Source: Hyella patelloides LEGE 07179
GTDB taxonomy: Bacteria > Cyanobacteriota > Cyanobacteriia > Cyanobacteriales > Xenococcaceae
DNA: 64,000 nt
Assembly: GCF_900659865.1 (NCBI RefSeq)
Contig: NZ_LR213772.1
Location: 1-64,000, forward strand
Direction of reading: 5' to 3'
Part shown: positions 1 through 64,000 of the stretch, one piece after another
How the letters are laid out: every line of letters begins with the position of its first letter
Position numbering within the stretch: the stretch's first letter is position 1
Position numbers and translations under genes: made by a program
The notes under the pieces: generated by a model
What the model was told of the DNA's origin: nothing
The model's database searches: none
What the model saw: only the letters and a program-made list of their open reading frames with translations

Positions 1-111
1 AAAAAAATAAAAACAGTAGAAAATATTATTAATGATATTTTCTATGACTTTGACAAACTAAAGTATGAAATCAAGACAAATGGCACAAATATTCTATTAA
101 CTGTAAATTAA
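1..111 (+). CDS. C-terminal end of an unidentified gene entering from the left
   Basis: Frame 1 is open from the first base to a TAA at 109-111. It encodes 36 residues with plausible mixed polar and hydrophobic composition and ends in ILLTVN. No start is visible, so this would be the tail of a gene lying to the left. It converges on the gene that ends at 135. I do not recognise the family, and a chance open frame in AT-rich DNA cannot be excluded. Confidence 0.4.
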   Translation, partial: KKIKTVENIINDIFYDFDKLKYEIKTNGTNILLTVN

Positions 112-134
112 TTTTAATTTTTAGATTATTTATT

Positions 135-2663
135 TTAGGCAATACCAATTATTATCTGTCCCATCATAATCGCCAAAGCAATAGTAACTAAATGTTGAGG
201 AAGCAAAAATTTAATTGGTTTACGGGCTATTTTCTGAGTTAATAATATTGACCATAAAACACCAACAATTAAAGTTGTTCCTTGCAAAAAAGCAATTACA
301 GCAGGATGAGCTACTAATACAGGAAGATTAATACTACTAATACCAAAAGTTGCTAAAGTAACGGGTAAGATACGACCACCTTCATTAAGCCCTAATGTTA
401 AATAGTGAGCGAGATTTCCTGCCAATACCAATGGTAAGTAACCGTAAGCAAGTTCGATAAATGTTTTCGATTTTTGTTGGTTTAATTTTGCTAGTAATTT
501 AACTACTTGATGACCAATTATCGGCAAGATAACAGGTAAAAATAGAACCGCGATCGCAATTATACTATGTTCGGTGAAGATATCTAAATGCCAATCTAAA
601 TTAAATCTAGTAGCAATTTCTGGTAAACGATGTAGAAATACCACATTTAATAATAAGAATAACAGGGCTACTTCATAACTTTTTGGGACGTGACTTGTCC
701 ATAATTCGATACCAGGAGGACGTAAATTAAATTCTACCGAACGATGGGGACAAGCTTTTAAACAAGTCATACATAAAACACAATCTTTATTGTCTTCAAG
801 TTGTGCGGGATGGGAATATAAAGGACAACCAGCAGTTTCTAATCCTTCTCCTTTAGCTGCGCCTCCTTTATAACATTGATAAGTGGTACATTCTGCCGAA
901 CAAGTACCCTGCTGCGCTCTTAATTCAGTAATTGAAAGTTTAGCAAACATCCCATTCATCCCCCCAATAGGACATAAATAGCGACACCAGAAACGTCTTT
1001 CAAAAATAGCAGAGCAAATCATAGCACCTGCGGTAATTAGCAATAGTAGCCAAGCTGAAAGATAAGCTGTATTTTCTAAATTCCACAGTTCTTCCCAGAG
1101 TAAAATTAAAGCGAATGAACCAAATAAAAGCCATCCGCCATATTTTTCGGCTGTTTGACGAGGCCATTTTTTAAGTTGTCGCGGAAATAGCCAGAGAGAT
1201 AATTTTTGAGTGATTTCTCCATAAATCATAAAAGGACAAAAAGCACACCATATTCTACCAACAAAGGGAAAACCAATTAAAACTAAGGGCCACCACCAAG
1301 CCCAAAAGAAGTTAAGGGCAAAATTTTCTTGTCTATTTTGGGGAGCAATAAATAAGACAGCAACAATAAAAGCAAAAAAGGGAAAAGTAAACCAGTAATT
1401 AATTCGATCTGGATACCAATCACTACGCAAAAAACGCCGTAAATCAGGATATTTATTCAAAAGATTGAGGCGATATTTTTTTTTCTTACTTTGGGATTGC
1501 CAAACAATTTCTTCTGTAATGTCTTTACAGCTTTCTAATTGAGTTAAGGCTCTTTCTACTATGGTTTCTAATTCTCTTAAATTGTTGGGAAAATCATACG
1601 CCTGTAGTTTTCGTAAAGCTTCAGGAGTAACAATAGGCTTGGTAAGACTCTTTTCTTTACTAATGAGATTGATTAAGTATTTTATTTGTTCTTCAATATC
1701 TGTTTTTCTAACTCGTAATGGAGGAACTTTAATAATAGTTTCGACTACAGAATCTATAGCAAGTACTTTTTGTTCTGAAATAATGATTATCCTGGCTTGA
1801 GATGTTTTTGGCTCTGCTAAAGCTTCACCTTCTCTGGTTATAGGACGATATTGATTAGTTTCAATTAAATCTGCGATCGCAGATATTAACTCTTTTGGTA
1901 ATTGTTGGATATTATTAAGAATTACTGTTCCTTTCCCCACTGCTTCTAATAAGCCAAATTTACCTTTGTCTCTACCAAATAAATCGGCACCACTAACCTG
2001 TAATGTGGCACAATCAACTTTAATAATTAATTCTCGACGAGCATTAGAGCCAAAATGAATTAATGCAGCCAGGTTATCTTTTTCTAAACCTTGTTCACCA
2101 AAAAGAATTACAGGCTTTCTATTAGTAGCTGCTGCTTTTATTTGCGCTCTTAATCTTTGAGCATAACGAGATTTTCCAATAACTCCCCGTTTAGCTTTAC
2201 TAACTAAATAGGGTCTAACAATAGTCTGTCTTTCTTGTTCAAATTCTAATTGTTCGGTGAGACTTTGTACTTGTTGTGCTAACTGTTGGGAATAGACTTT
2301 ATTGATTTGGGGGTATTGTTTAACTAACTGTTGAAAATCTTCTTTTGAAACATACCAAAACTCGGTTGATTCTAAAGTTGTAACTGTGTATTGGGTATTA
2401 CGATCTAATAATAAAGAATAGAGATTTAAAGCACAACCACTCAGCAAGCTAACTTCTTGATTTTCTTGATTGTTCTTACTAATTGCTTTTCCTGAAGCTA
2501 AAATATATAAACCTGTTGGCTGAGTACCTTCTGCAATAAAAGTTTCATTGGCTGCAATAGTTATTTTAGAAAGTAAAGCAGTTAATGGTTGTAAAACGGT
2601 TTCGGATAATATACCCAAAGCTGTTTTTGTTTTTAAGAAGGGAAGAAGTTCAAGTTCAGACAT
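135..2663 (-). CDS. Cyclic-nucleotide-binding / degenerate AAA+ (sigma54-activator-like) / NapH-like 4Fe-4S membrane fusion protein
   Basis: This 842-residue protein has three modules. Residues about 10-135 look like a cNMP-binding (CRP-type) domain. Residues about 160-390 resemble the AAA+ module of sigma54 activators: the P-loop is GEQGLEKD (about 189-196), but the Walker B segment reads TVILNNI where DE is expected. There is no GAFTGA loop and no C-terminal helix-turn-helix. From about 420 onward it becomes a polytopic membrane protein of the NapH/NosR polyferredoxin type, with CxxCP near 473-477, CRYLCP near 560-565, a cysteine-rich stretch at about 588-613 and CVLCMTCLKACP at about 628-638. 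The family features suggest an electron-transfer protein gated by a ligand or redox signal; the AAA+ part is probably structural. The substrate is unknown. The first ATG is used, and the gene is divergent from the small gene at 2874. Confidence 0.85.
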   Translation of the reverse strand: MSELELLPFLKTKTALGILSETVLQPLTALLSKITIAANETFIAEGTQPTGLYILASGKAISKNNQENQEVSLLSGCALNLYSLLLDRNTQYTVTTLESTEFWYVSKEDFQQLVKQYPQINKVYSQQLAQQVQSLTEQLEFEQERQTIVRPYLVSKAKRGVIGKSRYAQRLRAQIKAAATNRKPVILFGEQGLEKDNLAALIHFGSNARRELIIKVDCATLQVSGADLFGRDKGKFGLLEAVGKGTVILNNIQQLPKELISAIADLIETNQYRPITREGEALAEPKTSQARIIIISEQKVLAIDSVVETIIKVPPLRVRKTDIEEQIKYLINLISKEKSLTKPIVTPEALRKLQAYDFPNNLRELETIVERALTQLESCKDITEEIVWQSQSKKKKYRLNLLNKYPDLRRFLRSDWYPDRINYWFTFPFFAFIVAVLFIAPQNRQENFALNFFWAWWWPLVLIGFPFVGRIWCAFCPFMIYGEITQKLSLWLFPRQLKKWPRQTAEKYGGWLLFGSFALILLWEELWNLENTAYLSAWLLLLITAGAMICSAIFERRFWCRYLCPIGGMNGMFAKLSITELRAQQGTCSAECTTYQCYKGGAAKGEGLETAGCPLYSHPAQLEDNKDCVLCMTCLKACPHRSVEFNLRPPGIELWTSHVPKSYEVALLFLLLNVVFLHRLPEIATRFNLDWHLDIFTEHSIIAIAVLFLPVILPIIGHQVVKLLAKLNQQKSKTFIELAYGYLPLVLAGNLAHYLTLGLNEGGRILPVTLATFGISSINLPVLVAHPAVIAFLQGTTLIVGVLWSILLTQKIARKPIKFLLPQHLVTIALAIMMGQIIIGIA

Positions 2664-2873
2664 AATCTGTACCTAATTATGGTTTTTCCGCTTTTGTTTA
2701 ATGTTGGTGTAGAGACCACAGATAAACACAGATGAAGTTGTCAGTTAAGATAGAGGTTTGTCTGTGTTAGGTGGTTGGTCGATCGAATTTTTTCTTGCTT
2801 TATTGATAATAATCAGTGTAGTTAATATTACAATATTCTTCTTGAGCAAATATAAATAAACAAGGCTTGACCA

Positions 2874-3260
2874 ATGACACAGCTTACATTAGAAATCAAA
2901 AAAATCGACGATAAACTCTCAAAAAGACCGATTAAACTCGATCCTGGCGGTTATTTCATTATTTATATAGACCGCAAAGCACAATTGATTTATGCTAAAC
3001 ACTACACAAATATTATCAATGAAAGAGGCTTAGCTGTAGACCCCGATACAGGAGAAGTAATTGCAGCTAGGGGTAAAACAGTACAACGCATCGCAGAAAC
3101 CGTTTTTTCCGCTAGAACAGCCAAAGAACTATGTGTCAAAGCGATCGAAGAACCTAACCCCAGCTTGATTACGATGTTCGATCATGCTGCATACTTGGGA
3201 AGAGAGTTCACCCGTGCTGAATATGCTCTCGTTACTGGTGAAGAATATATACAGGATTAA
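2874..3260 (+). CDS. DUF4346-like small protein
   Basis: The 128-residue soluble protein has no signal peptide or membrane segment. The central block (LDPGGYFIIYIDRKAQLIYAK, then GLAVDPDTGEVI and AYLGREFTRAEYAL) looks like DUF4346, a cyanobacterial domain also found attached to pterin-related proteins. I recognise the family only by its look and assign no reaction. The gene stands alone, divergent from the Fe-S fusion gene, with an ATG start. The 200 bp upstream may hold promoters for both. Confidence 0.6.
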   Translation: MTQLTLEIKKIDDKLSKRPIKLDPGGYFIIYIDRKAQLIYAKHYTNIINERGLAVDPDTGEVIAARGKTVQRIAETVFSARTAKELCVKAIEEPNPSLITMFDHAAYLGREFTRAEYALVTGEEYIQD

Positions 3261-3292
3261 AGAAAGGAGTAAGTTGAATCATAAATTTACAA

Positions 3293-3323
3293 AGCCTACG
3301 GCTTTAGCTATAAGCTATAAGCC
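3293..3323. repeat. AGCTATAAGC-type short palindromic repeat, copy 1
   Basis: The run contains GCTTTAGCTATAAGC and GCTATAAGCC, made of self-complementary TAGCTATAAGC/GCTTATAGCT units. Similar runs occur at 3427-3457, 10350-10381 and 45274-45305, always between genes. Confidence 0.6.
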
Positions 3324-3426
3324 TTCCATAGCAATCGCGCTTATAGCTATATTTGGGTTAATGCCTCTCCCAAATTATGGAAGCAAGCGTACCTAAAGGA
3401 GTGAGAGCTTCAGTTGAAATAGCCCT

Positions 3427-3457
3427 GCTTATAGCTTATGGCTTATGGCTTACAGCT
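3427..3457. repeat. AGCTATAAGC-type short palindromic repeat, copy 2
   Basis: GCTTATAGCTTATGGCTTATGGCTTACAGCT is built of decamer units related to GCTTATAGCT. It lies between the DUF4346-like gene and the end of the kinase gene. It could form hairpins with copy 1 about 100 bp upstream. Confidence 0.6.
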
Positions 3458-3539
3458 AATTTACTTTTTAGTAAACCTATAATACAGAAAGCGATCGCTA
3501 TTATCTATCGAATATCTGCAACTAAATAAAAGCTAACAA

Positions 3540-5432
3540 CTAAATACCCATAGCGATCCGAAAACCAAAAGCATCTGATTTACTATTAGGTTCGGCTTTT
3601 AAACGATAAGCAGAACGACAACAACCAGGAAGATGTAACCATGAACCACCCCTTAAGACGCGAGGATTGCGATCGCAACGCGCCTCGCCAACGGCGAGAT
3701 CGCTGTTTTCTTGCCAACTACTACCATTATTAGGTGCGCCTTGATAGCTATCATGCCAAGTATCTTGACACCACTCTGCTACATTACCGTGGAGATCGTA
3801 TAAACCAAAACTATTGGGGGAAAAGCTACCTACCTTAGTGGTTTGATTGCGGTTTTCTCCTTCTTCTCCCATACCATAAGTAAATTCGCCGTTATAGTTA
3901 GCTAACTCAGTAGTGATAGTACTGCCAAAATGAAAAGGAGTTTTTAGTTTGCCACGACAAGCATACTCCCATTCTGCCTCTGTGGGAAGACGAATCTCAC
4001 GACCAACACGATCTGATAATTTTTGACAAAATTCTACACAATCAAACCAAGATACTTTTTCTACTGGAAGATCGCTATTTTCTGTAAAACGAGACGGATT
4101 TTGTTTCATAATAGCTGACCATTGTGCCTGAGTTACGGGATATTTTCCTATCAAAAAAGGACGTACTTTTACAGGATGTTGAGGACTTTCATTATCTCCT
4201 CTTTCTGCTTCATTTTCAGGAGAACCCATGATAAACTGACCGCTAGGAATTCCTACCAAATCAATGGTGACTTCTTGACCTAAATCGAAAGTCGTGTATT
4301 TAGCTTTTCCTTGATGTTCAATAGTTTTGAGCTTTGAATGTCTCCCGACAATCACAGAATCATTTTTTGCCACAGTAACAAAACTATATTCGGTTACTTG
4401 AAGTTTTAGATTCTGAACTGAGGGCGGTTTTCTACGTTTAGTTGCGGAAACTGTAGAGCTTTTGTGACGGGCTACTACACCATACTGTGCTGTTTTGGAA
4501 ACACGATAGCGATCGCTAATAAAGGGTTTGGTAGGTTTAATGTGAGAAGCACCACTCGTTCTTGACAAAGCTTCTAATACTTCTTCAACAGTTTGAAAAC
4601 GTCTTTTCGTTGCGCCTTCAACTAATTTATCTAAAACTCGGCTTAGTTCGTAGCTAATATCATTATCTTCGAGATATTCTCGCCACATCCATTCTCCTTC
4701 TGCTAAATCAAATAATTCTGTGGGTTCAGTATTAGTTAAAAGATGTAGGCAAGTTGCCCCTAAACTATAAAGATCGCTAGCAAATTTAGGTTTTCCTGCT
4801 GCTTGTTCGGGAGAGATATAGGCAGCAGAACCGATAATTGTTCCCGTCTTAGAAGTATCTAAACCTCCTGTACTTTTGGCTGCACCAAAATCTACTAATA
4901 CTAGCTTATTATCTTCTTTTCTTCTAATAATGTTCTCAGGTTTAATATCTCGATGAATTACATTGTTAGAGTGAACAAAATTTAGCACTGCTAACATATC
5001 ATTGAGGAGTTCTTTGATTTGTTGTTCGTGAAAAACTCCTTGTATTGTTAATTCTTTTTGTAAATCATTCCCATCGATAAATTCTTGAATTAGATAGAGT
5101 TGCTCTTCTTGATTAAAAAAAGCTAACAATGAAGGTATTTGACTATGTTGACCTAATTCATCAAGACGCATTGCTTCTCTTTCAAAGAGTTCCGCAGCCT
5201 TAGCTAATCCTTTTTTACTTTTTACTTGAGGTAAAAACTGTTTAATAACACAGCGAGGTTTCGATGGTTTTTGTTCATCTATTGCCAAAAAGGTACGACC
5301 AAAACCGCCTTTGCCTAAAATGTTTAAAGCCCGATAGCGATCGCTAAGTAAGAGTTTTGCTCCACATTCTCGACAAAATTGTGTCTTTTCTGAATTTTTT
5401 ACCAAACAATCTGGATTAAGACACTGACTCAT
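3540..5432 (-). CDS. Serine/threonine protein kinase with N-terminal zinc ribbon and C-terminal FGE-sulfatase-like (SUMF1/C-type-lectin-fold) domain
   Basis: 630 residues. Residues 4-23 hold CLNPDC and CREC, a zinc-ribbon pattern. The kinase domain (about 32-290) has the glycine loop GKGGFGRTF, the catalytic HRDIKPEN and the metal-binding DFGAAK. The C-terminal about 240 residues match the formylglycine-generating-enzyme fold: GQFIMGSPENE, PVTQAQW, LPTEAEWEYACRG, LYDLHGNVAEW, RVLRGGSW and GFRIA. Authentic FGE has two catalytic cysteines after the GGS motif; here the tail reads GGSWLHLPGCCRSAYR, so FGE activity is doubtful and a binding role is more likely. A short segment just before RVLRGGSW appears to come from a HIP1-containing repeat. 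The protein should phosphorylate Ser/Thr on unknown targets. Confidence 0.9.
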   Translation of the reverse strand: MSQCLNPDCLVKNSEKTQFCRECGAKLLLSDRYRALNILGKGGFGRTFLAIDEQKPSKPRCVIKQFLPQVKSKKGLAKAAELFEREAMRLDELGQHSQIPSLLAFFNQEEQLYLIQEFIDGNDLQKELTIQGVFHEQQIKELLNDMLAVLNFVHSNNVIHRDIKPENIIRRKEDNKLVLVDFGAAKSTGGLDTSKTGTIIGSAAYISPEQAAGKPKFASDLYSLGATCLHLLTNTEPTELFDLAEGEWMWREYLEDNDISYELSRVLDKLVEGATKRRFQTVEEVLEALSRTSGASHIKPTKPFISDRYRVSKTAQYGVVARHKSSTVSATKRRKPPSVQNLKLQVTEYSFVTVAKNDSVIVGRHSKLKTIEHQGKAKYTTFDLGQEVTIDLVGIPSGQFIMGSPENEAERGDNESPQHPVKVRPFLIGKYPVTQAQWSAIMKQNPSRFTENSDLPVEKVSWFDCVEFCQKLSDRVGREIRLPTEAEWEYACRGKLKTPFHFGSTITTELANYNGEFTYGMGEEGENRNQTTKVGSFSPNSFGLYDLHGNVAEWCQDTWHDSYQGAPNNGSSWQENSDLAVGEARCDRNPRVLRGGSWLHLPGCCRSAYRLKAEPNSKSDAFGFRIAMGI

Positions 5433-5752
5433 AACAGTAATAATTAAACAGCAACTAACTTTGTTAGTAATTAGGAATCAGTGAATAAATTAGGAACTGA
5501 ACCTGATATGAGACTTTTATAACAACAATTAACTACTATCTGCAATATAGTAAAATCATTGATTACATTTGAAGAAAAATATCCGTGTTTTTAACTATAT
5601 TTGACTGTAATATTTGTTTGACGAGCTAACTAGGCGACGGAGCTTATCCCCATTCGAGGACAAGTACATTCTTGAGGAAACCTCGCCCTAAGCACGCACG
5701 AGTTTGACAGTTTGAAATTCAACTCAAAAAAATCTGAAAAATATCTATTAGT

Positions 5753-5844
5753 TAAGCTGATCCACATTTAACTTGCATAATTCTGACGCTCAACCCCTAT
5801 ATATAGCTTGAAATGTTCTGGCAAACTCGATGTTGGTCAGCTTA
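5753..5844. mobile_element. MITE-like element, copy A (92 bp)
   Basis: The element begins TAAGCTGATCCA and ends TTGGTCAGCTTA, imperfect terminal inverted repeats. A second copy of 93 bp lies at 39431-39523 with near-identical sequence over most of its length (shared blocks include CACATTTAACTTGCATAATT and AACTCGATGTTGGTCAGCTT). It has no coding capacity, which fits a miniature inverted-repeat transposable element mobilised in trans. It lies in the 457-bp gap 5433-5889; I see no gene in the rest of that gap. Confidence 0.65.
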
Positions 5845-5889
5845 TCAACTTGATAACCGATAACTAAATTACTGGTAACTGAATTATTA

Positions 5890-7362
5890 CTAAATATTCA
5901 ACAAATTAGCTACAGGCATGGGTAAAGGTAACAAAATTAATAGCAACAATCCTAAAACGAGTAAACCACAAAAATCTCGCCAATTATCGAGTTCTGTAAT
6001 ATCATTTAAAGCTGGCTGATCTAGTAATGGCATAAACCATAAAATAATCGTCCACAACCAAAAAGAAGGGTGAACTAAAGCAAATAAAATAGCTACAATA
6101 CGGGCAATTTGTCCGATAGCTACCCCCATTTTTTGACCAAATACAGCATGAACAATATGCCCACCATCTAATTGTCCCACAGGCATTAAATTCAAAGCTG
6201 TGATTAATAAACCAATGTACCCAGCGATCGCAACAGGATGTAAGTCAATTGCCCTTCCTGGCTCTAATGTAGTGCCTAAAGCCAATTTAGCCATCAAAGC
6301 AAAGAAAAAAGATAAACGAGGATCGATAGCCTCAAAATTAAACAAATTACTTTCTTCTAGGGACACTATTTGAGACTGAGTTAAACCCCAAAATAAGACT
6401 GGTAGGGTAACTATAAATCCTGCAATAGGCCCTGCTATGGCAATATCAAATAATGCTCGACGATGGGGAATTGGCGATCGCCTTTGCACAAATGCACCTA
6501 ATGTTCCCAAAAAGAAAGGTATTGGGATTACATAAGGTAGAGTACAACGAATTTGGTAAGACAATGTGGTGAAGTAATGTCCAAATTCGTGAATTAAGAT
6601 AATAATTAGTAAAGGAATACTATAAAATAGACCTTGGGTCAAGATATCTGGTTGAGACTGGACTTGTTCCAAAGTGAACCCCTCCATTTCAATCCCTGCA
6701 ATTGTGGTAGTAAGAGCCGTCATCAAGAGTAAAGACAGAGCAACAACAGGACGGGTTACGGGGTCAAAATCACGCTTATTTTCTTCCCCTTTAGCTTGGG
6801 GATTAGGGACTAAAGCAAAAAATGGTTGACCTTTAAAACTCTCTTGAAAAATCAGAAAAAAGCGATCGCCAAAAGCTCCTTCAACATTATCTTTGATTTT
6901 GTCATAGGCTTCTTCGGGGATAGTTTTTAACTTTCCCCGACACAAAATTGCTTGAGGTCGATAATCAATATGCTGTAGGTAATAGATATTCCAAGGAAAA
7001 CAATTTCTTAAAGTAGTTTCTTCCTCATTATTAATCGGGCGCAAAGGAGGAGAAGCAGCAGTATTTGGTTTGGATGCAGGAGAATCTTCTTTTGATACTT
7101 GGGATTTTTCTGGAGTTGATTTTCCCATTTGAATTAGCCAACCATAAATTAAGGGACAAGCAAACAGAGGAATTAAGAGTAAAAGAAGGGGAATCGGTCT
7201 TTCATCGCCAAAATAGGAAGTCCAAGCAGTCCATAAAAATGCAGGAAACATCATTACTAACCAACATAACCACACAGGAGTTTTGGTAATGTTACTAACG
7301 CTACGCTGTACGATGGGGTAAGTGACTATACTAAGTAAAATTAAAACTAACCAAAGTTTCAT
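5890..7362 (-). CDS. Site-2 protease family intramembrane zinc metalloprotease (M50, EGY-like)
   Basis: A polytopic membrane protein with the M50 zinc motif HEFGH in a hydrophobic stretch and the second active-site motif NLMPVGQLDGGH, which supplies the third zinc ligand. The soluble region before the protease core (EETTLRNCFPWNIYYLQ to the FGDRFFLIFQES block) resembles cyanobacterial and plastid EGY proteins. The frame is open to 7542, but the extra 60 N-terminal residues look unlike the family. The ATG at 7362, giving 490 residues and starting MKLWLVLILLSIV, puts the first membrane helix at the N-terminus, so I chose it. Such proteases cleave membrane-bound substrates such as anti-sigma factors; the target here is unknown. 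Confidence 0.88.
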   Translation of the reverse strand: MKLWLVLILLSIVTYPIVQRSVSNITKTPVWLCWLVMMFPAFLWTAWTSYFGDERPIPLLLLLIPLFACPLIYGWLIQMGKSTPEKSQVSKEDSPASKPNTAASPPLRPINNEEETTLRNCFPWNIYYLQHIDYRPQAILCRGKLKTIPEEAYDKIKDNVEGAFGDRFFLIFQESFKGQPFFALVPNPQAKGEENKRDFDPVTRPVVALSLLLMTALTTTIAGIEMEGFTLEQVQSQPDILTQGLFYSIPLLIIILIHEFGHYFTTLSYQIRCTLPYVIPIPFFLGTLGAFVQRRSPIPHRRALFDIAIAGPIAGFIVTLPVLFWGLTQSQIVSLEESNLFNFEAIDPRLSFFFALMAKLALGTTLEPGRAIDLHPVAIAGYIGLLITALNLMPVGQLDGGHIVHAVFGQKMGVAIGQIARIVAILFALVHPSFWLWTIILWFMPLLDQPALNDITELDNWRDFCGLLVLGLLLLILLPLPMPVANLLNI

Positions 7363-7600
7363 CTCAAATATCAAAAGTTGACACAGCTTCGCTGTAAAGA
7401 ATAAGGAAGAAGGAAGAAGAAAGAAAAAAGAAGGATATTTCTGGGATAAAGAATATATCACCCTCAAAAAGCTTCTACCTTTTAAAGCAGACAATCTGTC
7501 TGGGACAGGTTTACCACTATGTTTTATGTTTTTGAGCAGCACTCATTTTTTAGGTATAAAATGCAACTAGATTTTGTTGATAAACCCAGTTGTACTAAGT

Positions 7601-8293
7601 ATGCCCCAGAACTCCCCAGGAATTGCTGCTAAAGAGTCGAACAAGAGTAAAATACCTCGTTTTATATTGCCAGGGATTTTTGCCTTTGCTCCTAATAAGG
7701 ATACTTTAGGTGCTACTGCTTATCTTATTGTAGATAAAAGCCAAAATATTCTGATCGATTGTCCATTATGGCATGATAGCCATCGTGATTTTATTCTCTC
7801 TCAAGGAGGGGTTACAAAGCTAATCATTACCCATCGAGGTAGTATAGGTAAAGAAGTTAAAAAACTTCAAGTAGACTTGGATTGTGAAGTAATTATTCAA
7901 GAGCAAGAGGCTTATTTACTACCAGAGGTTAAAGTCACTTCTTTTAGAGATCGTTTTATTAGTGCCGAACTAGAACTTATCTGGACTCCTGGTCATTCTC
8001 CTGGCTCATCCTGTATCTATTGGAAACAGCAAGGAGGCATTTTGTTTACAGGAAGGCATTTATTACCCAAGTCTGTTACGGAAATTGCACCTATCCATAC
8101 TGCTAAAACTTTTCATTGGTGGCGACAGCTTAATAGTGTAGCCCAGATACGCGATCGCTTTTCGGCAGAAAATCTTAAATATATTATTTCTGGTGCGAAT
8201 ACTGGATACTTACGAGGACAAGGTTATATTGATGATGCTTATAGTAAGTTACAAAGTTTAGATTTGGATGCTTTAAAGAAGGTTAGTAATTAA
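7601..8293 (+). CDS. MBL-fold metallo-hydrolase-like protein lacking the canonical HxHxDH motif
   Basis: 230 residues from the ATG at 7601; an in-frame TTG at 7574 would add nine residues. The metallo-beta-lactamase fold is visible in GATAYLIVDKSQNILIDCP, KLIITHRGS, LIWTPGHSPGSSCIY and GGILFTGRHLL. Active members carry THxHxDH after the third strand, but here it reads THRGSIG, so at least one metal site is likely lost. The late TPGHSPG histidine is kept. It may be a non-catalytic member of the glyoxalase-II-like group. It is divergent from the site-2 protease gene. The substrate is unknown. Confidence 0.75.
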   Translation: MPQNSPGIAAKESNKSKIPRFILPGIFAFAPNKDTLGATAYLIVDKSQNILIDCPLWHDSHRDFILSQGGVTKLIITHRGSIGKEVKKLQVDLDCEVIIQEQEAYLLPEVKVTSFRDRFISAELELIWTPGHSPGSSCIYWKQQGGILFTGRHLLPKSVTEIAPIHTAKTFHWWRQLNSVAQIRDRFSAENLKYIISGANTGYLRGQGYIDDAYSKLQSLDLDALKKVSN

Positions 8294-8354
8294 ATCTTTT
8301 CTAAATTGAATGCGATCGAGTATTCAATTAGATTGACCAAAATAATAACTAAAG

Positions 8355-8693
8355 TTAATCATCTTGTTTAAATCTAACTCCTCTAGCTGACCAAAACTCA
8401 AGATGTTTGCGGTTCGCTTTTTCTATTTTGGCTTTTCTCAAATTATCGTTTAAAATATCTGCAATTTGCTGACGCATATAATTTTGGCAATTTTCTTTTG
8501 TACTTTGAGTAGGCTGTAAATAATAAATTACATTAGCTCCTAAACTTTTCCACCATAGATTGTGTTGAGAAGATAAATTTAATCCATAAAGGACATAGTT
8601 AGCAAAATGTTCGCAATTATGGAGTGCAATACTGTATTTTGCAGCAGTCATGAATTTTTCAATTCTCTCTTTTTCTTGTAGAGTGATTTTCAC
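8355..8693 (-). CDS. LRAT-like (NlpC/P60-superfamily) protein, apparently N-terminally truncated
   Basis: The NCEHFANYVLYG segment is the catalytic-cysteine motif typical of lecithin:retinol acyltransferase-like proteins. The listed start is a GTG and yields 112 residues, but the same frame stays open upstream to a stop at 8818-8820 and encodes family-like sequence (DHYFLSEVNDFSNSVGWGVKG) without an ATG, GTG or TTG to start it. The likely explanation is loss of the 5' part, including the region that carries the catalytic histidine. It could also be a short diverged member using an unusual start. Function is unknown and it is probably not an active acyltransferase. Confidence 0.6.
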   Translation of the reverse strand: MKITLQEKERIEKFMTAAKYSIALHNCEHFANYVLYGLNLSSQHNLWWKSLGANVIYYLQPTQSTKENCQNYMRQQIADILNDNLRKAKIEKANRKHLEFWSARGVRFKQDD

Positions 8694-8923
8694 TGATCCT
8701 CTTACTTGTAATCCCTTAACTCCCCATCCGACAGAATTACTAAAATCATTGACTTCACTAAGAAAATAATGATCTGCTAATCTTGCGACAATTGGTATTT
8801 TACAAACTTACAATACACTTGATTCAACTATTCTAAAGCTCACATTCATAACTCACATAACTTAATAACTTATCTTATGTAAGAATTTCAATAATTGTCG
8901 AGTGGGCATTGCTCAGCCTACTA

Positions 8924-10153
8924 CTAATTAAACAACAGAATAAACGTTTGTAAAATACCTACTGTAAAACCTAAAACACCACCTAAATTAACGATCGCTT
9001 GTAGTTCATTTTTCACAATACCTTGAACTGCTAATTCTAAATCTTCAGGAGTGGTTGCCATTACTCGATCTATAATTACTCGATCGATAGATAAAATAGG
9101 AATAACTTGGGTTACTAATTGTTCTAAATCTCTCTCTAAATAGCGGTCTAAAATCAAAGCTAATTCTTGAGAAACTACATTCAAAGAACTATTAACCACT
9201 GTGGAAGAACGAAATTTCTTAAGTGCGATCGCTGATAAGTTTTCCCAATCAACGGATTCTCCAACACCATGAATAAAGTCTGCTCCACGGTTTTGTAAAT
9301 AATTTCTAACTGCGTCTCTAGTAGTTTTTCTTAATTGTCTGACAGTTGCTACTGGTAAGTTTTGCAGGGAAAGACTTAATAACCAGTTCCGAATTCGATT
9401 ACGAATTTCTAAAGAAAAAGTCAATTCTTTGAGTCGAGCATTTGCGATCGCTGGTTCTTCCAAACAAAAAGAACGTAAACGTAATAAACTATTTCTAACA
9501 CCAAATAGATTAGCGACTACCCAATATGTACCGCTAGTTTTTTCCCGAAAACCTTCATCAATAATTTGAATATTTCGCTCAGTCAAAAAGTCAATCATCA
9601 AACGACGTAACATATCAGGAGGAATTACTACCTCTAAGATCCAATCAGAAAATTGTTTGGCTTGGGCTTCTGTGAGTTGAAAATCTAGGAGTATTTGATC
9701 GAATACTTGATTAATTTGAGCTTCTAAAAAATCTTCTTTACGAGCTAACAAACGTAACATTCTCGGTAAGGATTGCCCAAATAAATCTCTCAGAATATTA
9801 GCAACTAACTTAGCTGTTTTCTGTTCTTTATCTGATTGAATCTGCTCTAACGCCAGTTGTAATAACCACTGAATTGCACCCTGTACTCTATCTAATTGTA
9901 GTAATCTTTGTGCTAACTTTTGTAATTCTGTAGGAGTCAATAAAGACCCCATAATCGTATCAGAAACTTTTTGTGCTAATCGTTTTTGATTACTAGGAAT
10001 TAACCCAGGAGTAAAGGGTAACTTTCTTTTACCAATATAAATAGCTCTATAAGGGCGAAAGAGCATTTTTATGGCTAAATCGTTAGTAAAGTAGCCAATA
10101 ATTCCTCCAGCGATGGGGGGAATTACAAATATCCAGAGATTAGTGAGTTCCAA
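8924..10153 (-). CDS. DUF445 family membrane protein
   Basis: 409 residues with one hydrophobic helix at each end ([25 protein letters not shown] at the start and [18 protein letters not shown] at the end) and a long amphipathic helical middle. The N-terminal [15 protein letters not shown] and [17 protein letters not shown] motifs are hallmarks of DUF445 (YheB-like) proteins. The family is widespread in bacteria and has no settled biochemical role. It is monocistronic on the minus strand with an ATG start. Confidence in the family is high; the function is unknown. Confidence 0.85.
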
Positions 10154-10349
10154 AGCGATAATAAAGTTGTCTGTAATTAGTTCTTACTTCTAATTGTTAG
10201 TGATTAATGCCTTAATTAGTTATATTGTACGTCTAATGTGAATTGAAATTACTTTTGATATAGCCTAAATCGTCGTAAAAGAAAGCTTTTCTGCCCTGCA
10301 AGAATAGCGAGAATAATACCTATAGACTAAAATGGGTGAATTGATCTTT

Positions 10350-10381
10350 AGCTTATAGCTTACAGCTTACAGCTTATAGCT
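10350..10381. repeat. AGCTTATAGC-type short palindromic repeat, copy 3
   Basis: The run alternates AGCTTATAGCT and TACAGCT units and is perfectly self-similar to the copies at 3427-3457 and 45274-45305. It lies in the 337-bp gap between the DUF445 gene and menG. The rest of that gap (10382-10470) holds a GC-richer stretch with short inverted pieces around GTCTCACC, and I find no gene there. Confidence 0.6.
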
Positions 10382-10490
10382 ACGAACTAATAAGTCTCAA
10401 GCGAAGGGTCTTGGTGAGCATTCCCTTGCGTCTGTCGCCGACGCGGGGTCTCACCGCTAATTCACATCAGGCGTATTGTATGACTCATCT

Positions 10491-11204
10491 TTATTTTTTT
10501 AGCACTAATACTCCCATCATGCCACCAACCAGAGGATAATGAACTGCTTTAGTAAATCCCGCATTATCAGCTAATTTTACTTGTTCTTTTCCTGTGGGAA
10601 ATTTTGCCAAGCTGGGAATTAAATAAGCATATTCTTCTGTCATGTTAAGACTTTGCGCTGTAGGAATGACAATATTATTGAGATACCATTGCTGAAAAGT
10701 ATCCATAAAAGCAGAGTCGGGACGATGAAAGTCCAAAATAGCAATATATGCTCCAGGCTTAAGTACTCGATAAATCTCTCGTAAACATAGAGGAATATCG
10801 GTTACATTACGCAAACCATAGCCCATAGTAGCACAGTGAAAATAGTTATCAGCAAAAGGTAAATTGAGCGCATCTCCTTCCAACCATTGCAAAGGAAAAT
10901 TTACAAACTTCTTTTGTTGTCTTTCTGCTGCGATTTGTAGCTGTTGACAAGCAAAGTCTAAACCAATTACTTTACCTTGCTTACCTACTTTTTTCGCCAA
11001 CATAAAGGCTAAATCACCACTACCGCAACAAATATCTAAGGCAGTGTCTCCAGGGCGAGGATGAATCCATTTTACTGCCATCATCTTCCAAATACGATGT
11101 TGACCAAAGCTCAAGCGATCGTTAAGATTGTCGTATTCTGTAGCGATGCGATCGAATATGGCTTTAATTTCGGTAGCTTCAGGATTGAGGTTTTGCTTCA
11201 TCAC
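10491..11204 (-). CDS. menG: MenG/UbiE-type demethylphylloquinone methyltransferase
   Basis: 237 residues with the class I SAM-methyltransferase fold. The SAM-binding motif is LDICCGSGDLAFMLA (about 57-71). FDRIATEYDNLNDRLSFGQHRIWK at the N-terminus and GYGLRNVTD and REIYRVLKPGAYIAILDF in the middle are UbiE/MenG signatures. In cyanobacteria this enzyme makes the last methylation in phylloquinone (vitamin K1) synthesis, and phylloquinone is the A1 acceptor of photosystem I. The start ATG precedes a second Met. It is transcribed toward the DUF445 gene and is not obviously in an operon. Confidence 0.9.
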   Translation of the reverse strand: MMKQNLNPEATEIKAIFDRIATEYDNLNDRLSFGQHRIWKMMAVKWIHPRPGDTALDICCGSGDLAFMLAKKVGKQGKVIGLDFACQQLQIAAERQQKKFVNFPLQWLEGDALNLPFADNYFHCATMGYGLRNVTDIPLCLREIYRVLKPGAYIAILDFHRPDSAFMDTFQQWYLNNIVIPTAQSLNMTEEYAYLIPSLAKFPTGKEQVKLADNAGFTKAVHYPLVGGMMGVLVLKK

Positions 11205-11305
11205 CTTATCAGTAATCAGTTATCAATTATCAATTATCAGTCATCAGCGATCGATCCCCCGAAACATCACCTAAAAAATGCCTTGATTGCCACTAGATAC
11301 AGTAA

Positions 11306-11980
11306 TTAACGATAAAGTTTCTTGATTTCGCTGTAACAGACATACCAAAAGTAAACAGTGAGATTAATTAAACCAATTAATTTAGTGCCATCTTCTAGCA
11401 TGGCATGAAGTCCTCGATTTTGGATGGGTGCAATATCCGCAGCACTGGAAAAACCAAATAAAAAGAAAGCTAACAGCAAAGGAAAGTAAGGTGTCTGAGA
11501 AATAATAGACCAAAATCTTTTGCCATAAGCAACTAACAATACACCATAGGTTAGGTAAATTGCAGCTTTGACTTTGAGATAAGAATTAAAAAAAGCTGAT
11601 AATATTAGAGTCATACGAAAGCGGTCATCAATGTATAGAAGAGTCATTAATAAACCACTAGAAAGAAAAAAGATTTGACGGCGATGGATACGTGGTAATA
11701 AAGTACAGGTAAATAGACAAATTGCGATCGCGATACACCAAATAATCTCAGAAATACCCGTTAACCAACCAAAATAAAAATAGTGGCTGGAAAAAGGATC
11801 GCTAAATAAATTAGCCAAACCTTGTTCTTTCCCTTGGATTCTGGCATAAATACCTAAAGTACTTAAAACGATAATAGCCAAAATATTGAGGAAGATTAAC
11901 AAAGGAAGGCGACTTAGATGTTGCTTGCCTAAAACAATAAAAGATTTTAGAGCTTTAATACTGGCAATTTCTGGTTTCAT
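11306..11980 (-). CDS. Polytopic membrane protein of unknown function
   Basis: 224 residues with about six hydrophobic segments: LPLLIFLNILAIIVLSTLGIY, EIIWCIAIAICLFTCTLL, IFFLSSGLLMTLLYI, the AIYLTYGVLLVAYG region, PYFPLLLAFFLFGFSSAA and LINLTVYFWYVCY. The loop motif DDRFRMTL between helices could mark a conserved polar site. There is no cysteine pair, zinc site or signal peptide. I do not recognise the family. It lies upstream of menG on the same strand, about 100 bp away, so co-transcription is possible. Confidence 0.6.
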   Translation of the reverse strand: MKPEIASIKALKSFIVLGKQHLSRLPLLIFLNILAIIVLSTLGIYARIQGKEQGLANLFSDPFSSHYFYFGWLTGISEIIWCIAIAICLFTCTLLPRIHRRQIFFLSSGLLMTLLYIDDRFRMTLILSAFFNSYLKVKAAIYLTYGVLLVAYGKRFWSIISQTPYFPLLLAFFLFGFSSAADIAPIQNRGLHAMLEDGTKLIGLINLTVYFWYVCYSEIKKLYR

Positions 11981-12242
11981 AGATAATTTTTTCTACATCA
12001 CAGTTGAGTTGCAATTAAATTTGGGATTAGATTCTGAACTACTTACGCTGCATTGGTAATGAAATAAATTTAAGAGCAAATATCGAGCCTGTTTACGTAA
12101 AATAAGCAAAAAAAAGACGGGTTACACATAAAACAATTAAACTCATCGTAGAACAAATTTTTTTGTCTTGGTGTGCTGTATCTCGATCGTCACAAGAGAC
12201 GTTCAGTAATTTCCAAAAATTCGGATTTGGTCTGATAACTGC

Positions 12243-13280
12243 TTACTGATAAAGTTCTCTTACATTCATAATAGGCATCCGCGATCGCACTTTTAAGTCG
12301 ATACTGGAAATATCCCCCCTAGTGTAATGTTCGACTGCTGCACAAGCAATCATCGCTGCATTATCCGTACAAAGCTTTAAAGGGGGGAAATAAACCTGAA
12401 TATCGTGTTTTTGGGCTGCTGCTAACAGATGTTCTCGTAATTCGCTATTGGCTGCGACTCCACCCCCGACAGTAATCGTTTTTAAGCCATAGTCTAAAGC
12501 ACATCGGATAGTTCTTTTGGTTAATACTCGCGCTACCGTATTTTGGAAACTAGCAGCAAGATCGGCGACGGGAATTTCTCCTTTTTCTGCCAACTTTTGG
12601 GTTAACCTAAGTACCGCAGTTTTTAAACCACTAAAGCTAGTGTCATAAGGATGATAACCTCCTTCTGGTAAAGAAATTCTGCCTTCTGGTAAGGGAAACG
12701 CTTGGGGATTGCCCGATTTTGCTAATTTATCAATAATAGGTCCCCCTGGATAACCCAGATTTAGTAGCCTGGCTACCTTATCAAAAGCTTCTCCTGCTGC
12801 ATCATCCCTCGTAGTACCCAGCATCTCATAGTGACCGCAATCTTTAACGTAAATCATGCTGGTGTGTCCCCCCGAAACCAAAAGACAGAGAAAAGGCGGT
12901 TTTAACTCTGGTTGCGACAGATAAGAAGCGTAAATATGTCCTTCTAGATGATGTACTCCCAAAAAAGGCTTATTATGCACCATTGCTAAGGTTTTAGCTG
13001 CGGTAACACCTACTAATAATGCCCCTACCAATCCAGGCGCACAGGTACTAGCAATACCATCTAGATCTTGCCATGATAGTCCCGATTCTGCGATCGCTTC
13101 ACTTAAACAAAAGTTAATACTTTCTAAGTGTTTTCGTGATGCTAATTCAGGAACAACCCCACCATATTTTTGATGTAAATCGATCTGTGAAGCTACAATA
13201 CTACTCAAAACTTGACGATTCTTTACAATAGCCACGGCTGTTTCGTCACAACTTGTTTCGATTGCTAAAATTGTTGCCAT
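12243..13280 (-). CDS. tsaD: tRNA N6-adenosine threonylcarbamoyltransferase TsaD
   Basis: 345 residues, the usual length. The ASKHA fold shows [17 protein letters not shown] at the N-terminus, the metal-binding HHLEGH (about residues 111-116), the [13 protein letters not shown] loop, [11 protein letters not shown] and FSGLKTAV, and [10 protein letters not shown] near the C-terminus. TsaD transfers the threonylcarbamoyl group to A37 of ANN-decoding tRNAs together with TsaB and TsaE, which are not in the window. It is divergent from psaF with about 250 bp between them. Confidence 0.96.
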
Positions 13281-13527
13281 CCTTTGATAAGTTTATCTAG
13301 AAGAATAATAATTCTTGAGCAATCCTACTGAGGAAATAAATCTCAGCCCAGGAAAGCACAAATCGACGAGAGCAACCTTGTGGATGTTTTATCCACTAAG
13401 TAACGATCTTGTCATGACGCTTTACTTTACAATAAAAAACAAAAGTAAAGTTTTTCGGCGCACAAGAGATATCTTGACGCTTTTGTTTAAACACCATTAT
13501 CCCCTGTAATAATAAGGAAACAAATCC

Positions 13528-14025
13528 ATGAAAAGATTGTTTGCTTTAATCCTCGTTGTAACCTTGTGGTTCAACTTTGCTCCTTCGGCATCCGCAGAAG
13601 GCGTAGCAGGATTAACCCCCTGTGCAGACACTCCTGCATTTCAACAAAAATCTCAAAACTACTTAAACACTACTGACGATCCCAATTCTGGAGCAATTCG
13701 AGCAGAACGCTATGCTCAAGCTCTTTGTGGCCCTGAAGGATATCCCCACTTGATTGTAGATGGTCGTTGGTCACACATCGGTGATTTCTTTATCCCTAGC
13801 GTTCTTTTCCTTTACATAGCTGGCTGGATTGGCTGGGCTGGACGTTCTTATCTGATTGCTGTGCGTGATGAGAAAAACGCTGAAATGAAGGAAATTATTA
13901 TCGATGTGCCTTTAGCAATTAGCAAAATGTTAGCTGCTGCTACTTGGCCCTTGCTAGCTTTCGGTGAATTTACCAGTGGTAACTTTATCGCTAATAATTC
14001 TGACATCCCGATTTCTCCCCGCTAG
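13528..14025 (+). CDS. psaF: Photosystem I reaction centre subunit III (PsaF)
   Basis: 165 residues. The N-terminus [23 protein letters not shown] is a signal peptide with an ASA cleavage site that sends the mature N-terminus to the thylakoid lumen. The mature part has [33 protein letters not shown] (a conserved cysteine pair) and a membrane segment around [19 protein letters not shown]. PsaF sits at the edge of photosystem I next to PsaJ and the donor-side docking region. The ATG has AAGGAA upstream. It is followed 39 bp later by psaJ. Confidence 0.97.
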
Positions 14026-14064
14026 AAATTTGGTTTAGTTTACTGTTTTAATGGAGAAAAATTT

Positions 14065-14187
14065 ATGGCAGACTTACAAAAGTTTCTTTCTACTGCTCCG
14101 GTAATGATTATGGCTCTCTTAACTGTTACCGCAGGTATTTTAATCGAGTTTAATCGTTTTTACCCCGATTTACTTTTCCACCCTTAA
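14065..14187 (+). CDS. psaJ: Photosystem I reaction centre subunit IX (PsaJ)
   Basis: This 40-residue gene starts ATG GCA GAC TTA and ends HP before TAA. The translation has the N-terminal [11 protein letters not shown], one transmembrane helix ([20 protein letters not shown]) and the C-terminal YPDLLFHP that marks PsaJ. It is preceded by a GGAG ribosome-binding site and follows psaF closely, the standard psaFJ operon. PsaJ stabilises PsaF in the photosystem I complex. Confidence 0.96.
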
Positions 14188-14368
14188 GTTCAAAAATTTA
14201 GGAATACAATCTTCAGTATCCTCAGATTTTACCTAGTAAGTGCAATTTGAATTTTCTACCTAAAAATTATCAATGATTTAATTATTTTTTCTTCAAGAAA
14301 GAAGTTTGGCATCTTGATTAAGGTGTTTAAGGTTCATTGATAGAGGTAGATTAAACAAATAAAATAAG

Positions 14369-14427
14369 CTCGCGATAACCAAGAGTAAATGCTTTGCTGT
14401 ATAACTTTTGAGAATCGCGGGTTTTTT
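14369..14427 (+). terminator. Possible rho-independent terminator after psaFJ
   Basis: CTCGCGAT (14369-14376) can pair with ATCGCGGG (14414-14421) and a T6 run follows at once. The loop is long (about 37 nt), so this is only a candidate. It is 180 bp beyond the psaJ stop, and the rest of the gap 14188-14505 shows no gene. Confidence 0.4.
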
Positions 14428-14505
14428 GTGTAATTAAAATAAGACTTATTCCCAGGTATTTGTTCTGGTAGCTATTAGTTTTAAACGTCAAATTAACCAA
14501 TAAGC

Positions 14506-15816
14506 CTAAATGCGATCGCTATGTATTGGTAGTTTTTCTTTCTTTTCATGAGTACTATTATCATCTGCTACTGGTAGTTTTATTTGCTCCTCATCAGTAC
14601 TATCATCTTGACGAGTGGTTGTATCTATTAGCTTTTCGATAATGGCTTCCAAAGCGCGATCGCTGAAACTAACAATAAAACAAAACATCAATGCAGCACC
14701 TTTATTTATTTCATCTGAATTTGGTGAATTTGCTGAATTTGCTCCTGAAAAATCACCAAAAAATATTGCACCAGCATAAAAGAAATGATATGCAATAATA
14801 CTCATGACAATACCGATAGCGGGTCTAGCAAGTAACCATCGAAGTTCTTGCCCAAAAGCAGCTTTTCTCTTTTCTGTATAAAACTTATAAAGAATAGCTG
14901 CCAAACTCCCCAAAGCTCCTGAAACTAATGCCCAAATAGGAGTGTCAAAAAAAGGAATATCTTTATCTTGAATATCTGGATTGTGATAGCTATGAACCAT
15001 AACTAAAATCAAACCTATAGTATAAATAAAAATCAAAACAATATTAAATATTTTTAATCCTTTTTGCTGTCTTTTATCTTTTATTTCCAAGTTAAGTAAT
15101 CTTTCTATTTCTGACAAATAGATATCGGCTTCATTAAGACAATTTATCTTTTCTATTTCTTCTGTTTTGTCTTTACACGAATCAATACTATTTTGTACTA
15201 GATCGATGCATTCTTGAACACTTTCTAATCTTTGTGGATTTGGATGAATATGTTTAATAAACGATTTAGAATCATTAAACCTTTTGACTATTAACCGTTT
15301 TTTGCCTTCATAAGTTTCCAAATTTCTGTCTAATAGTTCTATCCTTAAATTTTTTAATCTTACCTTTGCTTCTTTGATGTATCTTTGGCTTTGCCAGTAA
15401 TAAGAGCTATATATACAAGTTAATAAAAAAGGTAAGAAAAACCCTAACAAAATAAAAATATAATCAGATATAACTGTGTAAGGTTCTACAACTAGAAAAA
15501 TAGGAAAAATAGGAAAAATCAGAAAAAAGGCTAAAAATAAAAATATAAATAATATCTTTAGATTTCTAGCTTCATTCAACTGCATTAAATATTCTTCGTA
15601 TTCAGTGATTGCCTTACGTATTTTTCTTACACAATCTTCTGAATCGGTAGATTCATTGATATAACTAATATTTGGCTTTTGTGGTTTGGGAATTGCTTCT
15701 AGAATACTTTTGTAAATCCGTCGATAAATACCTATCATCAATCTATTGGAATTAGCCATAATGATTTCTCCTAAGTGAACTAACCCCATAGTAAAAATTG
15801 CCAGCAAAAGAATCAT
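14506..15816 (-). CDS. Membrane protein of unknown function with central coiled-coil region
   Basis: 436 residues. Hydrophobic pairs are visible at about 90-145 (ILFIFLFLAFFLIFPIFPIFLVV and YIFILLGFFLPFLLTCIY) and 255-370 (IFNIVLIFIYTIGLILVMV, ALVSGALGSLAAILYKFY, AIGIVMSIIAYHFFYAGAIFF). Between them is a charged helical stretch with many Glu, Lys and Arg residues. The segment ALMFCFIVSFSDRALEAIIEKL near the C-terminus is shared by several unnamed bacterial membrane proteins. An alternative start 19 residues in is possible. No catalytic motif is evident. The DNA is more AT-rich than the flanking photosystem genes, so it may be accessory. Confidence 0.55.
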   Translation of the reverse strand: MILLLAIFTMGLVHLGEIIMANSNRLMIGIYRRIYKSILEAIPKPQKPNISYINESTDSEDCVRKIRKAITEYEEYLMQLNEARNLKILFIFLFLAFFLIFPIFPIFLVVEPYTVISDYIFILLGFFLPFLLTCIYSSYYWQSQRYIKEAKVRLKNLRIELLDRNLETYEGKKRLIVKRFNDSKSFIKHIHPNPQRLESVQECIDLVQNSIDSCKDKTEEIEKINCLNEADIYLSEIERLLNLEIKDKRQQKGLKIFNIVLIFIYTIGLILVMVHSYHNPDIQDKDIPFFDTPIWALVSGALGSLAAILYKFYTEKRKAAFGQELRWLLARPAIGIVMSIIAYHFFYAGAIFFGDFSGANSANSPNSDEINKGAALMFCFIVSFSDRALEAIIEKLIDTTTRQDDSTDEEQIKLPVADDNSTHEKKEKLPIHSDRI

Positions 15817-16021
15817 CTGAAAAACGTCTCGAATTGCTCTTAAACTAAAGCAATAAAGCAGTTCTTACTTAAGCTGATAGACTAAGTATATTTTCCTAAG
15901 ACTAAAGTCTCTTACCATAACCCGTAACTTGTCACCAAAGTGATAAATTAAGTCTCAACAGTGGCGATTGAGAGAAGCTTCGCATTTTAATTAAAGAAAG
16001 ATTCTTTTTATAACTGTTTTT

Positions 16022-16282
16022 ATGATTTCTTCTGTAAAATTTCTCCCTAACCCATTTCGCTTTTTACTCATTACTGAATGGGTAATGCTGGCTAGCTGTG
16101 GTTCGCTTGCTATAGTTGAAGCTTGGCAAGGTCATTTAATTCCCGTTCAACATATTTCGATTTTGGTAGTTTTGGGTTTGATGGGTTTGGTTTTGCCTAC
16201 GGGAAATCTTTTGTTTAACGTCAGTTCGATGTCATACAAAAAAGGGGAAATCAAGAACAAGCTATTTTACAGATCGCGATGA
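16022..16282 (+). pseudogene. N-terminal fragment of a membrane-sensor protein (probable histidine kinase)
   Basis: The first about 65 residues (PNPFRFLLITEWVMLASCGSLAIVEAW, then HISILVVLGLMGLVLPTGN) look like the two-helix start of cyanobacterial membrane-bound sensor histidine kinases. After LPTGN the frame changes to unrelated residues and stops at 86 residues. No HisKA or ATPase domain follows, so I read this as a truncated relic rather than a complete small protein. The assignment rests on recall of the N-terminal motif only. Confidence 0.45.
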
Positions 16283-16337
16283 TAAGGTAGAACAAATCAA
16301 AGGATTACGACTAAATCAATTAATAAATATAGCAAAA

Positions 16338-16655
16338 ATGGATCGAGAATCAGCAAAAAGCAATGAGTTGGCTGCCAAACTTCAACAAATCTCGACAGAG
16401 ATTAACCAATTAGCCGAACAAAATCAAGATGATATTTTGTTTTTATTAGCTTTGTTACGTGATCTGGAAAAAACTCACCGTCAAATACGCACTACAATGT
16501 TTGAAAACTCTTTACCTAAAACTCGTAACGATCTGTATAACTTGGTTAAAGATATTGAAGAACAAGGAGGCTGGCCCTATATTGAAAGAATGAGATTGCG
16601 AAAATTATTGAAAAATATGGATTCAGATTTTATCCCAAATTCTTCTAAAAAGTAA
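16338..16655 (+). CDS. Small soluble protein of unknown function
   Basis: The 105-residue protein is strongly helical and charged (LAAKLQQISTEINQLAEQNQDDILFLLALLRDLEKTHRQIR) and has heptad-like leucines that suggest a coiled coil in the first half. Its C-terminal part (GGWPYIERMRLRKLLKNMD) is aromatic and basic. There is no signal peptide or known motif. It lies 55 bp after the sensor relic on the same strand. It may be real because codon use and composition look coding, but I do not recognise it. Confidence 0.5.
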   Translation: MDRESAKSNELAAKLQQISTEINQLAEQNQDDILFLLALLRDLEKTHRQIRTTMFENSLPKTRNDLYNLVKDIEEQGGWPYIERMRLRKLLKNMDSDFIPNSSKK

Positions 16656-16979
16656 CTAAGTGATTAGAATTAATTTAAAGCTGCCTGTGAATGGAGTTAC
16701 CGAGTCAAGAGTCAGTAGTTTTTTATCTAAAACTACGCTGCAAAAATAAATTAACAATCACAATTGCTAGTTGCTATTTTACACATCCAAATTTTTGGCA
16801 CTCATGCAATAAGTCTAGATTATTTTAGATAGTTTAGTCTGCTTATTAGTTAAATAAGACACAATATCAATCTGTTGGTCGAAATATGCCATCTTTAAAC
16901 AATTGATAATAGCTTTGCAAACGTAAGGGAAACGGTTAATCTAAAAGATAGTTATTTTAAGTTACTAAATATTGATTTT
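16656..16979. other. Intergenic stretch without a recognisable feature
   Basis: The 324 bp upstream of the phosphohexomutase gene are AT-rich. I see no coding frame, RNA gene or clear hairpin. It presumably holds the promoter of the downstream gene. Confidence 0.4.
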
Positions 16980-18422
16980 ATGGCTTTTACTATTAAACCT
17001 ATTAAATTTGGTACTGACGGGTGGCGAGGAGTAATTGCTGCTGATTTTACCTTTGAAAGAGTAGCAATGTTAGCCCCCTTAGCTGCTAAAGTTTTAAAAG
17101 ATAACTATGGGGAACTTACTGATAGTAATACAGTTATTGTGGGCTACGATCGCCGATTTATGGCAGAAAATTTCGCTAAACTAGCAGCCGAAGCAGTTCA
17201 AGAAGCAGGTTTTGATGTCTTGCTATCTGAAGGCTATGCCCCCACACCCGCTTTTAGTTGGGCTGCAAAGGCTAAAAATGCCCTCGGCGCAATTGTAATG
17301 ACGGCATCCCATAACCCCGCAAACTATTTGGGATTAAAAGTAAAAAGTGCGATGGGGGGATCCGTTGCACCAGAAATTACCCAGCAAATTGAATCAATTT
17401 TAGATAAAAAGTTACCTACTCCCGAAAAATCAGGAAAAATAGAATCATTCGACCCCTGGCCTAGTTATGTTGCTGGTTTACAGGAAAAAGTAGATATTGG
17501 CAAAATTAGATCGGCTATTACCTCTGGAAAGGTAAAAGTTTATGTAGATGTTATGCATGGTGCAGCAGCTACGGGTTTAGAAAGACTATTAGGCTGTTCT
17601 GTAGAAGAGATTAACAGCGATCGCGATCCCTTATTTAACGGTGGTGCGCCTGAGCCTTTACCTAAATATTTACCCGATTTCTTCCGCGCTATTAAAGAAG
17701 GTGTCAAAAAATATCCTGATAGTATTCGCGTTGGCTTAGTTTTTGATGGGGATAGCGATCGCATTGCAGGAGCAGATGGGGAAGGTAATTTTTTAAGCTC
17801 TCAGGTGTTAATCCCTATTTTGATTAAACATTTGGCTCAGAGTAAAGGCTTTACAGGAGAGATTGTTAAAACGGTGAGTGGCTCTGATTTGATTCCCCGT
17901 ATCGCTAAACTGTACGAGCGTGATGTTTATCAAACTCCTATCGGTTACAAGTATATCGGCGATCGGATGCTGAATGCTGAGGTGATGATTGGTGGTGAAG
18001 AATCTGGTGGTATTGGTTACGGTACACATATTCCTGAAAGAGATGCTTTACTTTCTGCTTTATATGTCTTAGAAGCGGTGGTGGAGTCTGGTAAAGATTT
18101 AGGGGCAATTTACGGCGAATTAGAAGCAGCAACAGGTTTTTCTGCTCAATATGACCGTATTGATTTACCCCTAGCTAGCATGGATGTGAGAGCCAAATTA
18201 TTGGCTCGTTTAGCGAAAGATGCTCCTACAGAAGTAGCAGGAAAAACAGTTAAAGATTGTCTTTCTATTGATGGTTACAAATTCCGTTTAGAAGACGATA
18301 GCTGGTTATTAATTCGCTTTAGCGGTACAGAGCCAGTATTAAGACTATACTGTCAAGCTGACAATATGACAGAAGTTCGTAAGACTTTAGAATGGGCTAG
18401 AGATTGGGCAAATTCTGTTTAA
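16980..18422 (+). CDS. Phosphoglucomutase/phosphomannomutase family protein
   Basis: 480 residues of the alpha-D-phosphohexomutase superfamily. The four signatures are present: FGTDGWRG at the N-terminus, the phosphoserine loop TASHNPANYLGLK, the metal loop FDGDSDRIAG and the phosphate-binding RFSGTEPVLR near the C-terminus. The enzyme interconverts hexose 1- and 6-phosphates through the phosphoserine; whether glucose or mannose is preferred cannot be read from the sequence. It would feed glycogen or cell-surface polysaccharide synthesis. The ATG start gives MAFTIKPIKFGTDGWRG, the usual beginning. Confidence 0.92.
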   Translation: MAFTIKPIKFGTDGWRGVIAADFTFERVAMLAPLAAKVLKDNYGELTDSNTVIVGYDRRFMAENFAKLAAEAVQEAGFDVLLSEGYAPTPAFSWAAKAKNALGAIVMTASHNPANYLGLKVKSAMGGSVAPEITQQIESILDKKLPTPEKSGKIESFDPWPSYVAGLQEKVDIGKIRSAITSGKVKVYVDVMHGAAATGLERLLGCSVEEINSDRDPLFNGGAPEPLPKYLPDFFRAIKEGVKKYPDSIRVGLVFDGDSDRIAGADGEGNFLSSQVLIPILIKHLAQSKGFTGEIVKTVSGSDLIPRIAKLYERDVYQTPIGYKYIGDRMLNAEVMIGGEESGGIGYGTHIPERDALLSALYVLEAVVESGKDLGAIYGELEAATGFSAQYDRIDLPLASMDVRAKLLARLAKDAPTEVAGKTVKDCLSIDGYKFRLEDDSWLLIRFSGTEPVLRLYCQADNMTEVRKTLEWARDWANSV

Positions 18423-18423
18423 A

Positions 18424-18471
18424 GTAGTGTGGGCGACCGAAGGAAGTACTTTAGTGCAATGCCCACCCTAC
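18424..18471. repeat. Palindromic GTAGGGTGGGC repeat, left copy
   Basis: The ends GTAGTGTGGGC and GCCCACCCTAC form a near-perfect inverted repeat. The core AGTACTTTAGTGCAATGCCC is the reverse complement of the copy at 20238-20286. The two copies bracket the panC-cmk gene in opposite orientation. Confidence 0.7.
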
Positions 18472-18512
18472 CGCCAACATTTTGTGATTTAGTATCAGAT
18501 TGAGATGTTCGC

Positions 18513-20045
18513 TTAGAGATTAGAATACAATTCCTTGATTTTGTTAATTACTTCTTCTATTGATAGACGATCGGTAATAATTTCTATAGCATCATCAGCT
18601 TTTTTTAATGGTGCGATCGCTCTATTACTATCTTTATTATCTCGCTCAATAATTTCTTGTTCTAACTGTTTTAAATTAATATCTTTATAGCCTTGATTTT
18701 GTAAATCTGAGAGTCTTCTTTTAGCTCTTTCTTGAGGAGAAGCGGTTAAGAAAATTTTCAACTCAGCATCAGGAAAAACGTTAGTACCAATATCTCTACC
18801 TTCGGCAATAATTCCCCCTTCCACACCATAATTTTGTTGTGCTTGGACTAACTCTTTTCTGACAGCAGCTTGAGCGGAAATTGCCGATACATTAGCCGTA
18901 ACTTCTGGTGTGCGAATTGCTTGGGTAACTTCTTGTTGATTAATATAAACTTCTACAGGAAGATGAGGTGTATTACCAGGAATTAAATCTATTTTGACTC
19001 CTTTAACGATCTTAGCTACTGCTGATTCATCATCTACAACAATCTGAGAATTCATTACCAGCCAAGTTACTGCACGGTACATTGCACCCGTATCTAAATA
19101 AAGTAAACCCAACTCTTTTGCCACGCGACGGGTAACCGTAGACTTTCCTGCTCCTGCTGGGCCATCAATAGCCACAATAGGCTGACGCAATATTATATTA
19201 TCAATTAAACGAGTCTTTCCCAAATGAGCAGCGATCGCCAATAATCCTGTTTTTTCCACTATCGTTAAAGGCTGTAAGGTTGCGGGATCGACTAATTCCA
19301 CATACTGCATCTTAACTTCTGGGATAGTAGCTAACTGGTTTTTCACCGTTTTTATTAAACTAGCAGTTTCCTTGATGCCTTTTCTAAAAGCGATCGCTGC
19401 TTGTTGTAAACTACGATGTAAAATAGTCGCTTGGGTTTTCTCTTCTGGGGTTAAATACTGATTGCGGGAGCTTAAAGCGAGTCCCGATTCTTCCCTAACA
19501 ATCTGACAACCCACAATGTTTACAGGAAGATTGAAGTCAATAACTAAACGACGAATAATAGCTAACTGTTGAGCATCTTTTTGACCAAAATAAGCGCGAT
19601 CGGGCTGTACAATATTTAATAGTTTTGTAACTATGGTGGCTACTCCTATAAAATGTCCAGGGCGATATTTACCGCATAAACCAGAAGTCATCGACTCAGG
19701 AGGAATTACTGTGGTGGTGTTAGTTTGAGTTTCGGTGTCTCCTGTAACGCCAATTTCTTCTACGGAAGGAGCAAAAACAATCTTCACCCCCAATTTTTCA
19801 CATAATTGACAATCAGCTTCTACATTACGGGGATATTGTGCTAAATCTTCATGAGGAGCAAACTGTAGGGGATTTACAAAAATGCTTACTACTACAGCAT
19901 CGCATTCACTAATTGCTCTTTTAATTAAACTAATATGACCTTGATGTAATGCTCCCATAGTAGGCACTAAACCTACTTGTTTTTCCTTTAATTTAATATT
20001 ATTAAGGGCTGTTCGTAGTTCAAGGAGATTATAAATAATAAGCAT
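18513..20045 (-). CDS. panC/cmk: Bifunctional pantoate--beta-alanine ligase / cytidylate kinase
   Basis: 510 residues. The N-terminal about 280 are PanC: VPTMGALHQGHISLIKRA (HIGH-type ATP site), VFVNPLQF-like VSIFVNPLQFAPHEDL, FGQKDAQQL and LALSSRNQYLTPEE. From about 288 the chain becomes Cmk: VAIDGPAGAGKSTVTRRVA (P-loop), YLDTGAMYRAVTW and EGRDIGTNVFP. PanC joins pantoate and beta-alanine to make pantothenate for CoA, and Cmk phosphorylates CMP and dCMP. This fusion is characteristic of cyanobacteria. The ATG start gives MLIIYNLLELRTAL. Confidence 0.96.
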   Translation of the reverse strand: MLIIYNLLELRTALNNIKLKEKQVGLVPTMGALHQGHISLIKRAISECDAVVVSIFVNPLQFAPHEDLAQYPRNVEADCQLCEKLGVKIVFAPSVEEIGVTGDTETQTNTTTVIPPESMTSGLCGKYRPGHFIGVATIVTKLLNIVQPDRAYFGQKDAQQLAIIRRLVIDFNLPVNIVGCQIVREESGLALSSRNQYLTPEEKTQATILHRSLQQAAIAFRKGIKETASLIKTVKNQLATIPEVKMQYVELVDPATLQPLTIVEKTGLLAIAAHLGKTRLIDNIILRQPIVAIDGPAGAGKSTVTRRVAKELGLLYLDTGAMYRAVTWLVMNSQIVVDDESAVAKIVKGVKIDLIPGNTPHLPVEVYINQQEVTQAIRTPEVTANVSAISAQAAVRKELVQAQQNYGVEGGIIAEGRDIGTNVFPDAELKIFLTASPQERAKRRLSDLQNQGYKDINLKQLEQEIIERDNKDSNRAIAPLKKADDAIEIITDRLSIEEVINKIKELYSNL

Positions 20046-20237
20046 TTTTGTAGGAACTTAAAATATCAAATAATTAGTAATTGGTAATTAGAAAACTGAT
20101 ACGCGATCGATATCAAAATTTTTTCTGGCGGTTCTAAGATAACTGTAATATCAATAAGATCGCTTAATTACAAGCTAGATATTTATGAATAATACCAATT
20201 TGATAAATGGAAAGCTACACATAAATTCAATCTAAAG

Positions 20238-20286
20238 GTAGGGTGGGCATTGCACTAAAGTACTAGCTTTGCGTCGCCCACCCTAC
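20238..20286. repeat. Palindromic GTAGGGTGGGC repeat, right copy
   Basis: GTAGGGTGGGC at the left end and GCCCACCCTAC at the right end are exact inverted repeats. It is the opposite-orientation partner of the repeat at 18424-18471. It sits in the 467-bp gap upstream of panC-cmk (20046-20512), where I find no gene. Confidence 0.75.
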
Positions 20287-20366
20287 AATTCACCTAATTT
20301 ATCATCAATCTCCAAATCATTTGTTGGAGGATATAAAACAACTGTAATATCGAACCGTTAAACTCT

Positions 20367-20394
20367 GTAGAGACGCGATATATCGCGTCTCTAC
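20367..20394. repeat. 28-bp perfect palindrome
   Basis: GTAGAGACGCGATA is followed at once by its exact reverse complement TATCGCGTCTCTAC with no spacer. It may be an interspersed palindrome of the type common in cyanobacterial intergenic DNA; a protein-binding site is the alternative. Confidence 0.75.
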
Positions 20395-20512
20395 AATCAA
20401 TATTTATTGGGGATTTTCTAAAACGGATTTGGTATTAGATATTTATGGGTAAGACGAGATTTAATCTGACGTAATTTGATATTGAATGATTCTTTACAAG
20501 ATATAAGTACCG

Positions 20513-22708
20513 TTAAGCAAAATCTAAAACCCAACGTCTAAATAATTCCACAATGATGCGATAGTTTCCCTCTTGTTCTGTTTCTGTAATTACATCATGA
20601 CGAATTAGAACTGAGATCGCAGTTTCTAAAGTTTTTCTCTCTAAACCAGTTACAGATTCTAGATGATCTAAACTCAACCCTTCGGAATTAGGAGCTAAAG
20701 CTCTAATAATATCTCTTTGTCCTGGTGCATCTTGGGCTGCTTGTCCCCAAACTCCTTCAAAATAATAACGTCCTTGCTGGAAGAAGTTTTGATTGATTAC
20801 TGCTTCGACATCTTCTACAGTAAAGGTGTTACTGTGGGAAATGTTTTGTTCAAATACTCGATCGTTGTAGTTGCGGACTAACTGAAAACCAATTAACTGC
20901 ACTAGATAGGGTTGTCCTGAAGTTAGGAAATAGATTAAGTCTAGTGCTTCTCCTGTATAGTCGAGAAGGAATTCTTGATTTTCTGGATTTCGATCCCCCC
21001 TAGCTCCCCTTATTAAGGAGGGGGTGTCGGAGGTTGTTGATAAGGAGGGAATATCAGGAATGGGATTGGCGAGAATAGTTTTAGTTGCACCTTTGTTGAG
21101 GAAGCTTACATGAATATTAATCACACTAGCAAAGAAGGGTTGAAAGTAATCTGCTGTCATTTCTTCTAGGGTATGTAAACCAGCGAAAGCAAAGGCGATT
21201 TTTTCGGGATTCATTTGCACTAAACCCCTTAAGGAACTCATAAAAGATGGTTCAATTTGTCCCCGTTGGATTAATTCTTCGATAGTTTCAAATTCATCTA
21301 GGGCAATAACTAAACCTTTATAAGACATATTTGCAATGACTTGTTTCAGGTAACGTTCAAAAGTGCGTTGAGGGAGTTTCAAAAATGTATCATCATCAGG
21401 AGCAAGAATATTAAAAGCTGTGGCAATTTCATCACTAATTGCCATCAACACTTCTGCCACACCCTGAGAAACTGCGCCTAAACGCTGCAAATTAATATAA
21501 ATAACTTTGACTCCTGCGCCAGTGCAATTAGCCATATTCACCAGGATAGATGTTTTTCCCATCCTACGATGTCCATACAAAACCACAGATTGTAATTGAT
21601 TACCAGTAATCCATAATGCTTCTAGTTGACGCAGGATATCTTCTCTACCCACAAATAAACCACCTGTAACGGGATTCCCAATAACATAGGGATTACGCAC
21701 TGGTTGAGTGATGGTAACATTACCAATCTCCTTACCAATTCTCTCTAAAGATTGTTTCCAAGTTTCCGCAATATCAACAATTAAAGCTCTTTCTGCTTCG
21801 AGAATAGTATCTTGGTTATCAATTACCTCTGTTAGCTCCCCAATAGCGCGACTGTAGGCAAAAGACTTGGTATTACGGGAAACACTGTGCTGAATTAGTT
21901 TAATATCTTCTACTACTCTTCTGAGGCTATTCATGGTTTGCCAAGTGGTGGGGCGTAATAAGTTTTCTGTGGGAAAATTGGGAATGGTGAGATGAGCAAT
22001 ATTATTTGGTGTTTTAGCTTCCTGAAACACAGCTAAAGTTTGTGCCAAAATAAAGACTTCTTCTCCGTAAAGCAAATCACGCACGACGGCAAAAGCTTCT
22101 GTTGCCTTGTCTGGTTTTTTTTCGTGAAGATACCAAAAACCAGCAGCAGTAGAACGAGCAGAAGTGTCTAATCGAATATCTGCAATGAATTTATCTTTGA
22201 CTCTTTGTTTACAATTTTTAGGAATAAAAAAGAACAACGGAAAATTTACCAAAGTTTCCATAAAATTTGATTTTAGTTCGGCTTCGATAGAAGCTGAAGC
22301 GAAACGCAGTAAGTTCCAATCATAAGGATTTTGAGCTAGTTGAGTCACGCGAAAAATAATTTGTTCAGTAGGAATTTTCGCCAATACCTGATTGACAGCA
22401 GACATTACTGGAATAAATTGCAAAGAATATTGCAAAACTTGATTGAGATTATATAAACCAGTTTCCCAATCTTTTATTAGCCAATTCTGAAAACAAATGT
22501 TTAGCTTGGGTAAGGGTAATAATGTTACACGGGGAAATAGTCTGTTTTTATTTTGAATTGAAAGTGAATTTACTGGGGTGCTGATTAACCAATTTTCAGG
22601 ACGAATTGTTGCCACGCCCCCTGCCACGCGAGATGCCACGCCCCCTGCCACGCCCCCTGCCACGCATGCCGCCCGCCTAATGCCACGCCCCCTGCCACGC
22701 CGAACCAA
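20513..22708 (-). CDS. AAA/STAND-type ATPase, C-terminal part of a frameshifted membrane-ATPase gene
   Basis: The upstream limit of this frame is not a true start. Its first about 35 residues are a GGVA repeat that belongs to the gene beginning at 23019; a one-base change at 22658-22668 splits the two. The real content is a helical N-terminal region, then an ORC/STAND-like ATPase: GNPVTGGLFVGREDILRQLE, P-loop LYGHRRMGKTSIL, Walker B GLVIALDEFE, and a C-terminal winged-helix-like segment (RDIIRALAPNSEGLSLDHL, VLIRHDVITETEQEGNYRI, FRRWV). A segment near 20992-21030 (SDTPSLIRGARGDRN) comes from a palindromic repeat. Neighbours encode a trypsin-ATPase and Trypco1, which points to a conflict or cell-quality-control system; this would be its NTPase switch. 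Confidence 0.75.
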   Translation of the reverse strand: MVRRGRGRGIRRAACVAGGVAGGVASRVAGGVATIRPENWLISTPVNSLSIQNKNRLFPRVTLLPLPKLNICFQNWLIKDWETGLYNLNQVLQYSLQFIPVMSAVNQVLAKIPTEQIIFRVTQLAQNPYDWNLLRFASASIEAELKSNFMETLVNFPLFFFIPKNCKQRVKDKFIADIRLDTSARSTAAGFWYLHEKKPDKATEAFAVVRDLLYGEEVFILAQTLAVFQEAKTPNNIAHLTIPNFPTENLLRPTTWQTMNSLRRVVEDIKLIQHSVSRNTKSFAYSRAIGELTEVIDNQDTILEAERALIVDIAETWKQSLERIGKEIGNVTITQPVRNPYVIGNPVTGGLFVGREDILRQLEALWITGNQLQSVVLYGHRRMGKTSILVNMANCTGAGVKVIYINLQRLGAVSQGVAEVLMAISDEIATAFNILAPDDDTFLKLPQRTFERYLKQVIANMSYKGLVIALDEFETIEELIQRGQIEPSFMSSLRGLVQMNPEKIAFAFAGLHTLEEMTADYFQPFFASVINIHVSFLNKGATKTILANPIPDIPSLSTTSDTPSLIRGARGDRNPENQEFLLDYTGEALDLIYFLTSGQPYLVQLIGFQLVRNYNDRVFEQNISHSNTFTVEDVEAVINQNFFQQGRYYFEGVWGQAAQDAPGQRDIIRALAPNSEGLSLDHLESVTGLERKTLETAISVLIRHDVITETEQEGNYRIIVELFRRWVLDFA
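20992..21030. repeat. C-rich palindromic repeat lying inside a coding sequence
   Basis: CCCCCCTAGCTCCCCTTATT followed by AAGGAGGGGG resembles the intergenic palindromes at 31636-31654 and 31751-31781. It keeps the ATPase frame open and adds about 13 residues between ATPase elements. Confidence 0.65.
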
Positions 22709-23019
22709 TCAACCTCAATACCTATCTGTTCTAGGAATTGACATAGTAGAGGTGGGATAATGACGGTTAAGATTACGCCTTGCAATAGTAAATTACGCTG
22801 AACAGAATTTTGACCTAATATTTGCCATCCTTTACGCGCACTCATTTCTGTATCAGGAATATAGCCACCACCAAAAGTATCTAAATACCACCGCAAAGCT
22901 TGGGGAAAATAAAACACCCAATACAGTAAACGTAAATAGTCTAAAGGATTCCTTAGAGATAAAGGACGTTTCAGTTTAGGGGCTAAATCTAATTTGGGTA
23001 CAGAATTATCTTTACTCAT
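22585..23019 (-). CDS. Membrane N-terminal part of the frameshifted ATPase gene
   Basis: This frame encodes the authentic N-terminus: a basic cytoplasmic start (MSKDNSVPKLDLAPKLKRPL), two hydrophobic segments (YLRLLYWVFYFPQALRWYL and NLLLQGVILTVIIPPLLCQF) and then EVDWFGVAGGVALGG, the beginning of a Gly-Val-Ala repeat. After GGVALGG the frame changes to HAWQGAWQGAW because one base is missing from a 12-bp unit, and it stops. Restoring that base would continue the GGVA repeat into the ATPase at 22600. It overlaps the trypsin-ATPase gene by 8 bp (23012-23019), so translation is probably coupled. Confidence 0.7.
   Translation of the reverse strand: MSKDNSVPKLDLAPKLKRPLSLRNPLDYLRLLYWVFYFPQALRWYLDTFGGGYIPDTEMSARKGWQILGQNSVQRNLLLQGVILTVIIPPLLCQFLEQIGIEVDWFGVAGGVALGGRHAWQGAWQGAWHLAWQGAWQQFVLKIG
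22610..22704 (-). repeat. 12-bp tandem repeat encoding Gly-Gly-Val-Ala, with one 11-bp unit
   Basis: On the plus strand the unit is TGCCACGCCCCC. Units lie at 22610, 22622, 22634, 22646, 22658 (only 11 bases), 22669 (divergent), 22681 and 22693. Total 95 bp is eight units minus one base. The minus-strand unit GGGGGCGTGGCA reads Gly-Gly-Val-Ala in the ATPase frame and Gln-Gly-Ala-Trp in the other. Confidence 0.85.
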
Positions 23020-24280
23020 GGCATTTTTGGCGATAAAGCTGATGACACAATCGCATTACTTGTTTAGGATGACCTTTACTATTAGCAATAATTGTAGCTA
23101 TCTCATCTGTAGTGAAGCGAATGGAGTTATTTTGCAAACAGAAATTAATAAAATTATTAGTAGTTATTTCATTCCAATAAGAGATTATTTCTTCAACACA
23201 GATATTTTCAAAAGGAGATACCATACTACTATCAGAAAATAAACGATTCAAAGGCTTATTTACTGCAATCACTAACCGTAAAGAAGCATCCACTCCCTCG
23301 GCTAAGGCGCGAATTTGACTACGGATTTGATTAGTAAATCCTGACCATGTCATTTTTTCTACATTATCTAAAATTAATAATAATTTGTGTTTTTTTAGTT
23401 CGCGGGATAGTCTATAGCCTTTACTTAAAGTAATACCTACAAGATCGCACAAAGCAACATAAAAATCTTCTTCATCACAAATATTACCTAAATCAAGATA
23501 AATAGGTTTACGAAGAGACTTTAATTGACTAACTGCTTGCTGTTCAATAACTCTTAGTACAGAAGATTTACCAATCTCTGCTTCGCCAATTATGGCAACA
23601 CTATTATTATTATTTAAAAGTTCAAATATTTGCTTGACTTCTTTTTCTCTGCCAAAAACTAACTTATAATTATCAATTCTTCCTCCTAAATGATTAAAAG
23701 GGTTATCCAAGATAATTTTTGGTTTTAACTCAAAAAAATGATCAAAAATAAGCGCAGTCGAAACACCTCTACCACCTAGATCGGTGTAAATATCCCGACT
23801 TCTTTTAATTAAGCCACAAATCTTACCTGTTTCTTTGTTTAATAAAGGCGCACCGCTAAATCCTGGCTGTACTTGTTCCCCTCGAAATGTCATTAACGGT
23901 GGCTCGTCTCCAGTCAGATCGGTATAAATAAAATCTCTAGGATCGCCGTTAGGATAATCATCGGTGTAACCAAAAGAATATAATTTATCTCCGTTATTCA
24001 CAGAAGCATCTAGAACAACACAGGGATGTTCGGTAATAGGCTGCTCAAACTTTAGCAAGGCTAAATCTACTTGGGGATTTGTGCGTAACTTATAAATATT
24101 GACGTTATGTTCTACATTCTGCCAATAAACCTTAATGACTGTAATCGGTTTACGCCCATCACCTTCAGTAACAACATGAGCGCAAGTCAAAATTAATCCA
24201 GATGCAACAAAAAAACCAGTTCCAGATTGGCTTCCAGCTTTTATTCTTACTGTATAATCCCTCAACTCTTCTGATTGCAT
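23012..24280 (-). CDS. Trypsin-like serine protease fused to a STAND/AAA-type ATPase
   Basis: 422 residues. Residues 1-165 are a trypsin-fold protease: TGFFVASGLILTCAHVV (His35), VDLALLKFE (Asp72) and QPGFSGAPLLNKETGKICGLI (Ser142) give a complete triad. Residues about 195-420 hold an ATPase: LVFGREKEVKQIFELL, P-loop IGEAEIGKSSV (about 231-241) and Walker B KLLLILDNVEKM. There is no signal peptide, so it works in the cytoplasm. It starts 15 bp after the Trypco1 stop and overlaps the next gene by 8 bp, a tight operon. Trypsin domains paired with Trypco1 and NTPases are known from predicted cyanobacterial and actinobacterial conflict systems in which the ATPase licenses the protease. The trigger and substrate here are unknown. 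Confidence 0.88.
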   Translation of the reverse strand: MQSEELRDYTVRIKAGSQSGTGFFVASGLILTCAHVVTEGDGRKPITVIKVYWQNVEHNVNIYKLRTNPQVDLALLKFEQPITEHPCVVLDASVNNGDKLYSFGYTDDYPNGDPRDFIYTDLTGDEPPLMTFRGEQVQPGFSGAPLLNKETGKICGLIKRSRDIYTDLGGRGVSTALIFDHFFELKPKIILDNPFNHLGGRIDNYKLVFGREKEVKQIFELLNNNNSVAIIGEAEIGKSSVLRVIEQQAVSQLKSLRKPIYLDLGNICDEEDFYVALCDLVGITLSKGYRLSRELKKHKLLLILDNVEKMTWSGFTNQIRSQIRALAEGVDASLRLVIAVNKPLNRLFSDSSMVSPFENICVEEIISYWNEITTNNFINFCLQNNSIRFTTDEIATIIANSKGHPKQVMRLCHQLYRQKCHE

Positions 24281-24295
24281 CTCAGATAACTAAAA

Positions 24296-24592
24296 TTACT
24301 TACCCCACTGGAGAGTAAGCTTCAGATTGGCTTTATTAGAACCATCAACAATTAAAGTAGTTAATTTGCCTGACTTTACCACAATATCAAAGCCAATTTC
24401 CACTGTTGCTTTATCTGGTTTAACCTTATTGATGCTAGTCGCCAGAGCTTGAGTAACAGCTTCGATGGTGTCAGTTACTCCTTGAAAAGAGAGAGTAGAG
24501 ACATCTTGTTCTCCGCCTAAATCTCTAGCTTGAACAAGTACAGTGAGATCGTCACCAACTTTGACAGGAATAGTGCGAGTGCGAGATTCCAT
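24296..24592 (-). CDS. Trypsin-co-occurring domain 1 protein (Trypco1, CU044_2847-like)
   Basis: 98 residues of beta-rich sequence. The pattern VKVGDDLTVLVQARD at the start, a helix (GVTDTIEAVTQALATSINKV), then KATVEIGFDIVVKSGKLTTLIVDGSNKANLKLTLQW matches the Trypco1 domain, where the EFG/EIG strand and the terminal KxTLxW strand are characteristic. In known contexts it is encoded beside trypsin-like proteases, as here, and is thought to be a partner or regulator of the protease. It is first in the operon. The ATG start is followed by MESRTRTIPV. Confidence 0.88.
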   Translation of the reverse strand: MESRTRTIPVKVGDDLTVLVQARDLGGEQDVSTLSFQGVTDTIEAVTQALATSINKVKPDKATVEIGFDIVVKSGKLTTLIVDGSNKANLKLTLQWGK

Positions 24593-24882
24593 ATTTGATT
24601 TAAGAAATTAAAATTAGTAGAATCTAACTTATCTTATCGAAACTTTCCCGATTCAGAACACAAATTTTAAAATTGCGGACTCGGCAGAGCCGAGGCGCTG
24701 CGCGATCGCATTTCTCTCTTGACTCACCATAGTGCCACCACATCCGCAAAATTTCAATCCTATTTTGCGAATCTAAAATCTCATCAACAAGACGATGTTG
24801 CTACATTAATCAGACATTCACTGAATGCTCTCTAGAGATTATCCTGAAAAGAAAGCAATCAATAAAATCAATTCTGGTAAAC

Positions 24883-26409
24883 TTGACTAGCAAAAATGCG
24901 ATCGAAGTAGAAGTTCATACTTCCCTAAGAGATTTTATCCGACAACAGGGAAATCGAGGATGGCCCCACCATTTAACGATGGCTCGTTTAGTAGCGAGAG
25001 CGTTACGGTTGGGTAATCCTGCTTTGATGCAAACGGAAAGTAGTATCCATCGCTATTGTCTTAGTTATTTAATGCCAGCTTTAATGGGAGATTGGTCTGT
25101 TATTATTGTTACTCCCCAAGAAGTCCAGCAACAGCTAATAAAGCAAGAAATTCCCTTACTACAAAATTGGCTGGGAATTGATAAATCTGTCAGAATAGGT
25201 TCACAATGGCAACCCGAAGATCGTATCCTCTTAACTACCCCTGAAACTTGGTTGAGCGATCGCTTATACCAGAAAAACAGCTTTCCCGACAACATACCGA
25301 CGATTATCGATCGCGCTGATGATTTGGAAGAGTGGACGAGACAACAATTGACTAATAGGGTAGAAATCTCTGATTGGCATGAATTATTACACCACAACCA
25401 AGAGCTTGCCGAGTTAATTCGTAATGTCAGAGTAAAACTGACCAAATCAATCTTCGAGCATCCCCCCAATCGCTATGAATGTTACAGGTTAGAGAAAACA
25501 GAAATCAGGCTGATTATTGAGCTTTGTAATGATATTAGTATAGAAGGTAATCTAACAGCTAAATTTGAGCAGTTATGGCAATCTTTAGCTACAACAAACC
25601 TGAAATCCCGCCACAAAAACTTATTTTGGGTTGTTCGCGATCGCGTTAAAGGTCTTTTTACGATTTTTTTAGCTCCTGGGGAAGTAGCCACCCCGTTAAA
25701 ATCTATTTGGTCACAGCAGCCTGTAGTATTGATTGGTAGCTTTTTAGATCGTGAACCCAAAGCACCTACTTATCGAGAAAAATTGGGTTTACCTGAAATT
25801 TTAGCGGTTAAATTTTCTCCCAATCAACAAAACGATTTTATTCGCTTATTTGTGCCAGATCGCTTTCCTTTAGCCAATACTCCAGAGTATAGCCGAGCTT
25901 TAATGGCAAAAATTTATACTCTAGTGGGTTTTACCAACAATAATCGAAAATCTGCCGTTATCTTAGTCGAAGATGTCCCCCTCAGAGGACAAGTAGCTTC
26001 GGCTTTAGCAGCCAAATACGGCACAAAAGTACGTGTAGACAATACAGAATTAGCTAAAGATGGAATTTTAGTCTGTGGTTGGCAATTTTGGAAACAACAT
26101 CAAGATCGCATTGTGACACCCCAACTACTAATTATGACTACTCTACCGCTACCATCTTTAGAACATCCGCTAGTGGCTAGTAGGGTGGCTCACTATAAAT
26201 ATAAACGTCAAGACTGGTTTCGCCTCTATCTCTTACCTACAGCATTAAAGACGATCCAACAAGCACTTATTCCTCTGAGGGAATCTCAAGGCACTGTGGC
26301 ACTTTTAGATAGTAGAGTAAACTTCCGTAGTTATGGTAAAACCATTTTATCTGTTTTAGAACCCTGCGCTCGCTTTAACTACATCGACCCCACTTGGTTT
26401 TTAAATTAA
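24883..26409 (+). CDS. DinG-related helicase-like protein with degenerate P-loop
   Basis: 508 residues from a TTG start; the next ATG lies 32 codons in, inside conserved sequence. The N-terminal block GWPHHLTMARLVARALRLGNPALMQTESSIHRYCLSYLMPAL and the C-terminal block WFRLYLLPTALKTIQQALIPLRESQGTVALLDSR align in style with cyanobacterial DinG-type superfamily 2 helicases, where the last region is motif VI. The expected Walker A GKS/T is replaced by TESSIHRY, and the DEAH box is replaced by IIDRADDLEEW. ATP hydrolysis is therefore doubtful; it may have a structural DNA-repair or recombination role. It is divergent from the trypsin operon. Confidence 0.75.
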   Translation: MTSKNAIEVEVHTSLRDFIRQQGNRGWPHHLTMARLVARALRLGNPALMQTESSIHRYCLSYLMPALMGDWSVIIVTPQEVQQQLIKQEIPLLQNWLGIDKSVRIGSQWQPEDRILLTTPETWLSDRLYQKNSFPDNIPTIIDRADDLEEWTRQQLTNRVEISDWHELLHHNQELAELIRNVRVKLTKSIFEHPPNRYECYRLEKTEIRLIIELCNDISIEGNLTAKFEQLWQSLATTNLKSRHKNLFWVVRDRVKGLFTIFLAPGEVATPLKSIWSQQPVVLIGSFLDREPKAPTYREKLGLPEILAVKFSPNQQNDFIRLFVPDRFPLANTPEYSRALMAKIYTLVGFTNNNRKSAVILVEDVPLRGQVASALAAKYGTKVRVDNTELAKDGILVCGWQFWKQHQDRIVTPQLLIMTTLPLPSLEHPLVASRVAHYKYKRQDWFRLYLLPTALKTIQQALIPLRESQGTVALLDSRVNFRSYGKTILSVLEPCARFNYIDPTWFLN

Positions 26410-26643
26410 CAGCCTAAATTAGTTTATGAGTTTGCTTAACAAAAATTCTAGATTTCTGTGGTAAATTTTTTAACCGTATCTCAATTAAAGATGCTAGCAT
26501 AAGGTCTGGGAACAAAGATATATAGAATTTGCATTCAATATTGTTGGGTTTAACTACAAATTTTTTGGTCTAGCTCTTTATAGAAGAATTCTAATCATAT
26601 CGTCTCTCTCAACGCAACATTTATCATGGAGACAATCCATCTT

Positions 26644-26934
26644 ATGTCAATTTATGTAGGCAATTTATCCTACGAAGTCAACCAAGAAGACTTAAATGAA
26701 GTCTTTACCGAATATGGAACTGTTAAGCGAGTTCATATTCCTACCGATCGTGAAACTGGGCGTGTCCGTGGTTTTGCTTTTGTAGAGATGGAATCGGAAG
26801 CTGATGAGGATAAAGCTATTGAAGCTCTGGATGGAGCGGAATGGATGAATCGAAGTCTTAAGGTTAACAAAGCCAGACCTCGCGAAAACCGAAGTTCCTT
26901 TGGTGGTGGTGGTCGTCGAAACAATCGCTTTTAA
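26644..26934 (+). CDS. RRM-type RNA-binding protein
   Basis: 96 residues from the ATG at 26644. An upstream in-frame ATG at 26626 overlaps the GGAG that serves as ribosome-binding site, so the shorter form is chosen. One RRM shows RNP2 IYVGNL and RNP1 RGFAFVEM, followed by a short Gly/Arg tail (GGGGRRNN). Cyanobacterial members (Rbp family) bind RNA and several are cold-induced. The 200-bp leader upstream could carry thermoregulation, but nothing in it proves this. Confidence 0.92.
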   Translation: MSIYVGNLSYEVNQEDLNEVFTEYGTVKRVHIPTDRETGRVRGFAFVEMESEADEDKAIEALDGAEWMNRSLKVNKARPRENRSSFGGGGRRNNRF

Positions 26935-26964
26935 GCCTTTAACTTATTTAAATTTAATAACGCT

Positions 26965-27018
26965 TCTGGGAATCATGCGGATTAATTCCACGAACATTTC
27001 CCCAGAGGTGTTTTTTTT
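26965..27018 (+). terminator. Probable rho-independent terminator after the RRM gene
   Basis: TCTGGG (26965-26970) pairs with CCCAGA (27001-27006), extended by AA/TT, and a T8 run follows at 27011-27018. It separates the RRM gene from the small basic-protein gene at 27044. Confidence 0.5.
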
Positions 27019-27043
27019 GTTTCAATGGAGATCGATCTAATTA

Positions 27044-27262
27044 ATGTCTAAACGTCGCAACGCAAAAAAAGAGAAAGCTGCTAGAAATAGAATTAATGCT
27101 CGCAAATTCCGCAAACAAACTTCTCGTTATTCTAAAAGAGGTAGAAGATGGTCTAACTATAAGAATGAGAATACCGAGGAAAAATCATCAGAAACTAACT
27201 CTACTCAATCTACATCATCTGAATCTACTTCTGCTGCGAACAAAACAGCTAGCCCAGAATAA
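27044..27262 (+). CDS. Small highly basic protein of unknown function
   Basis: 72 residues: a Lys/Arg-rich first half (MSKRRNAKKEKAARNRINAR, then KRGRRW) and a Ser/Thr/Glu-rich tail. The basic head suggests RNA or ribosome association. It occupies the place where rpsU follows rbp genes in many cyanobacteria, but its sequence does not match bS21. I do not recognise it. The ATG follows TTCAATGGAGATCG, a plausible GGAG site. Confidence 0.6.
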   Translation: MSKRRNAKKEKAARNRINARKFRKQTSRYSKRGRRWSNYKNENTEEKSSETNSTQSTSSESTSAANKTASPE

Positions 27263-27355
27263 AGTGCTAATTTAGAGCAGTAGGTAGGCTGCATTTACTT
27301 GTATATTTCTGATAGTTGCCTTTTTTCCCGACATCCCCACACCCTTGTACCCTAC

Positions 27356-28018
27356 TTATTGTTGTTCTAAGGCTGCTGCTACTACTTGATGATTTTCATC
27401 TTGTCGTAATTGAGCCAGAAGTTTTTTAGCTCTGGGGTCTGAGGATGGGGTTAAAGCGATCGCTGTTCGCCAACGAGTACGCCAATTTTCTGCAACCGCT
27501 AGTTCGGTAAAAATAGCAAAAACTTCATCTTTTAGTGGAGTATCTAAAAATCTACTCAGAGCTAAAATACCCACTTCTTTGGTCATTGACTCTTCATCTT
27601 CCAGGGCTTTTTTGGCAATATCAAACACAACTTGGAGATCGTCACTTTCTACCAAAACAGCCACTACGGTGTGACGTACTAACCAATGGTCGCAACGCTC
27701 GAATAAATCCTGCAAAGGAGCGATCGCTTTTTCTCGAAAATCAAAAATTGAATTGGCTGCTTCTGCTAACACACTGGAATCTTGCTCTTGTTCTAAGACA
27801 TCCATGAGATAGCTAAAAGAATCGTCTGTCAGATGGTTACGAAAACCCATCATTGCCAAACAACGAAGCCCAAAGTCATTTTCTGTAGCTAATAATTTTA
27901 AAATAGGCACAGCTAACTCTGAATCAATAGTTGCCAGCTCATCTAAAGTAGCTTTTCTCACATCAATACGCTTAGAACGTAGATTGGTTTCAATTTGTTG
28001 AAGGCGATCTTGATTCAT
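27356..28018 (-). CDS. HEAT-repeat protein
   Basis: 220 residues made of about six helical HEAT units, such as LRSKRIDVRKATLDELATI, DFGLRCLAMMGFRNHL, SSVLAEAANSIFDFREKAI and WRTRWRTAIALTPSSDPRAKKLLAQL. The pattern is shared with phycobilisome-lyase-like and NblB-like proteins of cyanobacteria, yet no specific signature separates these roles. It is likely a soluble scaffold or chromophore-related helper protein. It is convergent with the small basic gene. Confidence 0.75.
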   Translation of the reverse strand: MNQDRLQQIETNLRSKRIDVRKATLDELATIDSELAVPILKLLATENDFGLRCLAMMGFRNHLTDDSFSYLMDVLEQEQDSSVLAEAANSIFDFREKAIAPLQDLFERCDHWLVRHTVVAVLVESDDLQVVFDIAKKALEDEESMTKEVGILALSRFLDTPLKDEVFAIFTELAVAENWRTRWRTAIALTPSSDPRAKKLLAQLRQDENHQVVAAALEQQ

Positions 28019-28179
28019 TACTATTGTACGATAGCCGAACTAATTTTATTGACCCATTATATTGTTTTATATTGTTTTTTACGGGATTGGAAATTCTCAG
28101 ATTTTGCGATCGCTATGCGTTTGTCCTCCACCTAGCGTAAACTATTGAGATATTAGTCAGCAAAATTCAAGAAGTACCT

Positions 28180-29241
28180 ATGGCATCGGCAACTATTTAT
28201 CCTGTAATTTGGCACGATAATAAAGTAAAGCTAATCGATCAAACGCGTTTACCCCAACGGTACAACGTAGTGGAAATTAGCCGTTGTGAAGATATGGCAC
28301 AAGCCATTAGAACTATGATTGTACGAGGTGCGCCAGCTATTGGTATTGCAGCAGCTTACGGAATGTACCTTGGTGCAAGAGAAATTAAAACTAGCGATCG
28401 CCATAAATTACTTCAAGAATTAGATCGAATAGCTCAAATGTTGAGAGAAACTCGTCCTACAGCAGTTAATCTATTTTGGGCGATTTCCCGAATGTTAAAA
28501 ACTGCTTACGAGACTTTAGGTACAGTAGAAGAAATTAAAGCAACTCTTTTAAAAACTGCTCAAACAATCCAACAAGAAGATTTAGAAACTTGTCAGGCGA
28601 TTGGCGATCATGGTTTATCAGTATTACCCAAAACTTCAGAAAAAGTAAATATCCTGACTCACTGTAATGCTGGCTCTTTAGCTACCGCAGGCTACGGTAC
28701 GGCTTTGGGGGTAATTCGTTCTGCTCATCGAGAAAATCGTTTACAAAAAGTGTATGCAGATGAAACACGCCCTCGTTTACAAGGAGCAAAATTAACTGCT
28801 TGGGAATGCGTACAAGAAAATATCCCTGTGACAGTAATTACTGATAGTATGGCTGCTCATTGTATGCAGCAAAATAAAATTGATTTGGTAGTTGTTGGTG
28901 CAGATCGCATTGCAGCTAATGGAGATACCGCTAACAAGATTGGGACTTACTCTTTAGCGATTGTCGCTCAGGCTCATAACGTTCCTTTTTATGTCGCAGC
29001 ACCTTTTTCTACCATTGATTTTGAGTTATCCAGTGGTCAGCAAATTCCGATCGAAGAAAGAGATACTGCCGAAATTTATCATCTAGGTAACACTAACTTT
29101 CAACTACAGGGAGCAGAATTTTACAACCCTGCTTTTGATGTCACACCAGCTAATCTAATCGCGGGAATTATTACTGAAAAAGGCGTAATCAAACCAGAAA
29201 ATTTGCTTGATTATCACACTAATCTCAGGATTAAAGAGTGA
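28180..29241 (+). CDS. mtnA: S-methyl-5-thioribose-1-phosphate isomerase
   Basis: 353 residues of the eIF2B-like isomerase family. Visible signatures are [37 protein letters not shown] (containing the active-site cysteine), [16 protein letters not shown] and [20 protein letters not shown] (catalytic aspartate). MtnA isomerises methylthioribose 1-phosphate in methionine salvage. No other salvage gene is adjacent. The ATG start gives [11 protein letters not shown] and lies 160 bp from the divergent HEAT gene. Confidence 0.95.
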
Positions 29242-29312
29242 TGAACTACCATCGCCTACTGTAAGCATTAGGCGCGGGCTTCTCAAAGACCAGAAGCCTT
29301 TAAGCATTTTCT

Positions 29313-29346
29313 AAAAAATTTAGTGGGAGATTTAATGTCCCACTAA
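29313..29346 (-). terminator. Probable terminator for the matrixin gene
   Basis: TTAGTGGGA and TCCCACTAA are perfect 9-bp inverted repeats (29320-29328 and 29338-29346). Read on the minus strand, the hairpin is followed by a T6 run. It lies about 85 bp beyond the matrixin stop. Confidence 0.5.
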
Positions 29347-29428
29347 TTGTAGACCGCGATCAGAAAATAAAATTAAGGCTCTTAAAACTAGAATCGGGGA
29401 TTCAAAAAAAACACCCCTAGAAAATTAG

Positions 29429-30736
29429 TTAGGTGGTAGCAACAAATCCAGAAGCTACAGAATTGAAAGAAGGTTTGTTTTCTAGAACAGCAAACTTTTC
29501 ATCGCCAAAGAACAAATCACCAGAAGAAGCATCGTAACTAAACTGCTCTCCAGAGCCTGTTCCAAATCCAGAGTTAGAGACTTGAATACGGTCTCCTTCG
29601 GAGAAAGAGTAATCTTTGATGATATCAACGCCATCCTCTAAAGATTCAAAGGTAAAGGTATCGGCACCACGACCGCCTCTAATAGTATCAGCACCACGAC
29701 CGCCTTTAATATCATCATTACCAGCAAAACCCTGAATAAAATTGTCTTGATTGTTGCCAACTAAGACATCGTTACCGCTAGTGCCAGTAAAGTCAGAATT
29801 AGGTGGAGTAGGTTCTTCTGGAGTAGGTTCTGAGGCATCGCCCAAAGGATCGACAGAGCCATTTCCATTGCCATAAATACTGCGAATACCGTCGATGTCG
29901 TCTTGTAATAAAAATGCTGAGCCTAGACCGTTGTAGCGGTTTTGAATGCTGGGATTCATAATGGCATCTGTGCCACTTTCGTGATCGAGACCCAAGCTAT
30001 GACCAATTTCATGAACGGCAGTTTCTAAAAATAGGCTTTCGCTCCAATTTTCGCCATTATCAAAGGTAATATCGCCATTGGTTGGGAAAAAAGCAAATGC
30101 TAGAGTACTGCCTCTGCCATCTATAAAATCAGAACCAATACGAATTTGAGAGTTTGAACCATCTTCAACTTCTGTAAAGTTTAGAGGTGCAACAGATGAC
30201 CAGACATCGAAAGCTTCTTCCATAGCGACTTCAACATCATCAGGGTTAATGCCATCAATATCGCCATTAAGAAGATTGCTGTAGCTATAAGTAATTTCAA
30301 CTGGACTACCTAATCCACCTGGTTGAGGCCACTTACTATTGCTAGCATTAAAAGAGGCTCCATTCTCAAAAGTTGAGTTATCTTCTGTTGCATTGTTTTG
30401 AAAATCACTTTGACTACCACAACAAGAGAAACAACCACAAACACCAGCGTGTTCAAAGTCGCTTACTTGGATTTCATTTGATAAATATTCATCTTCTTTG
30501 GAAAAGTAATTTTTAGTTTCTTCGGACAAATAATTTAGTGAATTAGTTGAAAAATTATGGTGATTTTTTTGAGACAAAAAATATTCACTATTGCTACTAT
30601 CCAACTGTTCAGTATCAACAAAACCCTTATTTTGGAGGTTTAATGCTCCAAATCTATCTAATTCTAATAATAGGTTATTAGAATTAAGCTTTTCTAAAGG
30701 ATTGATTGTTCTTTGGGAAGTTTTCAAATTCATCAA
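29429..30736 (-). CDS. Matrixin-family (M10) metalloprotease with C-terminal RTX repeats
   Basis: 435 residues. The catalytic centre is HEIGHSLGLDH (three zinc histidines) with a Met-turn DAIMNPS further on; this is the metzincin pattern. From about residue 310, GTSGNDVLVGNNQDNFIQGF, AGNDDIKGGRGADTIRGGRG and SEGDRIQVSNSG are RTX calcium-binding repeats and their terminal domain, so a type I exporter is the expected route; there is no N-terminal signal peptide. The propeptide contains the unusual cysteine cluster CGCFSCCG. It is likely an extracellular, calcium-dependent protease. Confidence 0.88.
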   Translation of the reverse strand: MMNLKTSQRTINPLEKLNSNNLLLELDRFGALNLQNKGFVDTEQLDSSNSEYFLSQKNHHNFSTNSLNYLSEETKNYFSKEDEYLSNEIQVSDFEHAGVCGCFSCCGSQSDFQNNATEDNSTFENGASFNASNSKWPQPGGLGSPVEITYSYSNLLNGDIDGINPDDVEVAMEEAFDVWSSVAPLNFTEVEDGSNSQIRIGSDFIDGRGSTLAFAFFPTNGDITFDNGENWSESLFLETAVHEIGHSLGLDHESGTDAIMNPSIQNRYNGLGSAFLLQDDIDGIRSIYGNGNGSVDPLGDASEPTPEEPTPPNSDFTGTSGNDVLVGNNQDNFIQGFAGNDDIKGGRGADTIRGGRGADTFTFESLEDGVDIIKDYSFSEGDRIQVSNSGFGTGSGEQFSYDASSGDLFFGDEKFAVLENKPSFNSVASGFVATT

Positions 30737-31019
30737 TACTTTAAGTAACTGCTATACTTCACCGTTACTTTAAACAAATAACAAAAAAAAGTCAAAAAGT
30801 TGTGAATTTTTTGGCGATTTCTTCGTATCTTTACTATTTTTTTGTATCTAATTATAAATTGTGTATCAAAGTAGATAAGTAAGCTTTACACTATTAGTTA
30901 TTTATCAACATTGGAATAATCATTTTTCAACTACAAAATATTGAGGGTAAGAGTTTTCAGCATAATTTGCTATTCTGAAATCTACTCTAGTATATTGGCT
31001 GTGAGGGAAAGACCCTTAA

Positions 31020-31625
31020 TTGATGGAGAATTATCAGCAACAGCAACTAAAGTTTTCAATTAGTCTCGGTGAGACTATCCCGTCTGATACTTTATTCAAA
31101 AACAGTTGGTCACAGATTCTTCGGCAATCCGCATCTCAATATAGGGGGATTGTTTACCAAAATGAGCATAAAGTAACAGATTTTCAGTCTTATAATCAGT
31201 TATTAGCGGAAGCTGAGACGATTTTGCTGGTTTACGACAACAGGGGTTAAAACCGCAAGATCGGGTAATTTTGCAGTTGTCGCAGCCTCGTTATTTATTG
31301 GGTTGTTTTTGGGCTTGTCTGCTAGGGGAATTTGTACCTATTCCTAAAGGAATAGATTTAAGTTATGATCGCAATAGTAAGTTGCTTAATGTTTGTCAGT
31401 GTAATTATGATGTCAAACTATCAGCAAGCGTTACCTATAATTATCCTAATATAAAAGAAATTACTAATTATTTACTTTCTATTTTATTTGTAGAGAATAA
31501 AAAGCAAAATTCATCTAAGTATTGAAAATAAATCTGAAACGAATGATCTTGAAGTTCTTTCAGAAAATGAAGTAGAAGCCTTGTTATTGGCAGAGTTAGA
31601 TAGTTTAGATTTAGAGAATGTTTAA
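31020..31625 (+). pseudogene. Relics of an AMP-ligase / polyketide-type synthase gene
   Basis: Residues from 31023 (QYRGIVYQNEHKVTDFQSYNQLLAEAETILLVYDNRG) look like the start of a fatty-acyl-AMP ligase or adenylation domain. The same theme resumes after a one-base frameshift at about 31247 as QDRVILQLSQPRYLLGCFWACLLGEFVPIPKG. After about 31340 the similarity ends. A third frame, 31518-31625, encodes LEVLSENEVEALLLAELDSL, which resembles the C-terminal tail of cyanobacterial modular synthases. The central domains are missing, so this looks like a large internal deletion. The exact ends are uncertain. Confidence 0.6.
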
Positions 31626-31635
31626 TCCCCCTAAA

Positions 31636-31661
31636 TCCCCCTTATTAAGGGGGACTTTTTT
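31636..31661 (+). terminator. C-rich palindrome with T-run
   Basis: TCCCCCTTATTAAGGGGGA (31636-31654) folds into an 8-bp hairpin followed by a C and T6. It can act as a terminator for the relic upstream but is also one copy of an interspersed repeat family. Confidence 0.5.
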
Positions 31662-31750
31662 ACTTTAGTAATGAACATTTAGATTTTAAATTAATGAAAG
31701 CTCATATCATTTTGTTAACTAAAATTCGTTGACGAAAACTATTATCTATT

Positions 31751-31781
31751 CCCCCTTTTGCAAGGGGGGCTAGGGGGGATC
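31751..31781. repeat. C-rich interspersed palindrome
   Basis: CCCCCTTTTGCAAGGGGGG is a hairpin, followed by CTAGGGGGGATCG. It shares the CCCCC/TAGGGGGGATCG ends with the copy inside the ATPase gene at 20992-21030. Confidence 0.6.
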
Positions 31782-31794
31782 GAATCTTACATAA

Positions 31795-32436
31795 TTAACT
31801 ATCAATTAACTTAATTGCTTTACGGCTTTTTGCATAGCGAGCCATACCAAATACACCACCCATTAAAAGCAATCCTAAAGAGGGAGAAAATTCAAAAGGA
31901 ACTGATGATGAAGATACTGAAAAGGTTAATGAGCTAAAATCTTCGTCTCTTGCAAATTGAGATGGAGATGTCTCACCGAGAAAATCGAACCCACATATTG
32001 ATACACTTGTATTGCATACTTGTAATAAAGGATCTGCTGATGAGGTTGAAGTCCAAGCCCTAAATTCCGCATCAACTATTGTTCCACTTGCAATATTGAA
32101 GTTATTCACATACTGAGCATTATCAACAAAAGGACTGGTAACAAACTCATCTCCCTCATTAATAGTAACCAAGCTGTCCAACCAGTCTGGAATCTCCGTT
32201 ACTATTACACTATCCGCAGCTACACCTGTTGCACTATCACCAGGGTTAAGGCTATCAAAAGTAATTGTACCTGTCACTTTTTCCCCTGGAACTCTTCCCG
32301 TACCTAGACCATCTTCATCAGTAAATTCAAAAGTATTTACCAATATCGCTTTTGCTGGTTGAGTAACAGAAAAAGTCGTAGCAGTAGCGACACCAAATAC
32401 AGCAGCAACTTTGACTAGAGATTGCAAATTCTTCAT
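31795..32436 (-). CDS. Secreted protein with PFE-CTERM-like anchor
   Basis: 213 residues. MKNLQSLVKVAAVFGVATATTFSVTQPAKA is a signal peptide with an AKA site. The body is acidic, Thr/Ser/Gly-rich and beta-like (TGTITFDSLNPGDSATGV). The end VPFEFSPSLGLLLMGGVFGMARYAKSRK has the PFE-CTERM form: motif, hydrophobic helix, basic tail, used for sorting to the cell surface in cyanobacteria. The function of the body is unknown. Confidence 0.75.
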   Translation of the reverse strand: MKNLQSLVKVAAVFGVATATTFSVTQPAKAILVNTFEFTDEDGLGTGRVPGEKVTGTITFDSLNPGDSATGVAADSVIVTEIPDWLDSLVTINEGDEFVTSPFVDNAQYVNNFNIASGTIVDAEFRAWTSTSSADPLLQVCNTSVSICGFDFLGETSPSQFARDEDFSSLTFSVSSSSVPFEFSPSLGLLLMGGVFGMARYAKSRKAIKLIDS

Positions 32437-32617
32437 TATTTTACCCTTTGTTTTAACTAAGTAAATTAATTTACATATTTGTTCTAACCTCCTACCCCCC
32501 CCCTACTGTCATCAGGGTTTGCGCTGTTAGTAGTATTACTGAGATGAAGGGAAATTTATGAGAAATCACTTAAGTAAACACAGATTTTATTCAAATCTTG
32601 TATTGATATCAGTCACC

Positions 32618-32639
32618 GCCAGGAAATTAATTTCCTGGC
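32618..32639. repeat. 22-bp perfect palindrome
   Basis: GCCAGGAAATT is followed directly by AATTTCCTGGC, its exact reverse complement. It lies in the 464-bp gap 32437-32900, next to the palindrome at 32650. I see no gene in this gap. Confidence 0.7.
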
Positions 32640-32649
32640 TCATAAAAAA

Positions 32650-32667
32650 AGTCTTCTTAAGAAGACT
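32650..32667 (-). terminator. Probable terminator read on the minus strand
   Basis: AGTCTTCTT pairs with AAGAAGACT as a perfect 18-bp palindrome. In the minus direction it is followed by a T7 run (plus strand A7 at 32644-32650). It lies about 230 bp beyond the kinase stop and before the PFE-CTERM gene, so it may end the kinase transcript. Confidence 0.5.
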
Positions 32668-32900
32668 AGACATTAAAATAAGATGGTTGTGATGCTATGA
32701 ATAACTTATTCTTTTTTTGTATTTTCTATAGCGAAATCAGATCGAACTATCAATAAGTATTATTTTTGAACATCCTACTAGAATACCCGAAAAGCGATCG
32801 CCCTTTGATTACTTTCTACTCAGTTCTTGTTCAATAAAAGTATCAGTAATTATTTTTTGCTATCCTACCATAAAAGCGATCGCTTTTTATCTATCTTTTT

Positions 32901-34643
32901 TTAATAGCCTAATTCCCAAACAGAAATATTAACTCGATCTTTAGAGTCTCGTTGAATTCTGCCTTGTAATTCACCAACTCTAAAAGACTGAAGACTGGCT
33001 TGGCGACTATAGACATCACGCAGCTTATTTCTAGCATCTGCTGAGGCATTTCCGCCTAAAAGTTCAGTCAATGTCTCTTGCATTGCACCCAAAGTTAAGT
33101 CTTGATTTAAAGTAGCATTTGCTTGTTTAATCCGACCGTTACTATCGGAATGATATGTAAGATTTATATTATTAGAAGTTGCGTTATTATAAGTTAAAAC
33201 TTGGCTGTTTCTTTGCGGTTCGTTTCTTCGAGAAGAGGGCTTTCCTAAAGTACTTACAAGCTGATTTTCTGATGTTCCAGTAGTTACAATTGGCACGTCA
33301 GCTTGTGGTTGAGGTTTGTTTTTTGGTTTAAGTTTTGGCTGAACTACTACCTCTGGAGTAGGGTCAGTTTCTTCTGGTGTATTTGTTTCTTCAGTTACTT
33401 CTAGTTCTTCAGTTGCTTCTGGTTCTTCTTTCTTCGGCTTTTCTAAATCTCCTACTTTAATTGGTTCTTCTGTTTCTTTTTTTGCTTGTTCTGTGTTTTC
33501 TGTTTCAGGCGGGAATAAAACAGGTTCGGGTACGTTAGGTTCTACTTGAACTTGAGGAGAAGGCTGATTACGAGATTGCCACCAATTAGATAAAGCGTAA
33601 AACCCCGCAACAAAAGAACTTACAGTTAGCCCTCCTGTGACTAAGAAAAAGAGAAAAACTTTGCTCAGCCAATTGCCTTTTTTCTGATTACCAGATTGAG
33701 GTTCTTTATAAACTACTGTACCCCCAAAATTTTTATGACTACGAGGAGAAACAGCAGGAGATACATTAACTGTTGCGCCAGTAACCACACCAGATTTATG
33801 ATGATTAGTGTTGGGCTGTAAAGCGATTAACATCTCTCTAGCTTGAGAAAAACGATCGCGGGGATGAAAACGAATTGTTTGGTTTAAAATCTCTACTAAT
33901 TGAGGATCGACATCTTGAGCGTATTGTTGCCAAATAATTTCTCCTGTTTGGGAATCAATTTCTAACTCTTGAGGCGTTTTACCTGTGAGCAAAAAGATCG
34001 CTGTTAATCCCAAGCTATACAAATCGCTGGAGTACAATGGGCGACCAGCAGCTTGTTCCGAAGGCATATAACCAGGAGTGCCAATAGCAGCAGAATAAGC
34101 ACTATTACTATTATGTTTTACTGTCGTTGCCACTGCCTCTTTAACCGCCCCAAAATCGATTAATACAGGGGAAAAATTATCACTCCGCAGAATAATATTT
34201 TCTGGCTTAATGTCTCGATGCACGATTTTTCGGGAGTGGATAAAGTCTAATACAGGAATTATTTGAGTGAGAATCCTGATAACTTCTTCTGCGGTTAAAT
34301 TGCCTTGTCGTTGCCACTTTTGCGCCAGAGTCTCTCCTTCAATCCACTCTTGTACGAGATAAAACTGCCCGTTCTCTGAAAAATAGGCATAAAGCTCTGG
34401 AATTTGAGGACTGGCTGCACCTAACTTTTCTAGAATAGCTGCTTCCCTTTGAAATCGTTCTTTCATCCATAAAGGGATTGAGGGTTGTTGTACGATGGGT
34501 TTTAATTGTTTCAAGACACACTTTCTACGCGAAGGCATATGCATATCTTGTACCAGATACGTCTCTCCGAAACCCCCTCTACCTAAAGTTTCTAGAATGC
34601 GATAGCGATTATTAATTAGGGCAGCATTCATCATTTCAGTCAT
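32901..34643 (-). CDS. Membrane-anchored serine/threonine protein kinase
   Basis: 580 residues. Kinase domain about 13-275: GRGGFGETYLV (glycine loop), VLKQLKP (invariant Lys), HRDIKPEN, DFGAVKE and GYMPSEQAAG. A single transmembrane helix follows at about 335 (VFLFFLVTGGLTVSSFVAGFYAL), then a Pro/Glu-rich linker (about 370-450) and a globular C-terminal domain (TGTSENQLVSTLGKPSSRR to RVGELQGRIQRDSKDRVNIS) facing outside. The topology is that of cyanobacterial PknB-like receptor kinases. The ligand is unknown, as is any link to the other kinase at 3540. Confidence 0.9.
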   Translation of the reverse strand: MTEMMNAALINNRYRILETLGRGGFGETYLVQDMHMPSRRKCVLKQLKPIVQQPSIPLWMKERFQREAAILEKLGAASPQIPELYAYFSENGQFYLVQEWIEGETLAQKWQRQGNLTAEEVIRILTQIIPVLDFIHSRKIVHRDIKPENIILRSDNFSPVLIDFGAVKEAVATTVKHNSNSAYSAAIGTPGYMPSEQAAGRPLYSSDLYSLGLTAIFLLTGKTPQELEIDSQTGEIIWQQYAQDVDPQLVEILNQTIRFHPRDRFSQAREMLIALQPNTNHHKSGVVTGATVNVSPAVSPRSHKNFGGTVVYKEPQSGNQKKGNWLSKVFLFFLVTGGLTVSSFVAGFYALSNWWQSRNQPSPQVQVEPNVPEPVLFPPETENTEQAKKETEEPIKVGDLEKPKKEEPEATEELEVTEETNTPEETDPTPEVVVQPKLKPKNKPQPQADVPIVTTGTSENQLVSTLGKPSSRRNEPQRNSQVLTYNNATSNNINLTYHSDSNGRIKQANATLNQDLTLGAMQETLTELLGGNASADARNKLRDVYSRQASLQSFRVGELQGRIQRDSKDRVNISVWELGY

Positions 34644-34735
34644 AAGAAATCGATATACTAATTATTAGGGTACAACTTACGAGTCACAATCTGCCGTAGC
34701 CTAATCAGATCGACACATAGTTTTGTTAAAAATAT

Positions 34736-35275
34736 TTACTTTAAATCCAGTAAACCTTGTTCTTTTAGTTTAGGGTTAAAACGGATATCCATATTGACAT
34801 GACGTTGTTGTAATTGTTCCTCTATTTCTGCTTGCACTCTGCGAGCAATCTTCTTTAATATCTTAGTCTTTTGCAAATCTTCACTGGCTTCGTATTGTGC
34901 CTTTTCTTCTGCTGTCATAGCAGGTTTGGCATCTATGGGTTGACTCCAAATAGCTTTCGCTTCGCCATTACCCACAGGTGTCACGCCATTTTCTGTAATC
35001 CAAGCTTGGCAAGTCTCTTCTAGCAACGCACGACTAGGGCGATTGATGGTTTGTAGCTTCACCCAATAGCAGCTTTGGGGTTGACGTACTAAATGTTGTT
35101 TAAGGCTGAGATAAATGTCCCGCGAGTAACCAACAAATTGTAATTCTTGGTTTTGATTAAAAATTGCATAGACCCCAATTTTTTTGTGTAAATCTTCATT
35201 GATTGCGCCATTTTCCAGCAAATAGGGCAAAAATTCTAAATTAGCAAGAGTTGATAATTCTGTTTGAGCAGTCAT
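34736..35275 (-). CDS. GIY-YIG nuclease family protein
   Basis: 179 residues. The core KKIGVYAIFNQNQELQFVGYSRDIYLSLKQHL shows the GIY-YIG pair in the diverged form GVYAI and FVGYS, with an arginine 3 residues on, and LEETCQAWI supplies the later acid. Variants of this kind with the second half exchanged occur in cyanobacteria without an assigned target. The C-terminal part (MTAEEKAQYEASEDLQKTKILKKIARRVQAEIEEQLQQRH) is a charged helix. Catalytic activity is possible but not certain. Confidence 0.75.
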   Translation of the reverse strand: MTAQTELSTLANLEFLPYLLENGAINEDLHKKIGVYAIFNQNQELQFVGYSRDIYLSLKQHLVRQPQSCYWVKLQTINRPSRALLEETCQAWITENGVTPVGNGEAKAIWSQPIDAKPAMTAEEKAQYEASEDLQKTKILKKIARRVQAEIEEQLQQRHVNMDIRFNPKLKEQGLLDLK

Positions 35276-35760
35276 GATTGATTATCCTTAGCATCAAGTT
35301 TTCTGTTGCGATGCTACCAAGGATTTGCTGGTTTATTTCTGATTATTTCCTAAAAGTTATGGCAATACCAGTAGAAGTTAAGCTATTTTCTGTTTCCTAT
35401 TCCCTATTAAAATGTCCTAACCCATTAAAGTACTGCTATAGAAGTAGCTCCACTTTATCAATTAAACATTATTGATGGTTGGTAGTTGTTTAGGGATTGC
35501 TGAATAAATCTAAAACCTATATATATCAAGGTTTAAACCTCTATTTTAACTAAATAAAGTGTCAGATAATGAGCGTTTTCACCTGAAAAATAGATGCATT
35601 TTCCAATTTTTGAAATGATTGCTACTATTTCTCCTGACGGGCGTGACTCCGAGCTTCAAACCAAAACACTTTTTCGTGCCGACCCTAGTTAATAAATGAG
35701 GTTCACTAAATCTATTACACTAATTTAAGAGTGCTATTTGACACAATCATTGTATATAGA

Positions 35761-36621
35761 ATGAATTTTTTAACTAATCTACTATTTCCTAAGACTAAAT
35801 CCTCCAGCAATAATACAACTGATGCTTTACCTCCCATGAAAAAAAGTGTCAGAGGAATTCATATTAAATCAGCACCAGAAATTGAGAAAATGCGGGCATC
35901 TTCTCTAATTGTAGCAACCGTATTAAAAGAAATTACATCTCTGGTAAAGCCAGGAATAACTACCGCAGATTTGGATGCTTATGCAGAACAAAGAATTAGA
36001 GAAATGGGTGCTACACCCAGTTTTAAAGGTTATTATGGTTTTCCTGCTTCGATTTGTTCATCTATTAATCATGAGGTAGTTCACGGGATACCTAATAAAA
36101 AGAAAGTTATCCGTCCAGGAGACATTTTAAAAGTAGATACAGGAGCATATTATCAAGGTTTTCATGGTGATTCTTGTATTACAATTGCTGTGGGTAAAGT
36201 AGGCAAAGATGCAGCTAAACTTGTTAAAGTTGCCGAAGAATGTTTGTATAAAGGAATAGAACAAGTCAAAGCAGGAAACTTCTTATTAGATGTTGCAGGA
36301 GCAATTGAAGATCATGCCAAAGGAAATGGTTATAGTGTTGTGGAAGAATATACAGGACACGGAGTAGGTAAAAACCTTCATGAACCCCCTTCTGTGTTTA
36401 ATTTTCGCACTAATAAAATGCATAATGTTAGACTAAAAGCAGGAATGACTTTAGCAATTGAACCGATTATAAACGCAGGTTCTAAAAAGACTAAAACGCT
36501 ACGAGATCGCTGGACTGTGGTAACTGTGGATAATAATCTTTCTGCACAATTTGAACATACAGTATTAGTCACTAAAAACGGCTATGAAATCTTAACAGAT
36601 CGTTCTTTAGTTAGTAGTTAG
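35761..36621 (+). CDS. map: Methionine aminopeptidase type I
   Basis: 286 residues from the ATG at 35761; a GTG at 35731 would add ten residues but looks unlike the family. The pita-bread metalloprotease signatures are present: [24 protein letters not shown] (His), [17 protein letters not shown] (two Asp), [14 protein letters not shown] (His) and AIEPIINAG plus QFEHTVLVT (Glu residues). It removes initiator methionine from nascent proteins. A 30-residue N-terminal extension ([20 protein letters not shown]) is present. Confidence 0.95.
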
Positions 36622-36841
36622 TTGCTAATTGTTTGTTGTTAACTAAATACTGAATTACTGGTTACTGATAACTGATTATTAACCTATTCTTAACCGCAGG
36701 GATCGGTTTTTTTGGAATAATGAATACTGTCAAGTGAAGGAAAAGGAACCAGGATTTGTTGATAACTTAGGGTGTTTCTGAATCAGAAAAATCCTCCTTC
36801 CTCCATCTTCAATCCTTACTCCTTATGAATGGGGGTTAGTT

Positions 36842-37867
36842 ATGAAAAAAAAACACCAGTTAATTAAAAAGCGTAATCTTTTTGTAACTTTAGCGATCGC
36901 AAATACTTTAATTTCTTGTTCTGGTAATGTAAACTCTATTCAAAATCCTGCAATCAATATTGATGGATCGAGTACAGTTTATCCCATCACCAAGACAGTA
37001 ACCGACAGTTTTAAAGCCCAAAAAACACAAGGCTCAGATATCAATCTCAACGTGTCGGGTACAGGAGGAGGATTCCAAAAATTTTGTAGTGGAGAAACCG
37101 ATATTAGCAATGCTTCTCGCCCCATATCTGTTAGTGAAATGGATGCTTGTAAAGAAGCAGGAGTAGCTTATATAGAGCTTCCTATTGCCTTTGATGCCCT
37201 GACAGTAGTAGTCAATAAAGATAACGACTGGTTAGATAGTATCACCACTGAAGAGCTAAGAAAAGTTTGGTCGCCAGAAGCAGAACAAACGATTACTCGT
37301 TGGAATCAAATTAACCCCAGCCTACCAGATCGCCCTCTTAACTTATATGCTCCCGATCCTGATTCGGGAACTTTTGACTATTTTACCGAAGCCATTGTGG
37401 GAGAATCTGGCGCAAGTCGTACTGACTACTTAGATAGTGAAGATGACAATACTTTAGTAGAGGGTGTTAAACAAGACCCAAATGCAATAGGATACTTTGG
37501 TTTAGCTTACTATGAAACCCAAAAAGAACAAATAAAAGCGATCGCTGTTGATAGTGGAGATGGTGCAGTATTTCCTTCCCGTGAAACAGTAGAAGCGGGA
37601 GAATATCAACCTCTATCCCGTCCCTTATTTATCTATATTAATTCTAGTGCAGCACAAAAAAATCCAGAGTTACAAGCATTAATCGAATACTATTTAGAAC
37701 AAGCACCCAATATTGTCCAAGAAGTAGGATATGTACCCCTTCCAGAAGAAGGTTATCAGCTAACCAAAATCCATTTTGAAAGAGGAAAAGTCGGCACAGT
37801 TTTTGGTGGTAAATCTGACTTTGATTTAACTATCTCAGAGTTATTAACCAAACAAGCTAATTTCTAA
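36842..37867 (+). CDS. PstS-family phosphate-binding lipoprotein
   Basis: 341 residues. MKKKHQLIKKRNLFVTLAIANTLISCSGN is a lipoprotein signal with a cysteine lipobox (LISC). The mature protein begins INIDGSSTVYPITKTV, the PstS/SphX phosphate-binding strand, and has GGGFQKFCSGETDISNASRPI and PDSGTFDYFTEAIVG, which are phosphate-loop motifs. It should bind inorganic phosphate in the periplasm for a Pst transporter or act as a sensor. No pstC, pstA or pstB is adjacent, so this is an orphan paralogue. The GGGGTTAGTT leader lacks a strong ribosome-binding site. Confidence 0.9.
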   Translation: MKKKHQLIKKRNLFVTLAIANTLISCSGNVNSIQNPAINIDGSSTVYPITKTVTDSFKAQKTQGSDINLNVSGTGGGFQKFCSGETDISNASRPISVSEMDACKEAGVAYIELPIAFDALTVVVNKDNDWLDSITTEELRKVWSPEAEQTITRWNQINPSLPDRPLNLYAPDPDSGTFDYFTEAIVGESGASRTDYLDSEDDNTLVEGVKQDPNAIGYFGLAYYETQKEQIKAIAVDSGDGAVFPSRETVEAGEYQPLSRPLFIYINSSAAQKNPELQALIEYYLEQAPNIVQEVGYVPLPEEGYQLTKIHFERGKVGTVFGGKSDFDLTISELLTKQANF

Positions 37868-37905
37868 AATTAAACATGGAATAAATAATTTGCTATTCAA
37901 GAAAA

Positions 37906-37937
37906 AGACAGCAATCAAAGCTGTCTCTATTTTTTTA
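37906..37937 (+). terminator. Rho-independent terminator after the PstS-like gene
   Basis: AGACAGC (37906-37912) and GCTGTCT (37920-37926) form a perfect 7-bp stem with a 7-nt loop. A T-rich run with T7 follows at 37930. It lies about 40 bp beyond the stop. The remaining gap to 38216 shows no gene. Confidence 0.8.
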
Positions 37938-38215
37938 TTGATTCTCTATTGTTGTGTCAATCGAAAAATGATCCTAAATCCAATTTACAAAACCTACTTT
38001 AAAATTAGAGCGTAATATTGGCTTAAAACCTTCTGCTCATAAAGTCTTTTCAGAACTTTTAAATGGTGTATCCGAATAGGATTTAGGATGATGGATAAAC
38101 TCAATAATTAAATCTTTCTCTATTATCCCGTCATCCTTAACCCATCAATTAAAAGTTAACAGACTAATATTGGCGATAACAGTATCTTACTCCTGGGTTG
38201 TAATTTTTCTGTAGA

Positions 38216-38911
38216 TTAAAATTTTTTATGACGGGTTATTACTAGAGAGCCAATAGTAAATAAACCCAAAGCAATTATCATTCCAGGTTCGGGAATTTCT
38301 TGATTTTCAAAGCTAAAACTGCCTTGAGTTGTTTGAAACTTAACGGGAAATGAAGACAAGGTAGCACCGCTCGAAAAATCTCCAAAGAGTTCTAAGAAGA
38401 AATCATCAGAATTTCCTGCTGCTAGAGCATCTCCTTGAGAGCCACCACTACAGCCATTCGTAAAAACACAGACATCAATTTGCTTAAAGCCACCAGGAAA
38501 ATTTTGTTGTCCATTTCCGTTAATTATCGCCTCAGTAAAGCCATTATCTGGATTGTCGATAAAGTTAACATTGGTTGCATTAGAACTCACACTAAAGCCA
38601 AAGTTAGTAATTCCTGCTTCAGTTACTCCACTACTAAGTATTGTGGTGTTATTCAATGCTACTTCTAATGTAATGCGATCGTTCTCAAAGTTTGTCAGAG
38701 TAAAATTAGCTTCTGCCGACAAATCAATAGGAGCTATCGTTCCACCATCGTTATCTTCTTCTCCTGCTGTTAAACGCCAGTCTACATCAAAAGTTTTATC
38801 GACATCAGAAGCCGTTAAAGTAATGGCAGATACAGATAATTCAGAAGATGCAACAGTAAAGCTAAAGGCTAATAAAACTGTCTTAATTAGGTTACTCAAT
38901 TTTTTTTTCAT
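38216..38911 (-). CDS. Secreted protein with PEP-CTERM anchor
   Basis: 231 residues. The N-terminus MKKKLSNLIKTVLLAFSFTVASSELSVSA is a signal peptide. The end EIPEPGMIIALGLFTIGSLVITRHKKF has the full PEP-CTERM pattern: the PEP motif, a transmembrane helix and a basic tail processed by exosortase. The body is rich in Thr, Asn and acidic residues, beta-like, with a cysteine pair CVFTNGCSGG. It is likely exported to the cell surface; the role is unknown. No exosortase gene is in the window. Confidence 0.82.
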   Translation of the reverse strand: MKKKLSNLIKTVLLAFSFTVASSELSVSAITLTASDVDKTFDVDWRLTAGEEDNDGGTIAPIDLSAEANFTLTNFENDRITLEVALNNTTILSSGVTEAGITNFGFSVSSNATNVNFIDNPDNGFTEAIINGNGQQNFPGGFKQIDVCVFTNGCSGGSQGDALAAGNSDDFFLELFGDFSSGATLSSFPVKFQTTQGSFSFENQEIPEPGMIIALGLFTIGSLVITRHKKF

Positions 38912-39430
38912 TATGGAAACTACTATCTAAATTAAATTTGTGTTTCGGAATAAATATTTATCTACATAATTAGTAAGGTTAAATGAAATTTGATTATTAG
39001 TAATTAAACTGAAATCTTTTATACGATGCTACAGAGAAAGATAAATATTATCCAGGGGAAATGCCTAATTTAGTTGTAATTTCATGAAAATGTATGCTAT
39101 TCAATAAACTTTACAGACAAATATCTTGGCTTTATATTATTTATGTAAAACAACTAATATAAAAACTAAGAAACTACAAAGTAATACCGTTTCTTATGAA
39201 TTTGCAATCAAGTTTAATTCCAATACTTCTCGTTTGAGAATTAAGCAGAGTTGAAAATAGAAAAAGTAAGTTGTTTCTTGTCTAGGTACAATTAAGTAAA
39301 ATAGATTACATAGAAAAAATACATAAAGATTAAAGATTTACGTTGAAGAACTTGGTAATATTGACAGTTATACTATGTATGATTTTGTATTAGTTTTCTT
39401 TTGAACTACAAAGATGTTAATAAATAATTG
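38912..39430. other. Intergenic stretch without a recognisable feature
   Basis: About 520 AT-rich bases upstream of the MITE-like element. I find no coding frame of credible composition, no tRNA-like cloverleaf and no strong hairpin. Confidence 0.4.
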
Positions 39431-39523
39431 TAAGCCGATCCACATTTAACTTGCATAATTCTGACTCTTAATCTCTAATATAGAGCTTGAAACATTCTGG
39501 CGAACTCGATGTTGGTCAGCTTA
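39431..39523. mobile_element. MITE-like element, copy B (93 bp)
   Basis: The second copy of the element at 5753-5844, starting TAAGCCGATCCA and ending TTGGTCAGCTTA. It ends 24 bp before the start codon at 39548, so it contributes the immediate leader of that gene. Confidence 0.65.
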
Positions 39524-39547
39524 ATAATTTACAAGGAGTTGTGACCA

Positions 39548-40048
39548 ATGCTAGATATTTTGGTTTGTGGAGTCGATGAAGTCAACGATATAATCAATGA
39601 AGTCGATGGTGTAATTTCTATTATGAATCCTGGTGATACGGTTGGCGCACCTCAATCCATAACCTCAAAGGAAAACAAAGATCGTTACAGCGTTTTAAGG
39701 TTTGAACTTGAGGACGTTCTTGCTAAACAGCATCAAGTAGGATTAAAAATGGCAACACCAAAATTAATATCTGGTGCGCTTGATTTTGCCCATAGCTTTG
39801 TTGAGAGATTTGGAGATGATTCTTGCCTTTTAATACATTGTCATTCAGGTATTAGTCGCTCAAGTGCTGTGGCGGTCGCTATTTATACTAGTCTGTACGA
39901 AAACCCTAAAGATGCAGTTGCTAGAGTTTCTCATCAAAGACCACAAGCTGTTCCTAATCTTGAAATAATTCGTTTGACGGATAATATGCTAAATATGCAG
40001 GGGGAACTATATCATTCTGTGTCAGAAACTTTTTATTTTCACTTTTAA
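39548..40048 (+). CDS. Tyrosine-phosphatase-like protein (CX5R family)
   Basis: 166 residues. The phosphate loop is CHSGISRSS, that is HCX5R with the catalytic Cys and Arg, preceded by the conserved LIHCHS. Upstream, FVERFGDDSC and a diverged acid loop fit the dual-specificity/tyrosine phosphatase fold seen in bacterial proteins. The start ATG has AAGGAG at a good distance. The C-terminal tail is short. The substrate is unknown; it may oppose protein kinases or dephosphorylate small molecules. The MITE-like element stops 24 bp upstream. Confidence 0.85.
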   Translation: MLDILVCGVDEVNDIINEVDGVISIMNPGDTVGAPQSITSKENKDRYSVLRFELEDVLAKQHQVGLKMATPKLISGALDFAHSFVERFGDDSCLLIHCHSGISRSSAVAVAIYTSLYENPKDAVARVSHQRPQAVPNLEIIRLTDNMLNMQGELYHSVSETFYFHF

Positions 40049-40188
40049 TTCCTGATTACCTTAGCAAATACCAGACTATCATCTTTTGATACTATTAATA
40101 AAAAATAGCGATCGCCCTATTAAAATAAGAGATCGCTTTAATTATTATTAATTTTAAGCTTTTAAAAACTAACAGCTAACAGTTTTAA

Positions 40189-41484
40189 TTAAATTCCCAA
40201 ACGCTGATAAATTTCATCAAGATTTTTCAGATGATGATTAGGATCGAAACAAGTCGATATTTCTTCGGCAGAGAGCATTTTATTAATAGTCTCATCCGCT
40301 TCTATTAATTTGCGGAAGTCACCGTCTTGAGTATTCCAAGCTGTATGAGCGCAACCTTGCACTACACTATAAGCTTCCTCGCGATTCATGCCTTTTTCTA
40401 CTAAAGTAAGTAAAACTCTTTGAGAGAAAATTACCCCACCGTAAACATTCATATTGCGTTTCATGTTGTCGGGATACACCAGCAAGTTTTTCACCAAACC
40501 AGTAATTTCTCTAAGCATAAAGTGAGTTAAGATGCAGCTATCGGGTAAGATAACTCTTTCTACGGAACTATGAGAAATATCTCGCTCATGCCATAAAGCG
40601 ACATTTTCTAGGGCTGCTACGGCGTTTCCGCGAATTACCCTTGCCATTCCCGTAAGTCTTTCCGAACGGATGGGGTTGCGCTTGTGAGGCATTGCAGAAG
40701 AGCCTTTTTGCTTCTTAGAGAAAAATTCTTCGACTTCTAAAACATCAGTGCGTTGTAGATTCCGAATTTCCACAGCAAATCTTTCAATAGATGCGCTCAA
40801 TAAGGCTAATTGTTGCACGTATTCTGCATGACGATCGCGGGATATAACTTGGGTGGAGGCGTTATCGGGTTCTAAACCTAACTTTTGACAAGCGATCGCT
40901 TCTATTTTAGGATCGACGTTAGCATAAGTACCCACTGCACCTGAAATTTTACCCACTGCAATGTCTTGTCTCAATCTTACCAGGCGATCGCGATTTCGTA
41001 AGACTTCAGCCAGCCAACCAGCGAGTTTAAAACCAAAGGTAATAGGTTCGGCATGAATGCCATGGGAACGTCCTACCATTACTGTATAACGGTGTTGCTG
41101 TGCTTGATAGCGAATGGCTTGGATCAGTTCTTCTAGTTTTTCTAAAATTAGATTGACACTGGCTACCATTTGCAGAGCTAACCCAGTATCTAAAACATCA
41201 GAACTGGTTAAGCCTAGATGAATATATCTTCCTGCATCCCCTACATATTCGTTAACGTTGGTTAGAAAAGCAATTACATCATGACGTACTTCCGCTTCAA
41301 TTTCTAAAACACGCTGAGGATCGAAATCAGCTTTGGCTTTAATTTCCTCTACGGCTTCGGCGGGAGTATAACCCAGTTCTGCTTGCGCTTCGCAAACTGC
41401 TATTTCTACTTCTAGCCAGGTTTTTAATTTATACGTATCAGTCCAAATTTCGCCCATTTCGGGCAGGGTATAGCGTTCTATCAC
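40189..41484 (-). CDS. purB: Adenylosuccinate lyase
   Basis: 431 residues, the typical length. The fumarase/aspartase signature is GSSAMPHKRNPIRSE, with the catalytic serine region, and GRSHGIHAEPITFG and TSSDVLDTGLALQ upstream. The enzyme catalyses two steps of purine synthesis: SAICAR to AICAR, and adenylosuccinate to AMP, with release of fumarate. It stands alone on the minus strand, convergent with the phosphatase-like gene. Start MIERYTLPEMGEIW is the usual N-terminus. Confidence 0.96.
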   Translation of the reverse strand: MIERYTLPEMGEIWTDTYKLKTWLEVEIAVCEAQAELGYTPAEAVEEIKAKADFDPQRVLEIEAEVRHDVIAFLTNVNEYVGDAGRYIHLGLTSSDVLDTGLALQMVASVNLILEKLEELIQAIRYQAQQHRYTVMVGRSHGIHAEPITFGFKLAGWLAEVLRNRDRLVRLRQDIAVGKISGAVGTYANVDPKIEAIACQKLGLEPDNASTQVISRDRHAEYVQQLALLSASIERFAVEIRNLQRTDVLEVEEFFSKKQKGSSAMPHKRNPIRSERLTGMARVIRGNAVAALENVALWHERDISHSSVERVILPDSCILTHFMLREITGLVKNLLVYPDNMKRNMNVYGGVIFSQRVLLTLVEKGMNREEAYSVVQGCAHTAWNTQDGDFRKLIEADETINKMLSAEEISTCFDPNHHLKNLDEIYQRLGI

Positions 41485-42121
41485 AGTCGTCGAGTAGCCA
41501 AGTACAACAACCGTTCATTCTACTACACTAAATTGTCTCCATTCACTTTCTCCAAAAGAAAGTCCATTGCTTTGTGGGAAGATTCCTTTTGGCAGAGACG
41601 TTAATCCAAGAATCTGATACTGTTGGCGAATTCAAAAAACACGTTTTTAGGCGATCTCTAAGTTAACAAATTAATAACTAGATGTTATGCAAAAGCTATT
41701 TTAAATGCAAAAGAGAGCATTCGGTTAAAAATAGGACTAAACTTTGGAGAAAAATTATTGAATCTAGGAGAAAAAATGTTTTACTCCAAAAATGTGGATT
41801 TGAACTAGAGCAAATGTTGACACTTTTTAGCCTGAAATAACCCTGTTTTTGAAGTAAGCTTAAAAAATATTTTTCTGACTCTCTTGAAAAGGTAAATTAT
41901 ACTGAAATCAACAAATTTTTAAAATTAAGCTCAGTAAAATCAATGAGGAAAATAGGATTGAGATTGAGTTAAATTGTTTATAGTATTTTCTCTTCAATAA
42001 ATCAATAAATAATTAATTATTTTCACTATTAGTCAAATCAGGGAAATACGACAACTTACTATTTTTGTGACAGCGAAAAACTACAACTCTAATTTATTAA
42101 GTCCTAGCTTTTTAAAATATC
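41485..42121. other. Intergenic stretch, possibly the lost start of the exoprotein gene
   Basis: 637 bases without a gene I can support. It lies upstream of a TPS-type exoprotein that lacks its signal peptide, so remnants of its 5' end might be here, but I find no frame encoding a signal sequence joined to it. Confidence 0.35.
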
Positions 42122-43636
42122 ATGAATGAACCCGTATCTAGCAGTATTAACCCTGATGGCACACTCACTGGGGGAACTAGAGAAGGCGCGAACTTATTTT
42201 ATAACTTTACAGAGTTTTCTGTTCCTACTAATGAAGAGGTATTTATTACCGATACAGAAGATGTCAACAATATTTTTATTAAGGTTACGGGAGATTCGCT
42301 CACTGAAATTAATGGTTTCATCAAAACTGAAAACGACACTAATTTATTCTTAATTAACCCCGCAGGAATCCTTTTTGAATTAGGGGCTAGTTTAGATATT
42401 GATGGCGACTTTGTTGCTAGCACCGCAGACAGTATTTTATTTCCCGACGATATTAGTTTTAATGCTAATGATAACGAGTCTCAAACTTTATTGAGTAGCG
42501 AGATTCCCATTGGTTTAAGTTTTGGGGATAACCCTACAGCAATCGAAGTGAATCTCAATAGCAGTCTTAATTCTGACGAAGATGCGGAGTTTTTTGGCGA
42601 TAACCTAGCTTTAATTGGTGGAGATATCAATATTAGTGATAGTAAGTTATCTTCAGAAGCAATTACATTGAGTGCTTTAAGTGATTCAGGAATAGTCAAT
42701 ATTGAAGAGGGTAATCTGAGTTTTCCTGAAGAAATCGCCAAAGGAGATATTAATATTACGGCTAATTCTCAATTAACTGTTACTGGTGATGATGGCGGAA
42801 GCTTTGAACTCGATGCTCAAAATTTCACTCTAGATGAGGCTAGCAGCATTATTGGTGGAGTTAATAACGATCTTAATCTTCGGGTTGATGATTTATTACT
42901 CGTTGATAGCGGTAGTTCTATTGCTTCTGATGGGGGAAATCTTAATGTTTTTACTGGCAATCTTACTTTAAGAAATACAGGCGTTATTATTAGTAATAGT
43001 GTAGGAGAAGGAGAAGGAGAAGTAGGAGGTGGTAACATCGAAATTACTGCTTCTGAAGCTCTAACAATAGATAATTCTAAGTTAATCCCTAGCAATAATG
43101 AAGGTGTAGATATTACTCAAATTTTTTCTGACGGAAATGGAGAAATCGGAGAAGGTGCAGGGGGAAGTATAACTATTGATGTTTCTAATATAAGAGTTTC
43201 TACTTCTATTTATCGCTTGCAAAACTCCAACACACCTGGAAGTTACATTTATGTGGGAACGGAAGAAAAAAATACTATTCTCGATAATTTTCCTAACTTT
43301 ATTAACGAGGGAGTTGCTTTTAATGCAGCTATTAGTCCAGGCGATGATTTGATTCCTTTATATCGTTTTCAAAGTCAAATTGTGTCAGGTACTTACGTTT
43401 TTGTAGGGGAATCAGAAAGAGTCAATATCAATGAAAACTTTGCTGAAAGCTTTATTGAAGAAGGATTAGCTTTCTATGTGTATAGTGCTAGTTCTGGGTT
43501 GGGAACAGAGTTTTCTCGTTTTCAAAATAGCGATTTACCAGGCACTTACTTGTTTACTACTGGAGAAGAAAGAGAAAATATTAGAGCTAATCTTCCTAAT
43601 TTTATCGAAGAAGGTCTGGCTTTTGAAGCTTTATAA
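42122..43636 (+). CDS. TPS-domain (filamentous-haemagglutinin-type) exoprotein fragment
   Basis: 504 residues. The first 100 match the two-partner-secretion domain: INPDGTLTGGTREGANLFYNFTEFSVPTNEEVFI, NIFIKVTG and NLFLINPAGILFELGASLDI (NPNGI-type box). The middle is beta-helix-like (NITANSQLTVTGDDGGS, GGNIEITASEALTIDNSKL). The C-terminal 140 hold three repeats ending in the form RFQNSDLPGTYLFTTGEERENI, resembling DUF5648-type repeats. Members normally start with a signal peptide and run past 800 residues; here there is no signal peptide and the chain ends early. I read it as truncated or lacking its 5' end. No TpsB transporter is adjacent. Confidence 0.65.
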   Translation: MNEPVSSSINPDGTLTGGTREGANLFYNFTEFSVPTNEEVFITDTEDVNNIFIKVTGDSLTEINGFIKTENDTNLFLINPAGILFELGASLDIDGDFVASTADSILFPDDISFNANDNESQTLLSSEIPIGLSFGDNPTAIEVNLNSSLNSDEDAEFFGDNLALIGGDINISDSKLSSEAITLSALSDSGIVNIEEGNLSFPEEIAKGDINITANSQLTVTGDDGGSFELDAQNFTLDEASSIIGGVNNDLNLRVDDLLLVDSGSSIASDGGNLNVFTGNLTLRNTGVIISNSVGEGEGEVGGGNIEITASEALTIDNSKLIPSNNEGVDITQIFSDGNGEIGEGAGGSITIDVSNIRVSTSIYRLQNSNTPGSYIYVGTEEKNTILDNFPNFINEGVAFNAAISPGDDLIPLYRFQSQIVSGTYVFVGESERVNINENFAESFIEEGLAFYVYSASSGLGTEFSRFQNSDLPGTYLFTTGEERENIRANLPNFIEEGLAFEAL

Positions 43637-43733
43637 TCTATCAGGGTGCTGTGTTAATTGTATTAATGTTTTTCCATCTAGTTTGCTTGATGGCATGGCT
43701 AGATTAAATTAAAGATAAGTGAACATCAGAACT

Positions 43734-45239
43734 TTACTTTGAAAATTCAAATTTCTGGGCTAATTCTTGCATAGTTTTCAAATCTTCTTCAGAAATTTTT
43801 TTTAGATTACCTAAAATTAAATTCATTCTACCAAGAGATTTTAATTTATCTCGATGACGGGCGATAAAATCCCAATAAAAGTAATTAAAAGGACAGGCTT
43901 TTTCTGTAAGGCGATCGCTTTTGTTATACTGGCAATTACTACAATAATCGCTCATTTTATTGATATAATTTGCTAAGGCTGCGTATGGTTTAGATGCTAA
44001 CATTCCTCCATCGGCAAAGATACCCATTCCAATCACATTAGTTTGCATTACCCAATCATAAGCATCAATAAAAACACTGTGAAACCAAGACTCTATTTCT
44101 TGGGGATTAATACCAGTAATCAGGGCAAAATTAGCTAGTATCATTAATCTTTGAATATGATGAGCGTAGCCTGTTTTTTCGGTTTGAATTAAAGTTTGTT
44201 TGAGACAATTAAGATTAGTTTGAGAACTATCCCAAAAGAATTCTGGTAAAGGGCGATCGTGTTCAAACCAGTTATTTTGACTATAATCAGCATCAAAATG
44301 ATAGTAAAGTCCATGCATATATTCTCGCCAGCCTAATACTTGTCTGATAAATCCTTCAACACTATTTAAGGGTAATTCTCTGTCATAGTAGGCTTTTTCT
44401 ACTGCATTGATAACTTCTAAAGGTTGCAGTAAACCCAAGTTAAGATAAGGAGAAATTAACCCATGCCATATAGTATATTCTCCCGTGACCATAGCATCTT
44501 GATAAGTACCAAAGCTGGGTAAACATTCTGTAATAAAATGCTCTAAAACTTGTAGGGCTTGTTCTCTAGTAACTCCCCATTGAAAAGGAGTTATTTCTCC
44601 ATAATTAGAAAACTGTTTTTCTTGTATCCAGTTAATTACTTCTTGGGTTATATTATCTGGTTCAAACCAGATTCTTTCTGGTGTTTCTAAATTCTTTTTA
44701 GGTGGCTTACGATTTTGTTTATCGTAATTCCATTTACCCCCTATAGGGTCTTTTCCAGACATTAAAATATTAAATCTTTTTCTGCCTTCTCGATAAAAAT
44801 CTTCCATTAATAAGCGTTTACGAGACTTCGCCCAATCTTGAAACTCTTGGCGACTCCAGAGGAAATGATTATCGGGAAGAAGAGTGATTTTACAATCTAA
44901 ACTTAAGCTTTGAATACGAGCTAAAAAGGTGCGATCGCAAGGAGTGGTAATTCTCAATTCGGTAATTTTATTTTTTTGAATCCACTCTTGTAACGGTGTA
45001 GCAAAATCCTCTGTAATAGCATAAGTAACTTGCCAATTATCCGCTTTTAATTCTTCAGCAAAATGACGCATTGCTGACCAAACTAACACTAACTTTTGTT
45101 GATGGTATGGTCGCTGTTTTACATAATTACTAGACTCAATAAAAATTACGGGAGTCTTTTCCTTTTGCTCGTGACAACTTTCTAGAGAAGACTGTAATCT
45201 ATTTAAGCGATCGCCTAATATCCAAACGCCAACAACCAT
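43734..45239 (-). CDS. Cryptochrome/photolyase-family protein with Fe-S cluster motif (FeS-BCP type)
   Basis: 501 residues of the DASH-less, iron-sulphur bacterial photolyase group. WILGDRLNRLQSSLESC at the start and SVEGFIRQVLGWREYMHGLYYH in the centre are FAD-domain signatures. The region WVMQTNVIGMGIFADGGMLASKPYAALANYINKMSDYCSNCQYN and further CPFNYFYWDF gives the cysteine set that binds a 4Fe-4S cluster. Such enzymes repair (6-4) or other UV lesions or act as blue-light receptors. It neighbours a ChaB-tailed protein and Dps, which suggests a stress-related patch. Confidence 0.9.
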   Translation of the reverse strand: MVVGVWILGDRLNRLQSSLESCHEQKEKTPVIFIESSNYVKQRPYHQQKLVLVWSAMRHFAEELKADNWQVTYAITEDFATPLQEWIQKNKITELRITTPCDRTFLARIQSLSLDCKITLLPDNHFLWSRQEFQDWAKSRKRLLMEDFYREGRKRFNILMSGKDPIGGKWNYDKQNRKPPKKNLETPERIWFEPDNITQEVINWIQEKQFSNYGEITPFQWGVTREQALQVLEHFITECLPSFGTYQDAMVTGEYTIWHGLISPYLNLGLLQPLEVINAVEKAYYDRELPLNSVEGFIRQVLGWREYMHGLYYHFDADYSQNNWFEHDRPLPEFFWDSSQTNLNCLKQTLIQTEKTGYAHHIQRLMILANFALITGINPQEIESWFHSVFIDAYDWVMQTNVIGMGIFADGGMLASKPYAALANYINKMSDYCSNCQYNKSDRLTEKACPFNYFYWDFIARHRDKLKSLGRMNLILGNLKKISEEDLKTMQELAQKFEFSK

Positions 45240-45273
45240 AATTAATCAAAATTAATAAAGGAGCAAAGCTCCT

Positions 45274-45305
45274 AGCTATAAGCCATAAGCTGTAAGCTAT
45301 AAGCC
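45274..45305. repeat. AGCTATAAGC-type short palindromic repeat, copy 4
   Basis: AGCTATAAGCC and AGCTGTAAGCTATAAGCC follow each other. It is the fourth run of this family in the window and lies just upstream of the photolyase-type gene. Confidence 0.6.
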
Positions 45306-45418
45306 AGTTAGAAGAAGTTTAAAACCTCTCCTAACTGTAGACTACTTTCATAAGTATTGTCAGAAAGAACGCACACCAAGAGAAGGCGGGGCTTTCTCTG
45401 ACTTCGTAAATACTGATT

Positions 45419-46186
45419 TTATGCTGTTACTTTAGATTTAGAAAATACACCATTTTCATCTTCATCGTATTTTTCTTTGATGGTTGCCCAAGCTTTTTGC
45501 TCTGCTTTGGTTTCATCATCAGTTTCATCAAAAGTTGTATTGTAACTGGTAATAAAATCTTGCTGTGCTGCTTCAGAAAGGTGAGAACGAATTTCAGGAG
45601 ATAAATCTTCTACTCCGTTACATTTACCAGGACAGGGACGAGGCAAAGTAGATTCATTAATGTGGATTTCTTCGCCACCACCGCTTTCAATTAGTAATTG
45701 GTATTCTCCTGTTTTATCGGCAGGTACTTCCGCCATCAACAAAAATTCTCCTGCTTTGACGCGAGTTTCATAGATTGCTGCTTTTTCGTCAGGCATTCCT
45801 AAAGTAGCTAGAGCCGACGCTAAACCTGCACCAGCACTACCCGCAATTGCACCACTAGCTGCACCAAGAAGTACGGTGGTAATAGGCCCAGCAGCCACTA
45901 CAGAACCGATAAAAGGTATAAATAGTACTCCTACGCCAGTAAACAGACTGAGAAGAGAACCAAACAGAGAACCAAAAACAGCACCAGTACGCAAGCCACC
46001 CAAAATAACATCTTTTTTCGAGATAAAACCTGCAATACGAGTCTGAGACTGGAAATTTTGACCCATTACGGAAATACGATCTTGAGGTACGCCACGATCT
46101 ATAAGGCGACGCACAACATTATCTACCTGTTTTTCTTCTTGAAGTACTGCGGTGATAGTTCGTTCAGCTTTGTATTCTTTACTCAT
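45419..46186 (-). CDS. Membrane stress protein with general-stress-17M-like N-terminus and ChaB C-terminus
   Basis: 255 residues from the ATG at 46186, which has AAGGA at a good distance; an in-frame TTG at 46195 is less likely. The N-terminal [33 protein letters not shown] resembles GspM/17M-type stress domains. Glycine-rich hydrophobic stretches follow ([38 protein letters not shown] and [20 protein letters not shown]), a transmembrane hairpin. The tail [25 protein letters not shown] to [17 protein letters not shown] is a ChaB domain. A role in envelope stress is inferred. Confidence 0.82.
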
Positions 46187-46442
46187 ATATTTCAATCCTT
46201 ATTTTTATGTATTTACTGTCTGAATTTCGGCGATTAGCCATGTTTTACCAAGCCCTTCGAGCTAAAGTAATGTTCTCCCTGAAGGTCGAAGATTCGAGCA
46301 ACAAAGAGACAAAAACATTACCAAAAATCTTGATTAAACTAATCACCAAGGTTAGAGGGAAAAAGCAAAGGTTTATGATTGCATTCTCTTTTCCCTTTAA
46401 CCATTTACCTTTTTTTGTTTCCCTTTAAGAGAAAAAGGTTAA

Positions 46443-46982
46443 TTATGCATTAACCGCAGGTTTAGTTTCTGTACCTGAGCGATCTCCACTACTGTTAAGA
46501 CTTTCACCTTCAATAAAGGAACGTAGCATCCAAGCTATTTCTTCATGTTGTTCCATCAATCCTGTTAAAAAGTCCGCAGTACCTTCATCGTGGAATTCGT
46601 CACCACATTTGTCGATATCTTCTCTAAGGTTGCGAATAACTTGTTCGTGATCTTGCACTAAACGAGACACCATTTCATTAGCAGAGGGTAAATCATTAGG
46701 ATGTTCTTTAAGGGTGCTGTATTCGATAAATCCTGCTGCTGTTCCCAAAGGATAACCACCTAAAGAGCGAATTCTCTCTGCTGCTGCGTCGATATTGACA
46801 GTGAGGGTATTGTAGTGTTCTTCCCATAGGGTGTGTAGAGTACGAAATTGAGGGCCTACTACATCCCAATGATACTTTTTAGTTTTGATCAAAAGTAAAT
46901 AAAGATCGGCAAGGTCACGATTGAGTAACTCAATTACACCATGACGTTGCTCTTCTGTTAATCCAATGTTTAATGTAGACAT
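46443..46982 (-). CDS. dps: Dps-type ferritin-like DNA-protection protein
   Basis: 179 residues from the ATG at 46982 (MSTLNIGLTEEQRHGV); the longer frame to 47042 is not family-like. The ferroxidase ligands of Dps are seen in KKYHWDVVGPQFRTLHTLWEEHYN (His, Asp and Glu), with NIDAAAERIRSLGG and the downstream DHEQVIRNLREDIDKCGDEFHDEGTADFLTGLMEQHEEIAWMLRSFI. Dps dodecamers oxidise iron with hydrogen peroxide and protect DNA. Two start candidates differ by 20 codons. Confidence 0.92.
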   Translation of the reverse strand: MSTLNIGLTEEQRHGVIELLNRDLADLYLLLIKTKKYHWDVVGPQFRTLHTLWEEHYNTLTVNIDAAAERIRSLGGYPLGTAAGFIEYSTLKEHPNDLPSANEMVSRLVQDHEQVIRNLREDIDKCGDEFHDEGTADFLTGLMEQHEEIAWMLRSFIEGESLNSSGDRSGTETKPAVNA

Positions 46983-47384
46983 AAAAATTTTTGATTGCTT
47001 CACTTCCCCTTCATTAAAACAATTCCAAAGGCGATCGCACATCTATATTGAGAAGGAATTTCTTACTTGTTTCTATCACTTTGGATATAGTTACAAAGAA
47101 ATAATCATCAACTAACTTCTTGAGTTTTAATTATACTACAAGCTAGTTTCAGGTTTGGACCACAAAACTTTCTCGATTTCATCCCGACTTTTTCCCGATT
47201 CCCCTGTAAATTTAGACACAAATTAATTAAGAGAAATTAATTATGCACGGGACTTGACAATTTTAGCTCTTTCATAACGAAGAAAGGTAGTTTGAACTTA
47301 ATCCGTAATCTTTGAAAGGCGATTTATTTCCTTATAGGTCACTGAATTTTGCCAAGTCGTGTAAATTAAGCCAACAATCAGTAG
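46983..47384. other. Divergent intergenic stretch between dps and the TIGR03032 gene
   Basis: About 400 bases with no coding frame I accept. It must hold the dps promoter and the promoter of the TIGR03032 gene. Nothing like a riboswitch or operator stands out. Confidence 0.4.
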
Positions 47385-48443
47385 ATGTCAAATCCCAACC
47401 CCTCCTTAAAAATCCAAGTTAGCCATTCCCGTAACTTTTTGTCTTGGTTGAGCGACCAACAAATCTCTTTAGCCTTAACTACCTACCAAAGTTCTCGCTT
47501 GATGTTGGTGGGAGTCAATCCTCAAGGGCAGTTTTCTGGCTTTGAGCGCATCTTTGACCGCGCTATGGGGCTTTATGTGACTCCAGATAGTCAAAGACTG
47601 TATCTAGCTTCTCGCTATCAACTATGGCAATTAAATAATGTTCTCAGTCCAGGACAACTTCACAACCATTATGATAAGCTCTATGTCCCCCGCATTGGTT
47701 ACACCACAGGAGATCTCGATCTCCACGATCTCGCGGTAGATAGTCAAGGGCGGATTATTTTTGTCAGTACTGTGTTGAACTGTTTAGCCACAGTCAGTCA
47801 TCAGCATAGCTGTCTTCCTTTATGGAAACCATCTTTTATTAGCAAAGTAATCAATGAAGACCGTTGCCATCTCAATGGGTTGGCAATGGTGGAGGGAAAA
47901 CCAGCTTATGTTACTGCTTGTAGTCAGTCTGATGTAGTAGGTGGTTGGCGAGAAAAAAGGAAGACTGGAGGTTGTGTCATCGATGTTGCCAGTAATGAGG
48001 TCATAGCGACTGGTTTATCGATGCCCCATTCTCCGAGATGGTATCGAGATCGGCTATGGTTGCTCAATTCGGGAACGGGGGAATTAGGTTATCTCGACAG
48101 GAATAAAGGAGAATTTCAACCCGTAACTTTTTGTCCAGGCTATGTCAGAGGATTGAGTTTCTCTGGTAATTACGCCATTGTTGGCTTATCTCAACCGAGA
48201 GATGAAACTTTTATGGGGTTAGAACTACAAACCAGATTAGCCGAAAAAGAGGTCTCTCCCCGATGTGGAGTGATGGCGATCGATTTGAGTACGGGAGCAG
48301 TGGTGGAATGGCTCAACTTTACAGGAGAGGTGAGGGAGTTATACGACATACAGGTCTTACCAGGAGTCCAACAGGCTACTGCTTTGGGTTTCCAAAGCGA
48401 TGAAATCAGCCGTTTTTTAACCCTGGAAGCGATGGCAGATTAA
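47385..48443 (+). CDS. TIGR03032 family protein
   Basis: 352 residues. LSWLSDQQISLALTTYQSSRLMLVGVNPQGQFSGFERIFDRAMGLY and DLHDLAVDSQGRIIFVSTVLNCLATV belong to TIGR03032, a beta-propeller-like family often encoded beside secreted repeat proteins. No enzymatic site is evident. It ends 42 bp before the large FG-GAP/RTX gene on the same strand, so they may share a transcript, and the family's association with such genes suggests a role in processing or assembly of that protein. That role is inference. Confidence 0.82.
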   Translation: MSNPNPSLKIQVSHSRNFLSWLSDQQISLALTTYQSSRLMLVGVNPQGQFSGFERIFDRAMGLYVTPDSQRLYLASRYQLWQLNNVLSPGQLHNHYDKLYVPRIGYTTGDLDLHDLAVDSQGRIIFVSTVLNCLATVSHQHSCLPLWKPSFISKVINEDRCHLNGLAMVEGKPAYVTACSQSDVVGGWREKRKTGGCVIDVASNEVIATGLSMPHSPRWYRDRLWLLNSGTGELGYLDRNKGEFQPVTFCPGYVRGLSFSGNYAIVGLSQPRDETFMGLELQTRLAEKEVSPRCGVMAIDLSTGAVVEWLNFTGEVRELYDIQVLPGVQQATALGFQSDEISRFLTLEAMAD

Positions 48444-48485
48444 TTTTGAACAATTTATTCATTTATTTTTGAGAGGAAAATTATC

Positions 48486-51400
48486 ATGGTGACATTTGAA
48501 AATGCGGTTAACTTTGCCGTAGGAAGTACTCCAGTTTCAGTAGCCATAGAGGACTTTGATGGGGATGGCAACTCCGACCTTGCTATTGCTAACCTTAGTG
48601 ATGACAATTTATCGGTTTTGTTAGGAGATGGCAGTGGCGGTTTTACGACTCAATCTACCTTCGCCGTGGGAAATACTCCAAATTCAGTAGCCGTAGGGGA
48701 TTTTGATGGAGATGGCAACTTCGACCTCGCTACTGCTAACCGTAGTGATGACAATTTATCGGTGTTGTTGGGAGATGGCAGTGGCGGTTTTGCCGAGCAA
48801 TCTACCTTCGCTGCGGGAAATGCTCCAGGTTCAGTAGCAGTAGGCGACTTTGATGAAGATGGCAACTCCGACCTCGCTACTGGTAATATTTTTGACAAAA
48901 GTGTATCGGTTTTGTTAGGAGATGGTAGTGGCGGTTTTACGACTCCATCTACTTTCGCCGTAGGAAATGAGCCAAATTCAGTAGCCGTAGGGGACTTTGA
49001 TGGGGACGGCAACTCCGACCTTGCTAATGCTAACCGTACTAATGCCAGTGTATCGGTGTTGTTGGGAAATGGCAGTGGCGGTTTTACGACTCAATCTACC
49101 TTTGCTGTGGGAGATTTTCCAAATTCAGTAGCCATAGGGGACTTTGATGGGGATGGCAACTCCGACCTTGCTACTGCTAACGGTGTTGATGACAATTTAT
49201 CGGTTTTGTTAGGAGATGGTAGTGGCGGTTTTACGACTCAATCTACCTTCGCCGTGGGAGATAATCCATATTCAGTAGCCGTAGGAGATTTTGATGGGGA
49301 TGGCAACTCCGACCTTGCTACTGGTAACAGGTATGATGACAATATATCGGTGTTGTTGGGAGATGGCAATGGCGGTTTTGCGACTCAATCTACCTTTGCT
49401 GTGGGAGATCGTCCACGTTCAGTAGCCGTAGGGGATTTTGATGGGGATGGCAAACCCGACCTCGCTATTGCTAACAGTAGAGATGACAATGTATCGGTAT
49501 TGATCAACACTACCAGCACCCCACCTACCATTACCAGTGCTGACACTGCTAGCATCTTAGAAAATCAAACCGCAGTTATCGATATCAACGCTACCGATGA
49601 CTCGGACAGCGAAGGAAGTGGCTTGACCTACAGCCTCACAGGTGGAGAGGATCTAGCACTGTTTAACTTGGATTCCAATACGGGAGAATTAACCTTTGCT
49701 ACCGCTCCTGACTTTGAGAACCCTGAAGATGCCAATGGTGATAACGATTATCTAGCTCAAGTCACCGTTACCGATTCTGAAGGCTTGACTGGTGTTCAAG
49801 AGTTGACAGTCACCGTCACCGATGTTGATGAAACACCAGATAATGACTTGGTGACATTTGAAAATGCGGTTGACTTTGCTGTAGGATCTCGTCCAAGTTC
49901 AGTAGCAGTAGGAGACTTTGATGGGGATGGCAACCTCGACCTCGCTAATGCTAACGATATTGATGACAGTGTATCGGTGTTGTTGGCAGATGGCAGTGGC
50001 AGTTTTGCCGAGCAATCTAATTTCGCTGTAGGAAATAATCCAACTTCAGTAGCAGTAGGAGACTTTGATGGGGATGGCAACTCCGACCTCGCTACTGCTA
50101 ATCCTTTGGATGACAATGTATCGGTGTTGTTGGGAGATGGCAGTGGCAGTTTTGCCGAGCAATCTACCTTCGCTGCGGGAAATGTTCCATTTTCAGTAGC
50201 AGTAGGGGACTTTGATGGGGATGGCAACTCCGACCTTGCTACTACTAACTATTATAATGATAATGTATCGGTGTTGTTGGCAGATGGCAGTGGTGGTTTT
50301 GCTCCTCTATCTACCTTCGATGTGGGAGATCGTCCAAGGTCAGTAGCAGTAGGGGACTTTAATGGGGATGGCAACTCTGACCTCGCTACTTCTAACGTTA
50401 ATGATGACAATGTATCGGTGTTGTTGGGAGATGGCAGTGGCAGTTTTGCCGAGCAATCTACCTTCGCTGTGGGAGATACTCCAAATACAGTAGCAGTAGG
50501 AGACTTTGATGGGGATGGCAACTCCGACCTCGCTACTGCTAACGCTTTTGATGACAATGTATCGGTGTTGTTGGGAGATGGCAATGGCAGTTTTGCGACT
50601 CAATCTACCTTCGCTGTGGGAGATGGTTCACGTTCAGTAACCGTAGGGGACTTTGATGGGGATGGCAACCCCGACCTCGCTACTGCTAACGTTATTGATG
50701 ACAATGTATCGGTATTGTTGGGAGATGGCAGTGGCGGTTTTGCCGAGCAATCTACCTTCGCTGTGGGAGATGCTCCAAATTCAGTCGCAGTAGGAGACTT
50801 TGATGGGGATGGCAACTCCGACCTCGCTACTGCTAACCGATTTGATGACAGTGTATCGGTATTAATCAACAACACTACCAACACGACCAACACCCCACCT
50901 ACCATTACCAGTGCTGACACTGCTAGCATCTTAGAAAATCAAACCGCAGTTATCGATATCAACGCTACCGATGACTCCGACAGCGAAGGAAGTGGCTTGA
51001 CCTACAGCCTCACAGGTGGAGAAGATCTAGCACTGTTTAACTTGGATTCCAATACGGGAGAATTAACCTTTGCTACCGCTCCTGACTTTGAAAACCCTGA
51101 AGATGCCAATGGTGATAACGATTATCTAGCTCAAGTCACCGTTACCGATTCTGAAGGCTTGACTGGTGTTCAAGAGTTGACAGTCACCGTCACCGATGTT
51201 GATGAAACACCAGGTAATGAATTTATTGTCGGCAGCGCACAGGATGATACCCTCATTGGGGGCGAAGGAGACGATACTATTCTGGGCTTAGAAGGCAACG
51301 ATTTCCTCTTTGGTGGTTCGGGCAACGATAGTCTTCTTGGCGGAGAAGGTGACGATCTTCTCGATGGTCGTTTTGGCTTCGATAGTCTCGATGGCGGCTT

Positions 51401-51911
51401 GGGGAATGATACCGTTACTTATGATTTTTTCTCTGGTAACGTTAATGCCAATTTAAGGACTGGTGAGGTAAGTTTCCCTGGGGATTCAACCTCTACCGAT
51501 GAAACGATTACTAATGTCGAAAATCTCATTGGTGGCTCGGGGAATGATTCACTAGTAGGGAATAGTGCCGACAATAGTTTAGAAGGTAACTTAGGTGATG
51601 ATACCCTCATTGGGGGCAGAGGAAACGATACTCTTATTGGCGGATTCGGCAACAATGTTTTCCAAGGTGGTGGGGGTGCAGACACTTTTGTAGTTGGCAA
51701 TGATGGAATTGATATTATTAATGACTTCAACGTACAAGAAGGAGACGTAGTAGAAATTAATTTGTCTGTGTTTGGTGCAACTTCTCGCAATCAATTCGCT
51801 TTTGACAGTCGTGATGGTTCTCTATCTTATAACGGTACTCAATTTGCCAGTATCGAACTAGATTCAGCTTCATCTGCTTTCGATCCCAGTCAAAATATCA
51901 ACTTTGTCTAA
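48486..51911 (+). CDS. Large calcium-binding exoprotein with FG-GAP, cadherin-like and RTX repeats
   Basis: 1141 residues. Two blocks of about seven FG-GAP-like repeats, each carrying VAVGDFDGDGNSDLATAN and SVLLGDGSGGF, are each followed by a cadherin-like module (ITSADTASILENQTAVIDIN to QELTVTVTDVDE). The C-terminus has RTX nonapeptides (IGGEGDDTILGLEGNDFLFGG, GNDTLIGGFGNNVFQGGGGADTF) and the RTX end domain. The protein has no signal peptide, so type I export is expected. The many DxDxDG motifs should bind calcium. Nearly identical 323-bp cadherin-coding segments show a recent duplication. It is likely a surface adhesin or matrix protein. Confidence 0.9.
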   Translation: MVTFENAVNFAVGSTPVSVAIEDFDGDGNSDLAIANLSDDNLSVLLGDGSGGFTTQSTFAVGNTPNSVAVGDFDGDGNFDLATANRSDDNLSVLLGDGSGGFAEQSTFAAGNAPGSVAVGDFDEDGNSDLATGNIFDKSVSVLLGDGSGGFTTPSTFAVGNEPNSVAVGDFDGDGNSDLANANRTNASVSVLLGNGSGGFTTQSTFAVGDFPNSVAIGDFDGDGNSDLATANGVDDNLSVLLGDGSGGFTTQSTFAVGDNPYSVAVGDFDGDGNSDLATGNRYDDNISVLLGDGNGGFATQSTFAVGDRPRSVAVGDFDGDGKPDLAIANSRDDNVSVLINTTSTPPTITSADTASILENQTAVIDINATDDSDSEGSGLTYSLTGGEDLALFNLDSNTGELTFATAPDFENPEDANGDNDYLAQVTVTDSEGLTGVQELTVTVTDVDETPDNDLVTFENAVDFAVGSRPSSVAVGDFDGDGNLDLANANDIDDSVSVLLADGSGSFAEQSNFAVGNNPTSVAVGDFDGDGNSDLATANPLDDNVSVLLGDGSGSFAEQSTFAAGNVPFSVAVGDFDGDGNSDLATTNYYNDNVSVLLADGSGGFAPLSTFDVGDRPRSVAVGDFNGDGNSDLATSNVNDDNVSVLLGDGSGSFAEQSTFAVGDTPNTVAVGDFDGDGNSDLATANAFDDNVSVLLGDGNGSFATQSTFAVGDGSRSVTVGDFDGDGNPDLATANVIDDNVSVLLGDGSGGFAEQSTFAVGDAPNSVAVGDFDGDGNSDLATANRFDDSVSVLINNTTNTTNTPPTITSADTASILENQTAVIDINATDDSDSEGSGLTYSLTGGEDLALFNLDSNTGELTFATAPDFENPEDANGDNDYLAQVTVTDSEGLTGVQELTVTVTDVDETPGNEFIVGSAQDDTLIGGEGDDTILGLEGNDFLFGGSGNDSLLGGEGDDLLDGRFGFDSLDGGLGNDTVTYDFFSGNVNANLRTGEVSFPGDSTSTDETITNVENLIGGSGNDSLVGNSADNSLEGNLGDDTLIGGRGNDTLIGGFGNNVFQGGGGADTFVVGNDGIDIINDFNVQEGDVVEINLSVFGATSRNQFAFDSRDGSLSYNGTQFASIELDSASSAFDPSQNINFV
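49517..49839 (+). repeat. Cadherin-module repeat, copy 1
   Basis: This 323-bp segment is near-identical to 50891-51213, with only about three differences seen by eye (for example CTCGGACAGC against CTCCGACAGC). The offset is 1374 bp, a multiple of three, so the reading frame is kept. Confidence 0.85.
50891..51213 (+). repeat. Cadherin-module repeat, copy 2
   Basis: Second copy of the segment at 49517-49839. The FG-GAP block before it (49851 onward) also repeats the block beginning at 48489, so the duplicated unit is about 1.36 kb. Confidence 0.85.
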
Positions 51912-51958
51912 CAGTTTGAATCGGAATTACAGTAGCCGTACAAATAAAAATTAATACC

Positions 51959-52009
51959 CCAAATATCGAGGGCGGACACCGAAAAATGTTCGCCCCTTGA
52001 TATTTTTGG
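51959..52009 (+). terminator. Probable terminator after the RTX exoprotein gene
   Basis: CCAAATATC at the left pairs with GATATTTTTGG at the right, and GGGCGGACA with TGTTCGCCCC inside, giving a long stem with a T5 run on its right flank. It lies about 50 bp beyond the stop. Confidence 0.6.
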
Positions 52010-52132
52010 CACTTGCACCGAAGGAGAATTAACATCAGCCATCAGCAAAAGACGACCATGATTAATTTTGTCTGCTGCGTGTTTTTCCGTCGTGGTTAAT
52101 TTTTTGAGTGATTTTTGTTCTGCTTTGGTTAA

Positions 52133-53458
52133 TTGACATCCTCTCTGTCCTAAAAGAACAGAGATTCCTAAAACAGACTTAACTGCTTATAGGTAGTTGA
52201 CGGTTCACAGAGATTAGCTACTAATGTAGTCTTATTATCTCTCCCGCGTCCGTTTTTAGTCTCGGATAGCCCACCCGCGACTTTTATATTTATTGCAGCG
52301 CAAATATCCCTATCATGATGCACGCCACAATTTAAGCACGTCCATTCTCGAACGTTAAGCTTTTTCTTGCCACCATTAAAACCGCAGTTACTACATTTTT
52401 GAGAAGTAGCCTCCCATCTATCAATTACTACTAATTGACGATTATATTTATCACATTTAGCTATTAGTAATTGCCTAAAAGAATACCATCCAGCATCGCT
52501 GATTGCTCTAGATAATTTGCAGTTTTTAATTAAATTTCCTACTGCTAAATCTTCAATCGCTATTGCTTGATTTTCGCTGACTAAGCGAGTTGTTAATTTA
52601 TGTAGAAAATCAGTTCTTGAGTCTTTTATTTTTGCATGAAGTTTTGCTAGTTTCAACTTAGCTCTTTTTCTGCGGTTAGAATCTTTTTTACATCTTGATA
52701 ACTTTTTATTAGCTTTTTTGATACGCTTAAGCATCTTCTTATGTAGTCGAGGATTTTCGATTTTTTCACCATTACTTAAAATGGCAAAATGGCTTAATCC
52801 TAGATCGATCCCAACTGAGGAGTTTGTTGCAGCAAATATTTCAGGTTCTATTTCTACAACAAAGGAGGCAAAATATCTATTAGTCGTATCACGGGTAATA
52901 GTTACGCTTGTAGATTCTGATGGTAGCTGACGAGTTACTACCATCTTGATGTGACCTATTTTAGCTAGTTTGACTGATTCACTGTGTACTGAAAAACCAC
53001 CAATTCTGTATCTAGCTGTTTGCCTAGAGTGCTTAGATTTAAACTTAGGTTCACCTACTTTTTTACCTTTACGCTTACCTTTAAGACTATTAAAGAAATT
53101 GCTATAAGCTTGTTTTAAATCTCTAAAAGATTGTTGTAAAGGTATATTGCTAACTTCAGATAACCAGTGCCTCTCTTCAGTTTTTTTAGCTTGAGTAATT
53201 ACTCGTTTATCAACATCTTTGGTATGAATCCCTTCTTTTTTATAAATAGCTAGTGCGTCGTTCCAAACAACTCGATTACATCCGAATTGCTTTGCCAATT
53301 GGATTCGTTGATTGGAGTTTGGATCAATGCGATATTTAAATCTAGCTTTCATGGTATTATTTTATAATAATTAAAAGCCTGTTTATATAAAGATTTTGTA
53401 TCTAAAACTTATCTAAAAAGTCGTCGTTCACGACGAGGCTTGTAACCCATTATTTTCG
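52133..53458 (-). mobile_element. IS200/IS605-type element with solo tnpB, 1326 bp
   Basis: Boundaries come from the interrupted transposase frame: the left end (element orientation) follows TTGAC, and the right end finishes GGATGTCAA. Near the right end the minus strand has the hairpin CTCTGTTCTTTTAGGACAGAG, and near the left end TCGTCG TGAA CGACGA, both typical subterminal hairpins of this family. There is no tnpA. Transposition uses single-strand cleavage without target duplication, and no duplication is seen. TTGAC fits the target-adjacent motif type recognised by TnpB proteins. Confidence 0.75.
52168..53352 (-). CDS. tnpB: RNA-guided endonuclease TnpB (IS200/IS605 family)
   Basis: 394 residues. 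The RuvC-like catalytic residues are in VGIDLGLSHFAIL (Asp), AIEDLAVGNL (Glu) and HDRDICAAINI (Asp), and a zinc ribbon CSNCGFNG...CLNCG lies between the last two. The N-terminus MKARFKYRIDPNSNQRIQLAKQFGCNRVVWNDAL is the usual OrfB start. All catalytic residues appear intact, so it may still be an active RNA-guided nuclease. The guide RNA would lie at the 3' end, in 52133-52300, with the right-end hairpin; no tnpA is present. Confidence 0.93.
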   Translation of the reverse strand: MKARFKYRIDPNSNQRIQLAKQFGCNRVVWNDALAIYKKEGIHTKDVDKRVITQAKKTEERHWLSEVSNIPLQQSFRDLKQAYSNFFNSLKGKRKGKKVGEPKFKSKHSRQTARYRIGGFSVHSESVKLAKIGHIKMVVTRQLPSESTSVTITRDTTNRYFASFVVEIEPEIFAATNSSVGIDLGLSHFAILSNGEKIENPRLHKKMLKRIKKANKKLSRCKKDSNRRKRAKLKLAKLHAKIKDSRTDFLHKLTTRLVSENQAIAIEDLAVGNLIKNCKLSRAISDAGWYSFRQLLIAKCDKYNRQLVVIDRWEATSQKCSNCGFNGGKKKLNVREWTCLNCGVHHDRDICAAINIKVAGGLSETKNGRGRDNKTTLVANLCEPSTTYKQLSLF

Positions 53459-53584
53459 GTCAACAATATATTTCTTGGGCATCAATTTTTAGGCAATCGT
53501 ATTTTACCTAAATTATATTCAAATAACCCATCATTAATTAATTGACCACTACTTAGATGCGCGAAATTAATTAACAACCACCGA

Positions 53585-54469
53585 CTAAAAAGAATTTGTG
53601 GTTTTAGCCCGACTACTAGGGAGAATTGTTCTACCGTAGCGACGAGCATATACTTGAGTTAATTCTGCGCCAAACAGTAAAATTTGTGCTGAATAAAATA
53701 CCCAAGTTAAAAATACAATCAAAGAGCCAGCAGCACCATAAGCAGAGCCTAAACTACCTCTACCTAAATACAAACCAATCAGATATTTACCCAAGCTAAA
53801 TAGCAATGCTGTAGTAATTGCTCCTACCCAGACATCTTTCCAGCGAATTGTAGCATCGGGAAGATATTTGTAAATCAAGGCAAATAGTACTGCAATAAAG
53901 CCAAAAGAAACCCCAAAATTAAGTGCTTCCCAAAAAGAAGTCAAACCAGGAAGGAGATCGATTTCTAACTTACTGATACCAGATAGTACAGCACTTAATA
54001 TTAAAGACACTAACAACAAAAAACCGATCGCCAGTACCATACCAAAAGATAACAACCGCTTGCGAATGAAATTCCAAATTCCCCCTTCAGGTTTAGCTTT
54101 GACATTCCATACTGTATTGAGAGCTTCTTGTAATTGAGCAAATACCCCCGATGCACCAATGAGTAAAACTACAACGCTAATAATAGAAGCAACACTACTA
54201 ATTTCAGGCTGATTGGCATTATTAAGAGCCATCTCAATTGCTTGCGCTCCTTGTTCTCCCACTAAACTATTGATTTGTTCGAGAATTTCTCCTCTAGCCG
54301 TTTCTTGACCAAAAACTGCACCCACAATGGCGATCGCAATTACTAATAAAGGAGTAATCGAAAACACCGTGTAGTAAGCCAATGCAGCAGCTAGTAATGA
54401 GGCTTTATCGTTTTGCCACTCTTTGAAGGCTTCTTTTAAAAGACTAAAAATAGTTTTTATTTTACGCAT
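53585..54469 (-). CDS. YihY/virulence-factor-BrkB family membrane protein
   Basis: 294 residues from the ATG at 54469 (MRKIKTIFSLLKEAFKEW); the longer frame to 54532 is not family-like. Six membrane helices include ASLLAAALAYYTVFSITPLLVIAIAIVGAVFG, VASIISVVVLLIGASGVFAQLQEALNTVW, SFGMVLAIGFLLLVSLILSAVLSG, FGVSFGFIAVLFALIYKYLPDA, AITTALLFSLGKYLIGLYL and AYGAAGSLIVFLTWVFYSAQILLFGAELTQVYA. The motifs LAYYTVFSI and the GAELTQVYARR end mark the YihY family. Its biochemical role is unsettled. Confidence 0.88.
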   Translation of the reverse strand: MRKIKTIFSLLKEAFKEWQNDKASLLAAALAYYTVFSITPLLVIAIAIVGAVFGQETARGEILEQINSLVGEQGAQAIEMALNNANQPEISSVASIISVVVLLIGASGVFAQLQEALNTVWNVKAKPEGGIWNFIRKRLLSFGMVLAIGFLLLVSLILSAVLSGISKLEIDLLPGLTSFWEALNFGVSFGFIAVLFALIYKYLPDATIRWKDVWVGAITTALLFSLGKYLIGLYLGRGSLGSAYGAAGSLIVFLTWVFYSAQILLFGAELTQVYARRYGRTILPSSRAKTTNSF

Positions 54470-54731
54470 TATATAGAGATTTATGTATAAATAATTGTCC
54501 GCTATTTTGCAGTGTGTGATTAAAATTGACATCTACCTCAAGTAGGACAAATTACTGTCTCAATAGCATAAACAGATAATTGTTGTGTTTTTATTTCGTT
54601 CCTACATCGTTAATTTTTAAAAGTAATATAGACCCGTGATACCACTATAAATAGGAGAGATATTTGGGAACTCACTATGATAAATTAGTAAAGCTGTTTA
54701 GAATTACTTCTCTTTTCTCCATATAATCATC

Positions 54732-55817
54732 ATGACCAAACAATATCGTGTTACCTTGCTTCCTGGTGATGGCATCGGCCCTGAAATCATTGCAGTAGCG
54801 GTAGATGTCCTCAATTCAGTAGGGAAACAATGCGATATTGGCTTCGAGTTTAACACAGCTTTAATTGGTGGGTCTGCAATTGATGATACTGGCGAACCCT
54901 TACCCCAAGAAACTCTCGATACCTGTAGTCAAAGTGATGCGATTTTGCTAGCTGCTATTGGTGGTTATAAATGGGATAATTTACCCAGAAAACAACGTCC
55001 CGAAACAGGACTTTTAGGCTTGAGAGCAGGTTTAGGACTATTTGCTAATTTACGCCCTGCAACCATTCTTCCTCAGTTAATAGACGCTTCTACCCTCAAA
55101 AGAGAAGTAGTAGAAGGCGTAGATATTATGGTAGTTAGAGAGTTAACAGGGGGAATCTATTTTGGTCAACCCAAAGGTATTTTTGCCACCGAAACAGGAG
55201 AAAAACGGGGTGTTAATACTATGGCATATACAGAAGCAGAAATTAATCGCATTGTGAAACTTGGTTTTGAAACTGCTCAAAAACGCCGTGGTAAACTATG
55301 CTCTGTAGATAAAGCCAATGTGTTAGATGTTTCCCAAATGTGGCGCGATCGTGTTATGGCAATGGCAGCAGATTATCCTAATGTAGAATTGAGCCATCTT
55401 TATGTCGATAATGCAGCAATGCAGCTAGTCCGCGCTCCCAAGCAATTTGATACTATCGTTACGGGCAATCTGTTTGGAGATATCCTTTCTGATGCAGCAG
55501 CCATGTTAACAGGTAGTATTGGGATGTTACCCTCCGCCAGTTTAAGTGCTGATGGCCCTGGAGTCTACGAACCCGTACATGGTTCAGCACCAGATATTGC
55601 AGGACAGGATAAAGCCAATCCCTTGGCACAGGTTTTAAGTGCTGCAATGATGTTACGCTACGGTTTAAATGAGTCATCCGCCGCAACCAAAATCGAACAA
55701 GCTGTAACTAGGGTGCTAGATGCTGGCTATCGTACAGGAGATATCATGTCTGAAGGAATGACTGCGGTAGGTTGTCAAGGCATGGGTGAAGCATTACTCC
55801 AAGTTTTAGAAAATTAA
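54732..55817 (+). CDS. leuB: 3-isopropylmalate dehydrogenase
   Basis: 361 residues. The isocitrate/isopropylmalate dehydrogenase signatures are [40 protein letters not shown] and [26 protein letters not shown], and [18 protein letters not shown] is the NAD-binding part. LeuB oxidises and decarboxylates 3-isopropylmalate in leucine synthesis. It is monocistronic, and the other leu genes are not adjacent. The ATG is preceded by TATAATCATC without a strong ribosome-binding site. Confidence 0.96.
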
Positions 55818-56027
55818 AAATTAGGAAATTTACGCTAGTAATGGGCGTTGTTGCACAATGGAGCTTTAAGAAGATAAAAGCTACTGAGTTCAAAACTCCA
55901 ATCCTTTGCGTTGTCTATAATCGAGTAGGGTCGTCTACCCTGTTTGATTGGCAAGCAAGCTTATAGCTCGGAAGCTCCGCTCCTTTATAATTTTATTAGT
56001 TAGTTGAATTTCTAATCTTTACTAATC

Positions 56028-56627
56028 GTGTTTACAGATTTATTAAACCTTCCTCTGGATAGAGATCGCGCAAGTCAGTCGGATCAGATATTGAGTTTGA
56101 GTAACATGAGTTGGTCTGATTACGAACGATTGGTTGAAACAGATATCGATTATAGAGCATCTTATTTGAATGGAGTAATCACAATCGTGTCTCCCAGTAG
56201 AAGTCATGAGAGGATAGCGGAAATTATTAATGGTTTAATTAAAACCTATTGCCGTAAATATAATTTGGTCTATTTTCCAATGGGTTCGACTACTCTTAAA
56301 AATCCTCCTCTGGCTGGTAAAGAACCCGACCACAGTTTTGCTTTTGAGACAGATAAATCTCTTCCCGATCTGGCGGTAGAGGTTACATATACCAGTGGTG
56401 GAATTGCAGATTTAGAAAAGTATAAGTATTTGGGAGTGCAAGAAGTTTGGTTGTGGAAAAATAACGAAATTACGTTTTACCGTTGGGTCGATTCAGAATA
56501 TGTAGAAATAAAAAACAGTATGGCAATGCCCAAGCTGTCTTCTAGTTTTTTGATTGCCTTTATTAACAGAGGATTAACAGAAACACCCCTGACCATTGAA
56601 GAAGATTTTTATCGGCAATTAAATTAG
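56028..56627 (+). CDS. Uma2 family (DUF820) nuclease-like protein
   Basis: 199 residues from GTG; an ATG 27 codons in is less likely since it would cut the conserved start. The PD-(D/E)XK core is visible: PDLAVEVTYTSGG (Asp and Glu) followed by KYKYLGVQEVWLW, with VSPSRSHERIAEIINGL before it. These motifs define Uma2, a large cyanobacterial family with possible restriction-like nuclease activity whose biological role is unknown. It stands alone between leuB and chlD. Confidence 0.82.
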   Translation: MFTDLLNLPLDRDRASQSDQILSLSNMSWSDYERLVETDIDYRASYLNGVITIVSPSRSHERIAEIINGLIKTYCRKYNLVYFPMGSTTLKNPPLAGKEPDHSFAFETDKSLPDLAVEVTYTSGGIADLEKYKYLGVQEVWLWKNNEITFYRWVDSEYVEIKNSMAMPKLSSSFLIAFINRGLTETPLTIEEDFYRQLN

Positions 56628-56781
56628 TAATCGACCTATCTCGTCATAACACTTACCATTAAAATATTATTGGTTTTCCCTGTTTATTTTATCAATAGTT
56701 ATTAAGCGATCGCTGTTGCTAACCAATTGGGAATTGATCTGAAATAAAAATGAAAAGTGGGCATTACCCCACCTCATTAAA

Positions 56782-58815
56782 TTAAAGATTAGAAATTGCA
56801 CCTCTTGCCATATCTGCGATCGCTCTATCGTTAGCTTTTGGTAAGTGGTAGTATGTACCTCCTGCTTGTTTGGCTAGCTCTTTACCGAAGCCAGTAGTCA
56901 CAAAACGGCTTTCTGTATCAATTAACAGCAATTTCATGCCCATAGCACGAATTTTTCCCGCAATATCTAATAATTCCTCTTTTATATTGGGTTTTGGTGC
57001 GTCTTCTTCGGTCGGTTCACCAAGGGAACGAGATAAGGGTATATTACCTCTACCATCAGTGATTGCCACAATTACTACTTGTCCAATATCTCCTGACATC
57101 TGTGCATTGATACCCACATTGACAGCTTGGGTTAAACCATGAGAGAGGGGAGAACCACCACCACAGGGTAAGGTTTCTAATCTACCCCGCGCCATTGTAA
57201 TTGAACGAGTGGGAGGTAACAGCACATCTGCTCTTTCTCCACGGAAGGGTATTAGAGAGATTTGATCGCGGTTTTCATAGGCTTCTGATAGAAGTTGCAT
57301 TACTGCACCTTTAGCTGACTGCATTCTATTGAGAGCCATTGAACCAGAAGCATCTACGACAAAAATAATCAGTGAACCAGCTTTCCGCGCCATGCGTTTA
57401 GAACGTAAATCGCTTTGTTCGACGATTACTTTGCGATCTGGATTGCGTTTCCTTCTCGCTTTTTGATATGGTGCTGCACTACGCAGGGTAGCATCTACGG
57501 CAATCCGTTTAACTTTCCCTTTAGGTATCATGGGTTTGATATAGCGTCCGCGATCTTCAGAAAAAATCAAGTTACGCGCCCCCGATTTACCCTGACGCTG
57601 CATAGTTTGAGCAAAAGTAAGTACTTCAGGATCGAGTACTACTCCTTCGATGTCAAACACAAATTCATCGGGAATTGCAGGTGGTTCTTGTTCTTTGTCT
57701 TCTTCTTCCTCTTCTTCTTCTGGTTCATCTTCGTCGTTATCGGGTTCGCTATCATCTTCTGGTTGTTGCTGTTGCGGTGGTGGTGGGGGAGGTTGGGGTG
57801 CGTCTTCTGGTGGTGTTTCGATAGTGGTAGCACGAGGAATAATTACTAACTCTACTGCTTTGCGTAAATCGTCTGCGGTAACGTTATTTCTCCCTTCTAA
57901 GGCTGCTGCTGCTTTAGCTACTCTCACTGCAAATAACTCGGCGCGATGTCCCTCAACACCTCCCCTTACGGCTTCTTGTACTAGGTAGAGAATCTGATCG
58001 TGGGTGATTTCTACTTCTTTTAACCATTCCCGCGCCAATATAATATCGGTTTTAACGCTTTCGATTTCGTCTTGGTAACTTTTAAGAAAGTCTTGGGGAG
58101 AGTTACCATATTTAATTGCTTGATTTACAGCTTCAATTCTTTGTTCTAAAGATAATACACTATCTGCGGATAAAGCGATCGCAATTCGATCTAAAAGGTG
58201 TTCCCTTAAATTCCCTTCTTCGGGGTTATAGGTAGCAATCAAAATCGGTTTGCAAGGATGCTGAAAGCTAATACCTTCCCGTTCGATGACGTTTCTTCCT
58301 TCGGTTAAAACAGTAAGTAACTGATTGGCTATTTGGTCATCTAACAGGTTAACTTCATCAATATACAGTACTCCGCGATGGGCTTGTGCCAATAACCCTG
58401 GTTGGAACACTGGCTCACCTCGCTTTACCGATTCTTCCACATCTACCGAACCTAACAATCGATCCTCAGTAACTCCTAGAGGTATCTGCACAAAAGGAGA
58501 ACTAATAATCTGGGTGGGAATATCTTCTAACTTGGTATCGCCATACTGGGCTACTGTATCATCATCCCATTGACTAGGTTGGCTCGGATCGCAATTGTAG
58601 AGAGAATCTTTGATAACTTCAATAGGCGGTAGTAAATCGTGAATTCCCCGCGCCATCACAGATTTAGCCGTTCCACGACGACCAGCGATCGCAACTCCTC
58701 CCAATTGAGGATCGATAGCAGCCAGTAATAATGCAAGTTTAATAGATTCCTGTCCCACTACAGCAGTGAGGGGAAAATTGAGATTGACGGGTTTAGTAGT
58801 TACAGCAGACATCAA
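56782..58815 (-). CDS. chlD: Magnesium-chelatase subunit D
   Basis: 677 residues. The N-terminal AAA+ half has [29 protein letters not shown] (P-loop-like) and [18 protein letters not shown] proline-rich ([15 protein letters not shown]) and acidic linker follows at about 340-380. The C-terminal von Willebrand A domain has the MIDAS motif FVVDASGSM. ChlD forms the AAA+ motor with ChlI, and together with ChlH inserts magnesium into protoporphyrin IX, the first step of chlorophyll synthesis. chlI and chlH are not in the window. The first ATG gives [15 protein letters not shown]. Confidence 0.96.
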
Positions 58816-58978
58816 AAAGCGTATAAGTAAAAAAGCTTAGTAGTCTTTTACTTTAGTGTATTTTGGGGTTTTAGTTCAAAAGGTTAATGCTCACGCAAAG
58901 TTATTATTATCAAGATATTGCGATCGCTTGGTAATCTAGTAGGTATAATTCAGTTGTAGAAATCATTAAACAGTGAAT

Positions 58979-59182
58979 ATGAAAAGACAAATGAGTATCG
59001 AACAAAAAATCGAGCGCGAATTACAAAAAATCAACTCAGATCCTAAGAAACCTCATAAAATCAGACATCTTACACCAGAAGAGAAAAAAGATTTTATTGA
59101 TAGTTTAATAACTGATGATGAAGACTGGACAGAAGAAGACGAAATTAAATATCAAAGAGTGATGAAAAGATTACAACGGTAA
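58979..59182 (+). CDS. Small charged protein, possible antitoxin
   Basis: 67 residues from the ATG at 58979; a GTG at 58973 is the alternative. The sequence is Lys/Glu/Asp-rich (TPEEKKDFIDSLITDDEDWTEEDEIKYQRVMKRL), helical, without a membrane segment. Size and composition resemble antitoxins of plasmid-type modules. A short coding relic follows at 59230. The family is not recognised, so the antitoxin reading is only a possibility. Confidence 0.5.
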   Translation: MKRQMSIEQKIERELQKINSDPKKPHKIRHLTPEEKKDFIDSLITDDEDWTEEDEIKYQRVMKRLQR

Positions 59183-59229
59183 ATTTTATTAATGGAATCT
59201 CAGCAAATAATTTTATTAGATAAACGACT

Positions 59230-59340
59230 AACGCTAAGGATATTGCTAAATTTAACTATCTCGGTATCAAAACTTGGGATTGTAAACAAGCAGTTATAGA
59301 TGCTGAATATCAAGAATTTAATTTTTATCAATATCAATGA
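59230..59340 (+). pseudogene. Coding relic after the small charged gene
   Basis: The frame encodes NAKDIAKFNYLGIKTWDCKQ and ends EFNFYQYQ before TGA. It opens after an in-frame stop at 59221-59223. An ATG at 59192 begins MESQQIILLDK in another frame, so a frameshift could join the two into a protein of about 50 residues. It may be the remains of a toxin partner. I cannot name a family. Confidence 0.35.
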
Positions 59341-59364
59341 ATAGCTTTTTTGTTCTTTAAACCC

Positions 59365-60039
59365 ATGTTTCTTACTGCTGCTCAAATTTATGACTTGCTA
59401 ATTGAAAACAAAATTACTAACAGTTTTGGTAATATCAAGTTTGAATTTTTAAATCTCTCAGTTAACATCAGAGAAAAGAGTGCTATTGGCGATCTTTTTC
59501 AAGAATGGTTTGCTCAATGGTTAGAAACTAATGATATCGAGTATAGAACACCAACTAATACTCAAGAGTTCCCTGATTTCTTACTAGACTCTCAATCCAA
59601 TATCAAAAACTTATTAGAAGTCAAGACTTTTGATTATAGTCGCTCTGCAAACTTTGATGTGGCAAATTTTGAGGCTTATAATCGTTCACTAAGAACCCAA
59701 GCATATCGTTTAGATGCTGATTATTTAATTTTTGCATATCTTCTTCTAGATGGTCAGTTTAAAATTGAAAAACTTTGGCTAAAAAAGATTTGGCAAATAA
59801 CTGGTAAATCTGATAAATATCCTATGAAATGTCAAATTAAACAAGGAACTATCTATAATATAAGACCTGTTTCTTGGTATTCCCAAAGAGCTAAATTTAA
59901 ACCATTTAACAATAGACTAGAGTTTGTAGAAGCTTTACATCAAACTCTTATGAAATATCCTAAAACGCAGGTATCAAGTAATGATTGGTTAAATTCAGTA
60001 TTGCAAAACTATTTGTCTCATACTGGACAAAGATTGTAG
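59365..60039 (+). CDS. NgoBV-like type II restriction endonuclease
   Basis: 224 residues from the ATG at 59365; a TTG at 59350 adds five residues. The nuclease core is FPDFLLDSQSNIKNLLEVKTFD, a PD...ExK motif, and FQEWFAQWLETNDIEYRTPTNTQEFPDF precedes it. The overall pattern matches the NgoBV group; characterised members recognise GGNNCC, but I cannot prove the specificity here. It runs toward a DNA methyltransferase gene on the opposite strand, and the two overlap by 22 bp at 60018-60039. It cuts unmodified DNA as part of that restriction-modification pair. Confidence 0.82.
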   Translation: MFLTAAQIYDLLIENKITNSFGNIKFEFLNLSVNIREKSAIGDLFQEWFAQWLETNDIEYRTPTNTQEFPDFLLDSQSNIKNLLEVKTFDYSRSANFDVANFEAYNRSLRTQAYRLDADYLIFAYLLLDGQFKIEKLWLKKIWQITGKSDKYPMKCQIKQGTIYNIRPVSWYSQRAKFKPFNNRLEFVEALHQTLMKYPKTQVSSNDWLNSVLQNYLSHTGQRL

Positions 60040-61358
60040 CTTTGATTGGGGATTGAAATCAACTTTTGTATGATAATTCTTCCAGCAATTTCTTCTACTA
60101 CAGGAACAACAACAGTATTACCTAATAGCTCGAAAGCTTTCGTTATTGGTAAATTAATTTGGTAATCTTCTGGAAATCCAAATAGCCTTAAGCCTTCTCG
60201 AATAGTAAGTTTTCTGATACCCTTTCCATCTACTACAGCTAATTTACCCATATCAGTTGCGACTAAAGTTGGTGCGATACCGTTAGGATCGAGTATCTTA
60301 CTAATTTCAAAGCTTAATTTTCCTACAATAATATTGTATCCTTTTGGTAAATCTTTTCTATATTGTCTTTTTTTGATAACTTTGCCATTATTGTTAATTG
60401 TTTCTACTAAATCTTTAGGATGTTCAAATTTCAAATATCCCTTTGCCACTAGATCATCTAACATTTTCTGAAGCTCGCTAGATTCAAACAAATTGTTAGT
60501 GTTATAAAATGTTGATATTTCTTCAACTGTTAAAGGCATTCCATCCATCCATTTTATTCCCTTTTTTTCTGCCCATATTTTTCTTCTTCTTTCTTTTAGT
60601 AATTTATTTAATAAATTTTTCTGAGCTTGATTAACTTTACCCTTTAATTCAATATCCCAGCTATGTATATTATCATTACCACCTCGTTTATCTTTAATAG
60701 CTTTTCCATAAAGATTATCAATTGGGTAATGAGCTAAAATTCGTTTAGTTAAATCTGTTTGTAATATGGGTTTCCCGATTTCAAATATATCTTTCAGAAA
60801 AATTGCTTTTTGACTAGAAAAGTCTAAAGAGACAGGATGATTTTTATTACCTGTTATATAAATTCTTTTTCTATCTTGAGGAATTCCAAAATCTTTAGCA
60901 TTTAGAACTTTCCAAGTTATATGATAATCTAGTTTCCCTAATCTATTTAAAATTGTCGTTAGAGTTCTACCACGATCGTGTTTAACTAAACCTTCTACAT
61001 TTTCTAATAAAAAACCAAAAGGTTGTTTAGCTTCTAGTATTCTCTCAATTTCAAAAAATAAAGTTCCTCTAGTATCTAAAAAACCTTGTCTTGTTCCTGC
61101 TGTACTAAATGGTTGACAAGGAAAACCAGCTAAAAGAATATCAAATTCTGGAATTTTTGTTGTGGATATTTGAGATATATCACCATAAATACTATTATCT
61201 AGAAAATTTTTTTGATATGTGGCGATCGCGTGTTCTTTAATTTCAGAAGTGAATACACATTTTGCAGAGACTCCCATTTTGTGACAAGCATCTTCTAAAC
61301 CCTTTCTCATTCCCCCAATACCAGCAAACAAGTCAATAAAACGAACGCAATTAGTCAT
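60018..61358 (-). CDS. DNA (cytosine-5-)-methyltransferase
   Basis: 446 residues from the ATG at 61358; a TTG at 61370 adds four. Motif I is FIDLFAGIGGMRKGLE, motif IV GFPCQPFSTAGTRQGF (catalytic Cys), motif VI LENVEGLV, motif VIII QDRKRIYITG, and motif X LLGNTVVVPVVEEIAGRI. The 190-residue region before motif IX is the target-recognition domain. It should methylate the same site that the convergent endonuclease cuts and so protect the host. Convergent orientation with 3' overlap is unusual for an R-M pair; transcripts would be antisense over 22 bp. Confidence 0.93.
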   Translation of the reverse strand: MTNCVRFIDLFAGIGGMRKGLEDACHKMGVSAKCVFTSEIKEHAIATYQKNFLDNSIYGDISQISTTKIPEFDILLAGFPCQPFSTAGTRQGFLDTRGTLFFEIERILEAKQPFGFLLENVEGLVKHDRGRTLTTILNRLGKLDYHITWKVLNAKDFGIPQDRKRIYITGNKNHPVSLDFSSQKAIFLKDIFEIGKPILQTDLTKRILAHYPIDNLYGKAIKDKRGGNDNIHSWDIELKGKVNQAQKNLLNKLLKERRRKIWAEKKGIKWMDGMPLTVEEISTFYNTNNLFESSELQKMLDDLVAKGYLKFEHPKDLVETINNNGKVIKKRQYRKDLPKGYNIIVGKLSFEISKILDPNGIAPTLVATDMGKLAVVDGKGIRKLTIREGLRLFGFPEDYQINLPITKAFELLGNTVVVPVVEEIAGRIIIQKLISIPNQSYNLCPV

Positions 61359-61515
61359 TACTTCTAACAATTAATCTTGAATAGAGTGATTACAATAAGT
61401 AAAAGCATACTTCATATGAACAAAATATGGCTAAAACATAAGAGTCTCACTTCATAGTCTTATATTTGTAACTATTTTAAAGCACACTGAAACTAAGTGT
61501 AGCTCAACTATTACA

Positions 61516-61680
61516 ATGAAAATAACAAATATCCATGAAGCTAAAACCCATCTATCTCGTTTAATTGAATCAGTAATAGCTGGAAAAGAAGTTGTCATGG
61601 CAAAAGCAGGGAAACCATTAGTTAAATTAATACCTTTATCCTTCAAAATTGTAAGTTCTCCGATCAAAATTATTTCGTAG
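61516..61680 (+). CDS. Phd/YefM-type antitoxin, short and orphan
   Basis: 54 residues. MKITNIHEAKTHLSRLIESV is the DNA-binding Phd/YefM N-terminus and GKEVVMAKAGKPLVKLIPL is the conserved second block. The usual C-terminal toxin-binding tail is replaced by a short SSPIKIIS end, so truncation is likely. No toxin gene follows within 160 bp; the next gene runs the other way. Such proteins bind their own promoter. Confidence 0.75.
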   Translation: MKITNIHEAKTHLSRLIESVIAGKEVVMAKAGKPLVKLIPLSFKIVSSPIKIIS

Positions 61681-61847
61681 ATCGGCAAAGTCTAAATACA
61701 GCATAAGAAACTATACTAACTTAAAAGCTATTGTATAGAGATCGCAGAAAATAGTCAAAAAATCTCCCAATTATCTCAAATCAAACAACTTTTAAAGAGC
61801 TACACTATCAGAATAATAATTATAGTTAGCTCTTTTCAATTCCCAAG

Positions 61848-63797
61848 TTAAATAACTGTCTCTCCGCTTCCATTAGAACTTAACACTAATGATTCTGAGT
61901 TTGGCTCATCAAATAATAAGTTATCAGCATCATTTAAAGTGCTATTTCCAACTCCACTTTGAATAACATCATTATATTCAACCACCAAACGAGGTTGATT
62001 TCGACCTTCAGAAGAATCGAAATCAACACCATTAGAACCAGTAGGCAAGATTGCCCAACCAAAGTTACTATCTGAATTAGCTTGCCAATCTTGGAGACTA
62101 TCAGTAACATCAACTGATAGTACACCAGTAGCAACTGAACCTGTTACAGCATCACTAGTTCTAGTTGCTTCTATATCATTGGCTTGAATTCCATCTTCCA
62201 AGCTATTCCAAGTATCTGTGTCAGACCAATCTTGATTCATACGGTGAAATTCGATGCTACTTCCACGATTATCTACATCCAACTCTAGTCGAGCAGATAC
62301 AATTTCACTATTAGAGGCAATTTGTCCTGTTTGATCGCCAAAAATATTCTCAAAACGGATTAAACCTTGAACTTCTCCACCTCTATCGCGACCATCAATG
62401 TTGAGAGAATTTGCATTAGAGTTATTGGCATTAGGAGAACCTTCTTGAAGAAAAGTATCTACTGTCCCCGAATAACCGTTGACTCCCTGTTCAAAAGTTG
62501 TCTGAACTGTTTGATTGGGGTCGGGGTCGGGGTCGGGGTCGGGGTCAGGATCGGGGTCGGGAACGGGATTGTCGTAAACATCAAAGGAATCAATAACTTG
62601 ACCATTGTCAGCAGCGACATAATCAACCGTTAGGCGATCTTCCGTTACGGAGATCAGGCTAAAACCATGTTCCGATTTAGGATTCGTACTACCAGAGAAA
62701 CCCTCTGCTACAAACGGAGCATCATCAAAATCGCCACTACGAATGCTCTTACCTCCCATTCCAGAGACGACCTGAACTACACCTGCCCCTTTTTCATATT
62801 CCTTGTCAGTATCGCGAACAAAGGTAGCATCATTACCGTTATATCCTGTAAGAGGATAAGTCCAACCGTAAGTATGAGAATGCCCAGTAACCAATAAGTC
62901 TACTCCTGCTGCGTTCAGGCGAGGTATCATCTGACGATAGTAATTGTCACCTGGATCTTCACCTTTATCAGGAACACCACCTACAGGATGATGAGCAAAA
63001 ACAACTTTCCACTGGGCATCGGATGCTTGTAAATCAGCTTCAGCATAATCAAGCTCTCTGTCTAATGCCGATGAGTTGTTAAGGGTATTGGTATCAATAG
63101 TTGTGAAGTGAACATTCCCATAGTCAAAAGAATAGGATTTTTCGTCAACTGGGGCTGCATTGGGTTCGGGCAGCACATAATTATCTAAATAAGGCTGACC
63201 ATTGTTAGTCCTAGCTTCATGATTGCCAATCGTCGCATAATCAATGTGTTCGGTTGCCCAGTCTGTCGCTTCTGGGGCATATTTGGGAGAAAAACGAGCG
63301 TCGAATTCTGAATGAGTACCACTATTGTAGGCACTATCGCCCAAGAGTAAGGCGAATTTTGCATCTGAGTTATTGATTTGCCCCTGTACTTCTCTAAATC
63401 CACTGTTGCCTTTGATGTATGCAGAATCTCCATAGGCAGCGAAAGTAAATGGAGTAGTATCACCTGGAGCTAGCCTAGTTTCAAAGCTTTCTTGATAAGT
63501 ATCGATTAAAGAGCCATTTCGGAGATGTTGTACTCGATATTCGTACTCTGAGTTATAGTCTAAGCCAGTAATGGTGGTGGAGTGATTTGTACGATCTCCA
63601 GAATTGGTATCAAGAGATGCAGCGGTAGGAGCTTCCTGCCAAGCTTGATTAGAATTTGCAGGTCGATATTCGACTACAAAAGAATCGCCACTGTCGTTAC
63701 CAACAGTTTGCCAGATTAGAGCAGCCCGATCGTTCTTATCTCCTAGTTGAGCATTACCAATCTGGAGACGTGGAGTTTGATTAATTGTAAAAGCCAT
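61848..63797 (-). CDS. Metallophosphoesterase exoprotein with Fn3-like and DNRLRE-type domains
   Basis: 649 residues. The N-terminal about 110 residues are a fibronectin-III-like domain (SGDSFVVEYRPANSNQAWQE). The phosphoesterase core carries FTFAAYGDSAYI (GD), LLLGDSAYNSG (GD), TIGNHEAR (GNH), FAHHPVGG (H) and VTGHSHTYG (GHSH), all five metal-binding blocks of purple-acid-phosphatase-like enzymes. A PDPDPDPDP linker at about 415-430 joins a C-terminal DNRLRE-like domain (SARLELDVDNRGSSIEFHRM and DVTDSLQDWQ). There is no N-terminal signal, so secretion is probably by another route. Substrates are likely phosphate esters. Confidence 0.9.
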   Translation of the reverse strand: MAFTINQTPRLQIGNAQLGDKNDRAALIWQTVGNDSGDSFVVEYRPANSNQAWQEAPTAASLDTNSGDRTNHSTTITGLDYNSEYEYRVQHLRNGSLIDTYQESFETRLAPGDTTPFTFAAYGDSAYIKGNSGFREVQGQINNSDAKFALLLGDSAYNSGTHSEFDARFSPKYAPEATDWATEHIDYATIGNHEARTNNGQPYLDNYVLPEPNAAPVDEKSYSFDYGNVHFTTIDTNTLNNSSALDRELDYAEADLQASDAQWKVVFAHHPVGGVPDKGEDPGDNYYRQMIPRLNAAGVDLLVTGHSHTYGWTYPLTGYNGNDATFVRDTDKEYEKGAGVVQVVSGMGGKSIRSGDFDDAPFVAEGFSGSTNPKSEHGFSLISVTEDRLTVDYVAADNGQVIDSFDVYDNPVPDPDPDPDPDPDPDPNQTVQTTFEQGVNGYSGTVDTFLQEGSPNANNSNANSLNIDGRDRGGEVQGLIRFENIFGDQTGQIASNSEIVSARLELDVDNRGSSIEFHRMNQDWSDTDTWNSLEDGIQANDIEATRTSDAVTGSVATGVLSVDVTDSLQDWQANSDSNFGWAILPTGSNGVDFDSSEGRNQPRLVVEYNDVIQSGVGNSTLNDADNLLFDEPNSESLVLSSNGSGETVI

Positions 63798-64000
63798 AAT
63801 CGATTAAACTAAAATTTACATTTTCGTTTGTTTCTATCTAAAATTAGTATCATTAATTAGATAATTTTTGGTTAACTTTGATTAAAAATGAGTAATTTTT
63901 ATTGGTATTTTTTTAAGGCTATAAACTTCCTGTTTTATAGATTTTGAGAGTTTATTTTACAATCTTAATAATTCCTTAAAGAAAAAAATAAAAGTTTATA

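Follow-up and report, generated by a model that had tools for sequence, protein, structure and literature searches.

The exchange of trypsin, caspase, TIR and EAD modules ahead of NTPases has already been described (PMC7159879, PMC8195603), and pairs of Trypco1 with trypsin are known from predicted NTPase conflict systems (PMC7159879). In the VMAP (MoxR-vWA) ternary systems, Trypco1 stands beside a trypsin-like peptidase, control lies with an NTPase and the peptidase can be swapped between trypsin-like and caspase-like forms (PMC7159879). In bDLD3/EAD-type systems, TIR, caspase, trypsin or EAD modules are swapped N-terminal to a STAND NTPase, which may be NACHT, MNS Npun2340/2341 or nSTAND1 (PMC8195603). 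That paper cites Leipe et al. 2004 for a family of the MNS clade named 'Npun2340/2341'. The EACC1 two-gene system joins a constant membrane protein, whose helix contains small or glycine residues, to a peptidase partner with variable domains (PMC7159879, System 4). Additionally, trypsin-like fusions in AVAST, Lamassu and Hachiman act together with an MBL-type nuclease (PMC12799240).

Here, we analysed an operon of Hyella patelloides LEGE 07179 within a stretch of 64,000 nucleotides, which we call the window. The operon lies on the minus strand and consists of a Trypco1 gene, a gene for a trypsin-like protease fused to a STAND-like NTPase (P1) and a gene for a membrane NTPase (P2), in that order (Table 1). 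An initial annotation of this DNA had linked trypsin and Trypco1 to predicted NTP-controlled conflict systems, a link that the literature bears out (PMC7159879, PMC8195603). The operon is probably a variant of the known STAND/effector conflict systems, but it differs from each of those above. It resembles the VMAP systems in its Trypco1-peptidase pair, NTPase control and swappable peptidase; unlike them, it has no match to MoxR, vWA or VMAP models among its genes (Pfam, NCBIfam, PADLOC), and its core is made of two paralogous NTPases, of which P1 is STAND-like and P2, probably STAND-like as well, would sit in the membrane. Its PADLOC matches are to single domains only. Whereas it shares with the bDLD3/EAD-type systems the swapping of modules ahead of a STAND NTPase, nSTAND1-like in the case of P1, its regular partner is a second, paralogous, membrane-anchored NTPase. 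With the EACC1 system it has in common a constant membrane protein and a peptidase partner whose domains vary, but EACC1 is a small single-helix protein without an NTPase and mainly actinobacterial, and the variable domains of that system are C-terminal to a constant caspase. The trypsin-like domain of P1 is similar to those of Avs1b and LmuA and, as in AVAST, Lamassu and Hachiman, is fused to an immune-type protein, but its partners are Trypco1 and a membrane NTPase, and no MBL nuclease was seen in the operon. Bacterial gasdermin operons place a protease beside a membrane-acting protein. The protease gene described here likewise adjoins the gene for a membrane protein; however, P2 is an NTPase with membrane helices, and gasdermin was not matched among the operon genes (Pfam, NCBIfam). 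Neither the P1-P2 pair nor a membrane NTPase with a GVA repeat is described in the literature that we searched, which stops short of Leipe et al. 2004. The name 'Npun2340/2341' hints at two neighbouring genes, and that family may be the P1/P2 family.

Table 1. Features of the operon, with positions in the window.
Feature	Position	Strand	Evidence
Trypco1 protein, 98 aa	24296..24592	(-)	PF19493 E 9.8e-15; NCBIfam CU044_2847 E 2e-16
P1, trypsin-like protease + short nSTAND1-like NTPase	23012..24280	(-)	PF13365 E 4e-17; PF20703 above cut-off
P2 N-terminal ORF, 144 aa: cap, one membrane helix and the start of the repeat, after which the frame is lost	22585..23019	(-)	
GVA repeat tract, 12-bp unit, 7.8 copies, frameshift inside	22610..22701	(-)	TRF; three-frame translation
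P2 C-terminal ORF, 731 aa: repeat end, helical middle domain, NTPase, winged-helix-like C-terminal region	20513..22708	(-)	

Trypco1 occurs as a single copy in the Hyella genome (family search), and its match to PF19493 is above the cut-off. Its gene ends 15 bp from that of the trypsin-like peptidase, and P1 and P2 overlap by 8 bp. The initial annotation had both spacings right, and it had also recognized the Trypco1 gene and a protease with an intact His-Asp-Ser triad joined to a P-loop ATPase, both of which our analysis confirms. The genes near the operon in the window are housekeeping genes by reading, with no obvious defence island, which counts against the model proposed below.

Residues 1-188 of P1 form a trypsin-like protease (Trypsin_2). 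The triad H35, D72 and S142, in the motifs TCAHV, DLALL and GFSGAP, is intact and is conserved in the aligned trypsin-type relatives. P1 is a trypsin-like protease with a complete catalytic triad, and its sequence predicts that it is active. Residues ~190-422 form a short nSTAND1-like NTPase (PF20703, 28.7 bits against a cut-off of 27.1), and the nSTAND1 profile also matches the P1 of another locus, L189 (E 2e-12). In an AF2 model of P1 (pLDDT 82), the protease part led to MarP/Rv3671c and the NTPase to the Walker ATPases 2qen and 2fna and to ORC/Cdc6 (Foldseek). By profile and predicted fold, the NTPase of P1 is STAND-like, of the nSTAND1-like kind. P1 has no membrane helices of its own, and a search for further copies in the Hyella genome gave weak partial matches only.

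In each of the 96 loci with both genes, P2 follows P1 immediately and in the same orientation, and the ends of the two genes often overlap; these loci are all cyanobacterial, and seven of them are present in both collections. The NTPase regions of the two proteins each begin at an NP[FY] motif, and a comparison by hhalign shows their homology across 224 columns (probability 96.6%, E 5e-10). Thus, the adjacent genes encode a tandem of paralogous NTPases. The distribution of P2 is patchy: at E <= 1e-30, it was found in 24 of 292 sampled cyanobacterial genomes. Hosts of the pair include Xenococcaceae, which are nearest to the window, and Nostoc, Calothrix, Scytonema, Microcoleus, Planktothrix, Okeania, Trichodesmium, Microcystis, Crocosphaera and Dolichospermum. 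This range shows that the pair is not limited to filamentous species. A search of plasmid and phage collections for signs of mobility gave no match to P2.

The N-terminal module of P1 is exchanged across loci and can be trypsin, the caspase-like CHAT, TIR, EAD4, an HTH-like domain or an uncharacterised helical domain. CHAT is present in the P1 of L066 and L135 (Pfam) and, by similarity, of L118; EAD4 is found in L102 (Pfam E 1.5e-35); and TIR is found in L189 at a Pfam E of 6.8e-6, slightly under the cut-off. The remaining modules are Cro-like, LuxR/sigma-like or uncharacterised helical domains, for which Pfam HTH matches are weak but repeated. A tree built from 112 P2 NTPase domains requires at least 27 changes of module label over 11 types, of which at least five for trypsin alone follow from well-supported (starred) branches. 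P2 is nearly always accompanied by the NTPase half of the second gene, usually with a module other than trypsin. Trypco1, in turn, goes with the protease: it is present with 11 of 12 trypsin-type P1 loci versus none of 84 others (Fisher p 1e-13), and the twelfth trypsin-type locus is truncated by a contig end. What is conserved is thus a pair of NTPases, to which Trypco1-trypsin adds one of several interchangeable warheads. The initial annotation could not match the trio of Trypco1, trypsin-ATPase and membrane ATPase to a described type and had named conservation of the third gene without the other two as evidence against its reading; the third gene is mostly conserved in this way, and the trio is not a unique unit.

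HTH-like or small uncharacterised domains make up the majority of P1 modules and outnumber the enzymes, and this bears on what the module does. It may be a switch for signalling or transcription and not a defence system, with protease versions that cleave a regulator. The recurrent HTH matches, although weak, agree with such a switch, as does the excess of Cro-like, LuxR/sigma-like and other HTH-like or helical modules over enzymes. However, exchange with trypsin plus Trypco1, CHAT, TIR and EAD4 is typical of conflict systems (PMC7159879, PMC8195603), and the patchy distribution of P2 also speaks for conflict. We regard a purely regulatory module as unlikely, but it remains a real alternative because HTH-like modules are so common. 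For P1 proteins with HTH-like modules or small domains, a regulatory role fits as well as a role in defence.

The nearest relatives of the window operon carry CHAT, and their similarity to it sets in right where one domain meets the next. The P1 DNA of the window is 74-75% identical to that of L118 and L066 from the NPF motif at residue 192 onwards, whereas the parts upstream of this residue are unrelated, trypsin in one case and CHAT in the other. As a test of effector exchange at one site, we looked for the housekeeping neighbours of the window in L118, L066 and L120 and did not find them there; thus, the operons occupy different chromosomal places or the stretches are too short to tell. The complete trio was found in Microcystis, Crocosphaera, Calothrix, Stenomitos and a Nostocaceae MAG. 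The genome search that the initial annotation had proposed for the three-gene order thus gave a positive result, and it extends to a distant paralogous form: L110-L112 have the same order and a GVA-like region, with a P2 only 25-28% identical. The trio is therefore an old one, although trypsin is replaceable in near relatives.

The cap and the NTPase of P2 share one frame in 95 of 112 non-duplicate loci, and intact P2 is a single protein, mostly of 780-1050 aa. Broken P2 copies still have long open NTPase frames. From its N-terminus, the protein has a cap with the consensus VPRLDLAPKLxRPLSLWNPLDYLRLLYWVFFFPQALRWY, predicted membrane helices, usually a GVA repeat, a helical domain, the NTPase and a winged-helix-like end, and HTH matches occur at the C-terminus of P2 relatives. 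The repeat unit is G-V-A-[FLSGV], with up to 36 units and a glycine at every fourth residue (GxxxG, glycine-zipper-like); six or more units are present in 85 of 124 P2 rows. The 'GGVA repeat' of the initial annotation is thus present, but as a shrunken tract of the longer GVA[FLSGV] repeats seen in relatives. Some relatives have ordinary membrane segments in place of the repeat, and L103 and L104 have WD40 repeats at this position. These interchanges at one place show that the membrane or sensor part varies while the cap and the NTPase stay. The AF2 model of the intact P2 of L118 (pLDDT 66; below 50 in the repeat, and trustworthy for the helical and NTPase parts only) matched 2qen, ORC, a plant NLR and, more weakly, the Dark apoptosome. 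TM-scores were low, and the likeness of the model to NLR- and apoptosome-type folds is suggestive only. We found no solved structures related to P2 by sequence.

A protease gene next to a membrane protein gene, together with a GVAx repeat similar to glycine-zipper helices, could mean that P2 itself is the killing effector: the protease would cleave P2, and the freed helices would form a pore in the manner of gasdermins. Operons armed with trypsin or CHAT are broken in 10 of 29 cases versus 5 of 67 others (Fisher p 0.002), in a post hoc hand count whose rows are not independent and whose breaks may in some cases be sequencing errors. Such an excess would fit a costly effector. However, P2 is no less conserved with P1 versions that lack a protease, which weakens this explanation. 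Additionally, many P2 proteins lack the repeat or have ordinary membrane helices or WD40 instead, and P2 retains a full NTPase. We therefore think it improbable that P2 is a pore-forming effector.

The window locus has the order P1 then P2 and the expected domains, but P2 is split in this assembly. The initial annotation described the third gene as one protein because its reading was carried through a frameshift in the repeat. The GVA repeat that it reported is there; in place of a single protein, however, three-frame translation gives two ORFs that overlap within the repeat in different frames. Compared with the intact P2 of L118, the tract departs by one base from the register of whole 12-bp units. 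The N-terminal ORF carries the conserved cap, VPKLDLAPKLKRPLSLRNPLDYLRLLYWVFYFPQALRWY, and one membrane helix (residues 77-95). The C-terminal ORF has no membrane helix; it contains the NTPase motifs GHRRMGKTS and ALDEFE, and its NTPase matches PF13191 (AAA_16) and PF01637 (ATPase_2) below the cut-off. No second copy of P2 was found in the Hyella genome.

The frameshift could mean that this copy of the operon is decaying and has no function left. A sister genome (L108/G176) gives an example of such a loss, as it retains P2 and a Trypco1 that is 88% identical, while its protease gene is reduced to a fragment. In the window, however, neither the protease nor Trypco1 is damaged, and the reading frame of the P2 NTPase stays open for 693 residues with a dN/dS to relatives of ~0.16-0.24, which is comparable to the values among relatives and no higher. 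We consider a decaying operon somewhat unlikely. As dN/dS gives no sign of long decay of the NTPase, the break in P2 may be a recent event or an assembly error. The Hyella assembly is a draft of 675 contigs, and in eight other assemblies the sequence ends within the GVA tract or close to it. The frameshift would separate the cap and membrane piece from the NTPase, and the system is probably uncoupled here unless the assembly is in error.

A frameshift within a 12-bp tandem repeat, whose length differs widely among relatives, might also be a switch for phase variation. We rejected this as a general mechanism of the tract: the frameshift lies within the tract in one of 112 loci, this copy alone, and other breaks are of different kinds (an assembly gap in L172, a poly-A run in L065 and a stop codon in the cap in L064). 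Slippage by whole 12-bp units preserves the frame, and the eight assemblies that stop at or near the tract make misassembly likely. Phase variation is thus very improbable. By eye, the tract has no classical slippery heptamer for programmed frameshifting.

We have proposed a model that starts from the observed gene order, domain content, paralogy, module exchange and Trypco1-trypsin association and is inferred beyond them. On balance, we slightly favour reading the operon as the version, armed with trypsin, of a two-NTPase module that is widespread in cyanobacteria, with P2 as the putative membrane sensor and the hub that would recruit P1. A membrane-linked trigger would cause nucleotide exchange and oligomerization of P2. 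The homologous NTPase domain of P1 would then join the P2 oligomer through NTPase-NTPase contact, and the clustered N-terminal modules of P1 would become active by proximity. In the trypsin version, this may lead to self-activation of the protease or to cleavage of a target, and Trypco1 may be a regulator or the first substrate of the protease. The suggestion in the initial annotation that a membrane event could switch on proteolysis is plausible. However, proteolysis would be just one of several outputs, since a protease is absent from most relatives. More tentatively, and with less confidence than we place in the sensor-and-hub reading, we suggest that the pair belongs to an undescribed family of cyanobacterial immune sensors in which the glycine-zipper-like membrane NTPase P2 would sense perturbation of the membrane by an invader and template a hetero-oligomer with a paralogous NTPase bearing exchangeable warheads (trypsin, caspase-like, TIR or adaptor), much as a sensor/helper NLR pair might if it were anchored in the membrane.

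Among the hosts of the pair are bloom formers and further genera that are kept in culture (Microcystis, Planktothrix, Dolichospermum and Nostoc), as well as Crocosphaera and Trichodesmium. Close relatives that have the common core but carry trypsin, CHAT or no effector are natural experiments. If our model is right, the constant part, two paralogous NTPases of which one is in the membrane, can be told apart from an exchangeable Trypco1-trypsin warhead, and this alters what to test. In bacteria, the pair would then correspond to the paired sensor/executor NLRs, with the sensor embedded in the membrane.

The CHAT-type relatives include four in which the caspase-like domain and the NTPase of P1, the short STAND-like protein, lie in different frames. 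The split falls at the same linker position in all of them, where the A-run is A8 or A9, compared with A7 in L135, a relative in which CHAT and NTPase are fused. Possible explanations for this frame split are slippage-based expression, an on/off switch and a homopolymer sequencing error.

One P1-type NTPase (L083) ends in a UPF0175 domain (PF03683, E 3.5e-20), and P2, the membrane NTPase, is present only as a remnant downstream. Oscillatoria sp. PCC 10802 (L091, the same locus as L174) has two P2 genes in a stretch of less than 8 kb; P1 lies directly upstream of the second only. In L064, a trypsin-type locus on a 5.1 Mb contig, the P2 cap is interrupted by an in-frame stop codon, and the remaining frame beyond it is open (950 aa).

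In the window, the operon lies next to a panC-cmk fusion gene. The fusion also flanks it in two Microcystis loci (L193 and L195), but on the opposite side, upstream of Trypco1. This may be coincidence or a shared insertion site. Elsewhere in the window, a large tandem array occupies a locally GC-richer stretch, and its unit looks like part of a VCBS/FG-GAP-type repeat protein.

Coordinates of features in the window and in related loci (L-handles)
Locus	Coordinates	Strand	Feature
Window	18513-20045		panC-cmk fusion
Window	48512-50860		tandem array, 15.7 copies of 147-bp unit
L064	6739-6981	-	in-frame stop codon within P2 cap
L083	3854-5128		P1-type NTPase with UPF0175
L086	4045-6156		P2 homologue, XRE-like HTH
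L090	4009-6108		P2 homologue, XRE-like HTH
L091	3196-5952		first P2
L091	8373-10880		second P2
L103	1353-5441		P2 homologue, WD40
L104	4059-7874		P2 homologue, WD40
L141	4830-4950		CHAT/NTPase frame split
L146	3990-4100		CHAT/NTPase frame split
L164	1930-2010		CHAT/NTPase frame split
L173	4085-4165		CHAT/NTPase frame split

Two P2 homologues (L086 and L090) have lost the membrane part and begin instead with an XRE-like HTH; P2 of the adjoining sister locus, L089, is of the normal membrane type. In two others (L103 and L104), WD40 repeats replace the GVA region, which suggests that this region is a variable sensor part.
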